The position numbers and the translations under genes were made by a program. A stretch of 64,000 nt of DNA from Coriobacteriaceae bacterium AF08-21. Lineage in GTDB: Bacteria; Actinomycetota; Coriobacteriia; Coriobacteriales; Coriobacteriaceae. Within the stretch, counting starts at the first letter, position 1. The number at the start of each line of letters is the position of its first letter. This document shows, piece after piece, positions 1 to 64,000 of this stretch. The stretch spans positions 23,326-87,325 of the forward strand of contig JAQCQR010000010.1 of the NCBI GenBank assembly GCA_027687465.1, written 5' to 3'. The notes beneath the pieces are model-generated. The model was not told the origin of the DNA. It made no database searches and saw only the letters and a list, made by a program, of their open reading frames with translations.

Positions 1-105
1 CCGCAACTCCACCCATCCGGAAATCCCATCCCACTCCGCACACATCCGGGCGTAGAGCAATCAGCTTATTAGGCCTTCCATCAATAAAGGGGCGCCCTCG
101 TGTCA

Positions 106-136
106 CGAAAAAAGCCTCGAGAACTTCGAGGCTTTC
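106..136 (-). terminator. Rho-independent terminator of the flavodoxin gene
   Basis: A 9-bp stem (112-120 with 126-134, arm AAGCCTCGA) with a 5-nt loop is followed on the minus strand by a T-run. It lies about 45 bp past the stop codon of the minus-strand flavodoxin-like gene. The first 100 bases of the window show no gene I can support. Confidence 0.8.
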
Positions 137-177
137 ACATTTGTATTGTTTTGCACGAAGGACCGCGAACGGCGAAG

Positions 178-735
178 CTACTCTCCCAGCACGGCCTTCT
201 TGGCGGCTGCAGCCATGTTGTCCAGGTCTTCCTTGGTGGGATGGTCCTTCGCGGCAACCCAGTTGTCGAGCAGCATCTTAAATCGGGCGTTTTCGGGATC
301 TTGCTCAAGCATGGCCTCGTAGCGCTGCTTGACCGCGGGGCCCATCTTGCCCTGGCACATCGCCCAGCCCGCAAGCTCGGCATCCCCAGCCAAATTGGAA
401 GTTACGCGGTCGATAATCTGCTGATAATAGCTCTGGTCGGCGCCAAAACCGCAGGTGCCAAACAGGAAGACGCGCTTACCGTGCAAGGCGGAGAGCAACG
501 CCGCGACCGAAGGCGTGCAGGCGCCCTTGTCGCACCAAAAACCAACGAGCACCGTATCGGCAGTGCAGGCACCCTGCGCCTCTTGCGCGACCTGTTCCGG
601 ATCTGCATCATCGCTCAGCGCAGCGGCATGGATAAACTCGACGCCCGCAGCCTGCAGCGCGCGCTTGAGCGCCCCCGAAACCATCCTGGTATTACCGCTC
701 TTGCTGTTGACCACCATAGAGCATGTCATAGTCAC
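178..735 (-). CDS. Flavodoxin-like protein
   Basis: The 185-residue protein has a short N-terminal strand followed by a phosphate-loop-like SKSGNTR segment at about residues 12-18. This is the usual flavodoxin FMN-phosphate loop (T/SxTGNT-like), and the hydrophobic VLVGFWCDKG and VFLFGTCGFG strands fit an alternating alpha/beta fold. The likely role is FMN-dependent electron transfer in the cytosol; the partner is unknown. The gene stands alone with its own candidate promoter and terminator. The start is GTG at 735, with GAGG five bases upstream; an in-frame ATG at 729 is an alternative. The family is recognised from motif and fold pattern, and the specific redox partner cannot be inferred. 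Confidence 0.75.
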   Translation of the reverse strand: MTMTCSMVVNSKSGNTRMVSGALKRALQAAGVEFIHAAALSDDADPEQVAQEAQGACTADTVLVGFWCDKGACTPSVAALLSALHGKRVFLFGTCGFGADQSYYQQIIDRVTSNLAGDAELAGWAMCQGKMGPAVKQRYEAMLEQDPENARFKMLLDNWVAAKDHPTKEDLDNMAAAAKKAVLGE

Positions 736-788
736 GTTGCCTCGTTTCCCCCGAAACTCGAGCCATTAATGCAATTTATTAGATGAAT

Positions 789-816
789 ATCTTAGTACTA
801 ACGTGACAGATGTAAA
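789..816 (-). promoter_or_regulatory. Candidate sigma-70 promoter for the flavodoxin gene
   Basis: On the minus strand TTTACA (811-816) and TAAGAT (789-794) are 16 bp apart, about 55 bp upstream of the GTG start. The hexamers are only moderate matches to consensus. Confidence 0.35.
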
Positions 817-892
817 CCGCCGTCTGTCGATTGGCGACGCAGACGACATCTTTGGACAGATTTCGAACAGTATGTACTTCGGATTGAAACCG

Positions 893-1030
893 CCGCAGAA
901 CGTTTCACGAATGGCCGAAAAACTGTTTCACAAAACGCCGTCAAATTGTTTCATATAATATCGTCAATTTGTTTCACGAAATACCGTCAAATTGTGTCAT
1001 GGTTTTTCGTCAAAATGTTTTACGCGCTGG
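893..1030. repeat. Six tandem imperfect 23-bp repeats upstream of a DUF4143 ATPase
   Basis: A GTTTCA-like core recurs with its first G at 902, 925, 948, 971, 994 and 1017, an exact 23-bp period over six units. The best-conserved unit reads CGTCAAATTGTTTCA followed by an A/T-rich spacer. The array ends about 45 bp before the ATPase start. A 23-bp period is near two helical turns, which suggests a multi-site operator bound on one DNA face; this is inference. Confidence 0.8.
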
Positions 1031-1076
1031 TAAGATGCTATAAAACGAGATGTTTCTTTGAATGGTGGGAAGTACG

Positions 1077-2342
1077 ATGACTAGGTATATGAGTAGATGT
1101 ATCGATCGCTCAATCGAACGCGATCTTGGCATTTTTGGTGCCGTGCTCATTCAGGGACCGAAGTGGTGCGGAAAGACGACTACGGCCCAGCGATTCGCTG
1201 AATCATCGCTGTCTCTCTCCGACCCTGTCGGAGACTTTGCCGCACTGCAGCTTGCCAGGATCGATCCAGCTCAAGCAATAGTCGGCGCAACGCCGAGACT
1301 CATCGATGAGTGGCAGGAAGAGCCAAAACTGTGGGACGCGATACGTTTCGAATGCGATCGTCGGACCGGTGAGCCAGGGCAGTTTTTGCTTACGGGGTCA
1401 GCAACACCAAACGACGCCGACCAACCGATGCACAGCGGCATCGGGCGCATATCACGCTTGCGCATGGAAACAATGACTCTGGCCGAACTCGGGGTTTCCT
1501 CAGGGGCGGTCTCGCTCGAATCGCTGCTTAACGGATGCCCCATCAAAGCGGCACTTGGATCCATCAACGGCATCGCCGATATTGCCGATTTGCTATGTCG
1601 TGGTGGTTGGCCTCAGGCGGTTGGCAAGACGACTGCCGATGCAATGCGTATATCCGCTGCCTACATCGACGGTGTCTGCGAATCGGATGTTTCGAGGGTT
1701 GACGGCGTGAAGCGTGACCCGGAGAAAGTCAGAGCTCTTCTGTCTTCGCTTGCGCGCAACGAATCCACTCTTGCCGGCGAAAAGTCTCTTGAGAAAGACC
1801 TCGGCGGTGATGTATCGAGAAGTACACTGCGGCGCTATACGGATGCCTTGCGCAGAATACACATCATCGATGATATCCCGGCTTGGCATCCGGCGCTCAG
1901 GTCTCCGGTAAAGCTGCGGCAAAGTGCGAAAAGGCACCTCGCCGACCCTTCGCTTGCCGTCGCACTGCTCGGAGCAAATCCGGAGTCATTGGCATCCGAC
2001 CCGAAGACGCTGGGACTGCTCTTCGAATCCCTCGTCCTGCACGACCTTAAGGTCTATGCAGCCGCAAATGACTCATCGGTGTCCCACTACCATGACGCCG
2101 ACGATCTCGAGGTTGATGCCGTTATACACAGGCGCGATGGAACTTGGATTGCCGTGGAAGTAAAACTCGGAAGTCCGCAGATCCCCGAGGCATCTGCAAA
2201 CCTGCTTCGACTCGAGCGCAAACTTGTCGAGCGTGGCGAGAGACCACCCGCGGCCAAGCTCATCGTCATCGGGTTCGGCATGCCGGCCCATACAACGCCC
2301 GAGGGCATTATCGTTGCCCCCGTTGACACGCTCGCGCCCTAG
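1077..2342 (+). CDS. DUF4143 / AAA_14-type ATPase
   Basis: The N-terminal half is a P-loop ATPase with a Walker A motif (GPKWCGKTT) and an acidic Walker B-like segment (RLIDEWQEE). The LLTGSATP sensor-like motif and the C-terminal DUF4143 region with a PD-(D/E)xK-like core (EVDAVIHRRDGTWIAVEVKLG) are typical of this archaeal/bacterial family. The cellular role of the family is poorly defined. I chose ATG 1077 because GGTGGGA lies about 7 bp upstream; ATG 1062 is an alternative adding five residues. The gene follows a 23-bp tandem repeat array and converges on the ABC exporter genes. A second family member lies at 36281-37486, only distantly similar. Confidence 0.85.
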   Translation: MTRYMSRCIDRSIERDLGIFGAVLIQGPKWCGKTTTAQRFAESSLSLSDPVGDFAALQLARIDPAQAIVGATPRLIDEWQEEPKLWDAIRFECDRRTGEPGQFLLTGSATPNDADQPMHSGIGRISRLRMETMTLAELGVSSGAVSLESLLNGCPIKAALGSINGIADIADLLCRGGWPQAVGKTTADAMRISAAYIDGVCESDVSRVDGVKRDPEKVRALLSSLARNESTLAGEKSLEKDLGGDVSRSTLRRYTDALRRIHIIDDIPAWHPALRSPVKLRQSAKRHLADPSLAVALLGANPESLASDPKTLGLLFESLVLHDLKVYAAANDSSVSHYHDADDLEVDAVIHRRDGTWIAVEVKLGSPQIPEASANLLRLERKLVERGERPPAAKLIVIGFGMPAHTTPEGIIVAPVDTLAP

Positions 2343-2370
2343 CGCTGCGTTACATGCCCCACGGGCTTCC

Positions 2371-4230
2371 TCACTGGGCGAATTGGCTGCGGTAGAGCTC
2401 GGCGTAAAAGCCACCTGCCTCGAGCAGTTCATCGTGCGTGCCGCGCTCGATAATCTCGCCATCGCGCATTACCAAGATGCAATCGGCGTTGCGGATGGTG
2501 CTCAGGCGGTGCGCCACGACAAAGCTTGTGCGACCTGCCATAAGCTTGTCGAATGCCGCCTGAACCTGCAGCTCGGTACGCGTATCGATGCTCGAGGTCG
2601 CCTCGTCCAGCAGCAAGATAGCTGGGTCGGTGAGCATGACGCGCGCGATGCACAGCAGCTGTTTTTGACCTTGGCTAAACGTGCCGCCGTCCTCGCCGAT
2701 CACCGTATCGTAGCCGCCTGGCAGCTGCGCGATAAACTTGTGCGCGTGCGCGCGCTTGGCGGCCTCGACAATCTGCTCGCGCGTGGCATCGGGGCAACCG
2801 TAGGCAATGTTTTCGGCCACCGTGCCCTCGAACAGCCAGGTGTCCTGCAGCACCATGCCAAAGGCGCGGCGCAGGCTCGCGCGCGTGTAGTCACGCGAGG
2901 AGCGACCATCGACCGCGATGCGCCCAGCATCGATATCGTAAAAGCGCAGCAGCAGATTGATGAGCGTTGTCTTGCCACAGCCCGTGGGACCGACCAGGGC
3001 AAAGCGCATGCCGGGCTTGGCATCGATGCAGATATCCTGCAGCAGTTTGCGGTCGGGCACATAGCTAAAGTCCACATGCTCAAACGAAACCTCGCCCTGC
3101 GGGGCGGCAAGCTCTACGGCGTCCGACGCGTCGGGCTCCTGCTCGCGCGCATCGAGCAGCGCAAACATGCGGCGCGCCGAGGCGTACGCGGTCTGGATCT
3201 GCGTGATGACGTTGGTGACCTCGTTGAACGGCTTGGTGTACTGGTTGGCATAGGACAGGAAAATCTGCACGCCGCCCACCGTAAGCGCCGCTGGCACGCC
3301 CGTGATCACGCCCACGCAGCCGATCACAGCGACCACGGCATAGATGATGTTATTGATAAAGCGCGTGCCGGGGTTGGAGAGCGAACCCATAAACTGCGCG
3401 CGTTCACCTGCTGTATAGAGCTCGGCGTTAAGGGCATCGAAGCGCTGCTGAGCGTGCGGGCCGTAGACGAAGGCGTCCACCAGCTTTTGCTCACCCACAT
3501 ACTCCTCGATATGACCACCGAGCTGCCCTTGAATACGCTGCTGAGCCGTAAAGCTTTTGTTGGAGAGCTTGGCGATGGCGCCAGCTGCAAAGATGGAAAG
3601 CGGCGTGACGAGCACCACCACGAGTGTCATGGTCAGGTTAATGGAGAGCATAAACGCAAGCGTGCCCACGATGGTGATGACGCCGGTAAAGAGCTGGGTA
3701 AAGCCCTGCAGCAGACCGTCGCCCACCTGATCGACGTCGTTGACCACGCGGCTCATAAGGTCGCCGTGGGCATGGCTGTCGACAAAGCTGAGCGGCATGC
3801 GGCTGAGCTTGTCGCTCGCCTCCACGCGCATGTCGCGCACCGTTTCGTAGGACAGGCGGTTGACGCAGTAGCCCTGCAGCCACTGAAAGGCCGCTGCACC
3901 CATCACGACAATCGCGAGTTTGGTAACGAGCGGCAGCAGCGCATCGAAGTCCACCTGCCCGGTGGCGACGATCAGGTCGATGCCCTCACCAATGAGGATG
4001 GGCGTGTAGAGCTGCAGAATCACCGAGATGGCGGCGCTCACAAACGACGCCGTAAACGAAATACGGTGCGGGCGAACATAGCCCAGCAGGCGGCGCGTCA
4101 CCGCGCCCACGGGATAGCGCTCGGGATCACCGGGTTGGCGCGGGCCGTCGCCCAGGTCGTTGAGGTTATCGTTGCCGGACACATTAGCGGTCATCGTGGC
4201 GACCGAACCGGAAGAAGTATACGGGTTCAT
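2371..4230 (-). CDS. ABC exporter half-transporter (canonical-site subunit)
   Basis: This 619-residue protein has an N-terminal six-helix exporter domain (about residues 55-350) and a C-terminal ATPase domain. Visible motifs are Walker A GPTGCGKTT, Walker B ILLLDEATSS with the catalytic Glu, and the switch His in VAHRLST. The signature is FSQGQKQ instead of LSGGQ. Its start ATG directly abuts the TAG stop of the upstream exporter gene, so the pair is translationally linked. Known heterodimeric exporters combine one consensus and one degenerate site; here this subunit supplies the catalytic Glu and His of the good site. Substrate (drug, lipid or peptide) cannot be told from sequence. Confidence 0.92.
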   Translation of the reverse strand: MNPYTSSGSVATMTANVSGNDNLNDLGDGPRQPGDPERYPVGAVTRRLLGYVRPHRISFTASFVSAAISVILQLYTPILIGEGIDLIVATGQVDFDALLPLVTKLAIVVMGAAAFQWLQGYCVNRLSYETVRDMRVEASDKLSRMPLSFVDSHAHGDLMSRVVNDVDQVGDGLLQGFTQLFTGVITIVGTLAFMLSINLTMTLVVVLVTPLSIFAAGAIAKLSNKSFTAQQRIQGQLGGHIEEYVGEQKLVDAFVYGPHAQQRFDALNAELYTAGERAQFMGSLSNPGTRFINNIIYAVVAVIGCVGVITGVPAALTVGGVQIFLSYANQYTKPFNEVTNVITQIQTAYASARRMFALLDAREQEPDASDAVELAAPQGEVSFEHVDFSYVPDRKLLQDICIDAKPGMRFALVGPTGCGKTTLINLLLRFYDIDAGRIAVDGRSSRDYTRASLRRAFGMVLQDTWLFEGTVAENIAYGCPDATREQIVEAAKRAHAHKFIAQLPGGYDTVIGEDGGTFSQGQKQLLCIARVMLTDPAILLLDEATSSIDTRTELQVQAAFDKLMAGRTSFVVAHRLSTIRNADCILVMRDGEIIERGTHDELLEAGGFYAELYRSQFAQ

Positions 4231-6075
4231 CTAGCAACCCTCCTTTGAGCAAGTAGGCGCAGGGGCAGTCGGGGCGGACGCGGGCACCGTGCTCCCCTGC
4301 TGGCCCTCGAGCTCCTCGCGGCGCAGCTGCGACTGGCAAATCTCGCGATAGAGCTGGCAGCTTGCATACAGCTCGTCATGCGTGCCCAGGCCCGCAACCG
4401 ATCCGTGGTCGAGCACGCAGATCATGTCGGCATCGCGCACGGTCGAGACGCGCTGGCTCACGATGACCGTCGTGAGCGGCAGCCCGCCCTCGGCGGCACC
4501 GCGCACGCTGCGCTCGCGGATGGCATGGCGAAGCGCCGCGTCGGTCTTAAAATCGAGCGCCGAGGCGGAGTCGTCCATGATCAATATCTGAGGCGAGCCC
4601 ACCAGGGCGCGCGCGATGGTCAGGCGCTGGCGTTGGCCACCGCTGAAGTTCTTACCGCCCGCCTCGACCGGGGCATCGAGCCCCTGCGGCTTGTTGCGCA
4701 CGAATTCGCTGGCCTGCGCCATATCGAGCGCCGCCCAGAGCTCATCGTCGGTCGCTGACTCGTCACGCCAGGTCAGGTTGCTGCGGATGGTGCCGCTCAC
4801 CAGCGACGCGCGCTGCGGGACGGTCGCGACCACATGGCGCAGCTGGTCGAGCGGCCAGGCGCGCACGTCGGCGCCCATCACGCTCACGCTGCCAGCGCTC
4901 GCATCGTACAGGCGCGGGATAAGCGAAACGAGCGTGGACTTGCCGCTGCCCGTGCCGCCGATAATGCCGAGCGTCTTGCCCAGCGGCAGCTCCAGCGTCA
5001 CATCGCTCACGGCATTTGCCGCGCCCACGCCAAACGAAAAGCTCGCATGGTCAAAGCTCAACGCAGGAACGGGAGCGACATTGCCCGGCTCGGGCAGTGC
5101 GACCGGCTGGTTGCCCTCATCGGTAATGCTCGGCACGCAATTGAGCACCTCGTTGATACGCGACGCGCTGGCGCTCGACTTGGTAAAGACCACGACCAGG
5201 TTGGCGACATACACGATGGAGGTGAGGGTCTGCGTCATGTAGTTGACGAACGCCATGACCTGACCCTGCGTGAGCTCGCCCACGTTGACCTGGATGCCGC
5301 CGACCCACAGGATGGCGCACACGCCCAGGTTCATCACAAGAAACGTGACGGGGTTGAGAATCGACGAGAGCTTGCCCACCGCGATGGCAGTATTGGCCTG
5401 GTCATCGGCGGCTTGGGCAAAGCGCTCACGCTCGTGATCTTCACGCACAAACGCACGGACCACGCGAGCGCCCGAAAGGCCTTCGCGGCAGATAAGCGCG
5501 ATGCGGTCGAGCTTTGCCTGCAGCTGCTTGTAGTACGGAATACAGCGCGCCATGACAACCCAGAACACCAGGCCAATGGCGGGCGTGCAGATCAAAAAGA
5601 TGATGCCGAGCTTAAGGTCGATGGCAAGGGCCGCGCACATGGAGCCCACGGCCAAGAAGGGCCAGCGGATGAGCATGCGTACGCCCAGCGCCACAGCGAG
5701 CTGCACCTGGTTAACGTCGTTGGTGATGCGGGTGATGAGCGACGGCGTGCCGAAGCGGTCGAGCTCGGCGTAACTCAGCTTGTTGATGTGCTGGTAGAGC
5801 GCGCCGCGAATGTCGGTGCCCATGCCCTGCGAGGTGAGCGCCGCCATCTTTTGGCAGACGAGCGTAAACGAGATGCCGATCACAGCCATGGCGCCAAGTA
5901 CCATACCGTAGTGGACGACGGCGTTCACGTCGTGTGCGCCGATACCCTTATCAATCATCTGGGCAATCACCAGCGGCGTCAGCAGGTCAAAGATCACTTC
6001 GATCAGCTTGCACGCAGGACCAATCACCATATAGCGGCGAAACTTACCGCCAAAACGCCTGAGCAGCTCAATCAT
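4231..6075 (-). CDS. ABC exporter half-transporter (degenerate-site subunit)
   Basis: A six-helix exporter domain is followed by an ATPase domain with Walker A GGTGSGKST and a canonical FSGGQRQR signature. Walker B reads ILIMDDSAS, so Asp replaces the catalytic Glu, and the switch His is Gln in VSQRVST. These changes mark the degenerate subunit of a heterodimer with the adjacent downstream gene. I chose ATG 6075 (protein begins MIELLRRFGG, 614 residues) because AGGGAG lies about 9 bp upstream and the start matches relatives; an in-frame GTG at 6132 would add 19 poorly conserved residues. It is the first gene of a two-gene operon. Confidence 0.9.
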   Translation of the reverse strand: MIELLRRFGGKFRRYMVIGPACKLIEVIFDLLTPLVIAQMIDKGIGAHDVNAVVHYGMVLGAMAVIGISFTLVCQKMAALTSQGMGTDIRGALYQHINKLSYAELDRFGTPSLITRITNDVNQVQLAVALGVRMLIRWPFLAVGSMCAALAIDLKLGIIFLICTPAIGLVFWVVMARCIPYYKQLQAKLDRIALICREGLSGARVVRAFVREDHERERFAQAADDQANTAIAVGKLSSILNPVTFLVMNLGVCAILWVGGIQVNVGELTQGQVMAFVNYMTQTLTSIVYVANLVVVFTKSSASASRINEVLNCVPSITDEGNQPVALPEPGNVAPVPALSFDHASFSFGVGAANAVSDVTLELPLGKTLGIIGGTGSGKSTLVSLIPRLYDASAGSVSVMGADVRAWPLDQLRHVVATVPQRASLVSGTIRSNLTWRDESATDDELWAALDMAQASEFVRNKPQGLDAPVEAGGKNFSGGQRQRLTIARALVGSPQILIMDDSASALDFKTDAALRHAIRERSVRGAAEGGLPLTTVIVSQRVSTVRDADMICVLDHGSVAGLGTHDELYASCQLYREICQSQLRREELEGQQGSTVPASAPTAPAPTCSKEGC

Positions 6076-6228
6076 GTATAGGCGCTCCCTATCATCATCC
6101 ACATTCAATTCGAACCATGATAGTACCGCCACCCCAAAAGAAGCGTAAACAACTCGTCATTTCTAATGGGATTCGGTTTCCAAAGAAGCGGAAAGGCACG
6201 CGCACATCCGACCAACGTCGGGTCGACC

Positions 6229-6259
6229 ACTTGGTATACTTACATTAGTGCTACCAAGT
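6229..6259. promoter_or_regulatory. Inverted repeat overlapping a -10-like TATACT, candidate operator
   Basis: ACTTGGTA (6229-6236) and TACCAAGT (6252-6259) are a perfect 8-bp inverted repeat with a 15-bp spacer. TATACT at 6235-6240 overlaps the left arm, about 50 bp before the start of the LANTG surface protein. An overlapping promoter and operator is inferred; no clear -35 is seen. Confidence 0.4.
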
Positions 6260-6290
6260 TAGTCGCCAACCCTTGAAATGAGGTGCCGAG

Positions 6291-7295
6291 ATGAACGACA
6301 TTCTCGCAAGAAGAGCAAGACGAGCAACCGTGGGCATCGCCCTTTCCGCGGCACTTGTCGCGGGAATCGCCCCCGCAACGGCGATAGCGGCAGAAACCAG
6401 TTCCCCCACCGGTGCGGCCGTTTCGCAGACGAGCACCGCCAACGGCAATTCGGGCGCCCCGCAGACAGAAGACGCGGCCGCCACAAAAGAAAAAGCGTAT
6501 GCAGCCATGCAGGAAGCGCTCAAAAACCTCGAGGCCGCAAAAGACGCCGCAAGTCCCGAGAAACTTGCGGAAATCGATGATGACATTGCCGCTTTTCAAG
6601 AGATCTACGACATGGTGGTGACGGAAGCCGCCAAACGGAGGGAACCCCTTCCCGCCATGCAAGCGAACGTCGATGCAGCCCAAGCCAAATACGATGAGGC
6701 CCACAACCGGACAAGCGGCCTTCAGGCAGAATTAAATAAGGCAATCGACGACGGAGCTTCTAACGAAACTATTAAGCAGTTGCGAAGTGAGATCATGTCG
6801 GCAGAAAGGCGAGAAAAATCTTGTGAAGATGATCTTCACCACTGCCAACGCCGGCTCGAAAGCCAGGAAAGACAGGTTCAGTATTTCGAAAGTGAGGCAG
6901 AGGAAGCCAAAGCCCACATCGACGAGGACATAGCCAAGCGAAATGCGCTCCTCGGCGATTTGGAAAAGGCGCAAGCGGCCTATGACGACGCCTGCAAGGC
7001 ATACGAAGAGGCGAAAGCCGCGGCAGACAAGGCCACCTCACCCGAAATAACGAAACCCGCCGAGACGACAAAACCCTCCAGCTCAGCGCAGCCGGCCGAA
7101 ACGGCACAGCCCGCCAGCTCGCCCGCGACCGGCAAATACGCTCCATCGAGCTCCACCAAGCAAGCAGATACGACCGCCGGCAAGCTCGCGAACACGGGCG
7201 ACGCAGCGCCGAGCGCAATCACACTCGCAGGAATCGCCGCCGCAGGGTTCGAAATAACCGCCACAGCCACACGCCGCCTCAAGAACTCAAAATAG
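6291..7295 (+). CDS. Secreted coiled-coil surface protein with LANTG sortase signal
   Basis: The 334-residue protein starts with a signal peptide (basic MNDILARRARR, hydrophobic stretch, cut near AIAAE at about residue 34). Residues about 60-250 are Ala/Glu/Lys-rich with long heptad-like helices, indicating an extended coiled coil. A Pro/Thr/Ser-rich spacer follows (about 250-295), then LANTG, a hydrophobic segment and a short basic tail (RRLKNSK). LANTG is a variant of LPXTG, so covalent wall anchoring by a sortase is expected; no sortase gene is in the window. It probably acts as a stalk or adhesin, with no recognisable binding domain. ATG follows GAGGTGCCGAG. Confidence 0.85.
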   Translation: MNDILARRARRATVGIALSAALVAGIAPATAIAAETSSPTGAAVSQTSTANGNSGAPQTEDAAATKEKAYAAMQEALKNLEAAKDAASPEKLAEIDDDIAAFQEIYDMVVTEAAKRREPLPAMQANVDAAQAKYDEAHNRTSGLQAELNKAIDDGASNETIKQLRSEIMSAERREKSCEDDLHHCQRRLESQERQVQYFESEAEEAKAHIDEDIAKRNALLGDLEKAQAAYDDACKAYEEAKAAADKATSPEITKPAETTKPSSSAQPAETAQPASSPATGKYAPSSSTKQADTTAGKLANTGDAAPSAITLAGIAAAGFEITATATRRLKNSK

Positions 7296-7340
7296 CCGAC
7301 AGAGCATTCTGCCTTCACCAATCCACAAGCCCAGAGACAA

Positions 7341-7381
7341 AAAGAGGCCCGTTTCCCCAACCCAGGGAAACGGGCCTCTTT
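7341..7381 (+). terminator. Strong terminator after the LANTG protein gene
   Basis: A perfect 17-bp stem (7341-7357 with 7365-7381) has a 7-nt loop and ends in CTTTACTT. It lies 45 bp past the stop codon. Confidence 0.85.
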
Positions 7382-7521
7382 ACTTGTAAAAACAAATGGT
7401 AATGCCACTGTCTCTTGAAGCACATCGCCACCGCGCTCCAAACAACGCCAACGAGCAGCATTCCTTAAGGGATAGATTTAATTAGGCTAACGCGCCTTTA
7501 CGGGTGATTTTTAGACGAAGT

Positions 7522-7616
7522 GGTCCCGGTGCCGGCGGGCTGTTTGGTAGTCGAGCGATCCCGCAGGCAAAGCCGAGGACCAGCGAGACACCAAACAGCC
7601 CGCCGGCACCGGGACC
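7522..7616. repeat. Long perfect inverted repeat, 27-bp arms
   Basis: Arms 7522-7548 and 7590-7616 are perfectly complementary and GC-rich, enclosing a 41-bp centre. It sits between the LANTG gene terminator and the SRP RNA terminator in gene-free DNA. There is no T-run on either side, so it is not a normal terminator. Confidence 0.85.
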
Positions 7617-7629
7617 GCATCGCGGCACC

Positions 7630-7648
7630 AAAAAAGCGCCCGTGCGCT
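7630..7648 (-). terminator. Terminator of the SRP RNA gene
   Basis: On the minus strand a GCGC-ACGG-GCGC hairpin is followed by six T residues, immediately after the 3' end of the SRP RNA. Confidence 0.75.
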
Positions 7649-7740
7649 CGATGGATTCGGATGCCCGACAGAGGCTCCTTATGGCTGCTTCCTTCCGGAC
7701 CTGACCAGATTCGGAACATGTCGTCATCCGAACCCATCGA
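7649..7740 (-). ncRNA. ffs: Small bacterial signal recognition particle RNA (4.5S type)
   Basis: The minus strand contains the SRP domain IV signature GGTCAGGTCCGGAAGGAAGC, which binds the Ffh M domain. The two ends (7649-7663 and 7726-7740) pair into a long closing helix, giving a single hairpin of about 92 nt. That is the usual small bacterial SRP RNA lacking the Alu domain. It works with Ffh and FtsY in co-translational membrane targeting. Exact ends are estimated from the helix and the following terminator. Confidence 0.95.
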
Positions 7741-7834
7741 ACGCGCTAGGCGCTTGGTATATCTTACCTGCTCCCGCCCGCCACGGCAAGTGGGGCGAAC
7801 CCATCGGATGGATTCGCCCCACTCGTCCATATCG

Positions 7835-10800
7835 CTAGCGACGCCTGCGGTACAGGACCGCGCCGCCCGCGACGGCCAGCGCGCCGATGCCGGCCATGGC
7901 GCCGAGCGCCTCGACCGGCAGGCTGCGGTCGCCGGTGTCGGGCATACCGCCCTTGGAGCCGTCGCCGCCGGAGCCTCCGCCGGAGCCGTTATCGGAACCG
8001 CCGCCCGAGCCGCCGCCCGGCGTGCCGGGGTTCTCGGGGGTGCCGGGCTCCTCGGCGTAGCTGTTGGTGAAGACCGGCGGCAGGTTGGTGTCGCCCTCGT
8101 AGGAGACCTTCGCCGACAGATGGCCCGTCTTGGTGCCGTCTGCTGCCTCGTCGCTCACCGTGACGACGATCTTGTGCACCGCCTTGTCGTAGGTCACGTG
8201 CGCCTGGCCGTCGTCGACCTCGCTCACCGTGAAGGTGTAGGTGCCGGCCTGCTTGAAGGTCAGCGCATCGAACGTGACGCTGCCATCGGCGGCATTCTTG
8301 GCGGTCGACATGACCTTGCCGTCCCGGCTCTTGAGCTCAAAGCTAAACTGGCCCGCCTTGAGCTCGGCGCCCTTGAGCACCTTGGCGGCGCCCAGTTTGA
8401 GGGTGACGGGTGCGGCCTCGTAGCCGTTGGTAAAGGTCACCGAGGTGTCGCCCACGGCATTGCCCTCGGCATCCGCCAGCTCGTGCTTGACGGCGAGCGT
8501 GCCGTCTCCGGCATCGGTTACCGTCGTGCGCACACGGTACGTCGCCCTGTCGTACGTCACGCCGCCCGCCGTGCCGGCGACCTCGCGCAGCTCGTAGCCG
8601 TGCGTGCCGGGCGCGGTGTAGGTGACGGGGCTGAGCGCGACCGTGCCGTCGGCGGCGTTCTTGCCCGTCGCCACGACGCTCTCGCTGCCGTCAGCGGCAA
8701 TCTTGACCAGCTGGAACTCAAACTCGCCCTCGGCCAGATCACGGCCCTCGAGCTTCTTGTTCACCTTGATCTGGTCGGTGACGGAGCTCAGCGTCGGATT
8801 CACGGCGTAGGTGTTGGTGAACTCGAACGCGCCCTTGCCCTCGGGCGTGCCCTCTGCGGGCAGGACCTTCGCGACAAGCGTGCCCGCGGCGGTGTCCTCG
8901 ACCACCCTGACCGTGAAGGTCCTGGTCGCCGTCGCGTCATTGACCACGCCGTCGACCGAACCGGACTCGCTCACCCGGTAGGCGAACGTCTTGGTGCGCA
9001 GGCCGTCGCCGTCGATCTCGACGTCATCAAGGTCGCCCGGCTGCTTAAACGTGACGTGGCCCAGCTCGACGTTGCCGGCGGCGTCGTTGGTCGCCTCGGT
9101 CACCGTCTTGCCCGAAGCGTCGACCGGCGCGGGCGCGCCGTCCAGCGGCTCGATCTTAAAGGTGTACTTGCCCGCGATGTCTCCCTGCGTGAGGCCGAGG
9201 CCGGCCTGGCCGAACGCCAGCGTCTTGGTGCCCGCAAGGTCGACCGTCGCCTCGCCGGCGCTATAGCCGTTCACGAACGACAGCGTGCCGTCGGAGCCCT
9301 CGGGGTAGGTCACGGCCACATCCAGCCCGCCCTTGCCGTTATCGGTCACCTTGACCGTGATGCCGAAGCTCGACGTGGCCGCCGTCACGCCCGCGGGCAG
9401 CCGGTCCGTACCGTCCTCGGAAACGGTATAGGGAATGACCCAGGAGCCGTCGGCGGCCTTGGTGGCGGTGCCGTCCGCCACCATCTGCTTAAGTGAGTCG
9501 GTGGTGTAGGCGATGGGCGAGAACGCGAGCCCCGCGGCCACGCCGTCGCCGGAGGCCTGGTTGGTCGCGGTCGCGACCGCGTCGCCCCGGGCATCGCGGA
9601 CGGAGAACGAGAACTCGCCTGCCGCCGCGGCGCGGCCCGCCAGCGTCTTGGTGGCGTTGATAACCGCGCCGCCCTCGCCGCCGAGCGTTCCGGTGGCCTC
9701 GTAGGAGTTCTGGAACGCGACCGTCACGGGCGCGGGCGCCGCCATGGCGTCATCCGCTGTGGAGACCTCGCTGCGTGCGACCTCGACACCGTCCTTGGCA
9801 ACTGTGGTCGTGACCGTGAGCTTGCCCGTCGCGGCGTCGTAGGCGGGCGCGATGGTCACCGTGCGCGGCGCGGTGTCGTTGGCGTAGCCCTCGCCGCCGA
9901 GCTTGGTCTCGGTGACGGTGAAGCTGTAGGTCTTGCCCGCGTCGGCGTCGGTGAACCTCACGTCGCCCCCCGCGGTCCCGCCGATGAGGTCGACCAGGTC
10001 GGCCGCACCGTCATCGGCCGCGGCCACGGCGTAGGCGTCCTTGCCGGTCTTGAGGCCGAGCTTGGCGGCCGTCTCGGCGTCGGCGGTCACGGTGAAGGCG
10101 AACTGCCCCGCCTCCATGGCATGGCCGGAGAGCGTCTTGGACAGGCGCACGCCCGCGCGGGCCGAGTAGTCGAGCTCGGTCGTGTAGGTGTTGACGAAGT
10201 CGCCGCCGCTCGCCTGCGCGATCGCGGGCGTCGTGGCCGTGAGGTTGCCGGAGCCGTCGTCGGTCACGGTCACCGTCATCGTGGCGACGTGGCCGTCGTA
10301 GGCCACGCCGGCGATGGCGGAGCCGTCATCGGGCCTGGCCTCGCGCACCGTGTAGGTGAAGGTCTTGGCGCGCACGCGCTTGCCGCCGACCTCGGCGAAC
10401 CCGGCGTCCTTGATGTCGTCGAGCGTGTAGCGGATGGAGCCGAAGCCGAAGGCGACCCTATCGCCCGCCTTGGTGCCGGCGGCGGCCGTCACGCTAACGG
10501 TCTTGGAGCCGTCGGCAGAGCCCTCGGGCATGGGCGCGTCGCCCTCGCCCGCGAGCGCGAACTGGAAGCTGTCGCCCTCCGCCCAGTCGCGACCCTCGAG
10601 CGTCTTGGTGAAGAGCCCCGCGGTGGAGACGTCCCTGCCCTCGGTGGCCGTTCCGTACGTGTTGGTGAACGCCGCGGTCGCGCCGGCCTCGGTCACGGCG
10701 CCTTCGGCCTTGGAGCCGTCAGCCCCGTTGACCGTGGTCGTGTAGCCCTCGGCGGCGTCCTCGGTCACGGTGTAGCGCGCGCCCACGGGCAGGCCGGCGA

Positions 10801-13800
10801 CGGCCTTCTCCTCGCCGTCCTTAAGCGTGAAAGTCGCCTTGCCGTCCGCGAACGTCACGGCGTGCTCGCCCTTTCCGAAGGTGCCGGAGACGGGCTCGCC
10901 GTCCCCGTCGGCCAGCGCGACCGTGAAGCCGAACTCGCGCTGGCTGTCGCCGCCGACGACCGTCTTCTTGACGGTGAGGCTGCCCTCGCGGGACACCTTA
11001 TTATGGGTCGTCGTGGTCTGGGATTTGTTCTCCCCCACCTTGACCGTGGCGGTGTTGGAGATGTCATCGACCGTAGCGGCATCGGCAGAAACAATCACGT
11101 CGAAGCTTAACGTACCCGTAGCGCCTGCATTCTGTTGACCGAGAGACCAGGTAAGGGTGCGCGTCGCGGCGTCGTAGGCGGCACCGTCGGCAGAACCCTC
11201 AACATAGTTAACGCCCTTGGGCAGGACATCGGTCACCGTCACGTCAGCCGCCTGCGCGGCGCCCCTGTCGTCGACGCTGTTATTGGCCCAGCCGATGGTA
11301 TAGGTGAGGGTATCGCCCACGCCCACCAGCCTGCCATCCACATTGACCTTGGCACCCGAGGCGTCCGCCTTGGTGACGGTCTTGGTGTTGTCGTGCGGCG
11401 TGAAGGTGTTGGTGAAGGTCTTCTTGCCCCGCTCGTTGAAGATCTCGGCCTTAAGGCCGGCACCAGTCTGAGTCACTGCGATGTCGAAGGTGTAGGCATG
11501 CGCATCGTCCTCAATCAGGACATCGCCGCTTGCTTTCTCGGTCACGGTCGCGTGGTAGGTGCCCAGATTGGTGAAGCTGAGCTCGCCAAAGGAAACCTTG
11601 CCGTCCTTGTCATTCTTCGCCTCGATTGGGTAGCCCTCGAGGACATTGCCCGCGCCATCGGTGAGGGAGAGCTCGAAGGTGAATTCCCCCTCCTGGAGGC
11701 CGGGCTTGCGGCCGCCCGCGAGCACCTTGGTGAGCTCGGGGACGGACGCCGTGGCGGGGGCGGGGTCGAAGGTGTTGGTGAAGGCGGCGGAGGCGACCTG
11801 ATCGGCCGAGATGGAGCCATCGGCCCTGGATCCCTCGGCTCCGTTCACCGCGGCTTTGTAGCCATCGGCGGCACGTTCGGTCACCGTGTAGGCGGTTCCC
11901 GCGGGCAGCCCCGTGATCCTCGCCGTCTGGCCATCTTTGAGCTTGAGGGTCGCCTTGCCGTCCTCGAACGTCGCGTCACCGTAGGTGCCGGACACTTTGT
12001 TGCGGCCTGCGGCATCGGTGGCCTCAACCACAAACTTAAATATCTTGTCCGCGTCGACCGCCAGGCCCTCGCGCGCCACGACGGTCTTGGAGACGTCGAG
12101 CTCGCCCGTCTTCACAGTGTTGGTCACGGTGAAGCCGCGCTCGGCGTCGCCGGTGACCTTCGAGCTGTAGCCCTCGACGGGCACCTCGGCCACGGCGTAG
12201 TCGATCACGGAGCCGGACTTGGAGTACTTGGGCAGGCCCTCGAAGGAGTGCTTCCAGCTATTGGACTTCGACAGCTCGGCCGACTCGCCGGTGTCCTTCC
12301 CGTCGGCGAGCAGGCGCACGGTGGCCTTCTCGGCCGCCGGGCCGACCCACTTCTTCTCGACGGGCACCGAGACCTTGGCCGTGGAGGTGTTGGTCACGGT
12401 GAAGCCGCGCTCGGCGTCGCCGGTGACCTTCGAGCTGTAGCCCTCGACGGGCACCTCGGCCACGGCGTAGTCGATCACGGAGCCGGAGGCATCACACTTC
12501 GGCAAGTTAGAGAAAACACCCTCCCAGCCGTCAGACTCGCTCAGGGTGATCGAATCGATGACGGTATCGCCGTTCTTGAGATTTGTTTTGACCTTATTAG
12601 GATGGGGGATCTTAGGGTTCTCCCAGACCTTTTTGACTGGAATGTTGATGTTCTCGGACCTGCCGATGACAACACCGCCGTTGGCGCCGATGCCGCCTCC
12701 CAACGGCGCCGTATTGCCAGAGATCGTCAGCGACGTCTGACCGCGGCCGAGGTTATACACATCCTCGCTCATCACAGATTTAAGCGCGACGTTCGGCGTG
12801 GCGTCGGTAAAGGACAGGGGCTCGCCGTTGCCACCGTCGGGAGAGAATCGCGGGATTTCGGTGTTTGTTTCCGCATAAGTGCCTTCGGGGTTAAACAGCC
12901 CACCGTCTCTGTACCAGCTGACCTTTCCGCCGCCCGGAGCGCGGTTGGCCAAGGTCAGTTTGTATTTGGCGTCTTTGAAGCCGGTGAAGACGAGGTCGTC
13001 TCCCGCCTCATCGGCCGAGTTCCTGGCGATCAGGCCACCGTTCTGGACGTAGACCTTGGCATCTCCGGTCGGGCAGAACCACATGCCGCCGCCCTGCTTT
13101 TTCGCATGGTTATCAACAACGAGAGCGTTTTCGATATGGAGCGTGCTATAGACGAGATACTCGTTGCCTTCGCTATATACGCCGCCACCCATATTCCGAG
13201 CAGTATTGTCCTTGATCTCGCCCGCACTGAGCTTGACGTCATCTGAATAGGTATAGATGCCTCCGCCGGCGGAAGCGGAGTTACCCGATACGGAGCCACC
13301 TTTCATAGTGAAAGCGGTATGGTCCCTACCACCCTGCTGCAGGCCGCGATCGACCACGCACACTCCGCCGCCTTTGCCATCAGAATACGCAATATTGTCC
13401 TCGATCTTGCCGCCCTTGAGGGTAAACTCGGCATTCCCTTCGACGTGCACTGCGCCGGAGGGAGTTCGATTCCCAAGCTTATAGCCTCTGTTGCGCACAA
13501 GCTGACCACCGGTCATCTCAAAGGAGGCTCTCTGGTTACGAGCCTCGCTGTACATGACCACCGCGCCGCCCTGATAGCCGGCGTTATCCTCGATACTGCC
13601 GTTACTCATCTCAAGGTGGGCATCGCCCATCAGCATGATGCCGGTAGACGAAAGGTAATTACCATCGCCGTCTGCGGAGAAAGACACGTGATTCTTACGG
13701 ATAACGCCGCCCTTCATGACAACATGAGCGCCGTCTTTCGCGTGGACAGCGCCGCAATACGCGTCCTTAAGTTCGCACTGCTCGATAACGCCGCCCGTCA

Positions 13801-15640
13801 TGGTAAGCGAAGCCTTGTCTCCCGACACGTCGATGACACCCGTATTGACGGTGTTCGCAGCGCCGTCGCACACAACGGCCTCGTCAGAGAGCACAACCGC
13901 TCCCCTGCTAGAAATAATGGCGCCCTTGTTGTAGCGACCACTCAGGGACACTTTCCCCGACAGCTCGAGGGATGCCCCCTCGGCAACATTGACCAGTACG
14001 GAGAAGCCGCTTTTCTTTGCCAAGATGGTATAGGGCTCATCCGACGTGATCTTAATCATCTTCCCGGCAGGAATCGTGAGCGTGGAGCCAAGCTTCACGT
14101 GCTTTTTCAGGGTGATGACGGTTTCCTTGTCATAGGGGGCCTCGTCGACCAGATCCTGAAGGGTCTTGGTGCTGTCATCGCTCACGGTACCGCCGACGCC
14201 GTCATCGATGGACTCGCGCGTGTAGACGATATCGACGCCAAAGAACGGGAGGTTCTCCGAGCCTTTGATGTCGTCCATGCTGTTTTCGATTGTGATCTTT
14301 TTAACCGTGCTGCCTTCAAACATACCCGAGGGTATTTCGGTGAGGCCGCGCCCGATCGTCACATCCTTCACGCCACCTACGCCCGAGAAGGCCGCCGTGC
14401 CAACGGAAGTCACGGAATCCGGAATGGAAAGCTGCTCCGGCAACGTGCCGTAATAGAAGGCGTAGTTGCCAATTGTCTCAAGTGTCCTGGGAAGCTGGAC
14501 GGCGACGTTGCTCTGGATAAAGGCCCACTCACCGATACTCTTCAGGCTGTCGCAAAGCCCCACGATCTTAACCGGTGTGTAGCAGAACGCATTGTCCGGA
14601 ATGTTCTGAAGCGAGGACAGATCCACGGACGCCTGCAGATTTTTGCACTCGTAAAAAGCCCCCCAGCCCATCTTTGTCACCTTGCTTAGATTGGGCACGC
14701 TCACCAGGCTGGCGCACCCCTGGAAAGCAGAGGATCCGATGCTCTTCAATGTGCCTGGGAAATCGATCCCAGTCAAACTCGAGCAAGTCCGAAACGCCCC
14801 ATCCCCGATGGACTCGATTTCGCTCAGCGCGGTGACGGACGTGAGAGAGGTGCATCCGTCAAACATGTGCGAGGGGATCTTGGTAACCGAAGCGGGCAAC
14901 GACACGCTTGTCAGAGACGTGCAGTCTTCGAACACGCCCGTTATGGTGTCGGAGAAGGCGACATCTTTTGGAAACTCGATGCCTGTGAGGGCCGTAGCCC
15001 CCTCGAAGGCGCCCGAGCCCGAAATCATTTTGAGGGTTGAGGGGAGATCGATCTCCGAAAGGTTGCTGCAGCCATAGACCATCATGTTGGCGCTAATCTC
15101 CTCGACGCCCTCATCGAAATAGAGCTTTTCGAGCGAGCCAGCGTTTTGCAGCGAGCAAGCGAAGTTCTTGATGGAGCCAGGGATATGGAGCTCCTTGACC
15201 TTTGCGAACCTCCGGAAATTCCCTCCGTACATTTTTTCGAGCGTGTCGGGAAGCGTCAGCTGCTCAACGTTCTTGGCCACGATACCAGACGAGAAATAAA
15301 GTTTGGTGACTTTGTAGGTCTGGCCACCATGCTCGATGGAGCTGGGCACACTCACCGCGGTCACACTGTCGTCGGCAACAATACCTGTGATTTCCGCCGT
15401 GCCCTTATCCGTGGTCTCGCACGAATAGGTCACGCCGTCCTGGGTGATCTCAAACTCCTCCGCAGTATACGCAGTCCGCGATTCCGTGGCCGCATATGCG
15501 ACACCGGCCGTCGCGCCAACGGATAAACATCCGAAGCCGAGAACCAGCGCAAGGCAGAGAGCAGCGACCCTCTGCCCCCCCGCCGAAAACTTTCCTCTCC
15601 AATTCCCTTCTCCCCCTCTGGTGTCGCCTTCTCTTCCCAC
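7835..15640 (-). CDS. Giant LPXTG-type adhesin with BspA leucine-rich repeats, beta-helix and pilin-like isopeptide domains
   Basis: The 2601-residue protein has a long signal peptide (cut near residue 52). About residues 60-480 are BspA/LRR_5-type leucine-rich repeats. About 490-960 look like a parallel beta-helix (MTGGxxxxN-type repeats). Two Cna-B-like repeats follow at about 1010-1175, then a DUF11-like domain near 1415-1545 and many FctA/Spy0128-like pilin isopeptide domains with E-box motifs (YTVTE, YTVRE, YRVSE) up to about 2530. The end is a Gly/Ser/Pro-rich linker, MPDTG, a hydrophobic helix and RRRR, typical for sortase anchoring. The layout suggests a stiff stalk presenting an N-terminal binding head for host or microbial ligands. 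The C-terminal module is clearly richer in GC than the N-terminal head. Confidence 0.9.
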   Translation of the reverse strand: MGREGDTRGGEGNWRGKFSAGGQRVAALCLALVLGFGCLSVGATAGVAYAATESRTAYTAEEFEITQDGVTYSCETTDKGTAEITGIVADDSVTAVSVPSSIEHGGQTYKVTKLYFSSGIVAKNVEQLTLPDTLEKMYGGNFRRFAKVKELHIPGSIKNFACSLQNAGSLEKLYFDEGVEEISANMMVYGCSNLSEIDLPSTLKMISGSGAFEGATALTGIEFPKDVAFSDTITGVFEDCTSLTSVSLPASVTKIPSHMFDGCTSLTSVTALSEIESIGDGAFRTCSSLTGIDFPGTLKSIGSSAFQGCASLVSVPNLSKVTKMGWGAFYECKNLQASVDLSSLQNIPDNAFCYTPVKIVGLCDSLKSIGEWAFIQSNVAVQLPRTLETIGNYAFYYGTLPEQLSIPDSVTSVGTAAFSGVGGVKDVTIGRGLTEIPSGMFEGSTVKKITIENSMDDIKGSENLPFFGVDIVYTRESIDDGVGGTVSDDSTKTLQDLVDEAPYDKETVITLKKHVKLGSTLTIPAGKMIKITSDEPYTILAKKSGFSVLVNVAEGASLELSGKVSLSGRYNKGAIISSRGAVVLSDEAVVCDGAANTVNTGVIDVSGDKASLTMTGGVIEQCELKDAYCGAVHAKDGAHVVMKGGVIRKNHVSFSADGDGNYLSSTGIMLMGDAHLEMSNGSIEDNAGYQGGAVVMYSEARNQRASFEMTGGQLVRNRGYKLGNRTPSGAVHVEGNAEFTLKGGKIEDNIAYSDGKGGGVCVVDRGLQQGGRDHTAFTMKGGSVSGNSASAGGGIYTYSDDVKLSAGEIKDNTARNMGGGVYSEGNEYLVYSTLHIENALVVDNHAKKQGGGMWFCPTGDAKVYVQNGGLIARNSADEAGDDLVFTGFKDAKYKLTLANRAPGGGKVSWYRDGGLFNPEGTYAETNTEIPRFSPDGGNGEPLSFTDATPNVALKSVMSEDVYNLGRGQTSLTISGNTAPLGGGIGANGGVVIGRSENINIPVKKVWENPKIPHPNKVKTNLKNGDTVIDSITLSESDGWEGVFSNLPKCDASGSVIDYAVAEVPVEGYSSKVTGDAERGFTVTNTSTAKVSVPVEKKWVGPAAEKATVRLLADGKDTGESAELSKSNSWKHSFEGLPKYSKSGSVIDYAVAEVPVEGYSSKVTGDAERGFTVTNTVKTGELDVSKTVVAREGLAVDADKIFKFVVEATDAAGRNKVSGTYGDATFEDGKATLKLKDGQTARITGLPAGTAYTVTERAADGYKAAVNGAEGSRADGSISADQVASAAFTNTFDPAPATASVPELTKVLAGGRKPGLQEGEFTFELSLTDGAGNVLEGYPIEAKNDKDGKVSFGELSFTNLGTYHATVTEKASGDVLIEDDAHAYTFDIAVTQTGAGLKAEIFNERGKKTFTNTFTPHDNTKTVTKADASGAKVNVDGRLVGVGDTLTYTIGWANNSVDDRGAAQAADVTVTDVLPKGVNYVEGSADGAAYDAATRTLTWSLGQQNAGATGTLSFDVIVSADAATVDDISNTATVKVGENKSQTTTTHNKVSREGSLTVKKTVVGGDSQREFGFTVALADGDGEPVSGTFGKGEHAVTFADGKATFTLKDGEEKAVAGLPVGARYTVTEDAAEGYTTTVNGADGSKAEGAVTEAGATAAFTNTYGTATEGRDVSTAGLFTKTLEGRDWAEGDSFQFALAGEGDAPMPEGSADGSKTVSVTAAAGTKAGDRVAFGFGSIRYTLDDIKDAGFAEVGGKRVRAKTFTYTVREARPDDGSAIAGVAYDGHVATMTVTVTDDGSGNLTATTPAIAQASGGDFVNTYTTELDYSARAGVRLSKTLSGHAMEAGQFAFTVTADAETAAKLGLKTGKDAYAVAAADDGAADLVDLIGGTAGGDVRFTDADAGKTYSFTVTETKLGGEGYANDTAPRTVTIAPAYDAATGKLTVTTTVAKDGVEVARSEVSTADDAMAAPAPVTVAFQNSYEATGTLGGEGGAVINATKTLAGRAAAAGEFSFSVRDARGDAVATATNQASGDGVAAGLAFSPIAYTTDSLKQMVADGTATKAADGSWVIPYTVSEDGTDRLPAGVTAATSSFGITVKVTDNGKGGLDVAVTYPEGSDGTLSFVNGYSAGEATVDLAGTKTLAFGQAGLGLTQGDIAGKYTFKIEPLDGAPAPVDASGKTVTEATNDAAGNVELGHVTFKQPGDLDDVEIDGDGLRTKTFAYRVSESGSVDGVVNDATATRTFTVRVVEDTAAGTLVAKVLPAEGTPEGKGAFEFTNTYAVNPTLSSVTDQIKVNKKLEGRDLAEGEFEFQLVKIAADGSESVVATGKNAADGTVALSPVTYTAPGTHGYELREVAGTAGGVTYDRATYRVRTTVTDAGDGTLAVKHELADAEGNAVGDTSVTFTNGYEAAPVTLKLGAAKVLKGAELKAGQFSFELKSRDGKVMSTAKNAADGSVTFDALTFKQAGTYTFTVSEVDDGQAHVTYDKAVHKIVVTVSDEAADGTKTGHLSAKVSYEGDTNLPPVFTNSYAEEPGTPENPGTPGGGSGGGSDNGSGGGSGGDGSKGGMPDTGDRSLPVEALGAMAGIGALAVAGGAVLYRRRR
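12117..12487. repeat. Two identical 101-bp direct repeats inside the adhesin gene
   Basis: Bases 12117-12217 and 12387-12487 are identical, offset by 270 bp (90 codons, in frame). They encode the ends of two consecutive Cna-B-like domains. Identity at third positions points to recent duplication or gene conversion, and recombination between them would delete exactly one domain. Confidence 0.9.
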
Positions 15641-15833
15641 GAGCGATCTATTGATTAAGGACAGTTAAAGACAACATTATGACCGAAGAGGCCCATCATG
15701 GAGATAATCCACGTCTTCGCCCGAAATGGTAATTAATTGGCATGATTAATTGGCGAACAACTGAACGAAGAGCAATCTACTAATGGCACATAAATGGCGG
15801 CGTCAACACCTGAAGTGCAAAAAGACTACTTTT

Positions 15834-17615
15834 CTAGATGCGGCCGAGGTCGTAGGCTCGCGCGGCAGACTCGCCGGCGCAGATGAGGTTGGTTGCGGCT
15901 TCTTGCGGATCGAGCGCCCGCTCCAGGTCCATGGGCTTGCGACAGATCGGCAGGACAAGGTCGATGCCCTGCTCGTACACCGCATCCAGGTTGTCGGCGC
16001 GACCGCCCACGACAGCGGCCACCGGCTTGCCATATCGCTTGGCACGGCGGGCCACACCCACCGGCGCTTTGCCGGCGGCAGATTGCTCGTCCATATTGCC
16101 CTCGCCCGTTATGACCAGGTCGACATCGCGCACATGTTCGTCAAACCCAATCAGATCGAGCACCGTCTCCACGCCCGAGCGTAGCTCCGCACCGAGCGCC
16201 AGTAACGCCGCGCCCAAGCCACCGGCAGCGCCCGCTCCGGGCACGCCGAGCACCGAGCCAAATGTCCGTGCGCCCTCGGGTGTGCGCAACAACCCCTGGG
16301 CCCGAGCCTCGACAATTGCCGTATCGAGCAGACGACCGTAGCCGACCATCCAGCTGTCGCACCTGCTCAGCGCCTCGGCGTCACCCATCGGCAAGCCTTT
16401 CTGCCCGCCAAACACCGCCAATGCGCCCCGACGCCCTACGAGCGGATTCTCGACATCCGAAAGCACAACGATACGAGCGCCATCCAAAGCCTGCAGCGCT
16501 GGCGCCAAATCAACGCTCGCCACCTGCTCAAGGCCGGCAAGACCGGGGGCGACATCGCAGCCCCGATCATCGACCACACGCGCGCCCAGCGTCTGCAGTA
16601 TGCCGGCGCCGCCGTCGTTGGTGGCGCTGCCGCCCAAGCCAATATAGATAGTCTTTGCACCCGCGCGAACCGCATGAAGCATCAGTTCGCCCACGCCATA
16701 GGTCGAAGCCGCAAGCGCCGACGACTCCGTGCAAGGCGAATACCCAATGCCGGCCGCCTCGGCCATCTCGATGACCGCGGACTCGCGCTCGACATCAACC
16801 AGCATCCGGGCAGGCACACGCTCGCCCAAGGGACCTGCAACCTCGCAGGTCACAACCTCACCGCCGCACGCGGCAATGGCGTCGAGCGTTCCCTCGCCAC
16901 CGTCTGCCAGCAGCAATGTGCACACCTCGGCATCGGGCCAAACGCGGCGCACGCCTTCGGCAACGACCCCCTCTGCCTGCGCACTCGAAACGCTGCCCTT
17001 AAAGGAATCAATCGCCAGCAGCACACGGCGAGGCCGGCGCTGCACGGGACCAAAGTCGAGCGTCTCGCCGGCAAGATCCTCGCCGTCAGCAAGGGCCTCG
17101 GCGTGAGCGGCGTGTGCTTCAAGATCGGCCCCACAACCGCAGCCAGTACCATCGGTGCCACGCAGCCCACTAAAATAGCCGCTCAACACCTCACGACACT
17201 CATCCGCCAGGACCCCAGTCGCCACATTAAACCGATGATTCAGGCGCGAGTCGGCATTCAAATCGTATAGGGATCCCAGCGCGCCCGCCTTGGCATCGGC
17301 CGCGCCGTAGACGCAACGCCCCACGCGCGCGTTGACCATAAGCCCCGCACACATGCAGCAGGGTTCGAGCGTCACGTAGACCGTACAGTCGGAAAGGCGC
17401 CAGCGGCCAAGCGCCTGGGCAGCGGCGCACAGGGCCGCGAACTCTGCATGCGCCGAAGGGTCCTGGTCGAGCTCGCGACGATTATGCGCCCTCGCGACGA
17501 TCTCGCCGTCGCGCACCACTACGGCTCCGATGGGCACCTCGCCCACCGCCGCGGCGGCTCGCGCCTCCGCCAACGCCTCGCGCATGAACTTCTCGTCGAT
17601 TTCGGTGATCGTCAT
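15834..17615 (-). CDS. tadA: Fused tRNA-adenosine deaminase (TadA-like) and glycerate kinase
   Basis: Residues about 1-155 match TadA: the zinc and proton-shuttle motif HAEFAALC and the downstream PCCMC are intact. TadA converts A34 to inosine in tRNA-Arg(ACG). After a linker of about 40 residues, residues about 200-593 form a GlxK-type glycerate kinase starting RRVLLAIDSFKGS, with LADGGEGT, GLGGSATNDGG and a late GEGNMDEQS. This enzyme phosphorylates glycerate. The reading frame is continuous, and I see no frameshift. I chose ATG 17615 because GGGAAGG lies about 7 bp upstream and an upstream extension to 17666 would reach the adjacent tRNA. This pairing of domains is not one I know from other bacteria. 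Confidence 0.88.
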   Translation of the reverse strand: MTITEIDEKFMREALAEARAAAAVGEVPIGAVVVRDGEIVARAHNRRELDQDPSAHAEFAALCAAAQALGRWRLSDCTVYVTLEPCCMCAGLMVNARVGRCVYGAADAKAGALGSLYDLNADSRLNHRFNVATGVLADECREVLSGYFSGLRGTDGTGCGCGADLEAHAAHAEALADGEDLAGETLDFGPVQRRPRRVLLAIDSFKGSVSSAQAEGVVAEGVRRVWPDAEVCTLLLADGGEGTLDAIAACGGEVVTCEVAGPLGERVPARMLVDVERESAVIEMAEAAGIGYSPCTESSALAASTYGVGELMLHAVRAGAKTIYIGLGGSATNDGGAGILQTLGARVVDDRGCDVAPGLAGLEQVASVDLAPALQALDGARIVVLSDVENPLVGRRGALAVFGGQKGLPMGDAEALSRCDSWMVGYGRLLDTAIVEARAQGLLRTPEGARTFGSVLGVPGAGAAGGLGAALLALGAELRSGVETVLDLIGFDEHVRDVDLVITGEGNMDEQSAAGKAPVGVARRAKRYGKPVAAVVGGRADNLDAVYEQGIDLVLPICRKPMDLERALDPQEAATNLICAGESAARAYDLGRI

Positions 17616-17666
17616 CGTTCGCCTTCCCTGTTGCAAATTCAAAACGATGCTATCATTACGACTCAC

Positions 17667-17756
17667 GGAGAGATGGCAGAGCGGTTGAATGCGGCGGTCT
17701 TGAAAACCGTTGAGCGCAAGAGCGTTCCGGGGGTTCGAATCCCCCTCTCTCCGCCA
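17667..17756 (+). tRNA. tRNA-Ser (anticodon TGA)
   Basis: The GGAGAGA / TCTCTCC acceptor stem, the TGA anticodon at 17701-17703, a long variable arm and the GGTTCGAATCC T-arm identify tRNA-Ser(UGA). The CCA end is encoded (17754-17756). It is divergent from the tadA-glycerate kinase gene and its 3' end is only 3 bp from the stop of the convergent TetR gene. Confidence 0.97.
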
Positions 17757-17759
17757 CTT

Positions 17760-18356
17760 TTAGTGATGCACCGGTGTCATGGTCCGCTCAAACAGCGCAT
17801 CGACCACGTCGGCCATCTCGGGTCGACGCTCAAGATCGTGGCCCGATTCCCACCATATCGTGAAAAGTCGAATAATACCGCCGGCGACAAACTCAGACGT
17901 CGTCTCGAGTGACACGGGGGCCAGGGCATCCTCGGCAAGCACGTTCATCACACGCTCGCGGATGGAGCGGGCAATACGGTCGCAAATAACGTTGGTCAGC
18001 ATTCCCGACATGCTGCTCGCCAAAATGTTGTCCATGAGCTGCTCATGGGCCAGAATCAGGTCCATGGCATCGTCCAAAATCGCGTGCCGGAGCGCGCGCA
18101 CGTCCTCGGCAGACACTGTGCCGGCCTCATCGGGCTGTTTTTGCGGCAAGCCGGACATGAGCTCATCGATATAAAAGGCAAAGTAATCGTTCTTGTCGCG
18201 AAAGTGCTTGTAGAACGTCGTGCGGCGAATCATGGCGCGGTCGCACAGCATGGCAACCGTCAGGTCCTCAAAACGATGCTCCTCGAGAAGCTCGGTGAAA
18301 GCATCGAACAGGGCACGGTAGGTTTTCTTAATGCGAAGGTCCACTGGTATCGCCAT
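17760..18356 (-). CDS. TetR/AcrR-family transcriptional regulator
   Basis: The N-terminal helix-turn-helix is typical of TetR proteins (LFDAFTELLEEHRFEDLTVAMLCD split across helices, then IRRTTFYKHFRDK). The C-terminal domain (about residues 75-198) is a helical ligand or dimer domain without recognisable specificity, resembling TetR_C_8-type regulators. ATG 18356 is used; GTG 18344 is an alternative with better ribosome-site spacing (AGGATGG 8 bp upstream). Upstream in-frame sequence is low-complexity and unlikely to be translated. No target is evident; the neighbour is the divergent lemA-like gene. Confidence 0.82.
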   Translation of the reverse strand: MAIPVDLRIKKTYRALFDAFTELLEEHRFEDLTVAMLCDRAMIRRTTFYKHFRDKNDYFAFYIDELMSGLPQKQPDEAGTVSAEDVRALRHAILDDAMDLILAHEQLMDNILASSMSGMLTNVICDRIARSIRERVMNVLAEDALAPVSLETTSEFVAGGIIRLFTIWWESGHDLERRPEMADVVDALFERTMTPVHH

Positions 18357-18555
18357 CCTCAGGGCAAAGACAACACTCGTCAATCTGTCGCATATCTTAC
18401 ACCTGTACCTCGCGCGTTTTACCCCGGTGCCGACCCCGCCGAAAACATAACGCTTACCGGAAAGTTCGGCACGGCAAAACGTTGCGGGTATACTAGTAGC
18501 GTTATACCAACGGCAGCTGGCGCATGCCGCCGCGGCCATTCGAAACGGAGACATC

Positions 18556-19107
18556 ATGATTACCGTCATCATCGGCATCGTTGTTGTCATTGTGATTGTC
18601 TGCGCCATCGCCGGCATCTACAACAACATGGTCACCAAGCGTAACCGCATCGATAACGCCTGGCAGAACATCGATACGCAGCTGCAGCGCCGCAACGACC
18701 TGATCCCCAACCTGGTCGAGACCGTCAAGGGCTACGCCAAGCACGAGCAAGAGACGCTCTCCGCCGTGATCAGCGCGCGTAACACCGCCGTCAAGGCCAC
18801 CACGCCCGAGGCCAAGATGGAGGCCGACAACGTGCTGACCGGTGCGCTGCGCCAGCTCTTCGCCGTGGCCGAGGCCTACCCCGATCTGAAGGCAAACACC
18901 AACTTTACGCAGCTGCAGGCATCGCTCGAGGATACCGAGAACAAGATTAGCTATGCACGCCAGAGCTACAACGACTGCGTGCTCAGCTACAACAACGCCA
19001 TTCAGACGTTCCCGGCTGTCATCTTTGCCGGCATCTTCCAGTTTAAGGAGCGTCAGGGCTTCGAAGCAGCTGAGGCCGCCCACCAGGCACCGACCGTCAA
19101 GTTCTAG
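18556..19107 (+). CDS. LemA family membrane protein
   Basis: The 183-residue protein has one N-terminal membrane helix (about residues 3-22), then a long helical region with the LemA signature NRIDNAWQNID, QLQRRNDLIPNLVETVKGY and the C-terminal SYNDCVLSYNNAIQTFP. LemA proteins are membrane-anchored helical bundles facing outward; their function is not firmly known. The gene stands alone and ends in a strong terminator. Confidence 0.93.
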   Translation: MITVIIGIVVVIVIVCAIAGIYNNMVTKRNRIDNAWQNIDTQLQRRNDLIPNLVETVKGYAKHEQETLSAVISARNTAVKATTPEAKMEADNVLTGALRQLFAVAEAYPDLKANTNFTQLQASLEDTENKISYARQSYNDCVLSYNNAIQTFPAVIFAGIFQFKERQGFEAAEAAHQAPTVKF

Positions 19108-19143
19108 TAGTTTGGCAGCGCATCCTTAATCGGACAAATGTAT

Positions 19144-19182
19144 AAACCGCCCCGTCGAATGCATACTTCGACGGGGCGGTTT
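19144..19182 (+). terminator. Terminator after the lemA-like gene
   Basis: A 15-bp perfect stem (19144-19158 with 19168-19182) is followed by TCCTTTTTC on the plus strand. Confidence 0.85.
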
Positions 19183-19452
19183 CCTTTTTCGCGAAGGTCC
19201 CCCTCTAAGCGCCGTGCATTTTTAGGAGTATTCAACATAACCAAGGACTTCGGGCGCCGCGATAAATGCCAAAGAGCGCAAATATCCCTGCAAATCAAAC
19301 GCTGTCGGCCCATAACCCCGCCCATCATTCGTAGAAAACATCGAGAAATCCCGATTTTTTGCCCGAGGTCGGTATGCAGGGGCCTTCGATTGCAGAATAC
19401 TCGCAAAAATGCACGTCGCCACCACCCCCACATGGCGCGAACCAAAACAAAA
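19183..19452. other. Gene-poor spacer with a doubtful short reading frame
   Basis: No conserved gene is recognised here. On the minus strand a frame ending near 19222 contains about 40 codons starting MFSTNDGRGY that look less random than their surroundings, but there is no ribosome site and the codon use differs from the neighbours. It may be a decayed gene fragment. Confidence 0.3.
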
Positions 19453-19473
19453 GCGCGGCCTAAAAGGCCGCGC
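19445..19473 (-). terminator. Probable distal terminator of ilvE
   Basis: GCGCGGCCT pairs with AGGCCGCGC around a 3-nt loop (19453-19473). On the minus strand TTTTGTTTT follows. It would end ilvE transcripts about 200 nt past the stop, leaving a nested inverted repeat in the 3' region. Confidence 0.6.
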
Positions 19474-19526
19474 ACCATCTTTGTTCAGATTGATCATTGC
19501 CCGTACGGCAGCGCCAGGGTGACACA

Positions 19527-19655
19527 GGCCCGAGGGCGACCTTCCTTTCCGGCGCACTCCGCAGGACGAAAGAACCCCCGCCGCGCGTCAGTGCGCAGCG
19601 GGGGGGGTTCTTTCATGTACGAGGACGCGCCGGAAAGGAAGGTCGCCCTCGGGCC
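19527..19655. repeat. Nested long inverted repeat downstream of ilvE
   Basis: Outer arms 19527-19555 and 19627-19655 are perfectly complementary over 29 bp. Inside, 19568-19579 pairs with 19603-19614 (12 bp), and a further GC-rich hairpin lies at the centre. Neither side has a T-run. Confidence 0.85.
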
Positions 19656-19671
19656 GGACAGCTAAGACAGC

Positions 19672-20724
19672 TTACGCGACGGTGTAAACCCAGTTGTGCT
19701 TGTCCTCGACAGCACCAGACTGGATGCCGGTCAGGGTCTCGCGGAGCTTCTTCATCACGGGGCCAATCTCGGTGTAGCCAGCCGGGAAGGTCACGGTCTC
19801 ATCGGCACCATAGACCTTGTTGTCGATCTCGCCCACCGGGGAAATGACGGCAGCGGTGCCGCACAGACCGCACTCAACAAAGGCGCCGGCCTTGACCTCG
19901 GCCCACTCGACGGGACGCTGGTCGACGGTCATGCCCAGGTCCTGAGCAACCTGAACGAGCGAACGGCGGGTGATGGAGGGCAGGATGGAGTCGGTGTGCG
20001 ACTGCGGAACGACGAGCGTGCCGTCCTCCTTCACGAACAGGACGTTGGCGCCACCGGTCTCCTCGACATAGGTGCGGGACTCGGAGTCGAGATACAGGTT
20101 CTCGGCATATCCCTCGCGATGGGCCTCCATCGTGGGCTTGAGGGACATGGCGTAGTTCAGGCCGGCCTTGATGTTGCCGGTGCCGTGCGGTGCCGCACGG
20201 TCGTACTCGGAAACGCGCAGCTTGACGGGCTTAAGGCCACCCTTAAAGTACGGACCGACCGGGGTCACGAGAATACGGAACGTGTACTCAGGAGCGGGAG
20301 CCACGCCGATCACGTCACCGGAGCCGATCATAAACGGACGCACGTACAGGGTCGCGCCGGAGCCGAAGGGCGGAACCCAGGCGGCGTTGGCAGAAACGAC
20401 CTGCTTGACGGCCTCAACAAACTTGTCCTTGGGGAACGGGGGCATCTCGAGGCGCTGCGCAGAGTTATACATACGCTCGGCGTTCATGTCGGGACGGAAG
20501 CAGACGATACTGCCGTCCTCGGCGGTGTAGGCCTTCAGGCCCTCAAAGACCTCCTGGCAGTAATGGAAGATGCCGCCGCACTCGGAGACATGCAAGGTGT
20601 GGTCGGTGGTCAGGCCACCCTCGTCCCACTCGCCGTCCTTCCAATGGGCCTCGTAGCTGTAATCGGTCTTCATGTAGCCAAAGCCGAGGCTACCCCAATC
20701 GATATCCTTCTTCTCGACAGTCAT
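19672..20724 (-). CDS. ilvE: Branched-chain amino acid aminotransferase
   Basis: The 350-residue protein is a fold-type IV PLP enzyme of the IlvE class II group. It transfers the amino group between glutamate and the branched-chain keto acids. Characteristic segments include FEGLKAY near residue 66, the RPDMNAERMYNSAQRL stretch, KAGLNYAMSL with the PLP-binding Lys region, and EETGGANVLFV. Length matches the family. The start ATG at 20724 has AAGGAG about 8 bp upstream; longer in-frame sequence upstream is not conserved in style. No T-box was seen in the leader. Confidence 0.95.
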   Translation of the reverse strand: MTVEKKDIDWGSLGFGYMKTDYSYEAHWKDGEWDEGGLTTDHTLHVSECGGIFHYCQEVFEGLKAYTAEDGSIVCFRPDMNAERMYNSAQRLEMPPFPKDKFVEAVKQVVSANAAWVPPFGSGATLYVRPFMIGSGDVIGVAPAPEYTFRILVTPVGPYFKGGLKPVKLRVSEYDRAAPHGTGNIKAGLNYAMSLKPTMEAHREGYAENLYLDSESRTYVEETGGANVLFVKEDGTLVVPQSHTDSILPSITRRSLVQVAQDLGMTVDQRPVEWAEVKAGAFVECGLCGTAAVISPVGEIDNKVYGADETVTFPAGYTEIGPVMKKLRETLTGIQSGAVEDKHNWVYTVA

Positions 20725-20913
20725 ATGTCGCTCCTTACATACACAGTTGCATACTCGCGAACTCGCACGCAAGGACCGAGGCCGACCGCGTCGCAACGTC
20801 GCACGCCCGGAGCGTAGAGCCGGACGGGACACGCGAGCAGCATCAAAGCCGATGGCACGTCGATTCGCATGCACGAGATTGTACTCCCCGTACGCGTCTG
20901 ATAAAACGCTTTT

Positions 20914-20929
20914 CTTTAACTAAGTAAAG
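20914..20929. promoter_or_regulatory. CTTTA-N6-TAAAG palindrome upstream of ilvE
   Basis: The site resembles a longer palindrome just upstream of the amino-acid binding protein gene (53200-53219). A shared amino-acid-responsive regulator is possible but only inferred. It lies about 190 bp before the ilvE start. Confidence 0.3.
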
Positions 20930-20945
20930 TATTTTCATTTGACCG

Positions 20946-20986
20946 AAACTAAAGAGGCCCGCCACCGTAAGCGGTGACGGGCCTCA
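20946..20986 (-). terminator. Terminator of the DedA gene
   Basis: A stem of about 13 bp with one mismatch (20954-20985, loop TAAG region) is followed on the minus strand by TTTAGTTT. Confidence 0.75.
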
Positions 20987-21013
20987 ACGGCACGGTTTGC
21001 GCGCTGGCTCGAG

Positions 21014-21661
21014 CTACGCGTTCTTTTTGCCCAGCTTTGCCTTAACCAGACCGACCACAGTCGGGATGATCGACACGGCGACGATGCCGATAATCAGCAG
21101 CTCAAAGTGCTCCTGCACAAAGGGGATGCCGCCAAAGAAGTAACCCAGCAGCGTAAAGACCGTCGACCAGGTAATGCCGCCCAGCACGTTAAAGATGGCA
21201 AAGTTGCGCCAGTGCATGCCGCCCATGCCGGCGATAAAGGGCACAAAGGTGCGGATAAACGGGAAGAAGCGACCCAGGAAGATGGCCAGGTGGCCCCACT
21301 TGTCCAAGAAGTCCTCGGACTTTTTGATGCGCTCGGGCGTCATGGCCTTGACCTTGCCCGAAGCGATAATCTTTTTGCCAAAGAAGTGACCGATCATAAA
21401 GTTGCACTGGTCACCCAGGATGGCAGCAGCCCATGCGACGGCCAGCAGTGCCACGATGTTAAAGCCACCGTTGTGGGCAAAGAAGCCCGAAGCAAACAGC
21501 AGCGAATCGCCGGGAAGGAACGGGAAGAACACCACGCCCGTCTCGATAAAGATGATCAGGAACACGCAGCCGTAGGCCATAAGCGGGCCGGCGGCGATCC
21601 AGCTGGCAATCGCGGTGCGCGGGTCTTTGAGCAGCTCGGCGATAAAATTGATGAAACCCAT
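21014..21661 (-). CDS. DedA family integral membrane protein
   Basis: This 215-residue protein has several membrane helices and the DedA hallmarks: an acidic residue in FIETGVVFFPFLPGDSLL and the G-x-x-x-R-F-x-P-x-x-R motif (LGRFFPFIRTFVPFIAGMGGM). DedA proteins act in phospholipid recycling and membrane homeostasis, with undecaprenyl-phosphate flipping shown for some. Start ATG 21661 has GAGAGG about 10 bp upstream; longer frames lack family similarity. It is a single-gene unit convergent with nothing and divergent from cysE. Confidence 0.93.
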   Translation of the reverse strand: MGFINFIAELLKDPRTAIASWIAAGPLMAYGCVFLIIFIETGVVFFPFLPGDSLLFASGFFAHNGGFNIVALLAVAWAAAILGDQCNFMIGHFFGKKIIASGKVKAMTPERIKKSEDFLDKWGHLAIFLGRFFPFIRTFVPFIAGMGGMHWRNFAIFNVLGGITWSTVFTLLGYFFGGIPFVQEHFELLIIGIVAVSIIPTVVGLVKAKLGKKNA

Positions 21662-21884
21662 GAAGTAAAACCTCTCAGTTGTGGGCGCGGATACGTCCAA
21701 GTTGACCAGTATACGGTTGCGGCGCCCCCTCGTGCGCAACCCCACAAAAGCATGACTCCATTACCAGCAAGTTTGCATAACTGACACCTGTTGCGCAATG
21801 CCGCCAAGATTGTTCTTCCTAATCCCTAGCGAATCGCTATACTTTATTGAATCGCATTGCCATGGCGCTAAGGGAGGGCGGCCG

Positions 21885-22589
21885 GTGAGCTTTATCAATA
21901 CCATTCGCGAGGACATCAAGACCGTCCAAGCGCAGGACCCCGCCGCGCAAAACGGTCTGGTCATCTTCCTTTCCTATCCTGGCCTGCACGCCAAGTGGAA
22001 CCACGTGCCCGAGCACTGGCTCTGGGAGCATGGCCATCGCTCGCTCGCCCGCGTGCTCTCGCAAATCACCCGCCACATCACCGGCGTCGAGATTCATCCC
22101 GCCGCACAGATCGGCAAGCACTTCTTTATCGACCACGCCATGGGCGTCGTCATCGGCGAAACCACCATCGTGGGCGACAACTGCGTGCTCTACCAGGGCG
22201 TCACGCTCGGCGGCACCGGCAACGAGACCGGCAAACGCCACCCAACGCTCGGCGATAACGTCACCGTGGGCACGGGCGCCAAGGTGCTCGGCAACATCCG
22301 CATCGGCAACAACGTCAAGATCGGCGGCAACTCGGTCGTCGTCAAAGACGTGCCCGACAACTGCACCGTCGTGGGCGTGCCGGGACGCATCATCAAGCGC
22401 AACGGCTGCCGCGTGTTCGAGGAGAGTTTCGACGCCAAGCAACATCGCGAGTACATGCCCGATGACGCTGCCGAGCAGAGTGCCCTCAACCGCCAAGGCA
22501 TCACCGAGAACGCCCGCCGCGTCAAAGAACTCGAGCGAGAGGTGGCCGAGCTCAAAGCCCTCGTCGCCAAGCTCGTGGACGAGCGCTAG
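21885..22589 (+). CDS. cysE: Serine O-acetyltransferase
   Basis: The 234-residue enzyme makes O-acetylserine from serine and acetyl-CoA, the first step of cysteine synthesis. It has the short SAT helical N-terminus ([13 protein letters not shown]), the HR-region, and a left-handed hexapeptide beta-helix with [18 protein letters not shown] and LYQGVTLGG. The C-terminal tail is helical and may form a coiled coil. The start is GTG 21885 preceded by GGGAGGGCGG; an upstream frame from 21798 gives an unrelated N-terminus. A -10-like TATACT is present near 21838. Confidence 0.94.
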
Positions 22590-22629
22590 GAACGCAAGCG
22601 GCACAAAACGACATCGGCATCAACGCAAA

Positions 22630-22670
22630 AAGGCGCGCCAGGGAATTCATCCCCAGCGCGCCTTCTTTTC
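22630..22670 (+). terminator. Terminator after cysE
   Basis: A 9-bp AAGGCGCGC stem (22630-22638 with 22656-22664) with an internal GGG/CCC pairing is followed by CTTTTC; A-rich sequence on the other side makes it possibly bidirectional, serving the convergent ABC gene as well. Confidence 0.75.
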
Positions 22671-22671
22671 G

Positions 22672-22703
22672 ATGTGACATGCGGGACTGTCCCTTTGCCA
22701 CAT
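22672..22703. repeat. GGGACAG-type palindrome at the end of an ABC exporter gene
   Basis: A central GGGACTGTCCC palindrome (22683-22693) is enclosed by imperfect ATGTGAC / GCCACAT arms (22672-22678, 22697-22703). It resembles other GGGACAG palindromes in the window. Confidence 0.55.
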
Positions 22704-24718
22704 TAAGCAAACTGGCTCAGGTAGAGGTCGGCGTAAGCGCCCTCGGCTGCGAGCAGCTCCTTATGTGTGCCCTGCTCGATAATGTTGCCGTGATCCATGA
22801 CCAGAATCAGGTCGGCATCCACGATCGTTGACAGGCGATGCGCGATTACAAAACTGGTGCGCCCGCGCATGAGCGCGTCCATGGCGCGGCCGATGGCAAG
22901 CTCGGTGCGCGTGTCTACACTCGACGTCGCCTCGTCCAGGATGAGAATCGCCGGGTTGTTGAGCAGCACGCGCGCAATGGTCAGCAGCTGGCGCTGACCC
23001 TGGCTAATGCTCTCGGCATCGTTGGCCACCCGCGTGTCATAACCCTGCGGCATGGTGCGCACAAAGAAGTCGACCTGCGCGGCGCGCGCAGCTGCCACGA
23101 TCTCGTCGCGCGTCGCCTCGGGACAGCCGTAGGCGATGTTCTGCGCAATCGTGCCATCAAATAGCCAGGCGTCCTGCAGCACCATGCCAAACTGCTGACG
23201 TAGCTCGCCGCGATCCATGCGGCTCGTGTCCACGCCGTCGAGCGTAATGCGGCCACCGTCGATCTCGTAAAAGCGCATGAGCAGGTTGATGAGCGTGGTC
23301 TTACCCGCGCCCGTGGTTCCCACCACGGCAATCTTCTGGCCCGGCTCGGCGGTAAACGACACGTCGCGCATAAGCGGCTTGTCGGGCGAATAGCCAAAGC
23401 GCACATGCTCAAAAGCGACGCGGCCCTCAACGCGACCCGGCAGCTTGGCGGCCTCGTCCGGCAGCGGATCGGCCTCCATCTCGGGCTCATCGAGCAGGTC
23501 GAACACGCGCTCTGCGCTCGCCAGCGCGCTCTGCAGCGAGTTGAAGGTAAACGACAGCTGCGTCATGGGTTCGGACGCCTCGTAGATAAACTGGAAGAAC
23601 GCCTGGAACACGCCGACGGTCATGTGACCGGCGACCAGCATGCTGCAGCCCACCAGTGCGATCACGATCTGCGCCAAACGGCCGATAAAGCGCACCGCAG
23701 GGCCGACGGCATTGATCATAAAGTCGGCCTTGGTACTCACACGCGCCAGCTCGCCCGAGGCCTCGTGCACCTCAGCAGAGCTCTGGTGCTCGCGGTTGAA
23801 TGCGCGAATCACCAGACGGCCCGAGTAACCCTCCTCAACCGCGCTCGTGATTTTGGACACCCACTCCTGGCGCTCGCCGGTCACGTCATGTGTGCGGCGC
23901 GAGACCACTTTGGTCACCAGCAGCGACAGCGTCATAAAGAACAAAAAGACCAGCGTGAGCGGCACGCTAAACACGAACATCACGCTCACGGCGCCCACCA
24001 CGGTACCGATCGACACCAGCAGCTGCAGCAGTCCGCGCTGCATGCTCTCGGACATCTTGTCCAAGTCGTTGGTCGCACGGCTGACGACCTCACCGGGACG
24101 ATGCGCGTCAAAGAAGGCAAGCGGCAGACGGTTGAGCTTTTGCGCGATGCGGTTGCGTAGACGCAGGTTGAGGCGTTCGGCCACGCTCGACATCAAAAAG
24201 CTCTGGAGCGCATAGAACGAGGCAGCGGCAGTCCAGATCATAAAGTAGACGAAGATGGTCTTGCCGCAGTTCTCCCAAGTGATGTTGAAGGTGGTTCCGT
24301 TGGCAAACGCCACCTGAATGTGGCCCCACAGCTCATCAATCACGCGGGCGCTATATGCCGGCGCGGCGGTGTTAAAGATGACATAGAACACAATGCTCGC
24401 GAACACGATATAGAAGCGCCAATGGTCGCCGGCAGCCTCGCTCCACAGGCGGCGCACCGTCGCCCAGGTATCGCGGGGCGTCTCGTCCTCGTCCTCGTCG
24501 TCAACGTCGCGCATGCGCTCCGCCTCGGCACGGGCGCGCTCATCCTCGGCTCGTTCGTTTTCCTCGTACAGCGCCCGGCGACGAGCCTCGCGCTCGGCCG
24601 CGGCCCTGGCGGCGTCATCCGGCTCGGGTACCGCGGCAGCCGTTTCCTCAACCAGCCCCGCGGCAACGGCGTCATCAACGCCGCCCTGCTTCTTGAGCTC
24701 CTCGGTCATGCTACTCAC
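22703..24718 (-). CDS. ABC exporter half-transporter (canonical-site subunit)
   Basis: The 671-residue protein has a charged N-terminal extension (about residues 1-85, rich in Glu, Arg and Ala). A six-helix exporter domain and an ATPase domain follow. Motifs are Walker A GTTGAGKTT, signature ISQGQRQL (altered), Walker B ILILDEATSS with catalytic Glu, and IAHRLST with the switch His. It overlaps the upstream exporter gene by 8 bp, so the two are co-translated. With its partner it should form a heterodimer similar to BmrC/BmrD-type exporters. The long acidic/basic N-terminus is unusual for the family. Confidence 0.92.
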   Translation of the reverse strand: MSSMTEELKKQGGVDDAVAAGLVEETAAAVPEPDDAARAAAEREARRRALYEENERAEDERARAEAERMRDVDDEDEDETPRDTWATVRRLWSEAAGDHWRFYIVFASIVFYVIFNTAAPAYSARVIDELWGHIQVAFANGTTFNITWENCGKTIFVYFMIWTAAASFYALQSFLMSSVAERLNLRLRNRIAQKLNRLPLAFFDAHRPGEVVSRATNDLDKMSESMQRGLLQLLVSIGTVVGAVSVMFVFSVPLTLVFLFFMTLSLLVTKVVSRRTHDVTGERQEWVSKITSAVEEGYSGRLVIRAFNREHQSSAEVHEASGELARVSTKADFMINAVGPAVRFIGRLAQIVIALVGCSMLVAGHMTVGVFQAFFQFIYEASEPMTQLSFTFNSLQSALASAERVFDLLDEPEMEADPLPDEAAKLPGRVEGRVAFEHVRFGYSPDKPLMRDVSFTAEPGQKIAVVGTTGAGKTTLINLLMRFYEIDGGRITLDGVDTSRMDRGELRQQFGMVLQDAWLFDGTIAQNIAYGCPEATRDEIVAAARAAQVDFFVRTMPQGYDTRVANDAESISQGQRQLLTIARVLLNNPAILILDEATSSVDTRTELAIGRAMDALMRGRTSFVIAHRLSTIVDADLILVMDHGNIIEQGTHKELLAAEGAYADLYLSQFA

Positions 24719-26447
24719 CTCCCTTCATCTGCGATTCCGCGATGGCGCGGTATACCTCACAGGTTTCCATAAGCTCGCCATGCGTGCCCAAGCCCACGAC
24801 CTCGCCATCCTTGAGCACGACAATCTGGTCGGCGTGCAGAATCGTCGAGATGCGCTGCGCGATGATGAGCACCGCGGCGTCGTGCGTCTCGTCCTGCAGC
24901 GCATGGCGCAGGGCCGCATCGGTCTTAAAGTCCAGGGCCGAAAAACTGTCGTCGAAGATATACAGGTCGGCGCGCTTCATGAGCGCGCGAGCAATGGCCA
25001 GGCGCTGGCGCTGACCACCCGAGAAGTTCGTACCGCCCTGGGCAACCGGAGTGTCGAGCCCCTGCGGTTGGTCGAGTACAAAGGTGCTCTGGGCAACCTC
25101 AAGCGCGTGAAGCATGTCGCCCTCGGTCGCGCCTTCGTTACCAAAGCGAAGGTTGCTCGCCACCGTGCCCGAGAACAGCCACGCCTTCTGCGGCACGTAA
25201 GCGATATGCCCGCGAATCTCACCTTGCGAAAGGTCGCGCAGGTCAACGCCGTTCAGGCGAATGGCGCCCTTCGTGGCATCGTGGAAGCGCAGCAGAAGCT
25301 TTGCCACCGTCGACTTACCCGAACCCGTCGAGCCGACGATCGCAGTCGTCTGACCGCGGCGACAGGCAAAGCTCAGGTCGCACAGGGTGTCCTCGTCGGC
25401 ATCGTCAAAGCGAAACGACATGTGATCGAACACGGCGACCGCATCGGCCCCGTCCTTTGAGTCGGACGCGGCCGCATCAAGCGTACGCTGGCCATCGACG
25501 ATGCTCGGCTCAATCTCCAGCACTTGCTGTGCACGGCTTAGGCATGCCGCGGCACGCGGAAGCGTCAGCACCACCATCTGCGCCATCATCACAAAGAACA
25601 GGATCAGAAGCGCGTACTCCAGCACCGCCGAGATGCTCGCGATCTGCATGGCGTGGGCGCCCACGCGGTTGCCGCCAACCCACAGCACCGCCACCTCGGC
25701 GATGTTCATCAAAAAGAAGGTGGAGCTGTCGAGACCCACAAACAGGTGGTTAACCTTGATGGCGTTGGCGGCGTAGTCGCTAAACACCTCGTCCAGGCGC
25801 TGCTCCTCGTGGCGCTCCTTATTGAAAGCACGGATGACGCGAACGCCCACGATGTTCTCGCGCAGCACCACGTTCATGCGGTCGATAAAGCTCTGAAGGC
25901 GCATAAAAATCGGCGCGGCGTTAGCCACCGTAAAGACCGCCGCCACCAGCACAATCGCAACCACCACGCCCAGCAGCGTGCCCATGGCGGGATCGATGAA
26001 CCAAGCAAAAATGATGCCCGCGACGGCCAAGAACGGCACCGGCAGCACCAGCTGAATGGTCTGCAGAATCGCCTGCTGAATCACGTTGATGTCGTTGAGC
26101 GAGCGTGTGATCATCGATCCGGTGCCAAAGCGCTCAAAATCGCTGGCCGCGAGCTCGAGCGATTTGTCGTACACGGCATTGCGGATATCGCAAGCCACGT
26201 TGGCGGCCAGGCGCGCCGAAAGATAGCAGCCCAGCACCGTGCCGCCGCTAGCCATGCTGGTCGCGATAAACATGTATAGGCCGTTGCGTAAAATGTAGTC
26301 GACATCGCCCGTGGTAATACCGGTGTTGACCATGTTCGCCAGCATCGTGGGAACCAACAGCGTACCGACGTTATCCACCAGCAGCACCAGCAGCGTCACT
26401 GCGACAAGCCCTCGATATGGCTTTAGAAACCTCATTAACAGTCGCAC
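24711..26447 (-). CDS. ABC exporter half-transporter (degenerate-site subunit)
   Basis: The 578-residue exporter half begins with a membrane domain (LLMRFLKPYRGL...) and ends with an ATPase domain. Walker A is GSTGSGKST and the signature FSGGQRQR is intact. Walker B is LYIFDDSFSALD with Asp in place of Glu, and the switch His is Gln in IAQRIST, as in the 4231-6075 subunit. GTG 26447 has a GAGGGG sequence about 5 bp upstream; ATG 26435, overlapping the marR stop as TAATG, is an equally plausible start. The gene order marR-ABC-ABC suggests repression by the MarR protein and induction by a toxic substrate. Confidence 0.9.
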   Translation of the reverse strand: MRLLMRFLKPYRGLVAVTLLVLLVDNVGTLLVPTMLANMVNTGITTGDVDYILRNGLYMFIATSMASGGTVLGCYLSARLAANVACDIRNAVYDKSLELAASDFERFGTGSMITRSLNDINVIQQAILQTIQLVLPVPFLAVAGIIFAWFIDPAMGTLLGVVVAIVLVAAVFTVANAAPIFMRLQSFIDRMNVVLRENIVGVRVIRAFNKERHEEQRLDEVFSDYAANAIKVNHLFVGLDSSTFFLMNIAEVAVLWVGGNRVGAHAMQIASISAVLEYALLILFFVMMAQMVVLTLPRAAACLSRAQQVLEIEPSIVDGQRTLDAAASDSKDGADAVAVFDHMSFRFDDADEDTLCDLSFACRRGQTTAIVGSTGSGKSTVAKLLLRFHDATKGAIRLNGVDLRDLSQGEIRGHIAYVPQKAWLFSGTVASNLRFGNEGATEGDMLHALEVAQSTFVLDQPQGLDTPVAQGGTNFSGGQRQRLAIARALMKRADLYIFDDSFSALDFKTDAALRHALQDETHDAAVLIIAQRISTILHADQIVVLKDGEVVGLGTHGELMETCEVYRAIAESQMKGGE

Positions 26448-26935
26448 GACTCCCCCTCACCTTGATTCTCGGCCTGGCTCTCGGCAGCGATATGCTGCTT
26501 AAAGGCATCGCACTCATCGCCGAGCGCATGGGAAAATTTTCCGATTAGGCGCATGATTTCGCGTTGTTCCCAGGGCTCGAGCACTTCGAAAGCCTGTTGC
26601 TCGGCTTCTTGCGCCGGCAGCGCATATTGCTCGGCAAACCGCATGCCCGCTTCGGTCAAACACACAACCTTGTTCTTACGGCTGCCTTCGGCAAACTCCA
26701 ACGTTGCGAAGCCCCGCGCCGTCAAGGTTTTAATTGCCGAGTTGATAGTCTGCTTGCTGTAGAACCATTCGCTTGTCAGACGGCTTACGGCAACACTGCC
26801 GCCCGCCGTGCTGGTATCGACGAGCATCCAGTAAGCGCAGTCCGAAAGACCGCAGGCGCGCGAGAACTCCGAATAAATATGGTCGAGTCCATTGAGCAAC
26901 CGGTCGAAGTCGACCAGTGTAACAGCGCTATTCAT
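26435..26935 (-). CDS. MarR-family transcriptional regulator
   Basis: The 166-residue protein has a winged helix-turn-helix (about residues 45-100) with SEWFYSKQTINSAIKTLTARG and the wing EGSRKNKVVCLTEAG. It is dimeric in the known family and usually represses a neighbouring exporter until a ligand binds. It is the first gene of an operon with two ABC exporter subunits and is followed by a possible translational overlap. A promoter and repeated binding-site candidates lie directly upstream. The C-terminal ESCDC is unusual. Confidence 0.9.
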   Translation of the reverse strand: MNSAVTLVDFDRLLNGLDHIYSEFSRACGLSDCAYWMLVDTSTAGGSVAVSRLTSEWFYSKQTINSAIKTLTARGFATLEFAEGSRKNKVVCLTEAGMRFAEQYALPAQEAEQQAFEVLEPWEQREIMRLIGKFSHALGDECDAFKQHIAAESQAENQGEGESCDC

Positions 26936-26951
26936 CTATCCCACCATTCGA

Positions 26952-27010
26952 TTGTCCGATTTTTGACCAATTTATGTCTCTAGATTAGTCCGAGTTTTGA
27001 CTATCGTCAA
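26952..27010 (-). promoter_or_regulatory. marR-operon promoter with repeated operator candidates
   Basis: On the minus strand TTGACG (27005-27010) and TAATCT (26982-26987) are 17 bp apart. Two direct repeats of the form T-N-GTCCGA-N-TTTTGA lie at 26952-26966 and 26986-27000 (plus-strand reading), the second between the promoter hexamers. MarR autoregulation through these sites is inferred. Confidence 0.5.
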
Positions 27011-27052
27011 CAGTCGCTCCGCAAATGTTTGCACTTTTATGGCCTATCGGCA

Positions 27053-27089
27053 GAAAAAGACCGCCGGCGCGGGGGCAGCGCCAGCGGTC
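27053..27089 (-). terminator. Terminator of the 96-residue hypothetical gene
   Basis: A 12-bp stem with one mismatch (27059-27070 with 27078-27089) is followed on the minus strand by TTTTTCTG. Confidence 0.75.
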
Positions 27090-27115
27090 ACGTGAAAATC
27101 GGGTTTTATTGCCTG

Positions 27116-27406
27116 TTAAGCGGCGACGGCCTCATAGACCGTAGCGCCCGAGAAGCTATCATGCAGGCTCTTGCCGGCAATCCACGGCAGCTCGACGACC
27201 TCGCAGACCGTGTTGACCAGCTCGGAGCAGTCAGTAAAGTGGCCCTTGTCGTTGAGGGCCTCGCAATCCTGAACACGCCAATAGCCATCGGTGTGCGTGA
27301 TGTAGTACTCGTGATCGTTAATCGACACGAAAGCGCGCGTCTTGGAACGCAGCAGCTTCAGAAATCCTTCGAAATCGGTCTCGACGACATCTCCAGCCTG
27401 GAACAT
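27116..27406 (-). CDS. Hypothetical protein, 96 residues
   Basis: I do not recognise the family. The protein starts MFQAGDVVETDFEGFLKLLR and reads as a compact alpha/beta domain with SINDHEYYITHTDGYWRVQDCE in the middle. No signal peptide or membrane helix is present. ATG 27406 has a near-perfect ribosome site (AGGAGGT) 6-7 bp upstream, and a good terminator follows, so it is very likely expressed. It lies between the marR operon promoter and the divergent nitroreductase gene. Confidence 0.75.
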   Translation of the reverse strand: MFQAGDVVETDFEGFLKLLRSKTRAFVSINDHEYYITHTDGYWRVQDCEALNDKGHFTDCSELVNTVCEVVELPWIAGKSLHDSFSGATVYEAVAA

Positions 27407-27700
27407 GATGTTACCTCCTGGCCCGGCGCCACCACGGCGCATTGATAAACGTTGGTACTCCTTTAGTAAAACCTTTATCAGAGGTTATGCGTTCGTCATT
27501 TAGGCAAGTGGTAAAAAACCGCAGGGTAGACGGGATAAAACGTTTAACCATCCCATTTGTTTGTCACATTCTGAAGGTACTTTTATGCAAACCTACTTTC
27601 CCAATTGGAATCTATCCTTTTGGCCGGGCAATTGACCGTCTATCGTTTGAGCCCGGCGGGTATGAACGGGACATCTGCAACGCCACCGCAAGGAGACACC

Positions 27701-28222
27701 ATGGAGACTATCGAAGCGCTCATTCACCGCCGCAGCTGCCGCAACTACAGCGATCGTCCCGTCGAGGCCGAAAAGCTTGCACGTATTATCGAAGCCGGCC
27801 AATATGCACCGAGCGGCATGGGGCGCCAGCCGGTGACGTTTGTCGCCGTCACCGACCCCACGACCGTCAAGCGTCTCTCGCAGCTCAACGCGCAAGTCAT
27901 GGGCAGCAACAGCGACCCCTTCTATGGCGCCAAGACCGTTGTGGTGGTGCTGGTTGACCGCAGTGTGCCCACACATCTGGAAGACGGTTCGCTCGCCATG
28001 GGCAACTTGCTCAACGCCGCTTATGCACTGGGTGTCGATTCGTGCTGGATTCACCGCGCGCACGAGGTCTTTGACTCGCCCGAGGGCCTGGAGCTGCTGG
28101 CCAGCTGGGACCTGCCCGCCGACGGCAGCCTGCGCGGTGTCGGTCACTGCATTCTGGGCTATGCCGAAGACACGCTACCCGAGCCCAAACCCCGCCGCGA
28201 CAACGTGGTGTATGTAAAGTAA
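27701..28222 (+). CDS. Nitroreductase-family FMN oxidoreductase
   Basis: The 173-residue protein opens with the family signature ALIHRRSCRNYSDRPVEAEKL. The segment ARIIEAGQYAPSGMGRQPV carries FMN-contacting residues (PSGMGRQP), and AYALGVDSCWI matches the conserved core. Such enzymes reduce nitro compounds, quinones or enoates with NAD(P)H; the substrate here is unknown. ATG 27701 has AAGGAG 8 bp upstream, whereas the extended frame from 27605 lacks one. A small structured element follows the stop at once. Confidence 0.92.
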   Translation: METIEALIHRRSCRNYSDRPVEAEKLARIIEAGQYAPSGMGRQPVTFVAVTDPTTVKRLSQLNAQVMGSNSDPFYGAKTVVVVLVDRSVPTHLEDGSLAMGNLLNAAYALGVDSCWIHRAHEVFDSPEGLELLASWDLPADGSLRGVGHCILGYAEDTLPEPKPRRDNVVYVK

Positions 28223-28225
28223 TTA

Positions 28226-28260
28226 GTTCCGCCGTTCTAACGAACGGCGGACCCGCTCGC
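28226..28260 (+). repeat. Minimal copy of the 3'-abutting structured element
   Basis: Four bases after the nitroreductase stop, CCGCCGTTC pairs with GAACGGCGG. It is followed by CCCGCTCGC, resembling the two ends of the full 145-150 bp element found at 32475-32620, 39391-39539 and 51521-51664, with the interior missing. Confidence 0.7.
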
Positions 28261-28263
28261 AAC

Positions 28264-28839
28264 TTATCTTGCCGATGGAGTTGTCGTCGTTTCGTTCGTG
28301 TGGGTCGTTTCGGCGCCGTCGCCCTGTTCGTCCTCGTCCTTTTGAGCGTCGGCGATGGTAGAGGCCGCCGCAACGATACCGCGCTGGGGCGCGACGCCCG
28401 TCTGGGTCTGAGCGCCCTCGACAATTTCTGTGCCTGTATGCACGAGCTCGGGCGATTTAAACATCGCGTCCAAGTTGGCGCCGCCGCCGGCGTAGCCAAG
28501 CGCAGCGAGTGCGATGACGATCACTGCAACGACGACCGCGATCGGAACATAACGATGCCAACCAGCCGGATTGAGTCCGCTGCGACGAGCCGCCCCGCGG
28601 CTGATGTAACCGAGCGTGCCGTCGTGCTTGAGCTTTGAGCCCACCACGCACTTGCGGCCCCACAACGAGGACTCTGCCTGCATGGCCAAGCGGGCGCTTG
28701 CCGAAGGATAGCCGTATTTAGTGCGCTTGAACGAACCATCAAACCCCGAGGCGTGTTTGCCCCACGTCACCGATGTCGTGCGTCGGTTGACCGGCGCGGC
28801 GCTCCGCCTTCTGCGGCTCGGTTTTGTAGTCTCAGCCAT
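28264..28839 (-). CDS. Hypothetical single-pass membrane protein
   Basis: I do not recognise the family. The 191-residue product has a basic cytoplasmic N-terminal region of about 97 residues (RRRRSAAPVNRR, then KLKHDGTLGYISRGAARR). One membrane helix lies at about residues 98-117, followed by an extracellular tail rich in Asp, Glu and Thr. ATG 28839 is preferred over 28893 because the upstream extension is not obviously coding; the ribosome site (GGGGGCG) is weak. Confidence 0.65.
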   Translation of the reverse strand: MAETTKPSRRRRSAAPVNRRTTSVTWGKHASGFDGSFKRTKYGYPSASARLAMQAESSLWGRKCVVGSKLKHDGTLGYISRGAARRSGLNPAGWHRYVPIAVVVAVIVIALAALGYAGGGANLDAMFKSPELVHTGTEIVEGAQTQTGVAPQRGIVAAASTIADAQKDEDEQGDGAETTHTNETTTTPSAR

Positions 28840-28923
28840 ACGCCCCCGCACGCCGTAACCAAATCGAAACAATAACGCTTTGGACTGTAGCACACGCGTC
28901 GCGCGCGGTCACGGGCGCCTCGC

Positions 28924-30141
28924 TCAACGGTCATCGTCCTTCAGTAAGCGCCACAGCGTTGTTCGGCTTATGCCCAGCACCTCCGCCGCACGGGTTCGGT
29001 TGCCGTGGAGATGATCTACAACCAGATGCGCGATATCTCGTTCGGTATCGGCCAGCGGTCGCAGGATATACAGGTCGCTTTCGAGTGTCGGGGCGCCAAA
29101 GGTTGCGGTCTTAATCACGTCCTCTTGGGCTAGCACTTCCTCCGCCACAGCGCGATCCACCGTGCCCGCCCCCACCAATATATACAGTCGTTCCGAGACC
29201 TCGCGGAGCTGCAGATAATTGCGCGGCCAGCGGTAAGCATCGAGCGCCTTCGTCGCCGCGGCAGACAGCGTGGGCGCTGCCGTCCCAAATGCACCAGCGA
29301 GATATTCCAAATAGCGCGCAATCTTTTGCGACGTGGCTCCCTGCTCGACGATTGCCGGCGCCACGCTCACCGCACAGGCGAAGCGCTCGGTCACAAAGGC
29401 GGCTTGATCACTTTCGCTGCCGCCCGGCATGTCATTCGCCGTCAGCACCACATGGCAGCGCGTCGCCAACGCGGTGTCGGCCATCGTGGAAACGAGCTCG
29501 CGGAGACGCTGGGGGCCAACCGTGTTCCAGCCCTCAATGCAAAGTGTCAGCCCCGTTTGGAACAACGGCGATTCGGCGCTTTTGAGCAGATGGCGCCAGC
29601 CGCGATCCGTTAGCTCATCGAGCGCAACGGCAACAAAGGGCTGATCGACAAAAGGACCGTCCAGATAGAGGCGCATGGCAATCTCGACCTGACCCGTTCC
29701 CAGCTCGCCCTCGAGCATAAGGGGCACACCGCGCGCGTAGCTCTCGGCGACCGGCGCAGCCACCGAGGCAGCCCCCTCAACGATGCCGTACGCGCTCGAT
29801 TCGTAGCGGGCCTCAACTTCGTCGGCGTTGAGCCACTCGATGCCCGCGTGCGCCGCGGCGCCGCGCACCTCGCGGACCACGACGACCCAAAGGCCCCCGC
29901 CCTCTTTGTCGGCGGGGCGAACGGTCAGGCTCAGGCGCGTACCCGCACGCCCCATAACCAGACGCGCGCCGTCTCCTATACGGTCGAGGCGTTCGGCAAC
30001 AAAAGCTGCCACATCCCGCTCAAGCGCCGCGCCATTCATGGTCGAAATCGCGACGTCCCCACGCGCATCGATTGCCAATGCCGAGGCCCCGGCAGCAGCC
30101 AGGGCCTCGGTCAAGATGTTCAGCTTGGCATCGCTATTCAT
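28924..30141 (-). CDS. NtrC-like regulator with degenerate AAA+ domain and Fis-type HTH
   Basis: The 405-residue protein ends in a Fis-type helix-turn-helix (NRTRAAEVLGISRTTLWRLL), as in sigma-54 activators of the PrpR/NtrC group. The central region resembles their AAA+ domain, but the Walker A position reads EGELGTGQVEIA, so the Lys of GK(S/T) is Gln. The GAFTGA loop needed to contact sigma-54 is not found. It probably binds DNA without ATP-driven sigma-54 activation. ATG 30141 has AGGGGC upstream; longer frames reach non-coding structured DNA. Ligand and targets are unknown. Confidence 0.75.
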   Translation of the reverse strand: MNSDAKLNILTEALAAAGASALAIDARGDVAISTMNGAALERDVAAFVAERLDRIGDGARLVMGRAGTRLSLTVRPADKEGGGLWVVVVREVRGAAAHAGIEWLNADEVEARYESSAYGIVEGAASVAAPVAESYARGVPLMLEGELGTGQVEIAMRLYLDGPFVDQPFVAVALDELTDRGWRHLLKSAESPLFQTGLTLCIEGWNTVGPQRLRELVSTMADTALATRCHVVLTANDMPGGSESDQAAFVTERFACAVSVAPAIVEQGATSQKIARYLEYLAGAFGTAAPTLSAAATKALDAYRWPRNYLQLREVSERLYILVGAGTVDRAVAEEVLAQEDVIKTATFGAPTLESDLYILRPLADTERDIAHLVVDHLHGNRTRAAEVLGISRTTLWRLLKDDDR

Positions 30142-30290
30142 GATTTGCCCCTGTCCGCGGCGACGTGCAACCGCCGACGGTCGCACGACCGAGTGTTTCA
30201 AAATTGAACGATATTGCTCACCAAACACTATAGGGCAGAAAGCGCCGTCCTGCGAGTATAGGTGTTGCCCCGCATCGCCATCCTGGCGGG

Positions 30291-30355
30291 GCGATAAGAG
30301 CTCTTCGGGACTTATAAACCTGCGGACAAGCCATACCCGCAAGAGCTCCTATCGC
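30291..30355. repeat. Inverted repeat between yeiH-like and NtrC-like genes
   Basis: Arms 30291-30305 and 30341-30355 match in 14 of 15 positions (GCGATA(A/G)GAGCTCTT), around a 35-bp centre. No T-run follows on either strand. Confidence 0.6.
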
Positions 30356-30407
30356 TCCACCGCAAGCTTGCGCCCACCAGCAACCAGCACGCAAACAAGC
30401 TACTCCT

Positions 30408-31442
30408 CTACCAGATTCCCAGCACGTGCTGCATTCCCAAACTCATGAACGCAATGCCAATCCAGCAGCAAAAGCCCAACGCGATGGGCTTGCCGCCCTT
30501 TTTGACCAGCTCGACGATATCGGTATTAAAGCCAATAGCCGCCATGGCCATCACGATAAAGAACTTCGAAAGCTCCTTGATGGGCGCCGTAATGGACGTG
30601 GGAAGCTGAAACACCGTGGTGACCACGCTTGCCAGCACAAAGAACAGCACAAACATGGGAAACGCGCGTTTAAGCGAGAACGTGCTTTTGGCGTCGCCCC
30701 CGGCCTTGCGCGCCGGATGCATCTGCCAGCACGCAAGGACCAACGTGATGGGAATAATGGCCAGTGTCCTGGTGAGCTTGACCACCGTGGCGCTCTCGAG
30801 CACGTTAGCGCCGGGATGCATGCTGTCCCAAGCGCTCGCCGCAGCCGTTACGGACGAGGTGTCGTTGATGGCGGTGCCAGCAAACAGGCCAAAGCCCTCG
30901 TTGGTCAGTCCGAGCATACCGCCGAGCGTTGGAAACACGAGCGCCGCGATAACGTTAAACAGGAAGATGACCGAAATAGCCTGGGCAATCTCGCGATCGT
31001 CGGCATCGATGACGGGCGCGGTCGCGGCGATGGCAGAACCGCCGCAAATCGACGAACCCACACCCACAAGCGTCGCGATCTTACCCGGCACGTTCATGAC
31101 GCGGCAGAGCACAAAGGCAATGACAAGCGAGGTCGAGATCGTCGCCACGATAATCGGCAGCGACTGGGCACCCTTGGACAGAATCTGGGAGAGGTTCATG
31201 CCAAAGCCAAGCAGGATAACCGCGTACTGCAAGACTTTTTTGGACGTATAGGTGACGCCGGCGGCGAGCTGTTCGCGACGATTCTTGGGAAAGACGAGCG
31301 CCAGGACCATGCCAAAGAGGATGGCAAATACCGGCCCGCCGACCACCTCAATTTGTTTGCCGAGCAACGTCGCGGGAATGGCGACGATCAGGCAGAATAA
31401 GACGCCCTTCCAGCGCTCGCGTACGGTATTCGCCAGTTGCAT
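30408..31442 (-). CDS. YeiH/UPF0324 family putative exporter
   Basis: The 344-residue protein consists mostly of membrane helices (about ten). Family hallmarks are ILLGFGMNLSQIL, GVGSSICGGSAIAA, FNVIAALVFPTLGG and FAGTAINDTSSVTAA. Relatives are annotated as putative sulfate or sulfite exporters, without firm biochemical proof. A divergent GntR regulator 190 bp away is probably its controller. The ATG start follows AGAAAGAAGGAATCCC, giving a usable ribosome site. Confidence 0.93.
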   Translation of the reverse strand: MQLANTVRERWKGVLFCLIVAIPATLLGKQIEVVGGPVFAILFGMVLALVFPKNRREQLAAGVTYTSKKVLQYAVILLGFGMNLSQILSKGAQSLPIIVATISTSLVIAFVLCRVMNVPGKIATLVGVGSSICGGSAIAATAPVIDADDREIAQAISVIFLFNVIAALVFPTLGGMLGLTNEGFGLFAGTAINDTSSVTAAASAWDSMHPGANVLESATVVKLTRTLAIIPITLVLACWQMHPARKAGGDAKSTFSLKRAFPMFVLFFVLASVVTTVFQLPTSITAPIKELSKFFIVMAMAAIGFNTDIVELVKKGGKPIALGFCCWIGIAFMSLGMQHVLGIW

Positions 31443-31635
31443 ATGGGATTCCTTCTTTCTATTTCACGTTTGCGACGGCTTATGATACGGCAACATTGAG
31501 CACAGCCATGCGTAAACACAGACCAAGATGCCGCGATAGTTCTTGGGCAACAGTCGAATTACCCACCGCGGAGAGCCGATTCGCGGCATAATTAACAGCT
31601 GACATATCAGTGTGATAGAACGGTTGCGAGGCACT

Positions 31636-32337
31636 ATGGAAGAATCGATGCACATCGGCGAGCAGGAAACGAGCCTACAGGACCAGTCCTACCACACCAT
31701 TCGACGCAAAATCGTCTACCTGGACTACAAACCGGGCGAAAAACTGGGCGTCAAGCAGCTTTGCGACGACCTGGATATGGGGCGCACCCCTGTGCGCGAG
31801 GCGCTGGTGCGTCTGGCGCAAGAGGGCCTGGTGCGTACCGTGCCCCAAAGCGGCACCTATGTCTCGCCCATCAACCTCACTCTTGCCGAGAGCGCCTGCT
31901 ACATTCGCGAGCACCTGGAAAAGCAGGTGATTGTAGAGTGCTGCGCCCGTGCCACCTCGGCAGGCATCGAGCAGCTCGACCGAGCCATAGCGCTGCAGGA
32001 AAAGACCATGGCCGAGGAGGATCGCATCGGCTTCTTTTTAAGCGACAACCTCATGCACCGCATGATCTTTAACATCGCGTGCCGCAGCACCGTGTGGTCG
32101 TGGCTCGAGGCGACCAATGCCGACCTGGAGCGCTTCCGCTGGCTTCGCGCCGCCACGCAGAGGCTCGACAATCAGGAGATTGTTAACGAGCACAAGAAAA
32201 TCCGCCGCGCTATCGCCGGTCGCGACCCCATCGAGGCGAGCTTTTTGGTCAGCAAGCACCTGCATATGATGTTCCGCAACCAGACCGAGGTCCTGGACCA
32301 ATATCCCAAGTACTTCGAGACCAGCAAGCTCCGCTAA
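31636..32337 (+). CDS. GntR-family regulator, FadR/FCD subfamily
   Basis: The 233-residue protein has an N-terminal winged helix (about residues 15-85) with IRRKIVYLDYKPGEKLG and RTPVREALVRLAQEGLV. The C-terminal helical FCD domain (about 90-220) contains the metal-ligand type residues DNLMHRMIF and SKHLHMMF. Such regulators usually sense small organic acids. It is divergent from the yeiH-like exporter gene. ATG 31636 has GAGG about 6 bp upstream, while GTG 31612 lacks a good site. A CTGACATATCAG palindrome lies near 31600 and could be its operator. Confidence 0.92.
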   Translation: MEESMHIGEQETSLQDQSYHTIRRKIVYLDYKPGEKLGVKQLCDDLDMGRTPVREALVRLAQEGLVRTVPQSGTYVSPINLTLAESACYIREHLEKQVIVECCARATSAGIEQLDRAIALQEKTMAEEDRIGFFLSDNLMHRMIFNIACRSTVWSWLEATNADLERFRWLRAATQRLDNQEIVNEHKKIRRAIAGRDPIEASFLVSKHLHMMFRNQTEVLDQYPKYFETSKLR

Positions 32338-32376
32338 CCTGCCAAAAAGGGACAGGTTTATTTTGGCAGGTTTTTA
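32338..32376 (+). terminator. GGGACAG-type palindrome acting as terminator of the GntR gene
   Basis: CCTGCCAAAA (32338-32347) pairs with TTTTGGCAGG (32361-32370), followed by TTTTT. It starts at the first base after the stop codon. The loop contains GGGACAGG. Very similar sequences lie at 34841-34870 (inverted) and 39568-39607. Confidence 0.8.
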
Positions 32377-32393
32377 TCTGAGCAAACGCAACA

Positions 32394-32425
32394 AGGCCCG
32401 ACTCCGCCACAACGGAGCCGGGCCT
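32394..32425 (-). terminator. Hairpin, possible distal terminator of glmS
   Basis: AGGCCCG-type arms pair over 13 bp with one wobble (32394-32425). It lies about 200 bp past glmS, after the structured element. The T-run is weak on both strands. Confidence 0.5.
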
Positions 32426-32474
32426 CAATTGTTAAATAGCACCAACTGCGGAATAGTCGATGTCAGTCACCAAC

Positions 32475-32620
32475 AGCGAGCGAGCCGCATTTGCGCCAAG
32501 GTGACGTGAAATGAGAGGGCGCTGACCTTCTGGTCGCGCCCTCGAAATTGAACGTCAGATTGGCGTGAATGCGGCTCGCGCAGCGTCGAGCAGTTCCGGC
32601 GTTTGGCAAAACGCCGGAAC
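32475..32620 (-). repeat. Structured element after glmS (full copy)
   Basis: Read on the glmS sense strand, a 12-bp hairpin (32593-32604 with 32609-32620) begins five bases after the stop. A conserved linker ACTGCTCGACGCTGC follows, then a long outer helix (32479-32498 with 32559-32578, 18 of 20 paired) that encloses TGACGT/ACGTCA and GAGGGCG/CGCCCTC stems. It is homologous to 39391-39539 with paired changes in the helices. Confidence 0.75.
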
Positions 32621-32625
32621 AACAA

Positions 32626-34473
<1,848 letters not shown>

Positions 34474-34574
34474 AGGATAAATCCCTTCGTTCGCGTGACT
34501 GCAAGACGTCCACGCACAGGGGGCGCTGAGACGTATAACGTTCGAGTATTGTACTCACGCAAGCGCAAGCTGAT

Positions 34575-34607
34575 ATACCAGAAGTGGTATCTCAACTTAG
34601 ATACCAC
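34575..34607. promoter_or_regulatory. Overlapping palindromes upstream of glmS, candidate operator
   Basis: ATACCA-GAAG-TGGTAT (34575-34590) shares bases with a 9-bp palindrome GTGGTATCT / AGATACCAC (34584-34592 and 34599-34607). The sites lie about 100 bp before the glmS start. TGGTAT-type sites are often bound by GntR-family amino-sugar regulators; the assignment is inference. Confidence 0.45.
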
Positions 34608-34625
34608 CCGATGCACACATGCCCA

Positions 34626-34818
34626 GCCGGTCCAAACCACCACAATGGGGACAGGCACCTTTGTGGTGGTTTGGACCGGCGCGGCGGCCTATCCCGGCGA
34701 AAGATCTCAATCTGTAACAGGTAGAGCCGGTTTTGCCGTCCAGATGTTACAGATCGAGACAATTGAAGGCCCGGGCGTCTCAAACCACCACAAAGGTGCC
34801 TGTCCCCTTCGTGGTGGT
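34626..34818. repeat. Cluster of GGGGACAGGCACC palindromes (REP/BIME-like)
   Basis: Palindrome one has perfect 20-bp arms (34626-34645 and 34661-34680) around TGGGGACAGGCACCT. Palindrome two (34784-34791 with 34811-34818) carries the same core inverted. Between them is a third inverted repeat (34705-34719 with 34745-34759, 14 of 15 matches). The arrangement resembles bacterial interspersed mosaic elements. No gene is seen from 34474 to 34933. Confidence 0.75.
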
Positions 34819-34840
34819 CGCGCTGGCAACGGCGTTTCCC

Positions 34841-34870
34841 CAGATAAAACCTGCCAAAATAAACCTGTCA
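34841..34870 (-). repeat. Inverted copy of the CCTGCCAAAATAAACCTGTC element
   Basis: On the minus strand it reads TGACAGGTTTATTTTGGCAG and continues GTTTTATCTG, matching copies at 32350-32380 and 39590-39610. It lies just upstream of the LacI-family gene. Confidence 0.65.
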
Positions 34871-34933
34871 CTTTTTGGTTGGTTTAGGATGCTACAATCT
34901 GGCTTGTACTTGAAACGCATCAAAGGGGCCGCT

Positions 34934-36067
34934 ATGGCAAAGGTTAAAATCAGCGACGTCGCGCGCGAGGCCGGGGTTTCGCTTGGCACGGTTTCCAACG
35001 CGCTCAACCATCCCGAGAAGTTGCGCCCCGAGACCCTCAGGCTCATCAACGAGACCATCAATCGCCTGGGCTACCTGCCCAACCAAAGCGCTCGTCAGCT
35101 CGCGGGCGGCGCCACCAAGTCCTTTGGCCTGGTGCTCCCCCGTCTCGACCACGGCTTTTCGCTCCAAATCGCCAGCGGCGCCCACAACGAGGCCCGCAAG
35201 CACGGCTACGATCTGCTCATCGCCAATGCCGATAACGACGATATTCTCGAGGATCATTACCTGCGCTATTTTATGGGCACGCAGATGTCCGGCGTCATGG
35301 TTCAGCCCATGGCGTCCCCCGACTGGCACCCCGCTATGACCAAGATGCCCGTGCCGATCGTCTATCTGGACATCCATTGCTCCGAGCCCGGTTACTACGT
35401 GGCCGCCGACAACGAGGCACAGGGGCGTATTATCGCCGAGCTCGCCATCGCCCGCGGCGCACGCCATATCACCGTTGTGGGCCGAGCGGCATTTATGCAG
35501 CTCGGCCTGCGCGTCCTTGGCATCCACAAGGCACTTGCCCTGCATCCTGATATCAAAATTGAGGTCATCGATGCCGGGGAGTGGAATACCGCAGCCGACG
35601 GCTACAGCATCGGTACCCAGATTGCCGAACGCCCTGCTGACGAGCGCCCCGATTTTGTCATCGGCCTGACCGACGTATTGGCCTCGGGCGTTATCTCGGC
35701 GCTGACCGACAAAGGCATTTCCGTCCCCGGCCAGGTCCGCGTGGCCGGCTGCGACGGCAACCCGCTCGCTTGGAGCGGATCGGTCCCGCTCACCACGGTA
35801 GCACCCCCAGGCTACGAGATTGGCCGCAAGGGCGTTCAGCTGCTCATGGAGCAGATCGAGGATAAGCCTGCCGCCAAGACCAAACGAGTCCGCATCGGCT
35901 CCGCCGCGCGCACCGTCACCACGGCCACGGCCGCCGAGGACATTAACCGTCAGGAGCTCGTGCGCCCCTTCTTGCTCGAACGTGTGAGCACCCAAAAGGC
36001 CGAGCAGCACCCGACGGGCCCATCCGCGGCCCCAATAACCGACATCAACCTGGGCGCCTACCTGTAA
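34934..36067 (+). CDS. LacI-family transcriptional regulator
   Basis: The 377-residue protein begins with the LacI helix-turn-helix and hinge (VKISDVAREAGVSLGTVSNA, then NQSARQLAGG). The rest is a periplasmic-binding-protein-like effector domain (about residues 60-335). A tail of about 40 residues beyond the usual end is rich in Pro and Ala and looks disordered. ATG 34934 follows AAGGGG; sequence upstream belongs to repeats. No carbohydrate gene is adjacent, so its regulon lies elsewhere. Confidence 0.92.
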   Translation: MAKVKISDVAREAGVSLGTVSNALNHPEKLRPETLRLINETINRLGYLPNQSARQLAGGATKSFGLVLPRLDHGFSLQIASGAHNEARKHGYDLLIANADNDDILEDHYLRYFMGTQMSGVMVQPMASPDWHPAMTKMPVPIVYLDIHCSEPGYYVAADNEAQGRIIAELAIARGARHITVVGRAAFMQLGLRVLGIHKALALHPDIKIEVIDAGEWNTAADGYSIGTQIAERPADERPDFVIGLTDVLASGVISALTDKGISVPGQVRVAGCDGNPLAWSGSVPLTTVAPPGYEIGRKGVQLLMEQIEDKPAAKTKRVRIGSAARTVTTATAAEDINRQELVRPFLLERVSTQKAEQHPTGPSAAPITDINLGAYL

Positions 36068-36068
36068 C

Positions 36069-36110
36069 AAAAAACGCCGCAACGGGAACAGTCCCGCTGC
36101 GGCGTTTTGC
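36069..36110 (+). terminator. Terminator after the LacI-family gene
   Basis: AAAACGCCGC plus ACGGGA pair with TCCCG plus TGCGGCGTTTT (36071-36108); one bulge. It lies directly after the stop codon. Confidence 0.85.
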
Positions 36111-36280
36111 TGGCCCCATGTTCCCTCCCCGTTTAGCCGGACCTGCGGCTACGGATATTTATGGAATGTAATCCATTTTTCATTAACTCTTTTGTTAAAA
36201 TAGATTCAATTCCATATTTTTAGATATTTCCTATAAGTATTGATTTTGCTCCAGTTTTTTCTCGCCAAGAAAGGGGTTTC

Positions 36281-37486
36281 ATGAATCTGATTGATCGCAA
36301 ACAGTACCTCGACTGGCTCATTTCGTGGAAAGACTCGCACGTCATCAAGGTCGTTTCGGGCGTGCGAAGGTCCGGCAAATCAAAGCTATTCGAAATCTAC
36401 CGTAGCTACCTGCGCGATCATGGAATCACAGGCGACCAGGTTATATCCCTCAACTTTGAAGACCTGGAGTTCGAGTCGCTTACGTCGTATAGAGCACTCT
36501 ACGACTACATTTCCGCCAGACTCGTCCCCGATAAGATGAACTACGTTTTTCTGGACGAGATACAGCACGTCGAGCATTTCGAAAAAGCCGTCGACAGTCT
36601 TTTTATCAAGGACAATGTCGACCTCTACATAACCGGTTCCAACGCTTATCTGCTCTCGAGCGAGCTGGCAACTTTGCTCTCCGGCCGCTACGTAGAGCTC
36701 AAGATGCTGCCCCTATCCTTTAAAGAGTTTTGCTCGGCAAAAACCAATGACGGAAAGGCTCCCGCGCAGTTGTTTGACGAGTACATCACCCGGGGCTCTT
36801 TTCCCTTTATCGCCGAGACGGGTATTCAGGGACCCCAGGCGCGCGATTATCTTATGAGCCTCTACGATACCATCGTCATACGCGACGTTATCGAACGCCT
36901 GAAGGTCTCGGACGTCCCGACCCTGCGCGATATCACCAAGTTCCTACTCCATAGCATTGGAAACCGGATCTCGATTAAAAAAATCTCCGACACACTCTCG
37001 TCCAACGGCAACAAAACCGACCAGAAAACCGTAGCCAAATACCTCAAAGGCTTAACAGACAGCCTTGTGCTGTACTTTGCTCCGCGCTATAACGTGCGCG
37101 GTCGGCAGCTTCTTTCAACAAACGGCAAATACTACGCCGTTGACCTTGGACTTAGAGGTGCTCTCGTCAAAACCCAAAGCAGCGATATCGGTCATATCCT
37201 CGAAAATGTTGTTTATCTCGAGCTCCTACGCCGTGGATACGACGTCTACGTGGGCGATATCGACGGCGGGGAAATCGATTTTGTTGCCCTAAAGTCAAAC
37301 GAGACAGCCTATTTTCAGGTTTCAGCCACAACGCTCGACGAAACTACCCTCAATCGAGAGTTGGCCCCCTTTAAGAAAGTCCGAGACAACTACCCCAAGA
37401 CGCTTCTTACGCTCGACACGCTGTTTGCGGACGCGAACTACGAAGGAGTCCGCAAGCGCAACGTGATCGACTGGCTCCTGGAGTAA
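36281..37486 (+). CDS. DUF4143 / AAA_14-type ATPase
   Basis: The 401-residue protein has Walker A GVRRSGKSK (about residues 27-35) and Walker B YVFLDEIQH (about 89-97). The TGSNAYLLSSELATLLSGRY segment and the C-terminal DUF4143 region (ENVVYLELLRRGYDVYVGD, then EIDFVALK) are typical for this family. Its upstream region (36110-36280) is strongly AT-rich, unlike its neighbours, which may indicate transfer. ATG follows AAAGGGG. It differs from the 1077-2342 protein and has no 23-bp repeat array upstream. Function is unknown. Confidence 0.9.
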   Translation: MNLIDRKQYLDWLISWKDSHVIKVVSGVRRSGKSKLFEIYRSYLRDHGITGDQVISLNFEDLEFESLTSYRALYDYISARLVPDKMNYVFLDEIQHVEHFEKAVDSLFIKDNVDLYITGSNAYLLSSELATLLSGRYVELKMLPLSFKEFCSAKTNDGKAPAQLFDEYITRGSFPFIAETGIQGPQARDYLMSLYDTIVIRDVIERLKVSDVPTLRDITKFLLHSIGNRISIKKISDTLSSNGNKTDQKTVAKYLKGLTDSLVLYFAPRYNVRGRQLLSTNGKYYAVDLGLRGALVKTQSSDIGHILENVVYLELLRRGYDVYVGDIDGGEIDFVALKSNETAYFQVSATTLDETTLNRELAPFKKVRDNYPKTLLTLDTLFADANYEGVRKRNVIDWLLE

Positions 37487-37553
37487 CTTGTAACGTCATA
37501 ACCCTCCGCCAGCTCCTTACCAAGGCCGCAGCCCCAGTCGCTTAAAGCACAAT

Positions 37554-37600
37554 GCCCCTCTTATCGGCCAAAACAGCAATCTTGGCGTGATAAGAGGGGC
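37554..37600 (-). repeat. 12-bp inverted repeat downstream of the HAD gene
   Basis: GCCCCTCTTATC (37554-37565) pairs with GATAAGAGGGGC (37589-37600), with an inner GCCAA/TTGGC stem. It may be the 3' end of the HAD phosphatase transcript, though the T-run is poor. Confidence 0.6.
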
Positions 37601-37687
37601 TGACTGCGTCAGCGCCTCCACGCAGGCGCCGTTGCCGCCACCGTCCTGCGAGATCGGGCGCGGGGCATGGCGACTTGCGTGCAAACG

Positions 37688-38338
37688 CTAGCGCACGGCC
37701 TTGACCGCGGCCGGCAGATCGAACAGCGTATCGAGCACGGCCTCGCAGCCATCCACCACGTCCTGCGGCAGCGGCACGATATCGGGAACGGCAAAGACGT
37801 GGCAGCCGGCCGTGATGCCCGAGACGCAGCCGTTGCGGGAATCCTCGACCACGGCGCACTCCTCGGGAGCAAAGCCCGCGCGCTCGCAGGCGAGCAGATA
37901 CATCTCGGGATCGGGCTTGCCGTGTACGACGTCCTCGCCGCAGGTCACCGTCTCAAACTTATCAAAGAGGCCGACCGTCTTAAGGTTGCGCTCGGCGGTA
38001 ACATGGCGCGACGACGTCGCGAGGCCCACGTGATAGCCCGCAGCCAGCAGTTCGTCCAGGCACTCGGCGGCGCCGGCCTTAAGCTCCAGATCGGTCTTGA
38101 CCATCTCGTCGCGAATCTCCCCATGGCGACGATAGATTGCCTCAGCGGTTTCGCGACTGCCGTAATGCCCATCAAGGATCTCCATGACATCGGGCAGCGT
38201 GCGACCGATAAACTGATGGATCAGCGCATCATCAATCGCGAATCCCAGCTCGGCCGCCCCCGCCTTCCACGCCTTGATACCCAAACGCTCGGTATCGACC
38301 AGCGTTCCGTCCATATCAAAAATAACAGCCTTGATCAT
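37688..38338 (-). CDS. HAD-superfamily hydrolase, beta-phosphoglucomutase-like
   Basis: The 216-residue protein has HAD motif I (VIFDMDGTLVDTE), motif II (LATSSR), a Lys in HGKPDPEMY and motif III (AVVEDSRNGCVSGITAG). The cap is the four-helix C1 type found in sugar-phosphate phosphatases and beta-phosphoglucomutases. Substrate is unknown. ATG 38338 has GGGGGACC about 5 bp upstream; the extended frame to 38425 enters the promoter region. It is divergent from larE. Confidence 0.9.
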   Translation of the reverse strand: MIKAVIFDMDGTLVDTERLGIKAWKAGAAELGFAIDDALIHQFIGRTLPDVMEILDGHYGSRETAEAIYRRHGEIRDEMVKTDLELKAGAAECLDELLAAGYHVGLATSSRHVTAERNLKTVGLFDKFETVTCGEDVVHGKPDPEMYLLACERAGFAPEECAVVEDSRNGCVSGITAGCHVFAVPDIVPLPQDVVDGCEAVLDTLFDLPAAVKAVR

Positions 38339-38449
38339 ATCGGTCCCCCATCGCTTCGCGCTGCTGTACTCCCGCAACTTTACCGCACCTGTAAACTTGT
38401 ATATAACGTATATAGCATATTGCACTTTCGTTACATAGATAGAAGTCTT

Positions 38450-38488
38450 ATGACAAGTGGCTCGGTAGGATTATAGTTTTCGACCGAG
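38450..38488 (+). promoter_or_regulatory. larE promoter with inverted-repeat operator candidate
   Basis: ATGACA (38450-38455) and TATAGT (38472-38477) are 16 bp apart, about 35 bp upstream of the larE start. CTCGGT (38461-38466) and ACCGAG (38483-38488) form an inverted repeat around the -10. Confidence 0.45.
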
Positions 38489-38511
38489 TACTCAACGGCA
38501 AGGATCGATTC

Positions 38512-39390
38512 ATGCTTTCAGACACCACCGCACCTGCAGAGGGGCTTCAGGACAAACTCGCAGCGCTCGAGCAGCTGCTTTTGGCATACGGACGCGTCGC
38601 CATCGGCTTTTCCGGTGGCGTCGACAGCAGCTTTTTGGCCGCGGTCTGCGCCCGCATCATGCCCGCCAGCACGCTTCTCGTTCACCTCACCACGCCGCTC
38701 ATCGGCACGCCCGAGCAGGCTTCGTTTGAGCGGTCCGTTGACGGGCAGACCAATGAAGGGCCGCATTTTAAGCTCCCCGTGCTCAATCTTTCGGTCGATC
38801 AGCTGCGGCTCCCCCAAGTAGCCTGCAACGATGCCGACCGCTGCTACCACTGCAAGCGCGCCGGCTTTACCGCCATCGTCAACCACGCCAAGTCGCTGGG
38901 CTTTCCCACCGTCATCGACGGCAGCAACGCAAGCGACCGCGGCGACTACCGCCCCGGCATGCGCGCCGCCCAGGAGCTCGGCGTGCGCTCGCCCCTCATG
39001 GAGGTCGGCTTTACCAAGGACGAAGAGCGCGAGCTGCTGCGCGCCTGGGGCTATCCCGTTTGGAACCTGCCGGCAGGAGCCTGCCTGGCCACGCGTGTCC
39101 CCACGGGCGAGGAGCTCACGCGCGAGAAGGTCGATGTAATCCGCACCTGTGAGGACTACCTGCACGACCTTGGCCTAGACCAGGTCCGCGCACGCCTCGT
39201 CGGCGGCTGCATGCATATCGAGGCCGCGCCGACAGACGTTGCCAAGATCGCAGCCCTCGGCAGCACCGCGGTCAACGACGAGGGCAAGGCCCCGCTTCCT
39301 GCCGCCATCGAATCTGCCCTGCGCAACCTAGGCTGCGGCCACATCTCCCCCGAGGTCACCCCCTACATCCACGGCAACATGAACCTGTAG
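38512..39390 (+). CDS. larE: ATP-dependent sulfur transferase LarE
   Basis: The 292-residue protein has the PP-loop motif GFSGGVDSSF (about residues 32-41) and GDYRPG, typical of LarE. The sequence NLPAGACLATR carries a Cys at the position of the sacrificial sulfur donor in Lactobacillus LarE. LarE adds sulfur to the pyridinium dithiocarboxylate precursor of the nickel-pincer cofactor of lactate racemase-type enzymes. No larA, larB or larC lies in this window, so partner genes must be elsewhere or the protein serves another sulfur transfer. It has its own promoter and is followed at once by a structured element. Confidence 0.9.
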   Translation: MLSDTTAPAEGLQDKLAALEQLLLAYGRVAIGFSGGVDSSFLAAVCARIMPASTLLVHLTTPLIGTPEQASFERSVDGQTNEGPHFKLPVLNLSVDQLRLPQVACNDADRCYHCKRAGFTAIVNHAKSLGFPTVIDGSNASDRGDYRPGMRAAQELGVRSPLMEVGFTKDEERELLRAWGYPVWNLPAGACLATRVPTGEELTREKVDVIRTCEDYLHDLGLDQVRARLVGGCMHIEAAPTDVAKIAALGSTAVNDEGKAPLPAAIESALRNLGCGHISPEVTPYIHGNMNL

Positions 39391-39539
39391 GTTGCGCCGT
39401 TTTACAAACGGCGCAACTGCTCGGCGCTGCACGGGCTCCGGGCACGGCAATCTGACGTTCAACTTCACGGGCGCGACCAAAAGGTCAGCGCCCGCTTGTT
39501 TCACGTCACCTTACCGCACCCGGAGCCCGCTCGCTCGCA
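39391..39539 (+). repeat. Structured element after larE (full copy)
   Basis: The element starts at the base after the larE stop. A hairpin GTTGCGCCGTTT / AAACGGCGCAAC is followed by ACTGCTCGGCGCTGC, then a long outer helix (39433-39450 with about 39511-39528), TGACGT/ACGTCA and a GCGGGCG-type stem around GACC/GGTC. Order, spacing and loop sequences match the glmS copy at 32475-32620 while arm sequences differ in compensating ways. Confidence 0.75.
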
Positions 39540-39567
39540 TATGCTCAACCTGGACTGCGTTAACTGA

Positions 39568-39607
39568 CCTACCAAAAAGAGACAGGTTTATTTTGGCAGG
39601 TTTTATC
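39568..39607 (+). terminator. GGGACAG-family palindrome, probable larE terminator
   Basis: CCTACCAAAA pairs with TTTTGGCAGG (one mismatch) and TTTTATC follows. The loop is AGAGACAGGTTTA, very close to the element at 32338-32376. Confidence 0.7.
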
Positions 39608-39622
39608 TGGGAAAACGCAGAC

Positions 39623-39654
39623 AGGGCCGCAACGTCGTATGCGTTGCGGCCCTG
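39623..39654 (-). terminator. Terminator of the PTS operon
   Basis: AGGGCCGCAACG pairs with CGTTGCGGCCCT (39623-39634 with 39643-39654), about 40 bp after the EIIA stop. Confidence 0.75.
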
Positions 39655-39696
39655 CTCCTTGGAGAAGGATCAATAGATTGAGCGGGCTGGTTGCAC

Positions 39697-40149
39697 CTAG
39701 CCCTCGAGCCCGGCGTTAATAAGCTCCGCGATCTCGGCGGGATCGGCGCTCGTGCGCACCTTGTCACGGAAGCCGGCATCCATCAGCATCACGGCAGCCT
39801 TGGAGAGCAGACGCAGGTGCGTGGTTCCCGCTTCGCCGGCGGGCACGAACAGCGCGAGTGCCACATCGACGGGCACGCCATCAAAGCTCGGCCACTCAAC
39901 AGGCTCGGACAGCTTGAGCACGGCCACGCCCGGCGTATGAATCGCGTCGCTTTTGGCATGCGGAACGGCAAAACCGGCGACGAGGCCAGTCTCGGCCTCG
40001 TTTTCGCGAGCAATAAAAGCCGCCTCTACAGCAGATGCGTCATCGGCAAAACCAAGCTCAACAGCCTGCTCGGACAGATAATGCAGCGCGTCCTCGCGCG
40101 AGGCGGCGGTGTAGCCAATCGTCACTTGGTTGGCAGATACAAACCCCAT
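39697..40149 (-). CDS. PTS EIIA component (fructose/mannitol family)
   Basis: The 150-residue cytosolic protein carries the phosphorylated His in GFAVPHAKSD at about residue 63. It passes phosphate from HPr to the EIIB domain of the EIIBC gene at the start of the same operon. The SEPVEWPSFDGVPVDVALALFVPAG stretch is typical of PTS_EIIA_2. Separation of EIIA from EIIBC by the metabolic genes is unusual but the components are clearly complementary. Confidence 0.93.
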   Translation of the reverse strand: MGFVSANQVTIGYTAASREDALHYLSEQAVELGFADDASAVEAAFIARENEAETGLVAGFAVPHAKSDAIHTPGVAVLKLSEPVEWPSFDGVPVDVALALFVPAGEAGTTHLRLLSKAAVMLMDAGFRDKVRTSADPAEIAELINAGLEG

Positions 40150-40161
40150 GGAAAACCTTCC

Positions 40162-41100
40162 TTACAACACGGACCTGACCGCGGCTTCGATGCCGTCGGC
40201 GTCCAAACCGTACTTGTGCAGCAAATCGACCGCAGGGCCGGACTCGCCATATACATCGCGCACGCCGACGCGTCGCATCGGCACCGGATGCTGTTCCGCG
40301 AGCACCGAGGCCACGGCCTCGCCAAGACCGCCGATAATCGAATGCTCCTCGGCGGTGACCACGCGACCAGTCTTCTTGGCGCTGGCAACCACCAGGCGCT
40401 CATCGAGCGGTTTGATCGTATGCATGTTGATGACCTCGGCGTCGATACCATCGGCAGCGAGCGCCTCGGCAGCCTCAAGCGCCTCGGCGACCATGAGGCC
40501 ACAAGCGACGATGGTCACATCGGACCCCTCGCGCACGACCACGCCGCGACCAATCTTGAACTCATAGTCCTCGCGGTCGTTGATAACCGGTGTTGCCAGG
40601 CGGCCGAAGCGCATGTAGACCGGTCCCTCAAACTCATAGGCGGCGCGCACGCAAGCGCGAGCCTCGATGTCATCGGCGGGGACGATCACCGTCATACCCG
40701 GAATCGTGCGCATGAGCGCGATATCCTCGCAGCACTGATGCGTAGCGCCGTCTTCACCGACCGAGATGCCCGCATGCGTAGCGCCAATTTTGACGTTGAG
40801 GTGCGGATAGCCGATGGAGTTACGCACTTGCTCATATGCACGACCGGCGGCGAACATGGCAAAGGTGCTCGCAAAGGCGACGCGACCCGTGGTCGCAATG
40901 CCGGCGGCAAGCCCCATCAAGTTGCTCTCGGCAATGCCGGCATCGTAGAAGCGCTCAGGGTGCGCAGCCTTAAACTTACCGGTCTGCGTGGCGGCGGCCA
41001 GGTCGGCATCGAGAACCACAAAGTCATCGTGCTCATTGCCCAGCTCGACAAGCGCCTCGCCATAGCTAACGCGCGTGGCGACTTTCTTGACGTCTGCCAT
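40162..41100 (-). CDS. Transketolase, C-terminal subunit
   Basis: The 312-residue protein matches the pyrimidine-binding and C-terminal domains of transketolase (DLAAATQTGKF, then FASTFAMFAAGRAYEQVRNSI). It pairs with the N-terminal subunit encoded immediately upstream to form one active enzyme with thiamine diphosphate. The TAATG junction couples translation of the two. Split transketolases are well known in clostridia, archaea and coriobacteria. Confidence 0.95.
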   Translation of the reverse strand: MADVKKVATRVSYGEALVELGNEHDDFVVLDADLAAATQTGKFKAAHPERFYDAGIAESNLMGLAAGIATTGRVAFASTFAMFAAGRAYEQVRNSIGYPHLNVKIGATHAGISVGEDGATHQCCEDIALMRTIPGMTVIVPADDIEARACVRAAYEFEGPVYMRFGRLATPVINDREDYEFKIGRGVVVREGSDVTIVACGLMVAEALEAAEALAADGIDAEVINMHTIKPLDERLVVASAKKTGRVVTAEEHSIIGGLGEAVASVLAEQHPVPMRRVGVRDVYGESGPAVDLLHKYGLDADGIEAAVRSVL

Positions 41101-41930
41101 TAGAGCTCCTCCCCTGCTGCTGCGAGCTCGGCCATGGCCTGCTCAAACTGTTCATCGTTGGGTGCCTTGCCGTGCCAGCCCACCTGGTTTTCCATAAAGG
41201 AGACGCCCTTGCCCTTCACCGTCTCGGCGATGATAGCGACGGGCGCGCCGGTCACCTCGCGAGCCTCGGCGAAAGCCGCCTCAATCTGCGCCATGTCATT
41301 GCCATCGGCTAGCTCGATCACATGCCACTTAAAGGCGCGGAACTTGTCGGCAAGCGGCATAGCCGAGTTAACTTCGTCGATACTGCCGTCAATTTGCAGG
41401 CCATTGTGATCGACGATAGCGACAAGGTTATCCAGGTCGTGGTTGCCGGCGAACATTGCCGCCTCCCACACCTGGCCTTCCTCGCACTCACCGTCGCCCA
41501 ACAGCGTGTAGACGCGGTAGCTGTCACCCCAGTGCCTTGCGGCGAGTGCCATTCCAACCGCGGCGGAGATACCCTGACCGAGCGATCCGGTGGACATATC
41601 AACACCCGGGGTGTCGTTCATGTTGGGATGGCCCTGCAGTCGGCTGCCAATATGGCGGAGCGTCTCGAGCTCTTCGACGGGAAAATAGCCGCGATTTGCC
41701 AACACCGAATACAGGCCCGGCGCCGCGTGACCCTTGGAGAGCACAAAGCGGTCTCGATCGGCCTTGTGAGGGTCGGCAGGATCGATATTCATTTCCTCAA
41801 AGTACAGATACGTCATGATGTCGGCAGCACCGAGCGATCCACCCGGATGTCCCGACTTGGCCGCGTGCACCGCAGTCACGACACCCTTCCTGACCTCATT
41901 GGCGACCTTCGCCAGCTCCTGGTTGGTCAT
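41100..41930 (-). CDS. Transketolase, N-terminal subunit
   Basis: The 276-residue protein is the thiamine-diphosphate-binding half: SGHPGGSLGAADI, FVLSKGHAAPGLY, and the GDGECEEGQVWEAAMFA motif that binds the metal and diphosphate. ATG 41930 has AGAGAGG about 8 bp upstream; longer frames are less likely. Together with transaldolase upstream it gives a full non-oxidative pentose-phosphate module within a PTS operon. Confidence 0.95.
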   Translation of the reverse strand: MTNQELAKVANEVRKGVVTAVHAAKSGHPGGSLGAADIMTYLYFEEMNIDPADPHKADRDRFVLSKGHAAPGLYSVLANRGYFPVEELETLRHIGSRLQGHPNMNDTPGVDMSTGSLGQGISAAVGMALAARHWGDSYRVYTLLGDGECEEGQVWEAAMFAGNHDLDNLVAIVDHNGLQIDGSIDEVNSAMPLADKFRAFKWHVIELADGNDMAQIEAAFAEAREVTGAPVAIIAETVKGKGVSFMENQVGWHGKAPNDEQFEQAMAELAAAGEEL

Positions 41931-41993
41931 ACGAATTCCTCTCTTGAGAACAACCCCGGCACCGGATGACGCGATGCCGGGGCAATCCACTCG

Positions 41994-42677
41994 TTAAGCC
42001 TGAGCGACGACCTTCTGCCAGTCAGCCTCAAAAGAGGCGAGGCCCTGGTCGGTCAGCGGATGATGCAGGCACTTCTTGAGAGCGGCCATGGGCACGGTCG
42101 CGATGTCGGCGCCAAGAAGAGCCGCCTGGGTCACGTGGTTGGGCGTGCGGACCGAAGCGGTGATGATCTCGACGGTGTCGTCGACGTTCTTGCCGGTCCA
42201 GTCATAGTTCTTGATGCAGGTCACAACGTTGTCGAGCTGCGAGATACCGTCCTCGGCGATGTCATCGAAGCGTCCCACAAACGGGCTGATGTAGCGAGCG
42301 CCGGCGTTGGCGGCCATCAAGGCCTGGGTCGGCGAGAAAACAAGCGTCATGTTGACACGCACGCCCGCGTCGGCCAGCGCGCGGCAGGCGGCGAGGCCGG
42401 CCTCGCAGACGGGGAGCTTGACCACAATGTTGGGGGCGAGGGCAGCAAGGCGCTTGCCCTCCTCGATCATGCCCTCGGCAGTAGTCGCGGTGGACTCGGC
42501 GGACACGGGCAGGTCCTCGCAGAGCTCGGCAATCTTGAGCATATGGGGCTCAAAGTCGGCGAGCTTACCGCCGGTCTTGGCGTACAGGGACGGATTGGTG
42601 GTTACGCCGGCAAGGCAGCCCCAGCTCTTGGCCTCGGCGATCTCGTCAAGGTTGGCGGTATCGATAAAGAACTTCAT
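41994..42677 (-). CDS. tal: Transaldolase (TalC/FSA-like class I aldolase)
   Basis: The 227-residue protein has the short TalC/FSA fold with the Schiff-base Lys in IVVKLPVCEAGL. At two positions that separate the activities, it has Glu in VSAESTATTAEGM (Gln in E. coli FSA) and Phe in ISPFVGRFD (Tyr in FSA). Both are transaldolase-like, so transfer of dihydroxyacetone units between sugar phosphates is more likely than fructose-6-phosphate cleavage. Transketolase genes follow in the operon, supporting this. ATG 42677 has AAGGAG 8 bp upstream. Confidence 0.85.
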   Translation of the reverse strand: MKFFIDTANLDEIAEAKSWGCLAGVTTNPSLYAKTGGKLADFEPHMLKIAELCEDLPVSAESTATTAEGMIEEGKRLAALAPNIVVKLPVCEAGLAACRALADAGVRVNMTLVFSPTQALMAANAGARYISPFVGRFDDIAEDGISQLDNVVTCIKNYDWTGKNVDDTVEIITASVRTPNHVTQAALLGADIATVPMAALKKCLHHPLTDQGLASFEADWQKVVAQA

Positions 42678-42710
42678 GGTGCAAACTCCTTCGGAGGAAT
42701 CCAAAACTCA

Positions 42711-42743
42711 AAAGAAAGGACAAAGGGGATGCCCCTTTGTCCT
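42711..42743 (-). terminator. Internal terminator or attenuating hairpin in the PTS operon
   Basis: AGGACAAAGGGG pairs with CCCCTTTGTCCT (42717-42728 with 42732-42743), followed on the minus strand by TTTCTTTT. It lies between the GatZ-like gene and transaldolase. A second hairpin with GCCGGGCC arms precedes it at about 42752-42783. Partial readthrough would lower expression of the downstream genes. Confidence 0.7.
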
Positions 42744-42802
42744 ATGTGCCGGGCCTGCAGCTGGGACATGCCCCAGGCCCGGCGTCGTGTAGGAAAAACT
42801 AC

Positions 42803-44077
42803 CTAGTCCTCGAGAGCCTTCTCGATGCGGCTCGTGACGCCCTTGAGGTTAAGGCCGACGACGTACTGCTTGATCGGGCGCTTGATGTGCTCGATCACAA
42901 AGCGCTTGCCGTCGATGTCCTGGGCAGCGAGGTTGCGGTAGAGCTTCTCGACCTGCTCCTTGACCTCGGGATCGTTGAACGCGTAGTGGCCGGAGACATC
43001 CAGAATCTTCAGGCTGAGCTCGTCGTCGGCCAGGATGTCGTCAACCTGCAGGTTGACGTCGTCGCCGGTCATCCACTTGCGCCAACGCTCGGTCTTGATA
43101 GCCTTGACCAGCAGCGTGTGATACAGGTCGGAGGGATCGTCGCACAGGCCGTTGTCGACCAGAATCTGCTCGGTAGCGCAGAGCTTGAGGTAAGCGCGGG
43201 TCTCCTCGGTGCCGTACTGAGGGGCAACATTGGAGGCCGTCACGTGAGCCGGGATGTGCTCGAGCAGCGTCGCGTCATCCAGGTAGTCGGCGTTGTGCTC
43301 CTTCAGGCCCACGCCGTAGCGCTTGGCCATGTCGGCGAGCTCGCGGGCATTCTTAAAGTTGTAATGGCCGACCTGCTCGGTCCAACGGGTAAGCGTGCCG
43401 GTCTGACCGACGATAAAGGTGGGCATGGGGCAACCGCGCTTCTCGAGCTCGGGCTGCAGCTGAGAAATGAACTCCTCGTACTTATCGGTAGAGGTCAAGC
43501 CGCCATTGGTCTCCTCGGTACCGACCTCATAGGCGACCTCGGGCAGGTTATGCTCGCGACGGTACTGCTCAAGGTAGTCGATAAGATCGATCGTGCGGCG
43601 AAGCACCACGTCGAGCGGAATAACCTTGCCGATCTGATAGGGGTCCTTGGTGGGGTCGACCATCAGCAGGTCAAAGCCTGCCTCCATGTCGGCGACAAAG
43701 GACTTGCGGGCGAGCTCCATGGCCTCGTCCTCGGGCAGGTGGGCGTTACGCTCCTCGTCGCGCTGCCACGGACCGCCGTGATCGCGGCACAGGTAGTACG
43801 GACCGGTGTAGCCCACCTCGTCGGCAACCTTCTTGATGTCGGCGGCAAAGCGCGTCTGGTCCCAACCGTTGACGTAGCCGGCGCCCATCTCGTCCATATC
43901 GACCTGGTTGCGGCTAGCGATAAACATGGGCGGGAAATCCTCGTCCTTGGCAAGCTCGAACACGGCCTGAATCAGGTTGGGGCTCATGGGGCCAATGCCG
44001 ACCATGGTTGCGTGATCGCCGCTATCCTGCAGCTTGAGCATGCCCTGAACGGCCTGACGGATGGTGAGATTGGACAT
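42803..44077 (-). CDS. GatZ/KbaZ-like D-tagatose-bisphosphate aldolase subunit
   Basis: The 424-residue protein matches the GatZ/KbaZ family, non-catalytic subunits that stabilise class II tagatose-1,6-bisphosphate aldolases. Typical segments include FIASRNQVD, YVNGWDQTRF, LCRDHGGPWQRDEER and AYEVGTEETNGGL. No GatY/KbaY-type catalytic partner is in the operon, so it may pair with one elsewhere or work alone on another substrate. ATG 44077 has AAGGAG 6 bp upstream. Confidence 0.88.
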   Translation of the reverse strand: MSNLTIRQAVQGMLKLQDSGDHATMVGIGPMSPNLIQAVFELAKDEDFPPMFIASRNQVDMDEMGAGYVNGWDQTRFAADIKKVADEVGYTGPYYLCRDHGGPWQRDEERNAHLPEDEAMELARKSFVADMEAGFDLLMVDPTKDPYQIGKVIPLDVVLRRTIDLIDYLEQYRREHNLPEVAYEVGTEETNGGLTSTDKYEEFISQLQPELEKRGCPMPTFIVGQTGTLTRWTEQVGHYNFKNARELADMAKRYGVGLKEHNADYLDDATLLEHIPAHVTASNVAPQYGTEETRAYLKLCATEQILVDNGLCDDPSDLYHTLLVKAIKTERWRKWMTGDDVNLQVDDILADDELSLKILDVSGHYAFNDPEVKEQVEKLYRNLAAQDIDGKRFVIEHIKRPIKQYVVGLNLKGVTSRIEKALED

Positions 44078-44170
44078 TTTGTTCTCCTTCTCCAGAGGAT
44101 TTTTGACAAAAGTTCCCTGGGACCCAGATGCGGGCCCTATCAGTGCAGATGGATTTTGTTGTGTAGGGGC

Positions 44171-44206
44171 GGTTGTGCGGAGTCAAATCCATCCCTCCGC
44201 ACAACC
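44171..44206 (-). other. Intercistronic hairpin between EIIBC and the GatZ-like gene
   Basis: GGTTGTGCGGA and TCCGCACAACC form a perfect 11-bp stem with a 14-nt loop and no T-run. It is likely an mRNA processing or stability element that could adjust relative expression. Confidence 0.55.
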
Positions 44207-44221
44207 GGAGTCCTTAAAGGT

Positions 44222-45694
44222 TTACTTGGCCTGCTTATCGAGCGTGGGCTTCATGGCAATCAGGATTGCAGCGGCAACCACAGAGCCAATCACGATGTCC
44301 AGGCAGAACAGCGCGACGTTGTTGGTAGCAAGGGCGACGATAAAGCCACCGTGCGGGACGTAGCAGTCGATACCCTGGAAGGCGGCGAGAGCAGCGCCCA
44401 CGGCAGAGCCGATGCAGATGCCGGGAAGGGTGTGGCCGAGATCCTTGACCGCGAAGGGGATAGCGCCCTCGGTAATGCCGATGCAGCCCATGAACAGTGC
44501 GGAGATACCCATCTGACGATCGGCGTCATCGAACTTATTCTTGGCGATGAGCGCAGCGAGGCCACAGGCGATCGGGGGAACGGCGACGGCGACGCGGAAC
44601 ATACCGTTAGGACCATAGATACCGGATGCCATGATAGCCATGGTAAAGGTCGAGGCGGTCTTGTTGATGGGGCCACCCATGTCGAAGGCGGTCATAACAC
44701 CAATGACCAGACCAAGGACAACAGCGGAGCCGCCCTGCAGGCTGCCGAGCACGCTGGTAAGCCAGTCCATCACAAAGCCAAGCGGCGTGGCCAGGATGTA
44801 GATATAGGCCATACCCAGGACAAGCGAGGTCAGAATCGGGATAATCAGGATGGGCATGATGGTCTGGATGGTGTTGTTGACCTTCCAGGTCTTCATCCAG
44901 CGGACAAAGTAGCCGCAGATGACCGCCATGATCATGGCGCCCAAGAAACCGGTCGAAACGCTGTTGCCGTTAGGGGTAACGACTGCGTTGTTGACCAGGT
45001 AGCCCAGGACAAAACCGGGGGCGAGCGCGGGCTTACCGGCCATCGAGTAGGCGATGTATGCCGCAAGCACCGGAATCATCATAGAGATGCCGGCCATGCC
45101 GATGGTGTTAAGGCTCACCATCAACGGGTTGGTGACCTCCATGCCGCTAGCACCGGCAGTACCGGATGCCAACGAGAAGGCGAGGAACACGCCACCGATA
45201 ACGACAATGGGGATAAAATAGGAAACGCCGGTATTGAATGCATTGAGCAGCGTCTTGCCAGGATCGGCAAAGATAGACTGCTTGGACGCCGGTGTCGGGG
45301 CCTGCGGGGCAGCGGAGACGGCCTTCTTCTCTGCCTTGGCCTCGGCCTTGGGCGCGTCAACGGCGCCACCCGTCGCCTTGATGATCTCGACAGCCTGGTC
45401 GATGATCTTGACCGGATCGGCGATCACATCGGAAGTACCGACCTTGAGGAACTTGCCCTCGGCCATCTTCTGCTCAAAACGGTCCTCGTTCTCGACACCC
45501 ACGTCGACGGACTCCAGGACCAGGTCGGCGGAATCCACGTCTTCCTGCGTCAGCTCGTTCTCGATGCCCAGACCACCCTGAGCCTCGACTTTGCACTCGA
45601 TGCCACGGGCGGCGCATTCATCTTGAATCGCCTTCTGGGCCATATACGTGTGGGCAATACCCACGGTACAGGCGGCAACGCCTACGATCTTCAT
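44222..45694 (-). CDS. PTS EIIBC component (fructose family)
   Basis: The 490-residue membrane transporter joins an N-terminal EIIB domain (about residues 1-100, phospho-Cys9 in GVAACTVGIAHT) to a Pro/Ala/Lys linker and an EIIC domain (about 130-485). EIIC shows GGPINKTASTF and GCIGITEGAIPFA, typical of the fructose-mannitol family. The B-loop reads CTVG where CPTG is usual. It imports and phosphorylates the operon's sugar, whose identity cannot be read from sequence. ATG 45694 has AGAGGG upstream; the longer frame to 45796 is less likely. Confidence 0.93.
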   Translation of the reverse strand: MKIVGVAACTVGIAHTYMAQKAIQDECAARGIECKVEAQGGLGIENELTQEDVDSADLVLESVDVGVENEDRFEQKMAEGKFLKVGTSDVIADPVKIIDQAVEIIKATGGAVDAPKAEAKAEKKAVSAAPQAPTPASKQSIFADPGKTLLNAFNTGVSYFIPIVVIGGVFLAFSLASGTAGASGMEVTNPLMVSLNTIGMAGISMMIPVLAAYIAYSMAGKPALAPGFVLGYLVNNAVVTPNGNSVSTGFLGAMIMAVICGYFVRWMKTWKVNNTIQTIMPILIIPILTSLVLGMAYIYILATPLGFVMDWLTSVLGSLQGGSAVVLGLVIGVMTAFDMGGPINKTASTFTMAIMASGIYGPNGMFRVAVAVPPIACGLAALIAKNKFDDADRQMGISALFMGCIGITEGAIPFAVKDLGHTLPGICIGSAVGAALAAFQGIDCYVPHGGFIVALATNNVALFCLDIVIGSVVAAAILIAMKPTLDKQAK

Positions 45695-45832
45695 TGCTTC
45701 CCTCTTTTCATAGAGTTGCGTGCGCAAGACACCGTTTGCGGAGGCCTCCGGAGCATCCCCTGCCGTTTGGACTTGCTGTCTTTTCGACAAGACCAATATA
45801 GGTGCTCGTTTTTCTTAATGCCAGCTTATTTC

Positions 45833-45887
45833 GGTAAACGCGCAGGTCAGAGCGTTGGTTATGCGATTTAGTTATGCGTTTAACCAA
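45833..45887. promoter_or_regulatory. Operator candidates in the pts-lacI divergent region
   Basis: GGTAAACGCGC (45833-45843) and, in opposite orientation, GGTTAAACGCAT (45874-45885 on the minus strand) are related half-sites. TTGGTTA and TAACCAA (45855-45861, 45881-45887) add an inverted repeat, and GTTATGCG occurs twice. A TATATT -10 candidate for the PTS operon lies near 45795-45800. Regulation by the divergent LacI protein is likely. The remaining 45888-46109 stretch shows no gene. Confidence 0.5.
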
Positions 45888-46109
45888 AAATGAATCCTGC
45901 GATTTTACCCTCGATTTCAAAAGTCAAGAAGTATTTGATTTTCTCGGTAGACGGCAGATGCGCATGCCGGTCACAAATTTCGACCCCACCCGTATACCGC
46001 ATTTGTTGCATACTCATATGAAAGGAAAAAGTCGCTCACCGAAGCGTATCCCTCACCAAGACTCAAAGTCATCATGTTGGAAAATGCTCATCTGTCGGAA
46101 GGAGTCGCT

Positions 46110-47120
46110 GTGGCAAAACAGCGCGTTACGATCGCAGACGTCGCTCGAGAGGCGGGAACCTCGACGGCAAGCGTCTCGTATTACCTCAACGACAAACGAG
46201 AAAAGCTTAGCGAGAAGACGCAGGCAAAGATTGCGCGCGTCATCAAGGAACTCGGATACGTTCCCAACGCCCAAGCGCAAACGCTCACCGGCAAACAGAC
46301 CCACGTCATTGCCATCATCATTTTGGATAACACCAACAAGTGGGCGGGCCTCGTCCTCAACGGCATGGAGCAGGTCATGCTCCCCGCGGGCTACCAGACG
46401 GTCGTTTGCACGAGCAACTTTAACCCCGAGACCGAGCTCATGTACGTCGACAAGATGCTCTCGCTGGGCGTCGATGGCTTTATCATCCAGCCCACGGCAA
46501 ACTTCAAAGCCGTGCACGACCGCATTAGACGCGCCGGCAAGCCCGTCGTCTTTTTTGACGCGGCCATCTACAGCCCAGGCACCAGCTGGATCAAAACCAA
46601 CCTCTACGACGGCGTGTACAACGCCACGCAGGCGCTTCTCGATGCCGGCTACGAGGACTTTTTCTCCATTGCCGCCAATATGACCGAAATGCGCACCCGC
46701 ATGGAACGTTTTCAGGGATATGCCGAGGCATTAGCCGCGAATGGGCAGCTCTACAAAGCCATCCCCATCGATCACAACAAGCCGTCAATCAACGAGCTCA
46801 CCGAATACTTTAAATACAAGTTCAACCCCGCCAAGCGCACGCTCATCTTTGTCCAAAACCAATGGGCGCTCCCCCGCGTCTACAAGGCACTTCAGCCCAT
46901 GGCCCATCTGCTTCCGCAGCAAATCGGCCTTTTGGGACTCAACTGCGAAGACTGGACTAATCTCACCACACCGACCGTCTCCACCATCATCGAGCCCGTC
47001 GACCAGGAAGGTCGCGAAGCAGCCGAGATGCTGCTCGCCCTACTTGACGGCAGCAGCGAACCCGGCGAGCAGCGCATTCTCGAGTGCAAGCTCAACTGGC
47101 TCGACTCCACCTCGATCTAG
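46110..47120 (+). CDS. LacI-family repressor of the PTS operon
   Basis: The 336-residue protein has an N-terminal LacI helix-turn-helix (VTIADVAREAGTSTASVSYY) and hinge (NAQAQTLTGK), then a periplasmic-binding-protein-like sugar domain. The start is GTG 46110, with GGAAGGAG just upstream; ATG 46074 would put this ribosome site inside the gene. It is divergent from the EIIBC-GatZ-tal-tkt-EIIA operon and probably represses it until the sugar or its phosphate binds. Confidence 0.9.
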   Translation: MAKQRVTIADVAREAGTSTASVSYYLNDKREKLSEKTQAKIARVIKELGYVPNAQAQTLTGKQTHVIAIIILDNTNKWAGLVLNGMEQVMLPAGYQTVVCTSNFNPETELMYVDKMLSLGVDGFIIQPTANFKAVHDRIRRAGKPVVFFDAAIYSPGTSWIKTNLYDGVYNATQALLDAGYEDFFSIAANMTEMRTRMERFQGYAEALAANGQLYKAIPIDHNKPSINELTEYFKYKFNPAKRTLIFVQNQWALPRVYKALQPMAHLLPQQIGLLGLNCEDWTNLTTPTVSTIIEPVDQEGREAAEMLLALLDGSSEPGEQRILECKLNWLDSTSI

Positions 47121-47125
47121 ACCGC

Positions 47126-47154
47126 GGGACAAATAAATCAGGAGTGTTTGTCCC
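47126..47154 (+). terminator. GGGACAAA hairpin after the LacI gene
   Basis: GGGACAAA pairs with TTTGTCCC (47126-47133, 47147-47154) five bases past the stop. There is no strong T-run; similar in type to the GGGACAG palindromes. Confidence 0.5.
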
Positions 47155-47239
47155 AAATCTTAAGTATTTGTTCGATAGAACGGCCCCTGCCGGCTCCTGC
47201 TAGACTGGTAGATTCCCAACCGTCCCTCCAGGAGCCTCA

Positions 47240-48205
47240 ATGTCGCGCAAGTCCGCCTACAAGCAAGTACTTTCCATCGGCACCGCCGTGGTGCTGGGGT
47301 TTGCACTGTTTACGGGATCGCTTGACGGGGCGCCCAAGCTGCTGTCGCCGCAAAGCGATGAACAGGCGGCGGCCCTGGCCGAGAAGCAAAACGAGAGCCC
47401 CAGCCGCACCGATGACGAGGCGGACTTGGTCGCCCGGCTCGAATCGGGAACAGCGAGCTCCGAGGACTCCGGCGATGGCTCCGAATCCGCCACGATCAAC
47501 ACCAACGGCAACGTTGCCGAGGACAGCTCCACCACCCCCGTCGACGAAGTGGAAAACCCCGACCTCAACCGCGCGCGCGGCGTATACCTCACCAGCATTC
47601 CCGACTACGCCGGCAACCCCTACGTTGCCCTCCGCGCCGACGGCACGCATCCGCTCGGCACGCCGTCGTTCACGCTCGATGAGTACGAACGGGCCACCGA
47701 AGAGGGCTGCTTTAAGAAATTCTCCAAGCTCGACAGCCTGGGCCGCACCCGCAAAGCGCTCGCCTGCGTAGGCCCCGAGTCGCTCGGTCAAGGCGAGCGC
47801 GGCGATATCTCGCGTATCCATCCCGCTGGATGGCGTCAGCAGCGCTACGACTTTATTCCGGGCCAGAGCCTCTACAACCGCTGCCACCTTATCGCCTGGT
47901 CGCTCTGCGGCGAAAACGCCAACCGTAAGAATCTCCTCACCGGCACGCGCTATCTCAACGAGACGGGCATGCTACCGTTTGAAGAGCAGATTCTCAACTA
48001 TATTCGCGATACGGGCAACCATGTTCTCTATCGCGTCACGCCCATGTATAACGAAGAGGAACTTGTCTGCCGCGGCGTGCGCCTCGAGGCGCAATCGGTC
48101 GAGGACCACGGCAAGGCCCTCTGCTTCCACGCATACTGCTACAACCTGCAGCCGCATGTGCAGATCGACTACGCCACCGGCCGCAATCAGGCATCCGGAG
48201 ACTAG
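47240..48205 (+). CDS. Secreted or anchored DNA/RNA non-specific endonuclease
   Basis: The 321-residue protein has an N-terminal membrane or signal segment (about residues 8-26), a disordered Ser/Glu/Asp-rich linker to about residue 105 and a nuclease domain. The beta-beta-alpha metal motif reads YNRCHLIAWSLCGENANRKN with His216 as probable general base and Asn residues as metal ligands. It resembles EndA-type DNA-entry nucleases but has NRCH instead of the DRGH common in the family. Likely acts outside the cell on DNA or RNA. ATG follows CCAGGAGCC. Confidence 0.9.
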   Translation: MSRKSAYKQVLSIGTAVVLGFALFTGSLDGAPKLLSPQSDEQAAALAEKQNESPSRTDDEADLVARLESGTASSEDSGDGSESATINTNGNVAEDSSTTPVDEVENPDLNRARGVYLTSIPDYAGNPYVALRADGTHPLGTPSFTLDEYERATEEGCFKKFSKLDSLGRTRKALACVGPESLGQGERGDISRIHPAGWRQQRYDFIPGQSLYNRCHLIAWSLCGENANRKNLLTGTRYLNETGMLPFEEQILNYIRDTGNHVLYRVTPMYNEEELVCRGVRLEAQSVEDHGKALCFHAYCYNLQPHVQIDYATGRNQASGD

Positions 48206-48269
48206 GGCCGACCGCGCCGCCCGTAACCCAAAAAATGATCCGTTTTCCTCCGTCCCCAAGGGATCAAAT

Positions 48270-48303
48270 AAGGCCGCCCCGGTTACCCAGGGCGGCCTTT
48301 TCG
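48270..48303 (+). terminator. Terminator after the nuclease gene
   Basis: AAGGCCGCCC pairs with GGGCGGCCTT, followed by TTCG. It lies 64 bp past the stop and 30 bp before the end of the convergent EF-G-like gene. Confidence 0.8.
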
Positions 48304-48334
48304 TCAGCACCTACATTGCAGGCAAAGCCCCGCC

Positions 48335-50410
48335 CTACTTAGCGCGACCCTCCTCATAGCGCTCGACCAGCTTGGCCTGAACGTCATAAGGCACCTGCTC
48401 GTAGCCAGCGGGCTTCATGGTAAAGTCGCCCGTGCCGCGCGTGATAGAGCGCAGGCGCGTCGAGTAATCCGTCAGCTCGGCCAGCGGGGCCTGGGCAATG
48501 ACCACGGTATCGCCGCGCTCGTCGGTCTCCATGCCTGTCACGCGACCGCGCGAGGCCGAGATGTCGCCCATCACGGCGCCGGCATAGCTCTCGGGGATAG
48601 TCACCGTGATTTCCTCGATGGGCTCCAGCACCACCGGGTCGGCATCGGCGCACGCCTTGCGCAGGCCGATGCGGGCCGCCGCGCGGAACGCCATCTCGTT
48701 GGAGTCGACGCTGTGATACGAGCCATCGTACACAGCCACGCGAATGCCCGTGAGCGGGTAGCCGGCGATGATGCCGTCCTTCATAGTCTCCTGGACGCCC
48801 TTGTCCACGGCAGGGATCAGCGAGCGCGGAATGCGGCCGCCCACGACCTCGTCCACAAACTCATAACCGTCGCTCGTACCGTCGGCGGCAATCATCGGCT
48901 CCACACGCAGCCAGCAGTCACCATACTGACCGGCGCCACCGGTCTGCTTCTTGTGGCGGCCCTGGGCGCTCGCCGTGCGGCGGATGGTCTCGCGATACGG
49001 AATGCGGATCGGCACGCTCTTGGCGGCGACCTTGGTGCGGTCCTCCAAACGGTTGAGCAGGACCGAAACCTGCGCCTCGCCCACCGCCGAGATAATGGTC
49101 TGGCCGGTCTCCTCATCGCGGTCGATACTCATGGTCGGATCGGCCTTACAAGCCTTCTCGATAAACGTGTAGAGCTTCTCTTCGTCGCCGCGATTCTCGG
49201 CCTCAATGGCGATGCGGTACTGAGAGTTGGGGAACTTAAACGCAGCAGCCTCGACCTTACCGGTAATGGAGAGCGTATCGCCCGTCTCGGCCGCCAGCTT
49301 GGGCGCCACGATGATGTCGCCGGCATAGGCGTGACCGACCTCGGTCATGTCGCGACCGCACATCACATACAGGTGAGCCAGACGGTCGCCCTTGCGCGTG
49401 CGCGCGTTGATCAGCTCAAGACCCGGCTCAAGCGTACCCGTCAGCACCTTGATAAAGCTGATGCGACCCTGCTGCGGATCGGCCAGTGTCTTAAACACAA
49501 ACGCCACCGGACGGTCATCGTCACTCGAGATCTTAAGCGAATCGCCGTCGATGAGCGGCATCTCGCCGTAGTCGGTCGGCGCCGGGAAGTACGTCGCGAT
49601 GTCGTCCATCAGCGAGTTGACGCCCTGCTCCTTAATGCAATCGCCCGCAAAGACCGGCACAAAGATGCGCTCGGCAATCGCCTTCGACAGCAAGCCCTCA
49701 AGCTCCTCCTGCGTCAGCGTCTCCTCGCCTTCCAAGTACTTCATCATCAGCTCATCGTCGGCCTCGGCCACCAGCTCGCACAGATGGTCATGGGCCTCCT
49801 CGGCCTGGGCACGATACTCCTCGGGAATCTCCGACTCAACGGCCTCGGCGCCGTTGCAATGGCGCGCCTTCATGCGCACCAGGTCGATGATGCCGTCAAA
49901 GTCCTCGCCTTCGCCCCAGGGAAGAGCCACGGCGCCCAGGCGCGTACCAAAGCGCTCCTGCAGCAGGTCCATTGTGGTCGCAAAGCTGGCCTCGGAGCGC
50001 GACAGGCGGTTTACGAACACCGCACGCGCCAGGCGCAGATCCTCGGCGGCATACCAGAGCTTAACCGTCGTAGGCTGCGGGCCGGCCTCGGCGTCGACCA
50101 CAAACAGGGCCGTCTCGCAGACGCTCATCGCGGCAAAGGCGTCGCCGATAAAATCGGGATAACACGGGGCATCGAGCACATTGATGCGTGCGCCCTTCCA
50201 GTCGATCGGCGCAATGGTCGTCGAAATGGAAAATGCACGCTTGACCTCTTCGGGGTCATAGTCGAGCGTGGGCTTGGTGCCGTCGTGGCCGCCAAGGCGG
50301 GCGGTCTTGCCGGAAAGGTGGAGCATGGCCTCGGCGAGTGAAGTCTTGCCCACCCCGCCTTGGCCTACGAGCACCACGTTCCTTACGTTACCGGTCTTGG
50401 GAGCACCCAT
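48335..50410 (-). CDS. Elongation factor G-like protein (EF-G2 type)
   Basis: The 691-residue protein shows the EF-G order: G domain (about 12-270), domain II, III, IV and V. Its G motifs differ from translating EF-G: G1 is GQGGVGKTS, G3 is DAPCYPDF rather than DTPGHVDF, and the G4 position reads NRLSR instead of NKxD. This matches the actinobacterial EF-G2/FusA2-like paralogues of unknown function, perhaps linked to ribosome stalling or stress. ATG 50410 has a perfect AAGGAGGT ribosome site; sequence upstream is unlikely to be coding. Confidence 0.9.
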   Translation of the reverse strand: MGAPKTGNVRNVVLVGQGGVGKTSLAEAMLHLSGKTARLGGHDGTKPTLDYDPEEVKRAFSISTTIAPIDWKGARINVLDAPCYPDFIGDAFAAMSVCETALFVVDAEAGPQPTTVKLWYAAEDLRLARAVFVNRLSRSEASFATTMDLLQERFGTRLGAVALPWGEGEDFDGIIDLVRMKARHCNGAEAVESEIPEEYRAQAEEAHDHLCELVAEADDELMMKYLEGEETLTQEELEGLLSKAIAERIFVPVFAGDCIKEQGVNSLMDDIATYFPAPTDYGEMPLIDGDSLKISSDDDRPVAFVFKTLADPQQGRISFIKVLTGTLEPGLELINARTRKGDRLAHLYVMCGRDMTEVGHAYAGDIIVAPKLAAETGDTLSITGKVEAAAFKFPNSQYRIAIEAENRGDEEKLYTFIEKACKADPTMSIDRDEETGQTIISAVGEAQVSVLLNRLEDRTKVAAKSVPIRIPYRETIRRTASAQGRHKKQTGGAGQYGDCWLRVEPMIAADGTSDGYEFVDEVVGGRIPRSLIPAVDKGVQETMKDGIIAGYPLTGIRVAVYDGSYHSVDSNEMAFRAAARIGLRKACADADPVVLEPIEEITVTIPESYAGAVMGDISASRGRVTGMETDERGDTVVIAQAPLAELTDYSTRLRSITRGTGDFTMKPAGYEQVPYDVQAKLVERYEEGRAK

Positions 50411-50647
50411 GATGACCTCCTTGCAGGGCCGCGCGCAATGCGCGACGCCAACGGGGAGAGTTCGCGGTCGGTGCCATCCCGGGAGCAGCATGGTCGGCAG
50501 CCGAGCCGACTCACCCTCCAAATGTCCTATGCCACCACCCTACCCTCACGGGCGGCTGTCCATGCAGACCTTTCGGCACGCGTATGGATACAGGCGGCGA
50601 GAGGAAGAGACAGGCTTTTCAGGCAATTATTGAACCCCGTCGATGTA

Positions 50648-50687
50648 AACAAAAAGCCGCCACAGACCGTAAGACCTGTGGCGGCTT
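50648..50687 (-). terminator. Terminator of the amino-acid ABC operon
   Basis: AAGCCGCCACAG pairs with CTGTGGCGGCTT (50654-50665 with 50676-50687), followed on the minus strand by TTTTGTTT. Confidence 0.85.
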
Positions 50688-50729
50688 CGCCTCAATTGCC
50701 TCAATTAATAGTTGAGTAAATACCTGAGT

Positions 50730-51494
50730 CTATCCCTCGATACGGCTCAAGAACTCACGCGTGCGCTGCTCGCGCGGATGGTCGATAACCTGCTCGGCAG
50801 GTCCCTCCTCGACAATGCGACCGCCGTCCATAAAGACCACGCGGTCGGCAACATCGCGCGCAAACTGCATTGCGTGGGTCACGATTACCATCGTCATATT
50901 CTGCGCCGCCAGGTCCTTAATGACACGCAGCACCTCGGCCGTCAGCTCGGGATCGAGCGCCGAAGTCGGCTCGTCAAAGAATAAGATTTCCGGATCGAGT
51001 GCCAGGGCGCGGGCAATACTCACGCGCTGCTGCTGACCGCCCGAAAGCTCACACGGCACCTTGTTCTCGTTGCCCGTCAGCCCCATTTGCGCAATCAGCT
51101 CGTGAGCGCGGGCTTCCGCCTGCTCGCGCGGACGCTTAAGCACGCGAATCGGTGCATCGGTGATGTTTTTCATCACCGTATAGTGCGGGAACAGGTTGTA
51201 ATTTTGAAACACCAGGCCGAATCGCGAGCGCGCCTGCTTGGGCACATCGCCCTTCGCATAGACCGCGCCCGAACCCGCATCCGTCGCAACGGCAAGGTCG
51301 CCAAACGAGAGCGAGCCTCCGTCGAGTGTCTCGAGCAGCGTGGCACACCGCAGCAGCGTGGACTTACCGCCGCCCGAAGGTCCGATAATCGCCACGACCT
51401 CACCGCGCTTGACCTCGAGTGAGATATCCTTGAGCACCTCATTGCCGCCAAACGCCTTGCGCGCGTTCGTTATCATCATTACCGTTCCGGACAC
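50730..51494 (-). CDS. Polar amino-acid ABC transporter ATP-binding protein
   Basis: The 254-residue protein has Walker A GPSGGGKST, signature LSGGQQQRV, Walker B ILFFDEPTSALD and switch His in VTHAMQFA, all canonical for the amino-acid importer (GlnQ/ArtP) family. It powers uptake with the permease and binding protein upstream. The start is GTG 51494, because GGAGG lies about 6 bp upstream; ATG 51506 would bury the ribosome site. A 145-bp structured element separates it from the permease gene. Confidence 0.9.
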   Translation of the reverse strand: MSGTVMMITNARKAFGGNEVLKDISLEVKRGEVVAIIGPSGGGKSTLLRCATLLETLDGGSLSFGDLAVATDAGSGAVYAKGDVPKQARSRFGLVFQNYNLFPHYTVMKNITDAPIRVLKRPREQAEARAHELIAQMGLTGNENKVPCELSGGQQQRVSIARALALDPEILFFDEPTSALDPELTAEVLRVIKDLAAQNMTMVIVTHAMQFARDVADRVVFMDGGRIVEEGPAEQVIDHPREQRTREFLSRIEG

Positions 51495-51520
51495 GGGAAC
51501 CTCCATGTGTTTGAGAAGTC

Positions 51521-51664
51521 AGCGAGCGTGTGGCTGACGAGACAATGTGCTTCGAAAGAGGAGCGCCGCGTACTTCTGTACGCAAGCGACGGTTTGAGGA
51601 GCAGATTGGCCGTCAGGCACGCGCGCAGCGTCGAGCAGTCCGCCGTTCGCTAGAACGGCGGAAC
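51521..51664 (-). repeat. Structured element inside the amino-acid ABC operon (divergent copy)
   Basis: Starting three bases after the permease stop (minus strand), a CCGCCGTT / AACGGCGG hairpin is followed by ACTGCTCGACGCTGC and an outer helix (GCGTG...CTGACG with CGTCAG...CACGC). Inside lies GCGTAC-TTCT-GTACGC; the glmS copy also has a TTCT loop. The interior is otherwise diverged, but the ends match those of the glmS and larE copies. Confidence 0.7.
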
Positions 51665-51667
51665 GAT

Positions 51668-52321
51668 CTAGTCATGATAATAGTCCAGCTTCTTTTCGGC
51701 GGCACCCAGCAGCATTTCGACCACAAAGTTAAAGACCCAGTAAATCAGCGCCGCGATCGCAAACGGCACCATGCTCACCTGCGAGGCGACCAGCGCCTTG
51801 GCCGTCGAGAACATCTCACCCACGCCAATGGCAAACGCCAGCGACGTGTCCTTGACCAGCGTGATGATCTCATTGCCCATCGCCGGCAGAATACGCTTGG
51901 CGACCTGCGGCATCACGATATACAGAAACGTCTGCACGCGCGAGTAGCCCAGCACCTCGGCTGCCTCGTATTGACCACGCGGAATGGACTGCAGACCCGA
52001 GCGATAGATCTCGGCAAAGTAACCGGCGTAGTTGATGATGAACGCCACGACGCACGCCGTCCACTTGGAATCGGGCGTGAGCGAAATGCCAAACACGTAG
52101 TACGGGGCAAAGTAGATGGCAAACATCTGCAGCATGAGTGGCGTACCGCGCATGACCGAAATGTAGATGCGCGCAATCCAGCGGAGCGGCGCGATTTTGC
52201 TCATGCGCATAAACGCCACGGGGATTCCCAGCGGAATCGACCCCAGCAGCGTCAGCACAAACAACTGCAAACTGACCAAGAATCCCTGGCCAAGCATCTG
52301 CATCATGACCTGAATAGACAT
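51668..52321 (-). CDS. Polar amino-acid ABC transporter permease
   Basis: The 217-residue membrane protein has several helices and the EAA-loop (QYEAAEVLGYSRVQTFLYIV) that contacts the ATPase, typical of HisM/GlnP-type permeases. Start ATG 52321 overlaps the stop of the binding protein as TAATG. It is the second gene of a binding protein-permease-ATPase operon. Confidence 0.93.
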   Translation of the reverse strand: MSIQVMMQMLGQGFLVSLQLFVLTLLGSIPLGIPVAFMRMSKIAPLRWIARIYISVMRGTPLMLQMFAIYFAPYYVFGISLTPDSKWTACVVAFIINYAGYFAEIYRSGLQSIPRGQYEAAEVLGYSRVQTFLYIVMPQVAKRILPAMGNEIITLVKDTSLAFAIGVGEMFSTAKALVASQVSMVPFAIAALIYWVFNFVVEMLLGAAEKKLDYYHD

Positions 52322-53181
52322 TACTTGAGCACCCAATTATCGAAAGATAGACCATAGCTTGAATACTTATCGCACAGGTCCTTGACCGTGCCGTCCTCGT
52401 AGAGCGCCTTGAGCGACTCGGTCACGGCGTCGGCCGACTTGGTGTCGCCCTTCTTAAAGCCGACGGCGTAGTGCTCGCTGGACAGCGGCTCATCAAGCTG
52501 CGTATAAGCATCGGGCTTGGCGGCAAGCTGATACTGGGCAATCGAAAGGTCGCAAGCCACGGCATCGACCGCGCCGCTCTCGAGCTGCATAAAGGCTGTG
52601 TTGTACTCACCGATGGTATCGAGCGTGGCAAACGTCGCGGCCAGATCCTTCTGGTCGCCCTCGAGCACATCCTGTGCGGCGGAATCGGTCTGGGTAATCA
52701 CGGTCTTGCCGGCAAGATCGTCCCAGCTCTTGATACCCGCGTCCTTCTTGACCACGAGCACCTGCTCGTTGAGCATGTACGGCTCGGAGAACGTGTAGTC
52801 GTCCTCGCGACCCTCCATGGTAAAGCCGTTCCAGATGCAGTTGATGGCACCCGAGTTGAGCAGCGTATCCTTGGCATCCCAATCGATGGCCTCGTATTTG
52901 ACCTCCCAGCCCTGCTTATCGGCAACGGCCTTGGCCAGATCAAGGTCAAAGCCCGTATATTCGCCGTCATCGCCCACAAAGCCGTACGGAGGATAGGACT
53001 TGTCAAAGCCCACCACGAGCTTTTTGGACTCGGCGGCGCCCTTCACGTCCTTTGCCGCGGCAGAGCCGGCAGCAGAGCCCTTAGCGGCACCGCCGCCACA
53101 ACCGACAAGACCAAGGCCGAGCACCGTGGCGAGCGAGCCGGCTAGACCAACAAACTGACGACGAGACATATCGGTATTCAT
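52321..53181 (-). CDS. Amino-acid ABC transporter substrate-binding lipoprotein
   Basis: The 286-residue protein is a type-3 periplasmic-binding-type solute receptor (KKLVVGFDKSYPPYGFVGDDGEY, then GFDLDLAKAVADKQGW). The leader has SRRQF at residues 6-10, a twin-arginine-like motif, and a lipobox ending LVGC (Cys28), so it may be exported folded by Tat and lipidated. Specificity within polar amino acids is not clear. ATG 53181 has AAGGGGG 6 bp upstream. It is first in the operon. Confidence 0.92.
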   Translation of the reverse strand: MNTDMSRRQFVGLAGSLATVLGLGLVGCGGGAAKGSAAGSAAAKDVKGAAESKKLVVGFDKSYPPYGFVGDDGEYTGFDLDLAKAVADKQGWEVKYEAIDWDAKDTLLNSGAINCIWNGFTMEGREDDYTFSEPYMLNEQVLVVKKDAGIKSWDDLAGKTVITQTDSAAQDVLEGDQKDLAATFATLDTIGEYNTAFMQLESGAVDAVACDLSIAQYQLAAKPDAYTQLDEPLSSEHYAVGFKKGDTKSADAVTESLKALYEDGTVKDLCDKYSSYGLSFDNWVLK

Positions 53182-53199
53182 GGTATTCCCCCTTGGTGG

Positions 53200-53219
53200 C
53201 ACTTTAGTTAAGTAAAGTG
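53200..53219. promoter_or_regulatory. Perfect CACTTTA-N6-TAAAGTG palindrome before the amino-acid importer
   Basis: The 20-bp palindrome lies 19 bp upstream of the binding-protein ATG. A related CTTTA-N6-TAAAG site is near ilvE (20914-20929), and a half-site ACTTTAGTG lies near 53246. A regulator of amino-acid metabolism could bind here; this is inference. Confidence 0.4.
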
Positions 53220-53272
53220 AATCATGTAACGTCCAGAATCATACACTTTAGTGAGGTGGAGTACAAGGGAGG

Positions 53273-53413
53273 GTTTGCCCGCCGGGTGCCGGGGCAGGGG
53301 TTAAGTTTGCTGCTCTACAGTCCTGCTCACGGCGGAGAGCACATTAAGTGCTCTCCTGTTCGTGCTGAACTCGCGACAAACTTAACCCCTGCCCCGGCAC
53401 CCGGCGGGCAAAC
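53273..53413. repeat. Long perfect inverted repeat, 37-bp arms with nested hairpin
   Basis: Arms 53273-53309 and 53377-53413 are perfectly complementary. The 67-bp centre contains a further perfect hairpin GGAGAGCAC-ATTAA-GTGCTCTCC. It lies between divergent genes (binding protein and rlmD-like), so it would be in a promoter region. No gene is recognised from 53220 to 53520. Confidence 0.88.
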
Positions 53414-53520
53414 GTCGTTGGGCTTATCACTAACATGAAATGGGTGCTTGCATATCGTCCGCTAGCTTGGCACGGTACAATGCTTTCAGATTTCAATTTA
53501 TAAATTAGTGGAGTTAATTC

Positions 53521-54969
53521 ATGGCAGAATCTCGTGCGGAGCGTAAGGCTCGTCGTGCTTTGATCGAGGCGGCTGAGGGGTCGAGGGAGAAAAAATCATT
53601 TAAGAAATCCAAGGCGTCTCAGGATGCGAAGGGTAAGTCGACCAAGAGCAAAGCTAAGGCCAAGCGTTTTGGCTCTCGCCGAGACGAGAATAAGGCACCT
53701 CGGGTTCGCTCCAAGCGTTCGCATATCGATTCGGTTCCGTCTGCGCGTAAGGCCGTGGATCCCAAGTCTCCTTGCTCCATCATGAAAGCTTGCGGTGGGT
53801 GCACGGCGCTCAATCGTCCTTATAAGAAGCAGCTCGCCGCCAAGCAGGCTGCCATGGAGGAGCTTTTTGCTTCGCTTTGTGAGCGTGAGGGCATTGCTGT
53901 AGATCCTATTCGTGGCATGGGTGTCACCCTGGGCGACCCGGGTAAATATCCTGCGCCGCGTGGCTTTCGTCATAAGGCTGCCACTCCCTTTGCTCCCGGT
54001 AAGGAGAGCACTGTCCGTTGCGGTTTCTTTGAGCGCGGCACGCACAAGATCGTTGCCGTACCCGAATGCCCCGTCGAGGCACCGGGCGCCCGACAGATTC
54101 TTAACGGCATCGCGCGTGAAGCTGAGCGCCTGCACATTCCCGCCTTTAACGAGGACAAGCATCTGGGCTTGCTCCGCTATGCCGTCGTCCGCTGCGGTTG
54201 GCGTACCGACCAGGTCATGGTCACGCTCGTGACCGCTCAGCGCGACTTGCCGCATGCGCAGGAGTTCTTTGAGGCTGTCGCCGCACTCGATCCGCGCATC
54301 GTCACCGTCGCCCAAAACATCAACGGACGCCCCGGCAACGCCATCCTCGGCGAGGAAACCCGCATCGTGCATGGCGCCGAATGCATGCGCGACCAGCTGC
54401 TCGGCTGCGAGTTCGATATCTCCCCCACCGCGTTCTATCAGACCAACCCGCAGCAGACCGAGCTGCTCTACCAGCTCGCCATCGACGGCATGGACCTGCA
54501 GCAGGGCGACGTGCTTATGGATGCCTACTGCGGCAGCGGCACCATCGGCCTTTGCGCCGCAAAGGATGCCCAGGACAAGGGCATCGGCATCATGCTGCTC
54601 GGCGTGGAGCGAAACCCCGCGGGCATTGCCGACGCACGCCGCAATGCCGAGCTCAACGGCCTTACCCGCAGCGCTTGGTTTATGGCCGACGACGCCACCG
54701 ACTACATCCTCGATGCCGCCGACAACAACGAGCGGGTCGATGTCCTTTCCATCGATCCGCCGCGCGCCGGCTCTACCCCCGAGTTCCTCGAAGCTGCCTG
54801 CGCGCTTAAGCCGCGCCGCATCACCTATATCAGCTGCAACCCCGTGACTCAAGAGCGCGACCTGCATCAGCTCCTCGACGGAGGCTATCGTCTGCTCAAG
54901 ATCACGCCCGTCGACATGTTCCCTCACACCGACCACACCGAAACCGTAGCGGTCCTCGAACGCCGCTAA
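53521..54969 (+). CDS. rlmD: 23S rRNA (uracil-5-)-methyltransferase, RlmD/RumA type
   Basis: The 482-residue enzyme methylates C5 of uridine in 23S rRNA using SAM. An N-terminal Lys/Arg-rich tail (about residues 1-75) is followed by a Cys cluster (Cys85, Cys91, Cys94, and a later ECPVE Cys) suitable for a 4Fe-4S site. SAM motif DAYCGSGTIG, the DPPRAG loop and the catalytic SCNP Cys are present. The basic tail is longer than usual and may bind RNA. Specific site (U747 or U1939 equivalent) cannot be told from sequence. Confidence 0.88.
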   Translation: MAESRAERKARRALIEAAEGSREKKSFKKSKASQDAKGKSTKSKAKAKRFGSRRDENKAPRVRSKRSHIDSVPSARKAVDPKSPCSIMKACGGCTALNRPYKKQLAAKQAAMEELFASLCEREGIAVDPIRGMGVTLGDPGKYPAPRGFRHKAATPFAPGKESTVRCGFFERGTHKIVAVPECPVEAPGARQILNGIAREAERLHIPAFNEDKHLGLLRYAVVRCGWRTDQVMVTLVTAQRDLPHAQEFFEAVAALDPRIVTVAQNINGRPGNAILGEETRIVHGAECMRDQLLGCEFDISPTAFYQTNPQQTELLYQLAIDGMDLQQGDVLMDAYCGSGTIGLCAAKDAQDKGIGIMLLGVERNPAGIADARRNAELNGLTRSAWFMADDATDYILDAADNNERVDVLSIDPPRAGSTPEFLEAACALKPRRITYISCNPVTQERDLHQLLDGGYRLLKITPVDMFPHTDHTETVAVLERR

Positions 54970-54997
54970 CCAACCTCAGTAGATTTTCGGGACAAGA

Positions 54998-55027
54998 AAG
55001 GGGGCGACCCGTCTGGGCCGCCCCCTT
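54998..55027 (+). terminator. Bidirectional terminator between rlmD-like and PHP genes
   Basis: AAGGGGGCG pairs with CGCCCCCTT (54998-55006, 55019-55027), with an inner CCC/GGG pairing. It lies 30 bp after the plus-strand stop and 20 bp past the minus-strand stop. Confidence 0.75.
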
Positions 55028-55047
55028 CGCTTGGTTTATAAATTCCG

Positions 55048-55869
55048 CTACATCCCCTTGCGCAGGTCGCACACGCCGGCTGCCGCCATCTCGCGTAGCA
55101 GCGTCTCGCGATCGCGCGTCACGATCAGATCCAACGGGAAGTGAATCTCGTCGAGCATCTTGCGAGCGTAATCGAGCTTACCAATTGCCATGCCAATGTG
55201 CGCATCGGTCGAAACGCCAATGCCCACGCCCAGCTCGGCGCAGCGCTCGGCGATCTTGCGGCATACGGCCCAATGCTCAGTGTCGACACCGTGTTCAAGA
55301 CTATGGTTGTTGATCTCAATAATCTTGTGCTTGGCCTTAGCCGCCAACAGCGCCTCGTCGATATCGAACGGCACGCCCGAGCGACCCGTGTGGCCCAGCA
55401 TGAACACCTTGGGGTGTTCCAAGGCGTTGATATACATCTCGGTCGCCTGGGCCAGCGTCGCGCCCTCAGCAATCTGCGGATTATGCACGCTTGCAACCAA
55501 ATAATCCAAATTACGCGTAACCAAATCGAACAGTGAATGCTGACGGCTGTACGAATCGCCGGCGATATCGAGCGTGACAGGAGTGTCCTCGCCAAACAGG
55601 CTTCCGTCCAGCGAAACGATATCGGCCTCGGCACCACGCAGCACCAGCACGCCGCTCCAAATGCGCGGCCAGATATCCTGGTTGATAAAGAACTGGTAAC
55701 TGCGCAGGTCATTGGGGCAAGCCGTAACCATAGAGCTCAAATGGTCGGCAGATCCGAGCACCTGCAGGCCACGCTCTGCCGCCCAGTACACATTCTCCTC
55801 AATGGTCGAATATGCATGCGCAGAGAACATCGTATGGGTATGAATGTCACAAGAAAGCAGGTAGGGCAT
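55048..55869 (-). CDS. PHP-domain phosphatase/hydrolase (YcdX-like)
   Basis: The 273-residue protein has the four PHP metal-binding motifs: HTHTMFSAHA near residue 10, SADHLS, a central His in VASVHNPQI and VSTDAHIG. YcdX-like proteins bind three zinc or manganese ions and act as phosphoesterases; the natural substrate is uncertain. ATG 55869 has AAGGAG 7 bp upstream. Confidence 0.9.
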   Translation of the reverse strand: MPYLLSCDIHTHTMFSAHAYSTIEENVYWAAERGLQVLGSADHLSSMVTACPNDLRSYQFFINQDIWPRIWSGVLVLRGAEADIVSLDGSLFGEDTPVTLDIAGDSYSRQHSLFDLVTRNLDYLVASVHNPQIAEGATLAQATEMYINALEHPKVFMLGHTGRSGVPFDIDEALLAAKAKHKIIEINNHSLEHGVDTEHWAVCRKIAERCAELGVGIGVSTDAHIGMAIGKLDYARKMLDEIHFPLDLIVTRDRETLLREMAAAGVCDLRKGM

Positions 55870-55970
55870 CAGGTCTCCTTATCTGGCACGGCCGTCGCGT
55901 ATATTCATTGTACGCATAGCCTTCGATAGTCGTAAAACTGCTTCATCCCAAAGACACAACGTCCATGACA

Positions 55971-56001
55971 ACGGGGTCCGGCTTAACACCAAACCCCGTT
56001 T
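55971..56001 (-). terminator. Hairpin after the aminotransferase gene
   Basis: AACGGGGT pairs with ACCCCGTT (55971-55978, 55994-56001). The following T-run is weak, so efficiency is uncertain. Confidence 0.45.
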
Positions 56002-56034
56002 CACGTAAAACATTGTAGGCAGAGCGCTTTACTT

Positions 56035-57219
56035 TTAACGATACTCGTCCGCCAACTGTTTCCAAGCGGGTAGCGAATTGACGATGGTCTCGTAGCTCAC
56101 GCAGTATCCCAAGCGGAACCAGCCCGGCATGCCAAAGCTGTCCGAGGGAACCGCGAGCAGTTCGTACTTCTTCGCGCGCGCGCAGAACGCATTCGCATCG
56201 GGCTCCAGCGCTTTCACCCACAGGTAGAACGCGCCTTCCGGCTCGACATAGGTGTAGCCGTACTCCGCTAGTGCGTCGGTGAGCGCCGTGCGGTTGCGCG
56301 CATAGGCCTCGACATCACTCGGCTCATCGATACAGTCGATGATCACGCGCTGGAAGAGCGCCGGTGCGCACACAAAGCCCAGCGTACGGGCGGCACCCGC
56401 AACAGCCGGCATCAGACGCGCCGCCTGCGGGTTGGTGTTGGGAACCAAAATCCAGCCCACGCGCTCGCCCGGCAGCGACAGCGACTTGGAGTACGAATAG
56501 CACACGACGGCGTGCTCGTAAATCGAGGGCACCCAAGGCACCTCGGCGCCGTATACAATCTCGCGATACGGTTCATCCGAGATAAGCATAATCGGGTTCT
56601 CGGGATCGCGCTTGGCGTTGACCTCGCACAAAACTTTAGCCAGGCGCGTCAAGGTATCGCGCGTATACACAGCGCCGGTCGGGTTATTGGGCGAGTCGAT
56701 AATGACGGCAGCCGTCTTATCGGTAATCGCCTTGAGCACGTTATCCACGCTCAGCTGGAACGTATCTTCATCGGCGAGCGCCTCGACACACGTACAGCCG
56801 GCCTTCTCAATCCACACACGATACTCCGGGAAGTACGGAGCGATAACGATGACCTCGTCGCCCGGATTGGTAATCGCGTTGAGCGTACAGGTGAGCGAAG
56901 CTGCCGCACCCACCGTCATAAAGACATCCTTGCCCTCATAGCTCGTGCCAAAGCGGCGGTTGAGCGATTCGGCCACGGCGGTACGGCACTGCGGCAGACC
57001 CGGTGCAGGCGTGTATCCATGCAGCTGGTCGCTCGGCAGTTCCAAGGCCTTCTTAATGGACTCAGCCACGGCGGCAGGTGCCGGAACGCTCGGGTTACCC
57101 AGCGAAAAATCGAATACGTTCTCTGCACCGATCTGCGCCTTGCGTTCAAGGCCATAGCTAAAGATCTCACGGATGATGGAGCTCTCCGCACCGCGAGCAT
57201 ACATAGTTTCGTTGATCAT
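56035..57219 (-). CDS. PLP-dependent aminotransferase, class I/II (aspartate aminotransferase fold)
   Basis: The 394-residue fold-type I enzyme has DSPNNPTGAVYT, the ISDEPYREIVY Asp-Tyr pair and the PLP Lys in YSYSKSLSLPGERVGW. The N-terminal segment GNPSVPAPAAV and overall length match pyridoxal-phosphate-dependent aminotransferases used in amino-acid metabolism. Substrate specificity is unknown. ATG 57219 has AAGGGGAAC upstream; the frame to 57333 would cross a palindrome. Confidence 0.92.
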   Translation of the reverse strand: MINETMYARGAESSIIREIFSYGLERKAQIGAENVFDFSLGNPSVPAPAAVAESIKKALELPSDQLHGYTPAPGLPQCRTAVAESLNRRFGTSYEGKDVFMTVGAAASLTCTLNAITNPGDEVIVIAPYFPEYRVWIEKAGCTCVEALADEDTFQLSVDNVLKAITDKTAAVIIDSPNNPTGAVYTRDTLTRLAKVLCEVNAKRDPENPIMLISDEPYREIVYGAEVPWVPSIYEHAVVCYSYSKSLSLPGERVGWILVPNTNPQAARLMPAVAGAARTLGFVCAPALFQRVIIDCIDEPSDVEAYARNRTALTDALAEYGYTYVEPEGAFYLWVKALEPDANAFCARAKKYELLAVPSDSFGMPGWFRLGYCVSYETIVNSLPAWKQLADEYR

Positions 57220-57278
57220 CTGTTCCCCTTTCGCATAGGCGCTATTGTACGCTTTAGCCGAGCAAAGTGCCGCAGAAT

Positions 57279-57338
57279 GTTGATTGGGGACAGACTTAAA
57301 TGCGTGAAAACGCTCATTTAAGTCTGTCCCCAATCAAC
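57279..57338. repeat. Perfect 24-bp palindrome with GGGGACAGACTTAAATG core
   Basis: Arms 57279-57302 and 57315-57338 are perfectly complementary with a short GAAA-containing loop. The GGGGACAG core is shared with palindromes at 34626-34818 and 22683-22693. It lies upstream of the aminotransferase start and downstream of the ftsH terminator. Confidence 0.85.
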
Positions 57339-57344
57339 AGATGC

Positions 57345-57378
57345 AAAAAGCCTCCGCAGGTTTCCCCGCGGAGGCTTT
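57345..57378 (-). terminator. Terminator of the tilS-hpt-ftsH cluster
   Basis: AAAGCCTCCGC pairs with GCGGAGGCTTT (57347-57357 with 57368-57378) and a TTTTT run follows on the minus strand. Confidence 0.85.
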
Positions 57379-57389
57379 CGCCACAAAGA

Positions 57390-59531
57390 CTATTTGTCGG
57401 TGTCGGCATCGGCATCGGCATCGACGACGGCATTGTCATCGTCAGCACCATCGGATGCGGCTTCGGCATCCTCCTGCATGGCCGCCTGCGCAAAGGCCGC
57501 GGCATCAGCCGCCAGCTCCTCCTCGCTCATACGAGGCGCGCGCTTCTTGGTCGGCATGCCGGCCGCCTTGGCATTGCGCTCCTCCTTGGCCGCCAGGATA
57601 TCGTCCTCGCGCTCAAGGTAGGCATTCCACTCGTTGTCGAGCAGGGCGTTCACAGCGTCACCTTCGACGGTCTCGCGCTCAAGCAGCACCTTCGCCATCA
57701 GATCGAGCTGATCGCGACGGGCATCCAGAATCTCGACCGCACGACGATGGGCCTCGCGCATGATGCGCTGAACCTCGATATCGATGCGACGCGCCGTCTC
57801 CTCGGAGTAATCCTGATGATCGGCGTAATCGCGACCAAGGAACACCTGATGCTGCGCCTCGCCAAACACTTGCGTGCCCAGCTCCTCGCTCATGCCCAGG
57901 CGCGTGACCATCTCGCGCGCCATCTTGGTTGCGCGCTCCAGATCGTTGCTCGCGCCCGACGTGATGTCATCGCACATGAGCTCCTCGGCAACGCGACCGC
58001 CCAAGAACACGGCGAGCTCGTCGAGCATCTCGTTCTTGGTCTTGAGGAAGTGGTCCTCCTGCGGAAGCTGCAGCGTGTAGCCCAGAGCCTGACCGCGGCT
58101 GACGATCGAGATCTTGTGGACCGGATCGGAGTGCTCCAGGATGTGGCCCACCAGGGCATGACCGCTCTCGTGGTAGGCAATCGTGGTGCGCTCGGCCTCG
58201 GTCATCACGCGACCCTTGCGCTGCGGTCCGGCAATCACGCGCTCCATCGATTCCTCGACCTCGTCCATCGAGATCACGGAACGATGACGGCGAGCGGCCA
58301 GCAGCGCAGACTCGTTGAGCAGGTTCGCCAAATCGGCACCAGTAAAGCCAACGGTCATCTGGGCGAGCTTCTCAAACTTAACGTCCTCGTCCATCGGCTT
58401 GTTCTCGGCATGCACGCGCAAGATCTGCTCGCGGCCCTTCACATCCGGACGGTCGACCGTAACCTGACGGTCAAAACGGCCGGGACGCAGCAATGCCGGA
58501 TCCAGGATGTCAGGACGGTTGGTCGCAGCGATCAGGATGACCGACTCGCTTTCCTCAAAGCCGTCCATCTCGACCAGCAGCTGGTTGAGCGTCTGCTCGC
58601 GCTCGTCGTGACCGCCGCCCAAGCCAGCTCCGCGCTGACGTCCCACGGCATCGATCTCATCGATGAAGATGATCGACGGGGCCTGGGACTTGGCCTCCTT
58701 AAAGAGGTCACGCACACGGCTGGCGCCGACGCCTACGAACATCTCGACAAAGTCGGAACCCGAGATGCTAAAGAACGGCACGCCCGCCTCGCCGGCAACG
58801 GCCTTGGCCAGCAGCGTTTTACCGGTGCCCGGAGGGCCAACCAGCAACACGCCACGCGGGATCTTGGCGCCCAGCTTGCGATAGCGATCCGGATCGCTCA
58901 AAAAGTCACGGATCTCCTCGAGCTCCTCGACTGCCTCGTCCACGCCGGCAACGTCTTCAAACTTGACCTTGGGGCGTGTGGCCTCGTTGGTCTTGGCGTT
59001 GGTCTTGCCAAACTGCATGTTCCTGTTGTTGGCGCCCATCATCTGGCGCATAAAGTAGAACATGATGGCGATAAGGGCGATCGTCGGAAGCACACTCATC
59101 GCCAAGTCGCCCCAAAAATCGGGATCGTTGGTGTTGACGATGTACTTGGTATCGGGGTGCTCCGCCATGAGCTCAGCAAGCGAATCGAAGCCGACATAGG
59201 TCGAGGAGAAGCTCTTGAGCTCGCTCGTATCGCCCTTGTCCTTCTTCGTCTTCCAGTAATGACCCGTCACGCTTCCGTCTTGAACCGTATAGGTCAGATC
59301 TTCGACGCGATCCTGCTTGATGGCGCTGACCATCTCGCTCGTCGCGAGCTTAACGGTATTGCTGGAGCTGGCAAAGCCGGAGCCCATATTAAAGAAGGCA
59401 TAGCCCAGAAGCGCGCAAGCCAAAAGAAAATACAGCCAGCCCGTACGCGTGGGCTTCTTGCCTCCGGGCATCCCCGGGATCTTAGGCTCCCGGGGAGTCT
59501 GGGAATTGTTATCGTTACGGTCGTCGGGCAT
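57390..59531 (-). CDS. ftsH: ATP-dependent zinc metalloprotease FtsH
   Basis: The 713-residue membrane protease has two membrane helices (about residues 31-49 and 148-168), an AAA ATPase with Walker A GPPGTGKT and the second region of homology, and a zinc protease site [11 protein letters not shown]. It degrades misfolded membrane and regulatory proteins. The acidic C-terminal tail after about residue 665 is Ala/Asp-rich and disordered. It follows hpt with a one-base gap, as in many Gram-positives. GGAGGT lies about 11 bp before ATG. Confidence 0.97.
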
Positions 59532-59532
59532 C

Positions 59533-60081
59533 TTACGAATAAACCTCCGGTTTCAAAATGCCCAGATACGGAAGGTTGCGATAGCGCTCGGCATAGTCGA
59601 GGCCGTAGCCCACCACAAAGGCATCGGGGCAATGGGTTCCAACATACTTGGGCGTGATGGCCGAGACGCGGTCCTCAACGTCCTTCCACAGGAAGGCGGC
59701 GACCTCCAGAGAAGCGGGCTTGCGGCTCTCGAGGTTCTTCATCAGATACTTGAGCGTCAGGCCCGAGTCCAGAATGTCCTCGACGATCAGCACGTCGCGA
59801 CCGCGGATGTCGATATCCAGGTCCTTAATGATACGCACGATACCCGAGGACTTCACACCGTCGCCGTAGCTCGAAACAGCCATGAAATCGATGTTGGTCG
59901 GCAGCTCGATCTTACGCATCAGGTCGCCCATAAAGACCACGGCGCCGCGCAGGACCGCAATCAGCACCAGATCCTTACCCGCGTAGTCGCGAGTAATCTG
60001 CTCGCCTAGGCGAGAGACGATACCGTCGATATCCTCCTGCGTAAACAGAACCTTCTCGATATCCGGATGTTGAGAAGCCAT
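59533..60081 (-). CDS. hpt: Hypoxanthine phosphoribosyltransferase
   Basis: The 182-residue enzyme joins hypoxanthine or guanine to PRPP in purine salvage. The PRPP motif VLIVEDILDSGLTL, the LRGAVVFM loop and MAVSSYGDG flexible loop are complete. The start ATG follows AAGAAAGGGTTGTC. Its position between tilS and ftsH is a widely conserved arrangement. Confidence 0.96.
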   Translation of the reverse strand: MASQHPDIEKVLFTQEDIDGIVSRLGEQITRDYAGKDLVLIAVLRGAVVFMGDLMRKIELPTNIDFMAVSSYGDGVKSSGIVRIIKDLDIDIRGRDVLIVEDILDSGLTLKYLMKNLESRKPASLEVAAFLWKDVEDRVSAITPKYVGTHCPDAFVVGYGLDYAERYRNLPYLGILKPEVYS

Positions 60082-60166
60082 GACAACCCTTTCTTGTGCT
60101 TATCGCCCACACACCGCCGTATGGACGCGAACTACACATTCTAGCAGCGCACGGGGTATATTTTCC

Positions 60167-60230
60167 AGCCCTCGCACCATCAGCGCGGGAATACCGTCAA
60201 CGCCGCACAGAAAAGCTGGTGCGAGGGGCT
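60167..60230 (-). repeat. Inverted repeat in the tilS-hpt spacer
   Basis: AGCCCTCGCACCA (60167-60179) pairs with TGGTGCGAGGGGCT (60217-60230, one bulge). The right arm overlaps the tilS stop codon. Confidence 0.55.
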
Positions 60231-61767
60231 AATCCGCGTCAACCACGCGAAGCAGATAGGCCACACGCGTCGCCGCCGTGCATTTAAAACGCTCGTCCGC
60301 GCGAACTCCGGCGACCCACACCACGGCACCTCCCGGCGCCGTCCTCACCATGGGCACGCCGGCGCGCTCGGAAACGGGAATGCGAGCCTCGCCTAGCAAG
60401 TCGGATACTTTCTTGCTTCGACCACTCATCCCTAACGGGCACATCACGTCTCCCGGTGCAGGACCGTCCACCCACAGGCGCGCCAATCGCGCCTCGGCAG
60501 GGATCTCGCCACGCGAGCCCGCCAGAATCCGCTCACTATCGCTGTCGGCAAAACCCAGGGCAGCCGCGTCTACCAAAGCTGTCACTTCCCCGGCAGCTGC
60601 AAGCTCACGGGCGCGGCGCACGATATCGCATCCCGGCTCAACGGCCATCGGTTCTGTGACCAGCATACGTCCCCCGCCCAACGGCAAACGTCCGGGTACG
60701 GTAACCCAGTCCGCGACCAGGCACTCGCGAGCCGCCGGCGCCTTGAACGCCAGCATGCCAAACTCAATGCGTGCGTCAATCCCCGCCGGAAGCGTGACCG
60801 AGCCGGCGCCCTCGGCAACGCAGGAAAGGACTCGCTCCACATGTCGCATCTCTGGACGAGCGTCCGGATCGATGCGCTTAATCGCCAGTCGCACGATGCG
60901 CCGCGCGATTACCACCTCGGCCGCAGCAAGGCGCCTGGCATCGAGCACCAGCGCGCCCGCCGCCTCCTTACGCAGACAGCTTCGAAACGCCTGTGCTGAA
61001 AGCTGAGACAAAAACGCGTCCTCATCGCCTAAGATCTCGCAGGCGGCGCCAATCGTCTTGCAGGCGCTCGCGTTGCGCTGCGCCACCACCGGCATCACTC
61101 GATGGCGCACGTAGTTTCGCAGATACGAGATATCCTCATTGCTCTCGTCTTCACGCCACGGCTGACCATGTACCTGTAGATAGCCCACGAGCTCGCCATG
61201 AGTTAGGTCGAGCAAGGGACGCACCACGATGTTCCTCCGGCGAGGAATGCTCGATAGGCCAGCGGGCCCCGAACCCTTAATCGCGTTCATCAAAAACGTT
61301 TCCGCGCGATCCGAAGACGTGTGCGCGGTGCAGATACGAGCCGCCGTCCGCGGTGCCCCCGTCTGGGCGCAGAGCTCGCGAACATACCTCCGCGCCGCGG
61401 CATAGCGCACCTCCCGGGCCGCGGCCTCAATATTGCCCGACTCCTCATCAAAATAAGCGTGCTCCACGCACAGCGGTAAACCATATTTCGCGCAGAGCTC
61501 ACGCACAAAGGCCTCGTCGCCATCGGACGCCTTGCCGCGCAGATGATGGTTTACATGCAGCACATGCAGGCGCTCGCGAGCAATGGGGGCAACACCGCGT
61601 CCGTCTTGGATATCCAGCTTTGATGTGCACGCCATAAGAAGCAGTGCCGTCGAGTCCGCGCCGCCTGATACCATGAGCACGACAGGAGCAGCCTGCTGCC
61701 TCGTCCGGGTCTCATCGACTGCCCCGGGCACGGCATGGTGTCCATAATGCTGAGATACCGTTGGCAT
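60229..61767 (-). CDS. tilS: tRNA(Ile)-lysidine synthetase
   Basis: The 512-residue protein has the PP-loop motif VSGGADST (about residues 33-40), used to activate C34 of tRNA-Ile(CAU) with ATP before lysine attachment. HLRG...DGDEAFV and the AHTSSDRAETFL motif follow. The C-terminal half has the tilS substrate-binding and TilS C-terminal domains (LPLGGGRML, then MCPLGMSGRSKKVSDLL). Essential for AUA decoding. A good AGGAGG ribosome site precedes ATG 61767. Confidence 0.96.
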   Translation of the reverse strand: MPTVSQHYGHHAVPGAVDETRTRQQAAPVVLMVSGGADSTALLLMACTSKLDIQDGRGVAPIARERLHVLHVNHHLRGKASDGDEAFVRELCAKYGLPLCVEHAYFDEESGNIEAAAREVRYAAARRYVRELCAQTGAPRTAARICTAHTSSDRAETFLMNAIKGSGPAGLSSIPRRRNIVVRPLLDLTHGELVGYLQVHGQPWREDESNEDISYLRNYVRHRVMPVVAQRNASACKTIGAACEILGDEDAFLSQLSAQAFRSCLRKEAAGALVLDARRLAAAEVVIARRIVRLAIKRIDPDARPEMRHVERVLSCVAEGAGSVTLPAGIDARIEFGMLAFKAPAARECLVADWVTVPGRLPLGGGRMLVTEPMAVEPGCDIVRRARELAAAGEVTALVDAAALGFADSDSERILAGSRGEIPAEARLARLWVDGPAPGDVMCPLGMSGRSKKVSDLLGEARIPVSERAGVPMVRTAPGGAVVWVAGVRADERFKCTAATRVAYLLRVVDAD

Positions 61768-61815
61768 TTGCTTCCTCCTCTATTCGTTCGCACCCATTGT
61801 ATCCTTTGGAATCTT

Positions 61816-62625
61816 ATGTCTCGTCTGCACCTTCATATCCTTGGCAGCGGCTCAAAAGGCAACTGCGCACTCATCGAGGGCCCGCAGGGGCTCATTATGG
61901 TCGATGACGGACTGTCTCGCCGCGAGACATTAAAGCGCATGGCAGAACTGGGGCTCTCGACAGACAACGTCTCGGCTCTTCTCATTACTCATGAGCATAG
62001 CGATCACATCAAGGGCCTCGATGTCTGGTGCAAGCACTGGCACGGCCCCCTCTTTGCCAGCAGGGGCACTCTTTCGAACAAAGAAAATCTTTCGCATCTG
62101 CCTGTCGAGGAATTCGATCCCGGCGACGCCCTATCCATTGCCGGCATCCACGTGCAAACCTACTCAACATCACACGATGTCATCAATCCAGTCGGTTATC
62201 GATTCGACGCCCTCGATGATTCCATCGGCTTTGCCACCGACACCGGAGAGCTATCGAGCCAAGCCATGAACACCCTCAAAGATTGTCGAGTCCTCGCGCT
62301 CGAAAGCAACCATGATGTGACCATGCTGCGCGAGGGAGAATATCCCCGCTTTCTTCAGGAGCGCATCCTGTCTGCAAGGGGACACCTCTCCAATGGCCAA
62401 GCCGCCGAAGCCGCGCGCGAACTTGTTACCGATCGCACCGAACAGCTCATTGCCATGCATATCAGCCAAGATAACAATCGTCCGAGCCTTACCGTCAAAA
62501 GCTATGCCAAAGCTCTAGCCGCAACCCTGGATGACGAGGTCGGCAGCTCCGCAACCCTTCTCCAAGGATCGCGAAAACTCTCGATACGTCCTGCGAGTCA
62601 GTATCAGCCGGCAACCATTCAATAG
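61816..62625 (+). CDS. MBL-fold metallo-hydrolase (YycJ/WalJ-like)
   Basis: The 269-residue protein starts LHILGSGSKGNCALIEG and has the metal motif THEHSDHIKG. Additional conserved residues are STSHD, DTGELS and a LESNHD segment, as in YycJ/WalJ-type exonuclease-like hydrolases. ATG 61816 is preferred because family similarity begins there; the longer frame to 61735 is antisense to the tilS 5' end. It ends at a strong bidirectional terminator. Confidence 0.92.
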   Translation: MSRLHLHILGSGSKGNCALIEGPQGLIMVDDGLSRRETLKRMAELGLSTDNVSALLITHEHSDHIKGLDVWCKHWHGPLFASRGTLSNKENLSHLPVEEFDPGDALSIAGIHVQTYSTSHDVINPVGYRFDALDDSIGFATDTGELSSQAMNTLKDCRVLALESNHDVTMLREGEYPRFLQERILSARGHLSNGQAAEAARELVTDRTEQLIAMHISQDNNRPSLTVKSYAKALAATLDDEVGSSATLLQGSRKLSIRPASQYQPATIQ

Positions 62626-62634
62626 ACTGTCCTA

Positions 62635-62684
62635 GACAGCAAAAGGGGCCGAGAATCGCTTCCCAGCCCCTTTTGCTGTCTTTT
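62635..62684 (+). terminator. Bidirectional terminator between MBL and Hsp20 genes
   Basis: A 15-bp perfect stem (62635-62649 with 62666-62680) is followed by TTTTAAT on the plus strand; it also lies just past the minus-strand Hsp20 stop. Confidence 0.85.
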
Positions 62685-62707
62685 AATAGCGCAGAACACC
62701 AACGAAG

Positions 62708-63139
62708 TTAGTCGATGGAGATCTTCGTAACGTTCTTCTTCTCGACGATCTTGGGAACCGTAACGGTCAGGATGCCGTCAGCGTACTTAGCCGAGAGACC
62801 CTCGCTCGAAGCGTCCTTTAGATACACGCCACGCGTCGCGCTGTACGAGCTAAACTCCTTCTGCAGGTAGTTCTTGCCCTCGTTCTCCTCGTCCTCCACA
62901 ACGTTCACGCTAATGGACAGACGGCCCTCATTGAGCTCGACATCGATGTCATCCTTGGCGACACCGGTCAGATAGGCCTTGACCTCATAGCCGTCGCCCT
63001 TATCCTCAACGTCAACGGGAAACGCCTTGGAAGCAATCGAGTTGTTTGCAAGGTCGGTCATATCATCAAACAGATCGAACAGCGAGCTAGCAGAAGGACG
63101 AACGCCAAAAACCGAACGATAAGGAACCATGCTTGCCAT
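62708..63139 (-). CDS. Hsp20-family small heat shock protein
   Basis: The 143-residue protein has the alpha-crystallin core (about residues 40-135) with FPVDVEDKGDGYEVKAYLTG, DDIDVELNEGRLSISV and the closing GILTVTVPK. It binds unfolding proteins without ATP. ATG 63139 has AAGGAGTG 9 bp upstream. The 63140-63415 spacer is AT-rich with two copies of a CTTATATAT motif and TATA stretches; no perfect CIRCE or HAIR element was seen. Regulation by stress is expected but the operator is not identified. Confidence 0.93.
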   Translation of the reverse strand: MASMVPYRSVFGVRPSASSLFDLFDDMTDLANNSIASKAFPVDVEDKGDGYEVKAYLTGVAKDDIDVELNEGRLSISVNVVEDEENEGKNYLQKEFSSYSATRGVYLKDASSEGLSAKYADGILTVTVPKIVEKKNVTKISID

Positions 63140-63415
63140 GTTTACCACTCCTTTTAGGACTGCCGAGCCATCTTCTAGGTGACTGGGACTTCTTTTGACG
63201 CTCTTATATATGCCCACCCAGTGCTTATATATACATCGACTATAAAGTTTTTTGAGTCCTGTACTATAAGCATATCTAAGTGTGAATGACTCAGGTTTTA
63301 GTAAGGTTAAGGTTCTTTGAACCAGAGCTTAAATAACGAGTATGTTCGCAGCTACAAATAACAAGGGGCTTACAATGAGCGCGTACACGTTGTTGGTAAC
63401 GAGCTAAAGGGCATC

Positions 63416-63883
63416 ATGGACGACCAAAACCAGAACAAAATATTTATGCCGACGCAGGGGGAAGATACTTCCACGCAGCCGCCACGGTTCCATCGCCCCC
63501 ACATCTCGCAAGAGCCCATTAATGATCCGGAGCCCGAGTATGTGACGAGAAATCGATATCAAACACTCGAGGATGCCCAAACGGGACGTAAACATATGGG
63601 CGTCGCCTCGGGAGACCCTGTATATCTGAGAGACGCACCATTATCTAAAAACAGCGCAGTTAGTGATGAGCCGATGAAAGCATCTGCCGCTCATCAACAA
63701 AGAGGTCCTCGACCAAAGCAAACCTTGACGCATTCGGCTCGCTATCTCGAAACGCCAAAACAGGGAAAATCAATCTTTGTTTCATCAAGTAAACGACGCA
63801 AGCAGCATCGACTGACAATCCTGCTTTTGATTATTGTGGCCATAGCAGTTGCCCTTGTTATTCGATTTATCTTCTTTAAATAA
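63416..63883 (+). CDS. Hypothetical protein with C-terminal membrane anchor
   Basis: I do not recognise the family. The 155-residue protein has a long polar, Gln/Pro/Arg-rich N-terminal region and one membrane helix at about residues 133-152 (LTILLLIIVAIAVALVIRFI). It would be a tail-anchored type with the N-terminus inside. AAAGGG precedes ATG 63416 and a good terminator follows. Confidence 0.7.
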   Translation: MDDQNQNKIFMPTQGEDTSTQPPRFHRPHISQEPINDPEPEYVTRNRYQTLEDAQTGRKHMGVASGDPVYLRDAPLSKNSAVSDEPMKASAAHQQRGPRPKQTLTHSARYLETPKQGKSIFVSSSKRRKQHRLTILLLIIVAIAVALVIRFIFFK

Positions 63884-63951
63884 AGGCTCAATACCAAAAA
63901 CGATAAGATCATCTGGTGTAATAGAGTCATTTACGCTCCGTAAACGCAAAA

Positions 63952-63979
63952 AAGGGGGAGGCCGCGAGGCCTCCCCCTT
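63952..63979 (+). terminator. Terminator after the tail-anchored protein gene
   Basis: AAGGGGGAGGCC pairs with GGCCTCCCCCTT around GCGA (63952-63963, 63968-63979). Confidence 0.85.
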
Positions 63980-64000
63980 CTCCATCTCGGATGACGGCTC

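Follow-up and report, generated by a model that had tools for sequence, protein, structure and literature searches.

A composite palindromic repeat at gene ends in Coriobacteriales, probably a short mobile DNA element

We describe a family of structured repeats at the ends of genes in Coriobacteriales; the family is real and wide, being conserved across two bacterial families of the order, and we think it probable (at roughly 0.6) that its members are short, non-autonomous palindromic mobile DNA elements that fold as single-stranded DNA at replication forks. The element comprises a 145-bp core—a 28-nt hairpin, the linker TCGACGCTGC, and an interrupted helix of about 100 nt—together with a tail of 25-60 nt. 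It would fold into its two-hairpin form while the coding strand of a co-directional gene is exposed, single-stranded, as the template for lagging-strand synthesis, and the folded element may be recognized by its structure and a few conserved bases; a candidate trans-acting enzyme, or template switching at the fork, would then copy the element, or move it, to another gene end. Some copies could lie within the final codons of a gene, as a stop codon is supplied by the hairpin loop or directly behind the hairpin.

The window analyzed here is the whole stretch of 64,000 nt from Coriobacteriaceae bacterium AF08-21, to judge from named relatives a Collinsella near C. aerofaciens, and in it the first-pass annotation had proposed three copies of one layout, behind larE, glmS, and an ABC permease gene (Table 1; gene names are from NCBIfam, the ABC names scoring below its cut-offs). 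That layout is read directly in all three: a hairpin of 27-28 nt, the linker TGCTCG(A/G)CGCTGC (given earlier as ACTGCTCG(A/G)CGCTGC), roughly 100 nt of helix, and the terminal CGCTCGCT. The hairpins do start no more than 5 nt from a stop codon, all three copies run in the sense of the preceding gene, and the arm exchange between the glmS and larE copies, GTTCCGGCG/CGCCGGAAC to GTTGCGCCG/CGGCGCAAC, is present as described. The copies do share a terminal sequence, but GCGAGCG, the form first given, is the complement of what the sense strand reads; conserved sequence also runs about 25-60 nt farther 3' than the end first set. A 3'-UTR location holds only in part, since the ABC copy lies between the permease and ATP-binding genes of one operon. 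In the tail of that copy, GGAGG is accompanied by possible start codons for the ATP-binding gene; at empty ABC sites this gene seems to begin GTGATGAAAATC directly past the permease stop codon. A fourth place in the window, at 28226, has only the hairpin—we read it as a deletion scar, because three relatives have the full element there (L103, L106, L118).

Table 1. Copies of the element and neighboring palindromes in the window; bits are scores under covariance model R1, whose training set includes the three full window copies.
Feature	Position	Strand	Remarks
larE copy, core	39391-39535	+	hairpin 0 nt past TAG stop (39388-39390); 143.7 bits
larE copy, module 1	39391-39417	+	12-bp hairpin; sequence, fold, model R1
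larE copy, linker	39418-39430	+	TGCTCGGCGCTGC, conserved; family consensus nnnTCGACGCTGC; sequence alignment
larE copy, module 2	39431-39535	+	long interrupted helix, apical GACC-AAAA-GGTC, 3' end CGCTCGCT; fold, alignment, model R1
larE copy, tail	39536-39560	+	CGCATATGCTCAACCTGGACTGCGT; form common in Collinsella GACTTATGCTCAACCTGCGGCG
glmS copy, core	32475-32620	-	TAA stop ends 5 nt upstream; 152.8 bits
glmS copy, hairpin	32593-32620	-	
glmS copy, linker	32580-32592	-	
glmS copy, helix	32475-32579	-	
ABC copy, core	51521-51664	-	3 nt past permease TAG; 115 bits
ABC copy, hairpin	51638-51664	-	
ABC copy, linker	51625-51637	-	
ABC copy, helix	51521-51624	-	
ABC insertion, 3' part (tail)	51484-51520	-	Shine-Dalgarno-like GGAGG; ends ...TCCGGAAC
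Fourth, deleted copy	28226-28260	+	hairpin (28226-28253) complete; 3' scar CCGCTCGC
GGGACAG-type palindromes	32334-32374, 34633-34673, 34781-34818, 34846-34886, 39564-39604, 57278-57339		

The window copies fold far more stably than shuffled sequence, with z-scores of -9.1 (larE), -10.8 (glmS), and -3.6 (ABC) and none of 200 shuffles as stable in any case. A hairpin pattern allowing up to three mismatches gave four matches at three places in the window and none in 100 shuffles; it missed the larE hairpin because the loop there is one base shorter. Model R1 was built from 27 copies, three from the window and 24 from the nearest comparison genome (G001, which has 30% of sampled 31-letter words in common with the window), and these aligned almost gap-free. 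RNAalifold and a pair count yielded 51 pairs, with standard pairs in 95.3% of pair cells. Two-sided changes affect 33 of the 51 (231 cells), above all slid controls, and none of 500 shuffles reaches any of five covariation measures; the paired stem changes first noticed between two copies are thus general. In 95 matches (93 distinct) from a second carrier family, f2, which is probably Eggerthellaceae, 1004 cells show two-sided changes, compared with 292 on average after shuffling.

With the larE copy as blastn query, G001 yielded 14 places at E <= 2.4e-5; R1 matched 39 of 43 Collinsella genomes (E <= 0.01). The further copies anticipated for related genomes are therefore plentiful, with 35-53 matches in each of 21 Collinsella genomes and 0-20 in the other 22; in some cases these counts take in a palindrome's match on its other strand as well. 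Of 296 genomes sampled from across the class, 93 match at 1e-6: 37 from f1 (the family of Collinsella), 53 from f2, and three from f5; per-genome numbers from this search are minima, at most 10 candidates per genome having been scored, and so are those of another search limited to 21 candidates per genome. Copies in f2 keep the same hairpin, linker, helix, and TCGCTGAC-like tail start, and their stem sequences differ; in one f1 genome (G088) some matches have no hairpin. The absence of a matching named family, suspected from the start, agrees with Rfam 15, used at gathering as well as permissive thresholds, and with the open-licence literature. Over the whole window Rfam 15 matched only SRP RNA and one tRNA; the larE copy, searched at E up to 5, drew two weak chance-level matches only; and 20 loci with copies of several subfamilies drew none. 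The open-licence literature yielded no Coriobacteriia repeat like this element; one survey, in the part consulted, mentions a single Collinsella motif, upstream of L7/L12, and the element may overlap with the survey's 3161 candidates (PMC8040213).

A 14-base linker pattern, scanned through 21 genomes with one mismatch allowed, matched widely, as did its reversed control (e.g., 51 vs 40 in G013; 37 vs 14 in G001), and no counts were based on it. We gave up the idea of the first hairpin as mainly a stand-alone terminator: 20 of 22 such hairpins listed for G001 have linker and helix behind them, the exceptions being L098 (linker only) and L101 (neither).

Placement at gene ends was surveyed in three one-contig genomes, with the upstream sense frame assigned by a simple GC3-based rule; we used 31 of 56 matches at E <= 1 in G023 (opposite-strand and weak matches dropped), 40 of 41 in G096, and 37 of 43 in G102. 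The element starts between -1 and +5 nt relative to a stop codon at 23/31, 20/40, and 14/37 of these places, respectively, counts that include three doubtful frames in which GC3 falls below GC2 (L168, L190, L261). Even placement over downstream gaps, computed for G023 and G096 with a crude gene predictor, predicts 3.3% and 3.5% within 0-5 nt. The stop codon itself occupies hairpin bases 13-15, in the loop, in eight of 40 copies in G096 and five of 37 in G102, where the frame reads GTT CCG TCG GCC or similar before the stop. Several copies follow a shorter hairpin-plus-linker unit (e.g., L174, L201, L262), and four copies in G023, five in G096, and five in G102 yielded no upstream frame. The 300 bases upstream of 108 copies are called coding in the sense direction for 90 and antisense for nine, with nine unclear or too short. 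Positions within operons occur in the window, at the ABC copy, and in G001, where L099 lies between genes that we take, from their sequence, to be carA and carB. Survival in very short gaps (5 nt at the ABC site; overlapping stops at C1:273301 in G001) may explain some sites.

Two observations on gene ends stand beside this survey. At two loci from different f2 genera (L182 1501-1646 in G102; L205 1501-1646 in G096) the frame that follows a gene ending YYQCNDT..C seems open through the element, which may be translated there, to judge from the reading frame. Another long inverted repeat (AGTTGCGGTGGAATAGTTCCTG...) lies up to about 20 nt past larE-type stop codons at L110, L116, and L103; palindromes in general seem to settle at gene ends.

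Comparison of filled and empty sites among relatives, as first suggested, did reveal clean empty sites. At C1:273301 six of 11 retrieved orthologs are cleanly empty, two have an insertion with CTA to either side (190 nt in L442), and three differ otherwise. The convergent genes of the six empty orthologs, as read, share CTAG, TTAG, or TTAA as both stops; the filled version, in G001 and two other genomes, has TTA or CTA left of the element and CTA right of it. Ten orthologs of the window's ABC site, with flanks 90-98% identical, comprise nine empty sites and one remnant; the insertion is bounded by GTTCC and GGAAC, and its tail is missing together with the element at all nine. No consistent target-site duplication was found: three bases could be counted at C1:273301 and none at the ABC site. 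The larE site is full in 13, partial in three, and without the element in three of 19 named Collinsella contigs (a distant 20th locus, L122, was left out). Among 18 orthologs of the glmS site two are full and 16 have only a remnant resembling the 5' arm; these half-hairpins resemble empty sites, but a deletion scar or a decayed remnant is the better reading.

Orthologous sites also differ in what they contain. At four or more of them (L089, L090, L092, L093) the hairpin, helix subfamily, and tail modules vary between orthologs whose flanks are 86-99% identical, and in some of the orthologs listed a second element begins inside a first: L382 and L426 have it from the apical loop, L376 and L424 from the end of the linker. 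At the L382 place, the same as L172, the 3' half of the first element was not seen behind the second; this hints at template switching at the hairpin tip. Clean empty sites and differing module combinations at one orthologous site point to a mobile, recombining DNA element, and the family resembles MITEs in its dispersed copies, its clean empty sites, and a core of about 145 nt that is too short for a transposase. Small deletions can also give rise to stops in the loop, as in L114. Some of the two-sided change comes from whole-module exchange at one site, so paired changes alone are no proof of selection on RNA. A more specific reading, which we regard as doubtful, is a structure-recognized, strand-polar recombination system of Coriobacteriales that would act on single-stranded DNA without Y1 transposase or reverse transcriptase, swap modular hairpins among dozens of gene ends, and be fitted to translation termination, the stop lying mostly at or in the first hairpin.

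Whether pairing is kept as DNA or as RNA can be judged from mismatches, since a selected sense-RNA fold is expected to show common G.U pairs and rare A.C mismatches. Alignment A2 has 34 G.U and 30 A.C among 1367 cells, and the columns of alignment A3 that are at least 80% paired have 87 and 82 among 3841; over all 51 pairs of A3 the counts are 101 and 239 of 4540, part of this probably being misalignment. SRP RNA of the same order served as a control (30 loci from 57 genomes with a match; 28 distinct rows) and has 121 G.U and 11 A.C among 919 cells—13% vs 1%, or 11:1. The two differ in G.U/A.C ratio with a Fisher value of 1e-13 (80% filter), and G.U pairs are about one fifth as frequent in the element. 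A 90% filter gives 33 vs 8 in A2 and 43:33 in A3; it favors G.U because it counts G.U as paired, and half of the 33 in A2 trace to a single column pair, which has G.U in 16 copies. Nearly every stem pair is Watson-Crick; with G.U about as frequent as A.C, unlike in SRP RNA, the pairing looks to be kept at the DNA level, without clear preference for the sense strand, in a manner compatible with an effect in mRNA. Recent copying rather than constraint could account in part for the low G.U.

This pattern bears on a translation-coupled RNA, in which a terminating ribosome would unfold or bind the stop-adjacent hairpin and so influence release, recycling, mRNA decay, or the downstream cistron. Stops 0-5 nt before the hairpin or in its loop, frequent in two f2 genomes, would place the structure within the ribosome footprint, and the GGAGG of the ABC tail lies ahead of the next gene. 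Against this, wobble pairs are as scarce as A.C mismatches, the element is present or absent between species at the same gene, and the loop stops can have the deletional origin already mentioned; we hold this reading, too, to be doubtful. The choice first offered, regulatory RNA or mobile element, can be narrowed: empty sites, dispersed copies, and clustering at gene ends favor mobility, and the substitution pattern lends no support to a regulatory RNA.

The preferred reading, a mobile DNA element folding at forks, also concerns orientation relative to replication. Lagging-strand synthesis copies the coding strand of a gene that runs in the direction of the fork. We marked replichores by GC skew in G096 (four samples within 0.01 of zero) and G023 (four within 0.01 of zero, and one of 20, at 1210001, against the pattern), with genes from the same crude predictor. 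Copies run with the fork in 38 of 40 cases in G096, compared with 153 of 255 genes (60%; binomial 5e-7), and in 28 of 31 in G023, compared with 169 of 266 genes (64%; P 8e-4; both counted by hand); one G023 copy (1773716) is close to the by-eye boundary, and counting it against gives 27/31 (P 0.003). In G102, 36 of 37 used copies fit three strand blocks that were drawn from the copies themselves, without a skew check, and two of the six matches left out run against the blocks. The bias could come from elements sitting on highly expressed co-directional genes.

Such polarity recalls the parts of the IS608 literature at hand, which describe transposition on the lagging-strand template (PMC6006769), and it is one of the points in favor of REP-like repeats moved by a RAYT of the IS200/IS605 kind, with the first hairpin as the recognition hairpin. 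A hairpin beside TAG or a GTAG-like foot in some copies fits as well, as does the distribution of Y1 transposase (PF01797) in the Collinsella genomes tested, where its presence goes with copy number: it occurs in all seven with 18-48 matches (G001, G023, G009, G022, G036, G012, G034), from copy-rich to middling, and in one of five with 0-1 matches (G039 has one). However, four f2 genomes with from at least 20 to 43 copies (G096, G102, G115, G119) have no Y1 match, and no copy could be called with confidence at 30 loci surrounding Y1 transposase genes, where the model gave one weak hit (E 0.02). The foot is inconstant too: GT[AG]G occurs in some copies, owing to TAG stops, and is missing from many, and TAG among adjacent stops is enriched in G023 (P 0.008), with no such excess in G096 (P 0.65). 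Movement by a RAYT is unlikely, more so than either of the two readings above. Of 20 genomes searched for reverse transcriptase (PF00078), which a group II intron or related element would require, 14 have no match, including G001, G023, G036, G012, and G102; neither enzyme is supported as a general mobilizer, each being absent from several copy-rich genomes, and no mobilizer or autonomous partner came to light in these comparisons. Candidate movers that remain are a divergent enzyme (e.g., a very divergent HUH), a host recombinase, and template switching at the fork.

Integron attC sites conserve structure, leave stem sequence free, and lie in sense orientation past stop codons, and our element is alike in all three respects. 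By this analogy the copies might be solo attachment sites of a tyrosine-recombinase system—sequence-poor, structure-rich sites past stop codons—and the module differences at one site would suit such a system. This is very improbable, as copies flank ordinary chromosomal genes (glmS, larE) whose neighborhood is kept in relatives, no cassette arrays were seen, and the 5'-GTT...AAC-3' around the first hairpin appears to be the reverse of the usual attC core layout. Least credible of all is a polar element of chromosome architecture (segregation, fork, or topoisomerase traffic) with orientation under selection, which the co-orientation in G096 and G023 and the self-drawn strand blocks of G102 would fit, against 0-53 copies within one genus and individual sites that are filled or empty.

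Other repeats share the window. Shorter palindromes with GGGACAG-type cores, e.g., CCTACCAAAAAGAGACAGGTTTATTTTGGCAGG, form a second set, which includes one directly behind the larE copy and looks like a separate REP-like family. Upstream of the ORF at 53521 lies a perfect inverted repeat (53273-53413) with arms of 37 nt and a spacer of 67 nt, and two identical 101-bp direct repeats (12117-12217 and 12387-12487) occur in a 2601-codon minus-strand frame for a large repetitive protein.

In common bacteria of the human gut, dozens of genes per genome have an element of this kind at their 3' end; as the elements differ between close relatives, they constitute a source of variation, both regulatory and C-terminal, that escapes gene-centered annotation. 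The comparison of G.U with A.C cautions that covariation in a repeat family, even when strong, is not in itself a sign of RNA, and orthologous empty sites give a direct handle on finding the mobilizer.

Among known systems, REP, BIME, and REPIN sequences with their RAYTs are the closest in habit, being dispersed extragenic palindromes downstream of genes that are hairpin-based and follow a lagging-strand logic; they measure 20-40 bp, whereas our element is built on a 145-nt core in which a fixed linker separates two hairpins, does not have the constant GTAG foot, and abounds in four genomes without Y1. The CGTC-tagged REPs (Di Nocera et al. 2013, PMC3733652) are, in the portion of that report available to us, likewise palindromes with no dedicated transposase, and CGTC occurs in the reverse complement of our linker; theirs have stems of 8-9 bp and a tail that is mostly CCA, and the same portion names five phyla, Actinobacteria not among them, and mentions neither Collinsella nor Eggerthella. 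Enterobacterial RU-1/ERIC and RU-2/YPAL (Delihas 2007, PMC2759123) are, as far as the text consulted goes, non-autonomous intergenic palindromic elements of 127-168 bp, and one RU-1 copy is fused to the 3' end of a gene and replaces its stop codon. Their sequence is different, and that text shows no stop-adjacent rule for RU; the stems of our element are nearly free in sequence, and it spans two bacterial families. We place the element among the small palindromic repeats of bacteria; what is new relative to REP and ERIC/RU is the combination of a composite two-hairpin form, stems nearly free of sequence constraint, a mostly sense orientation at stop codons, and polarity with respect to replication.
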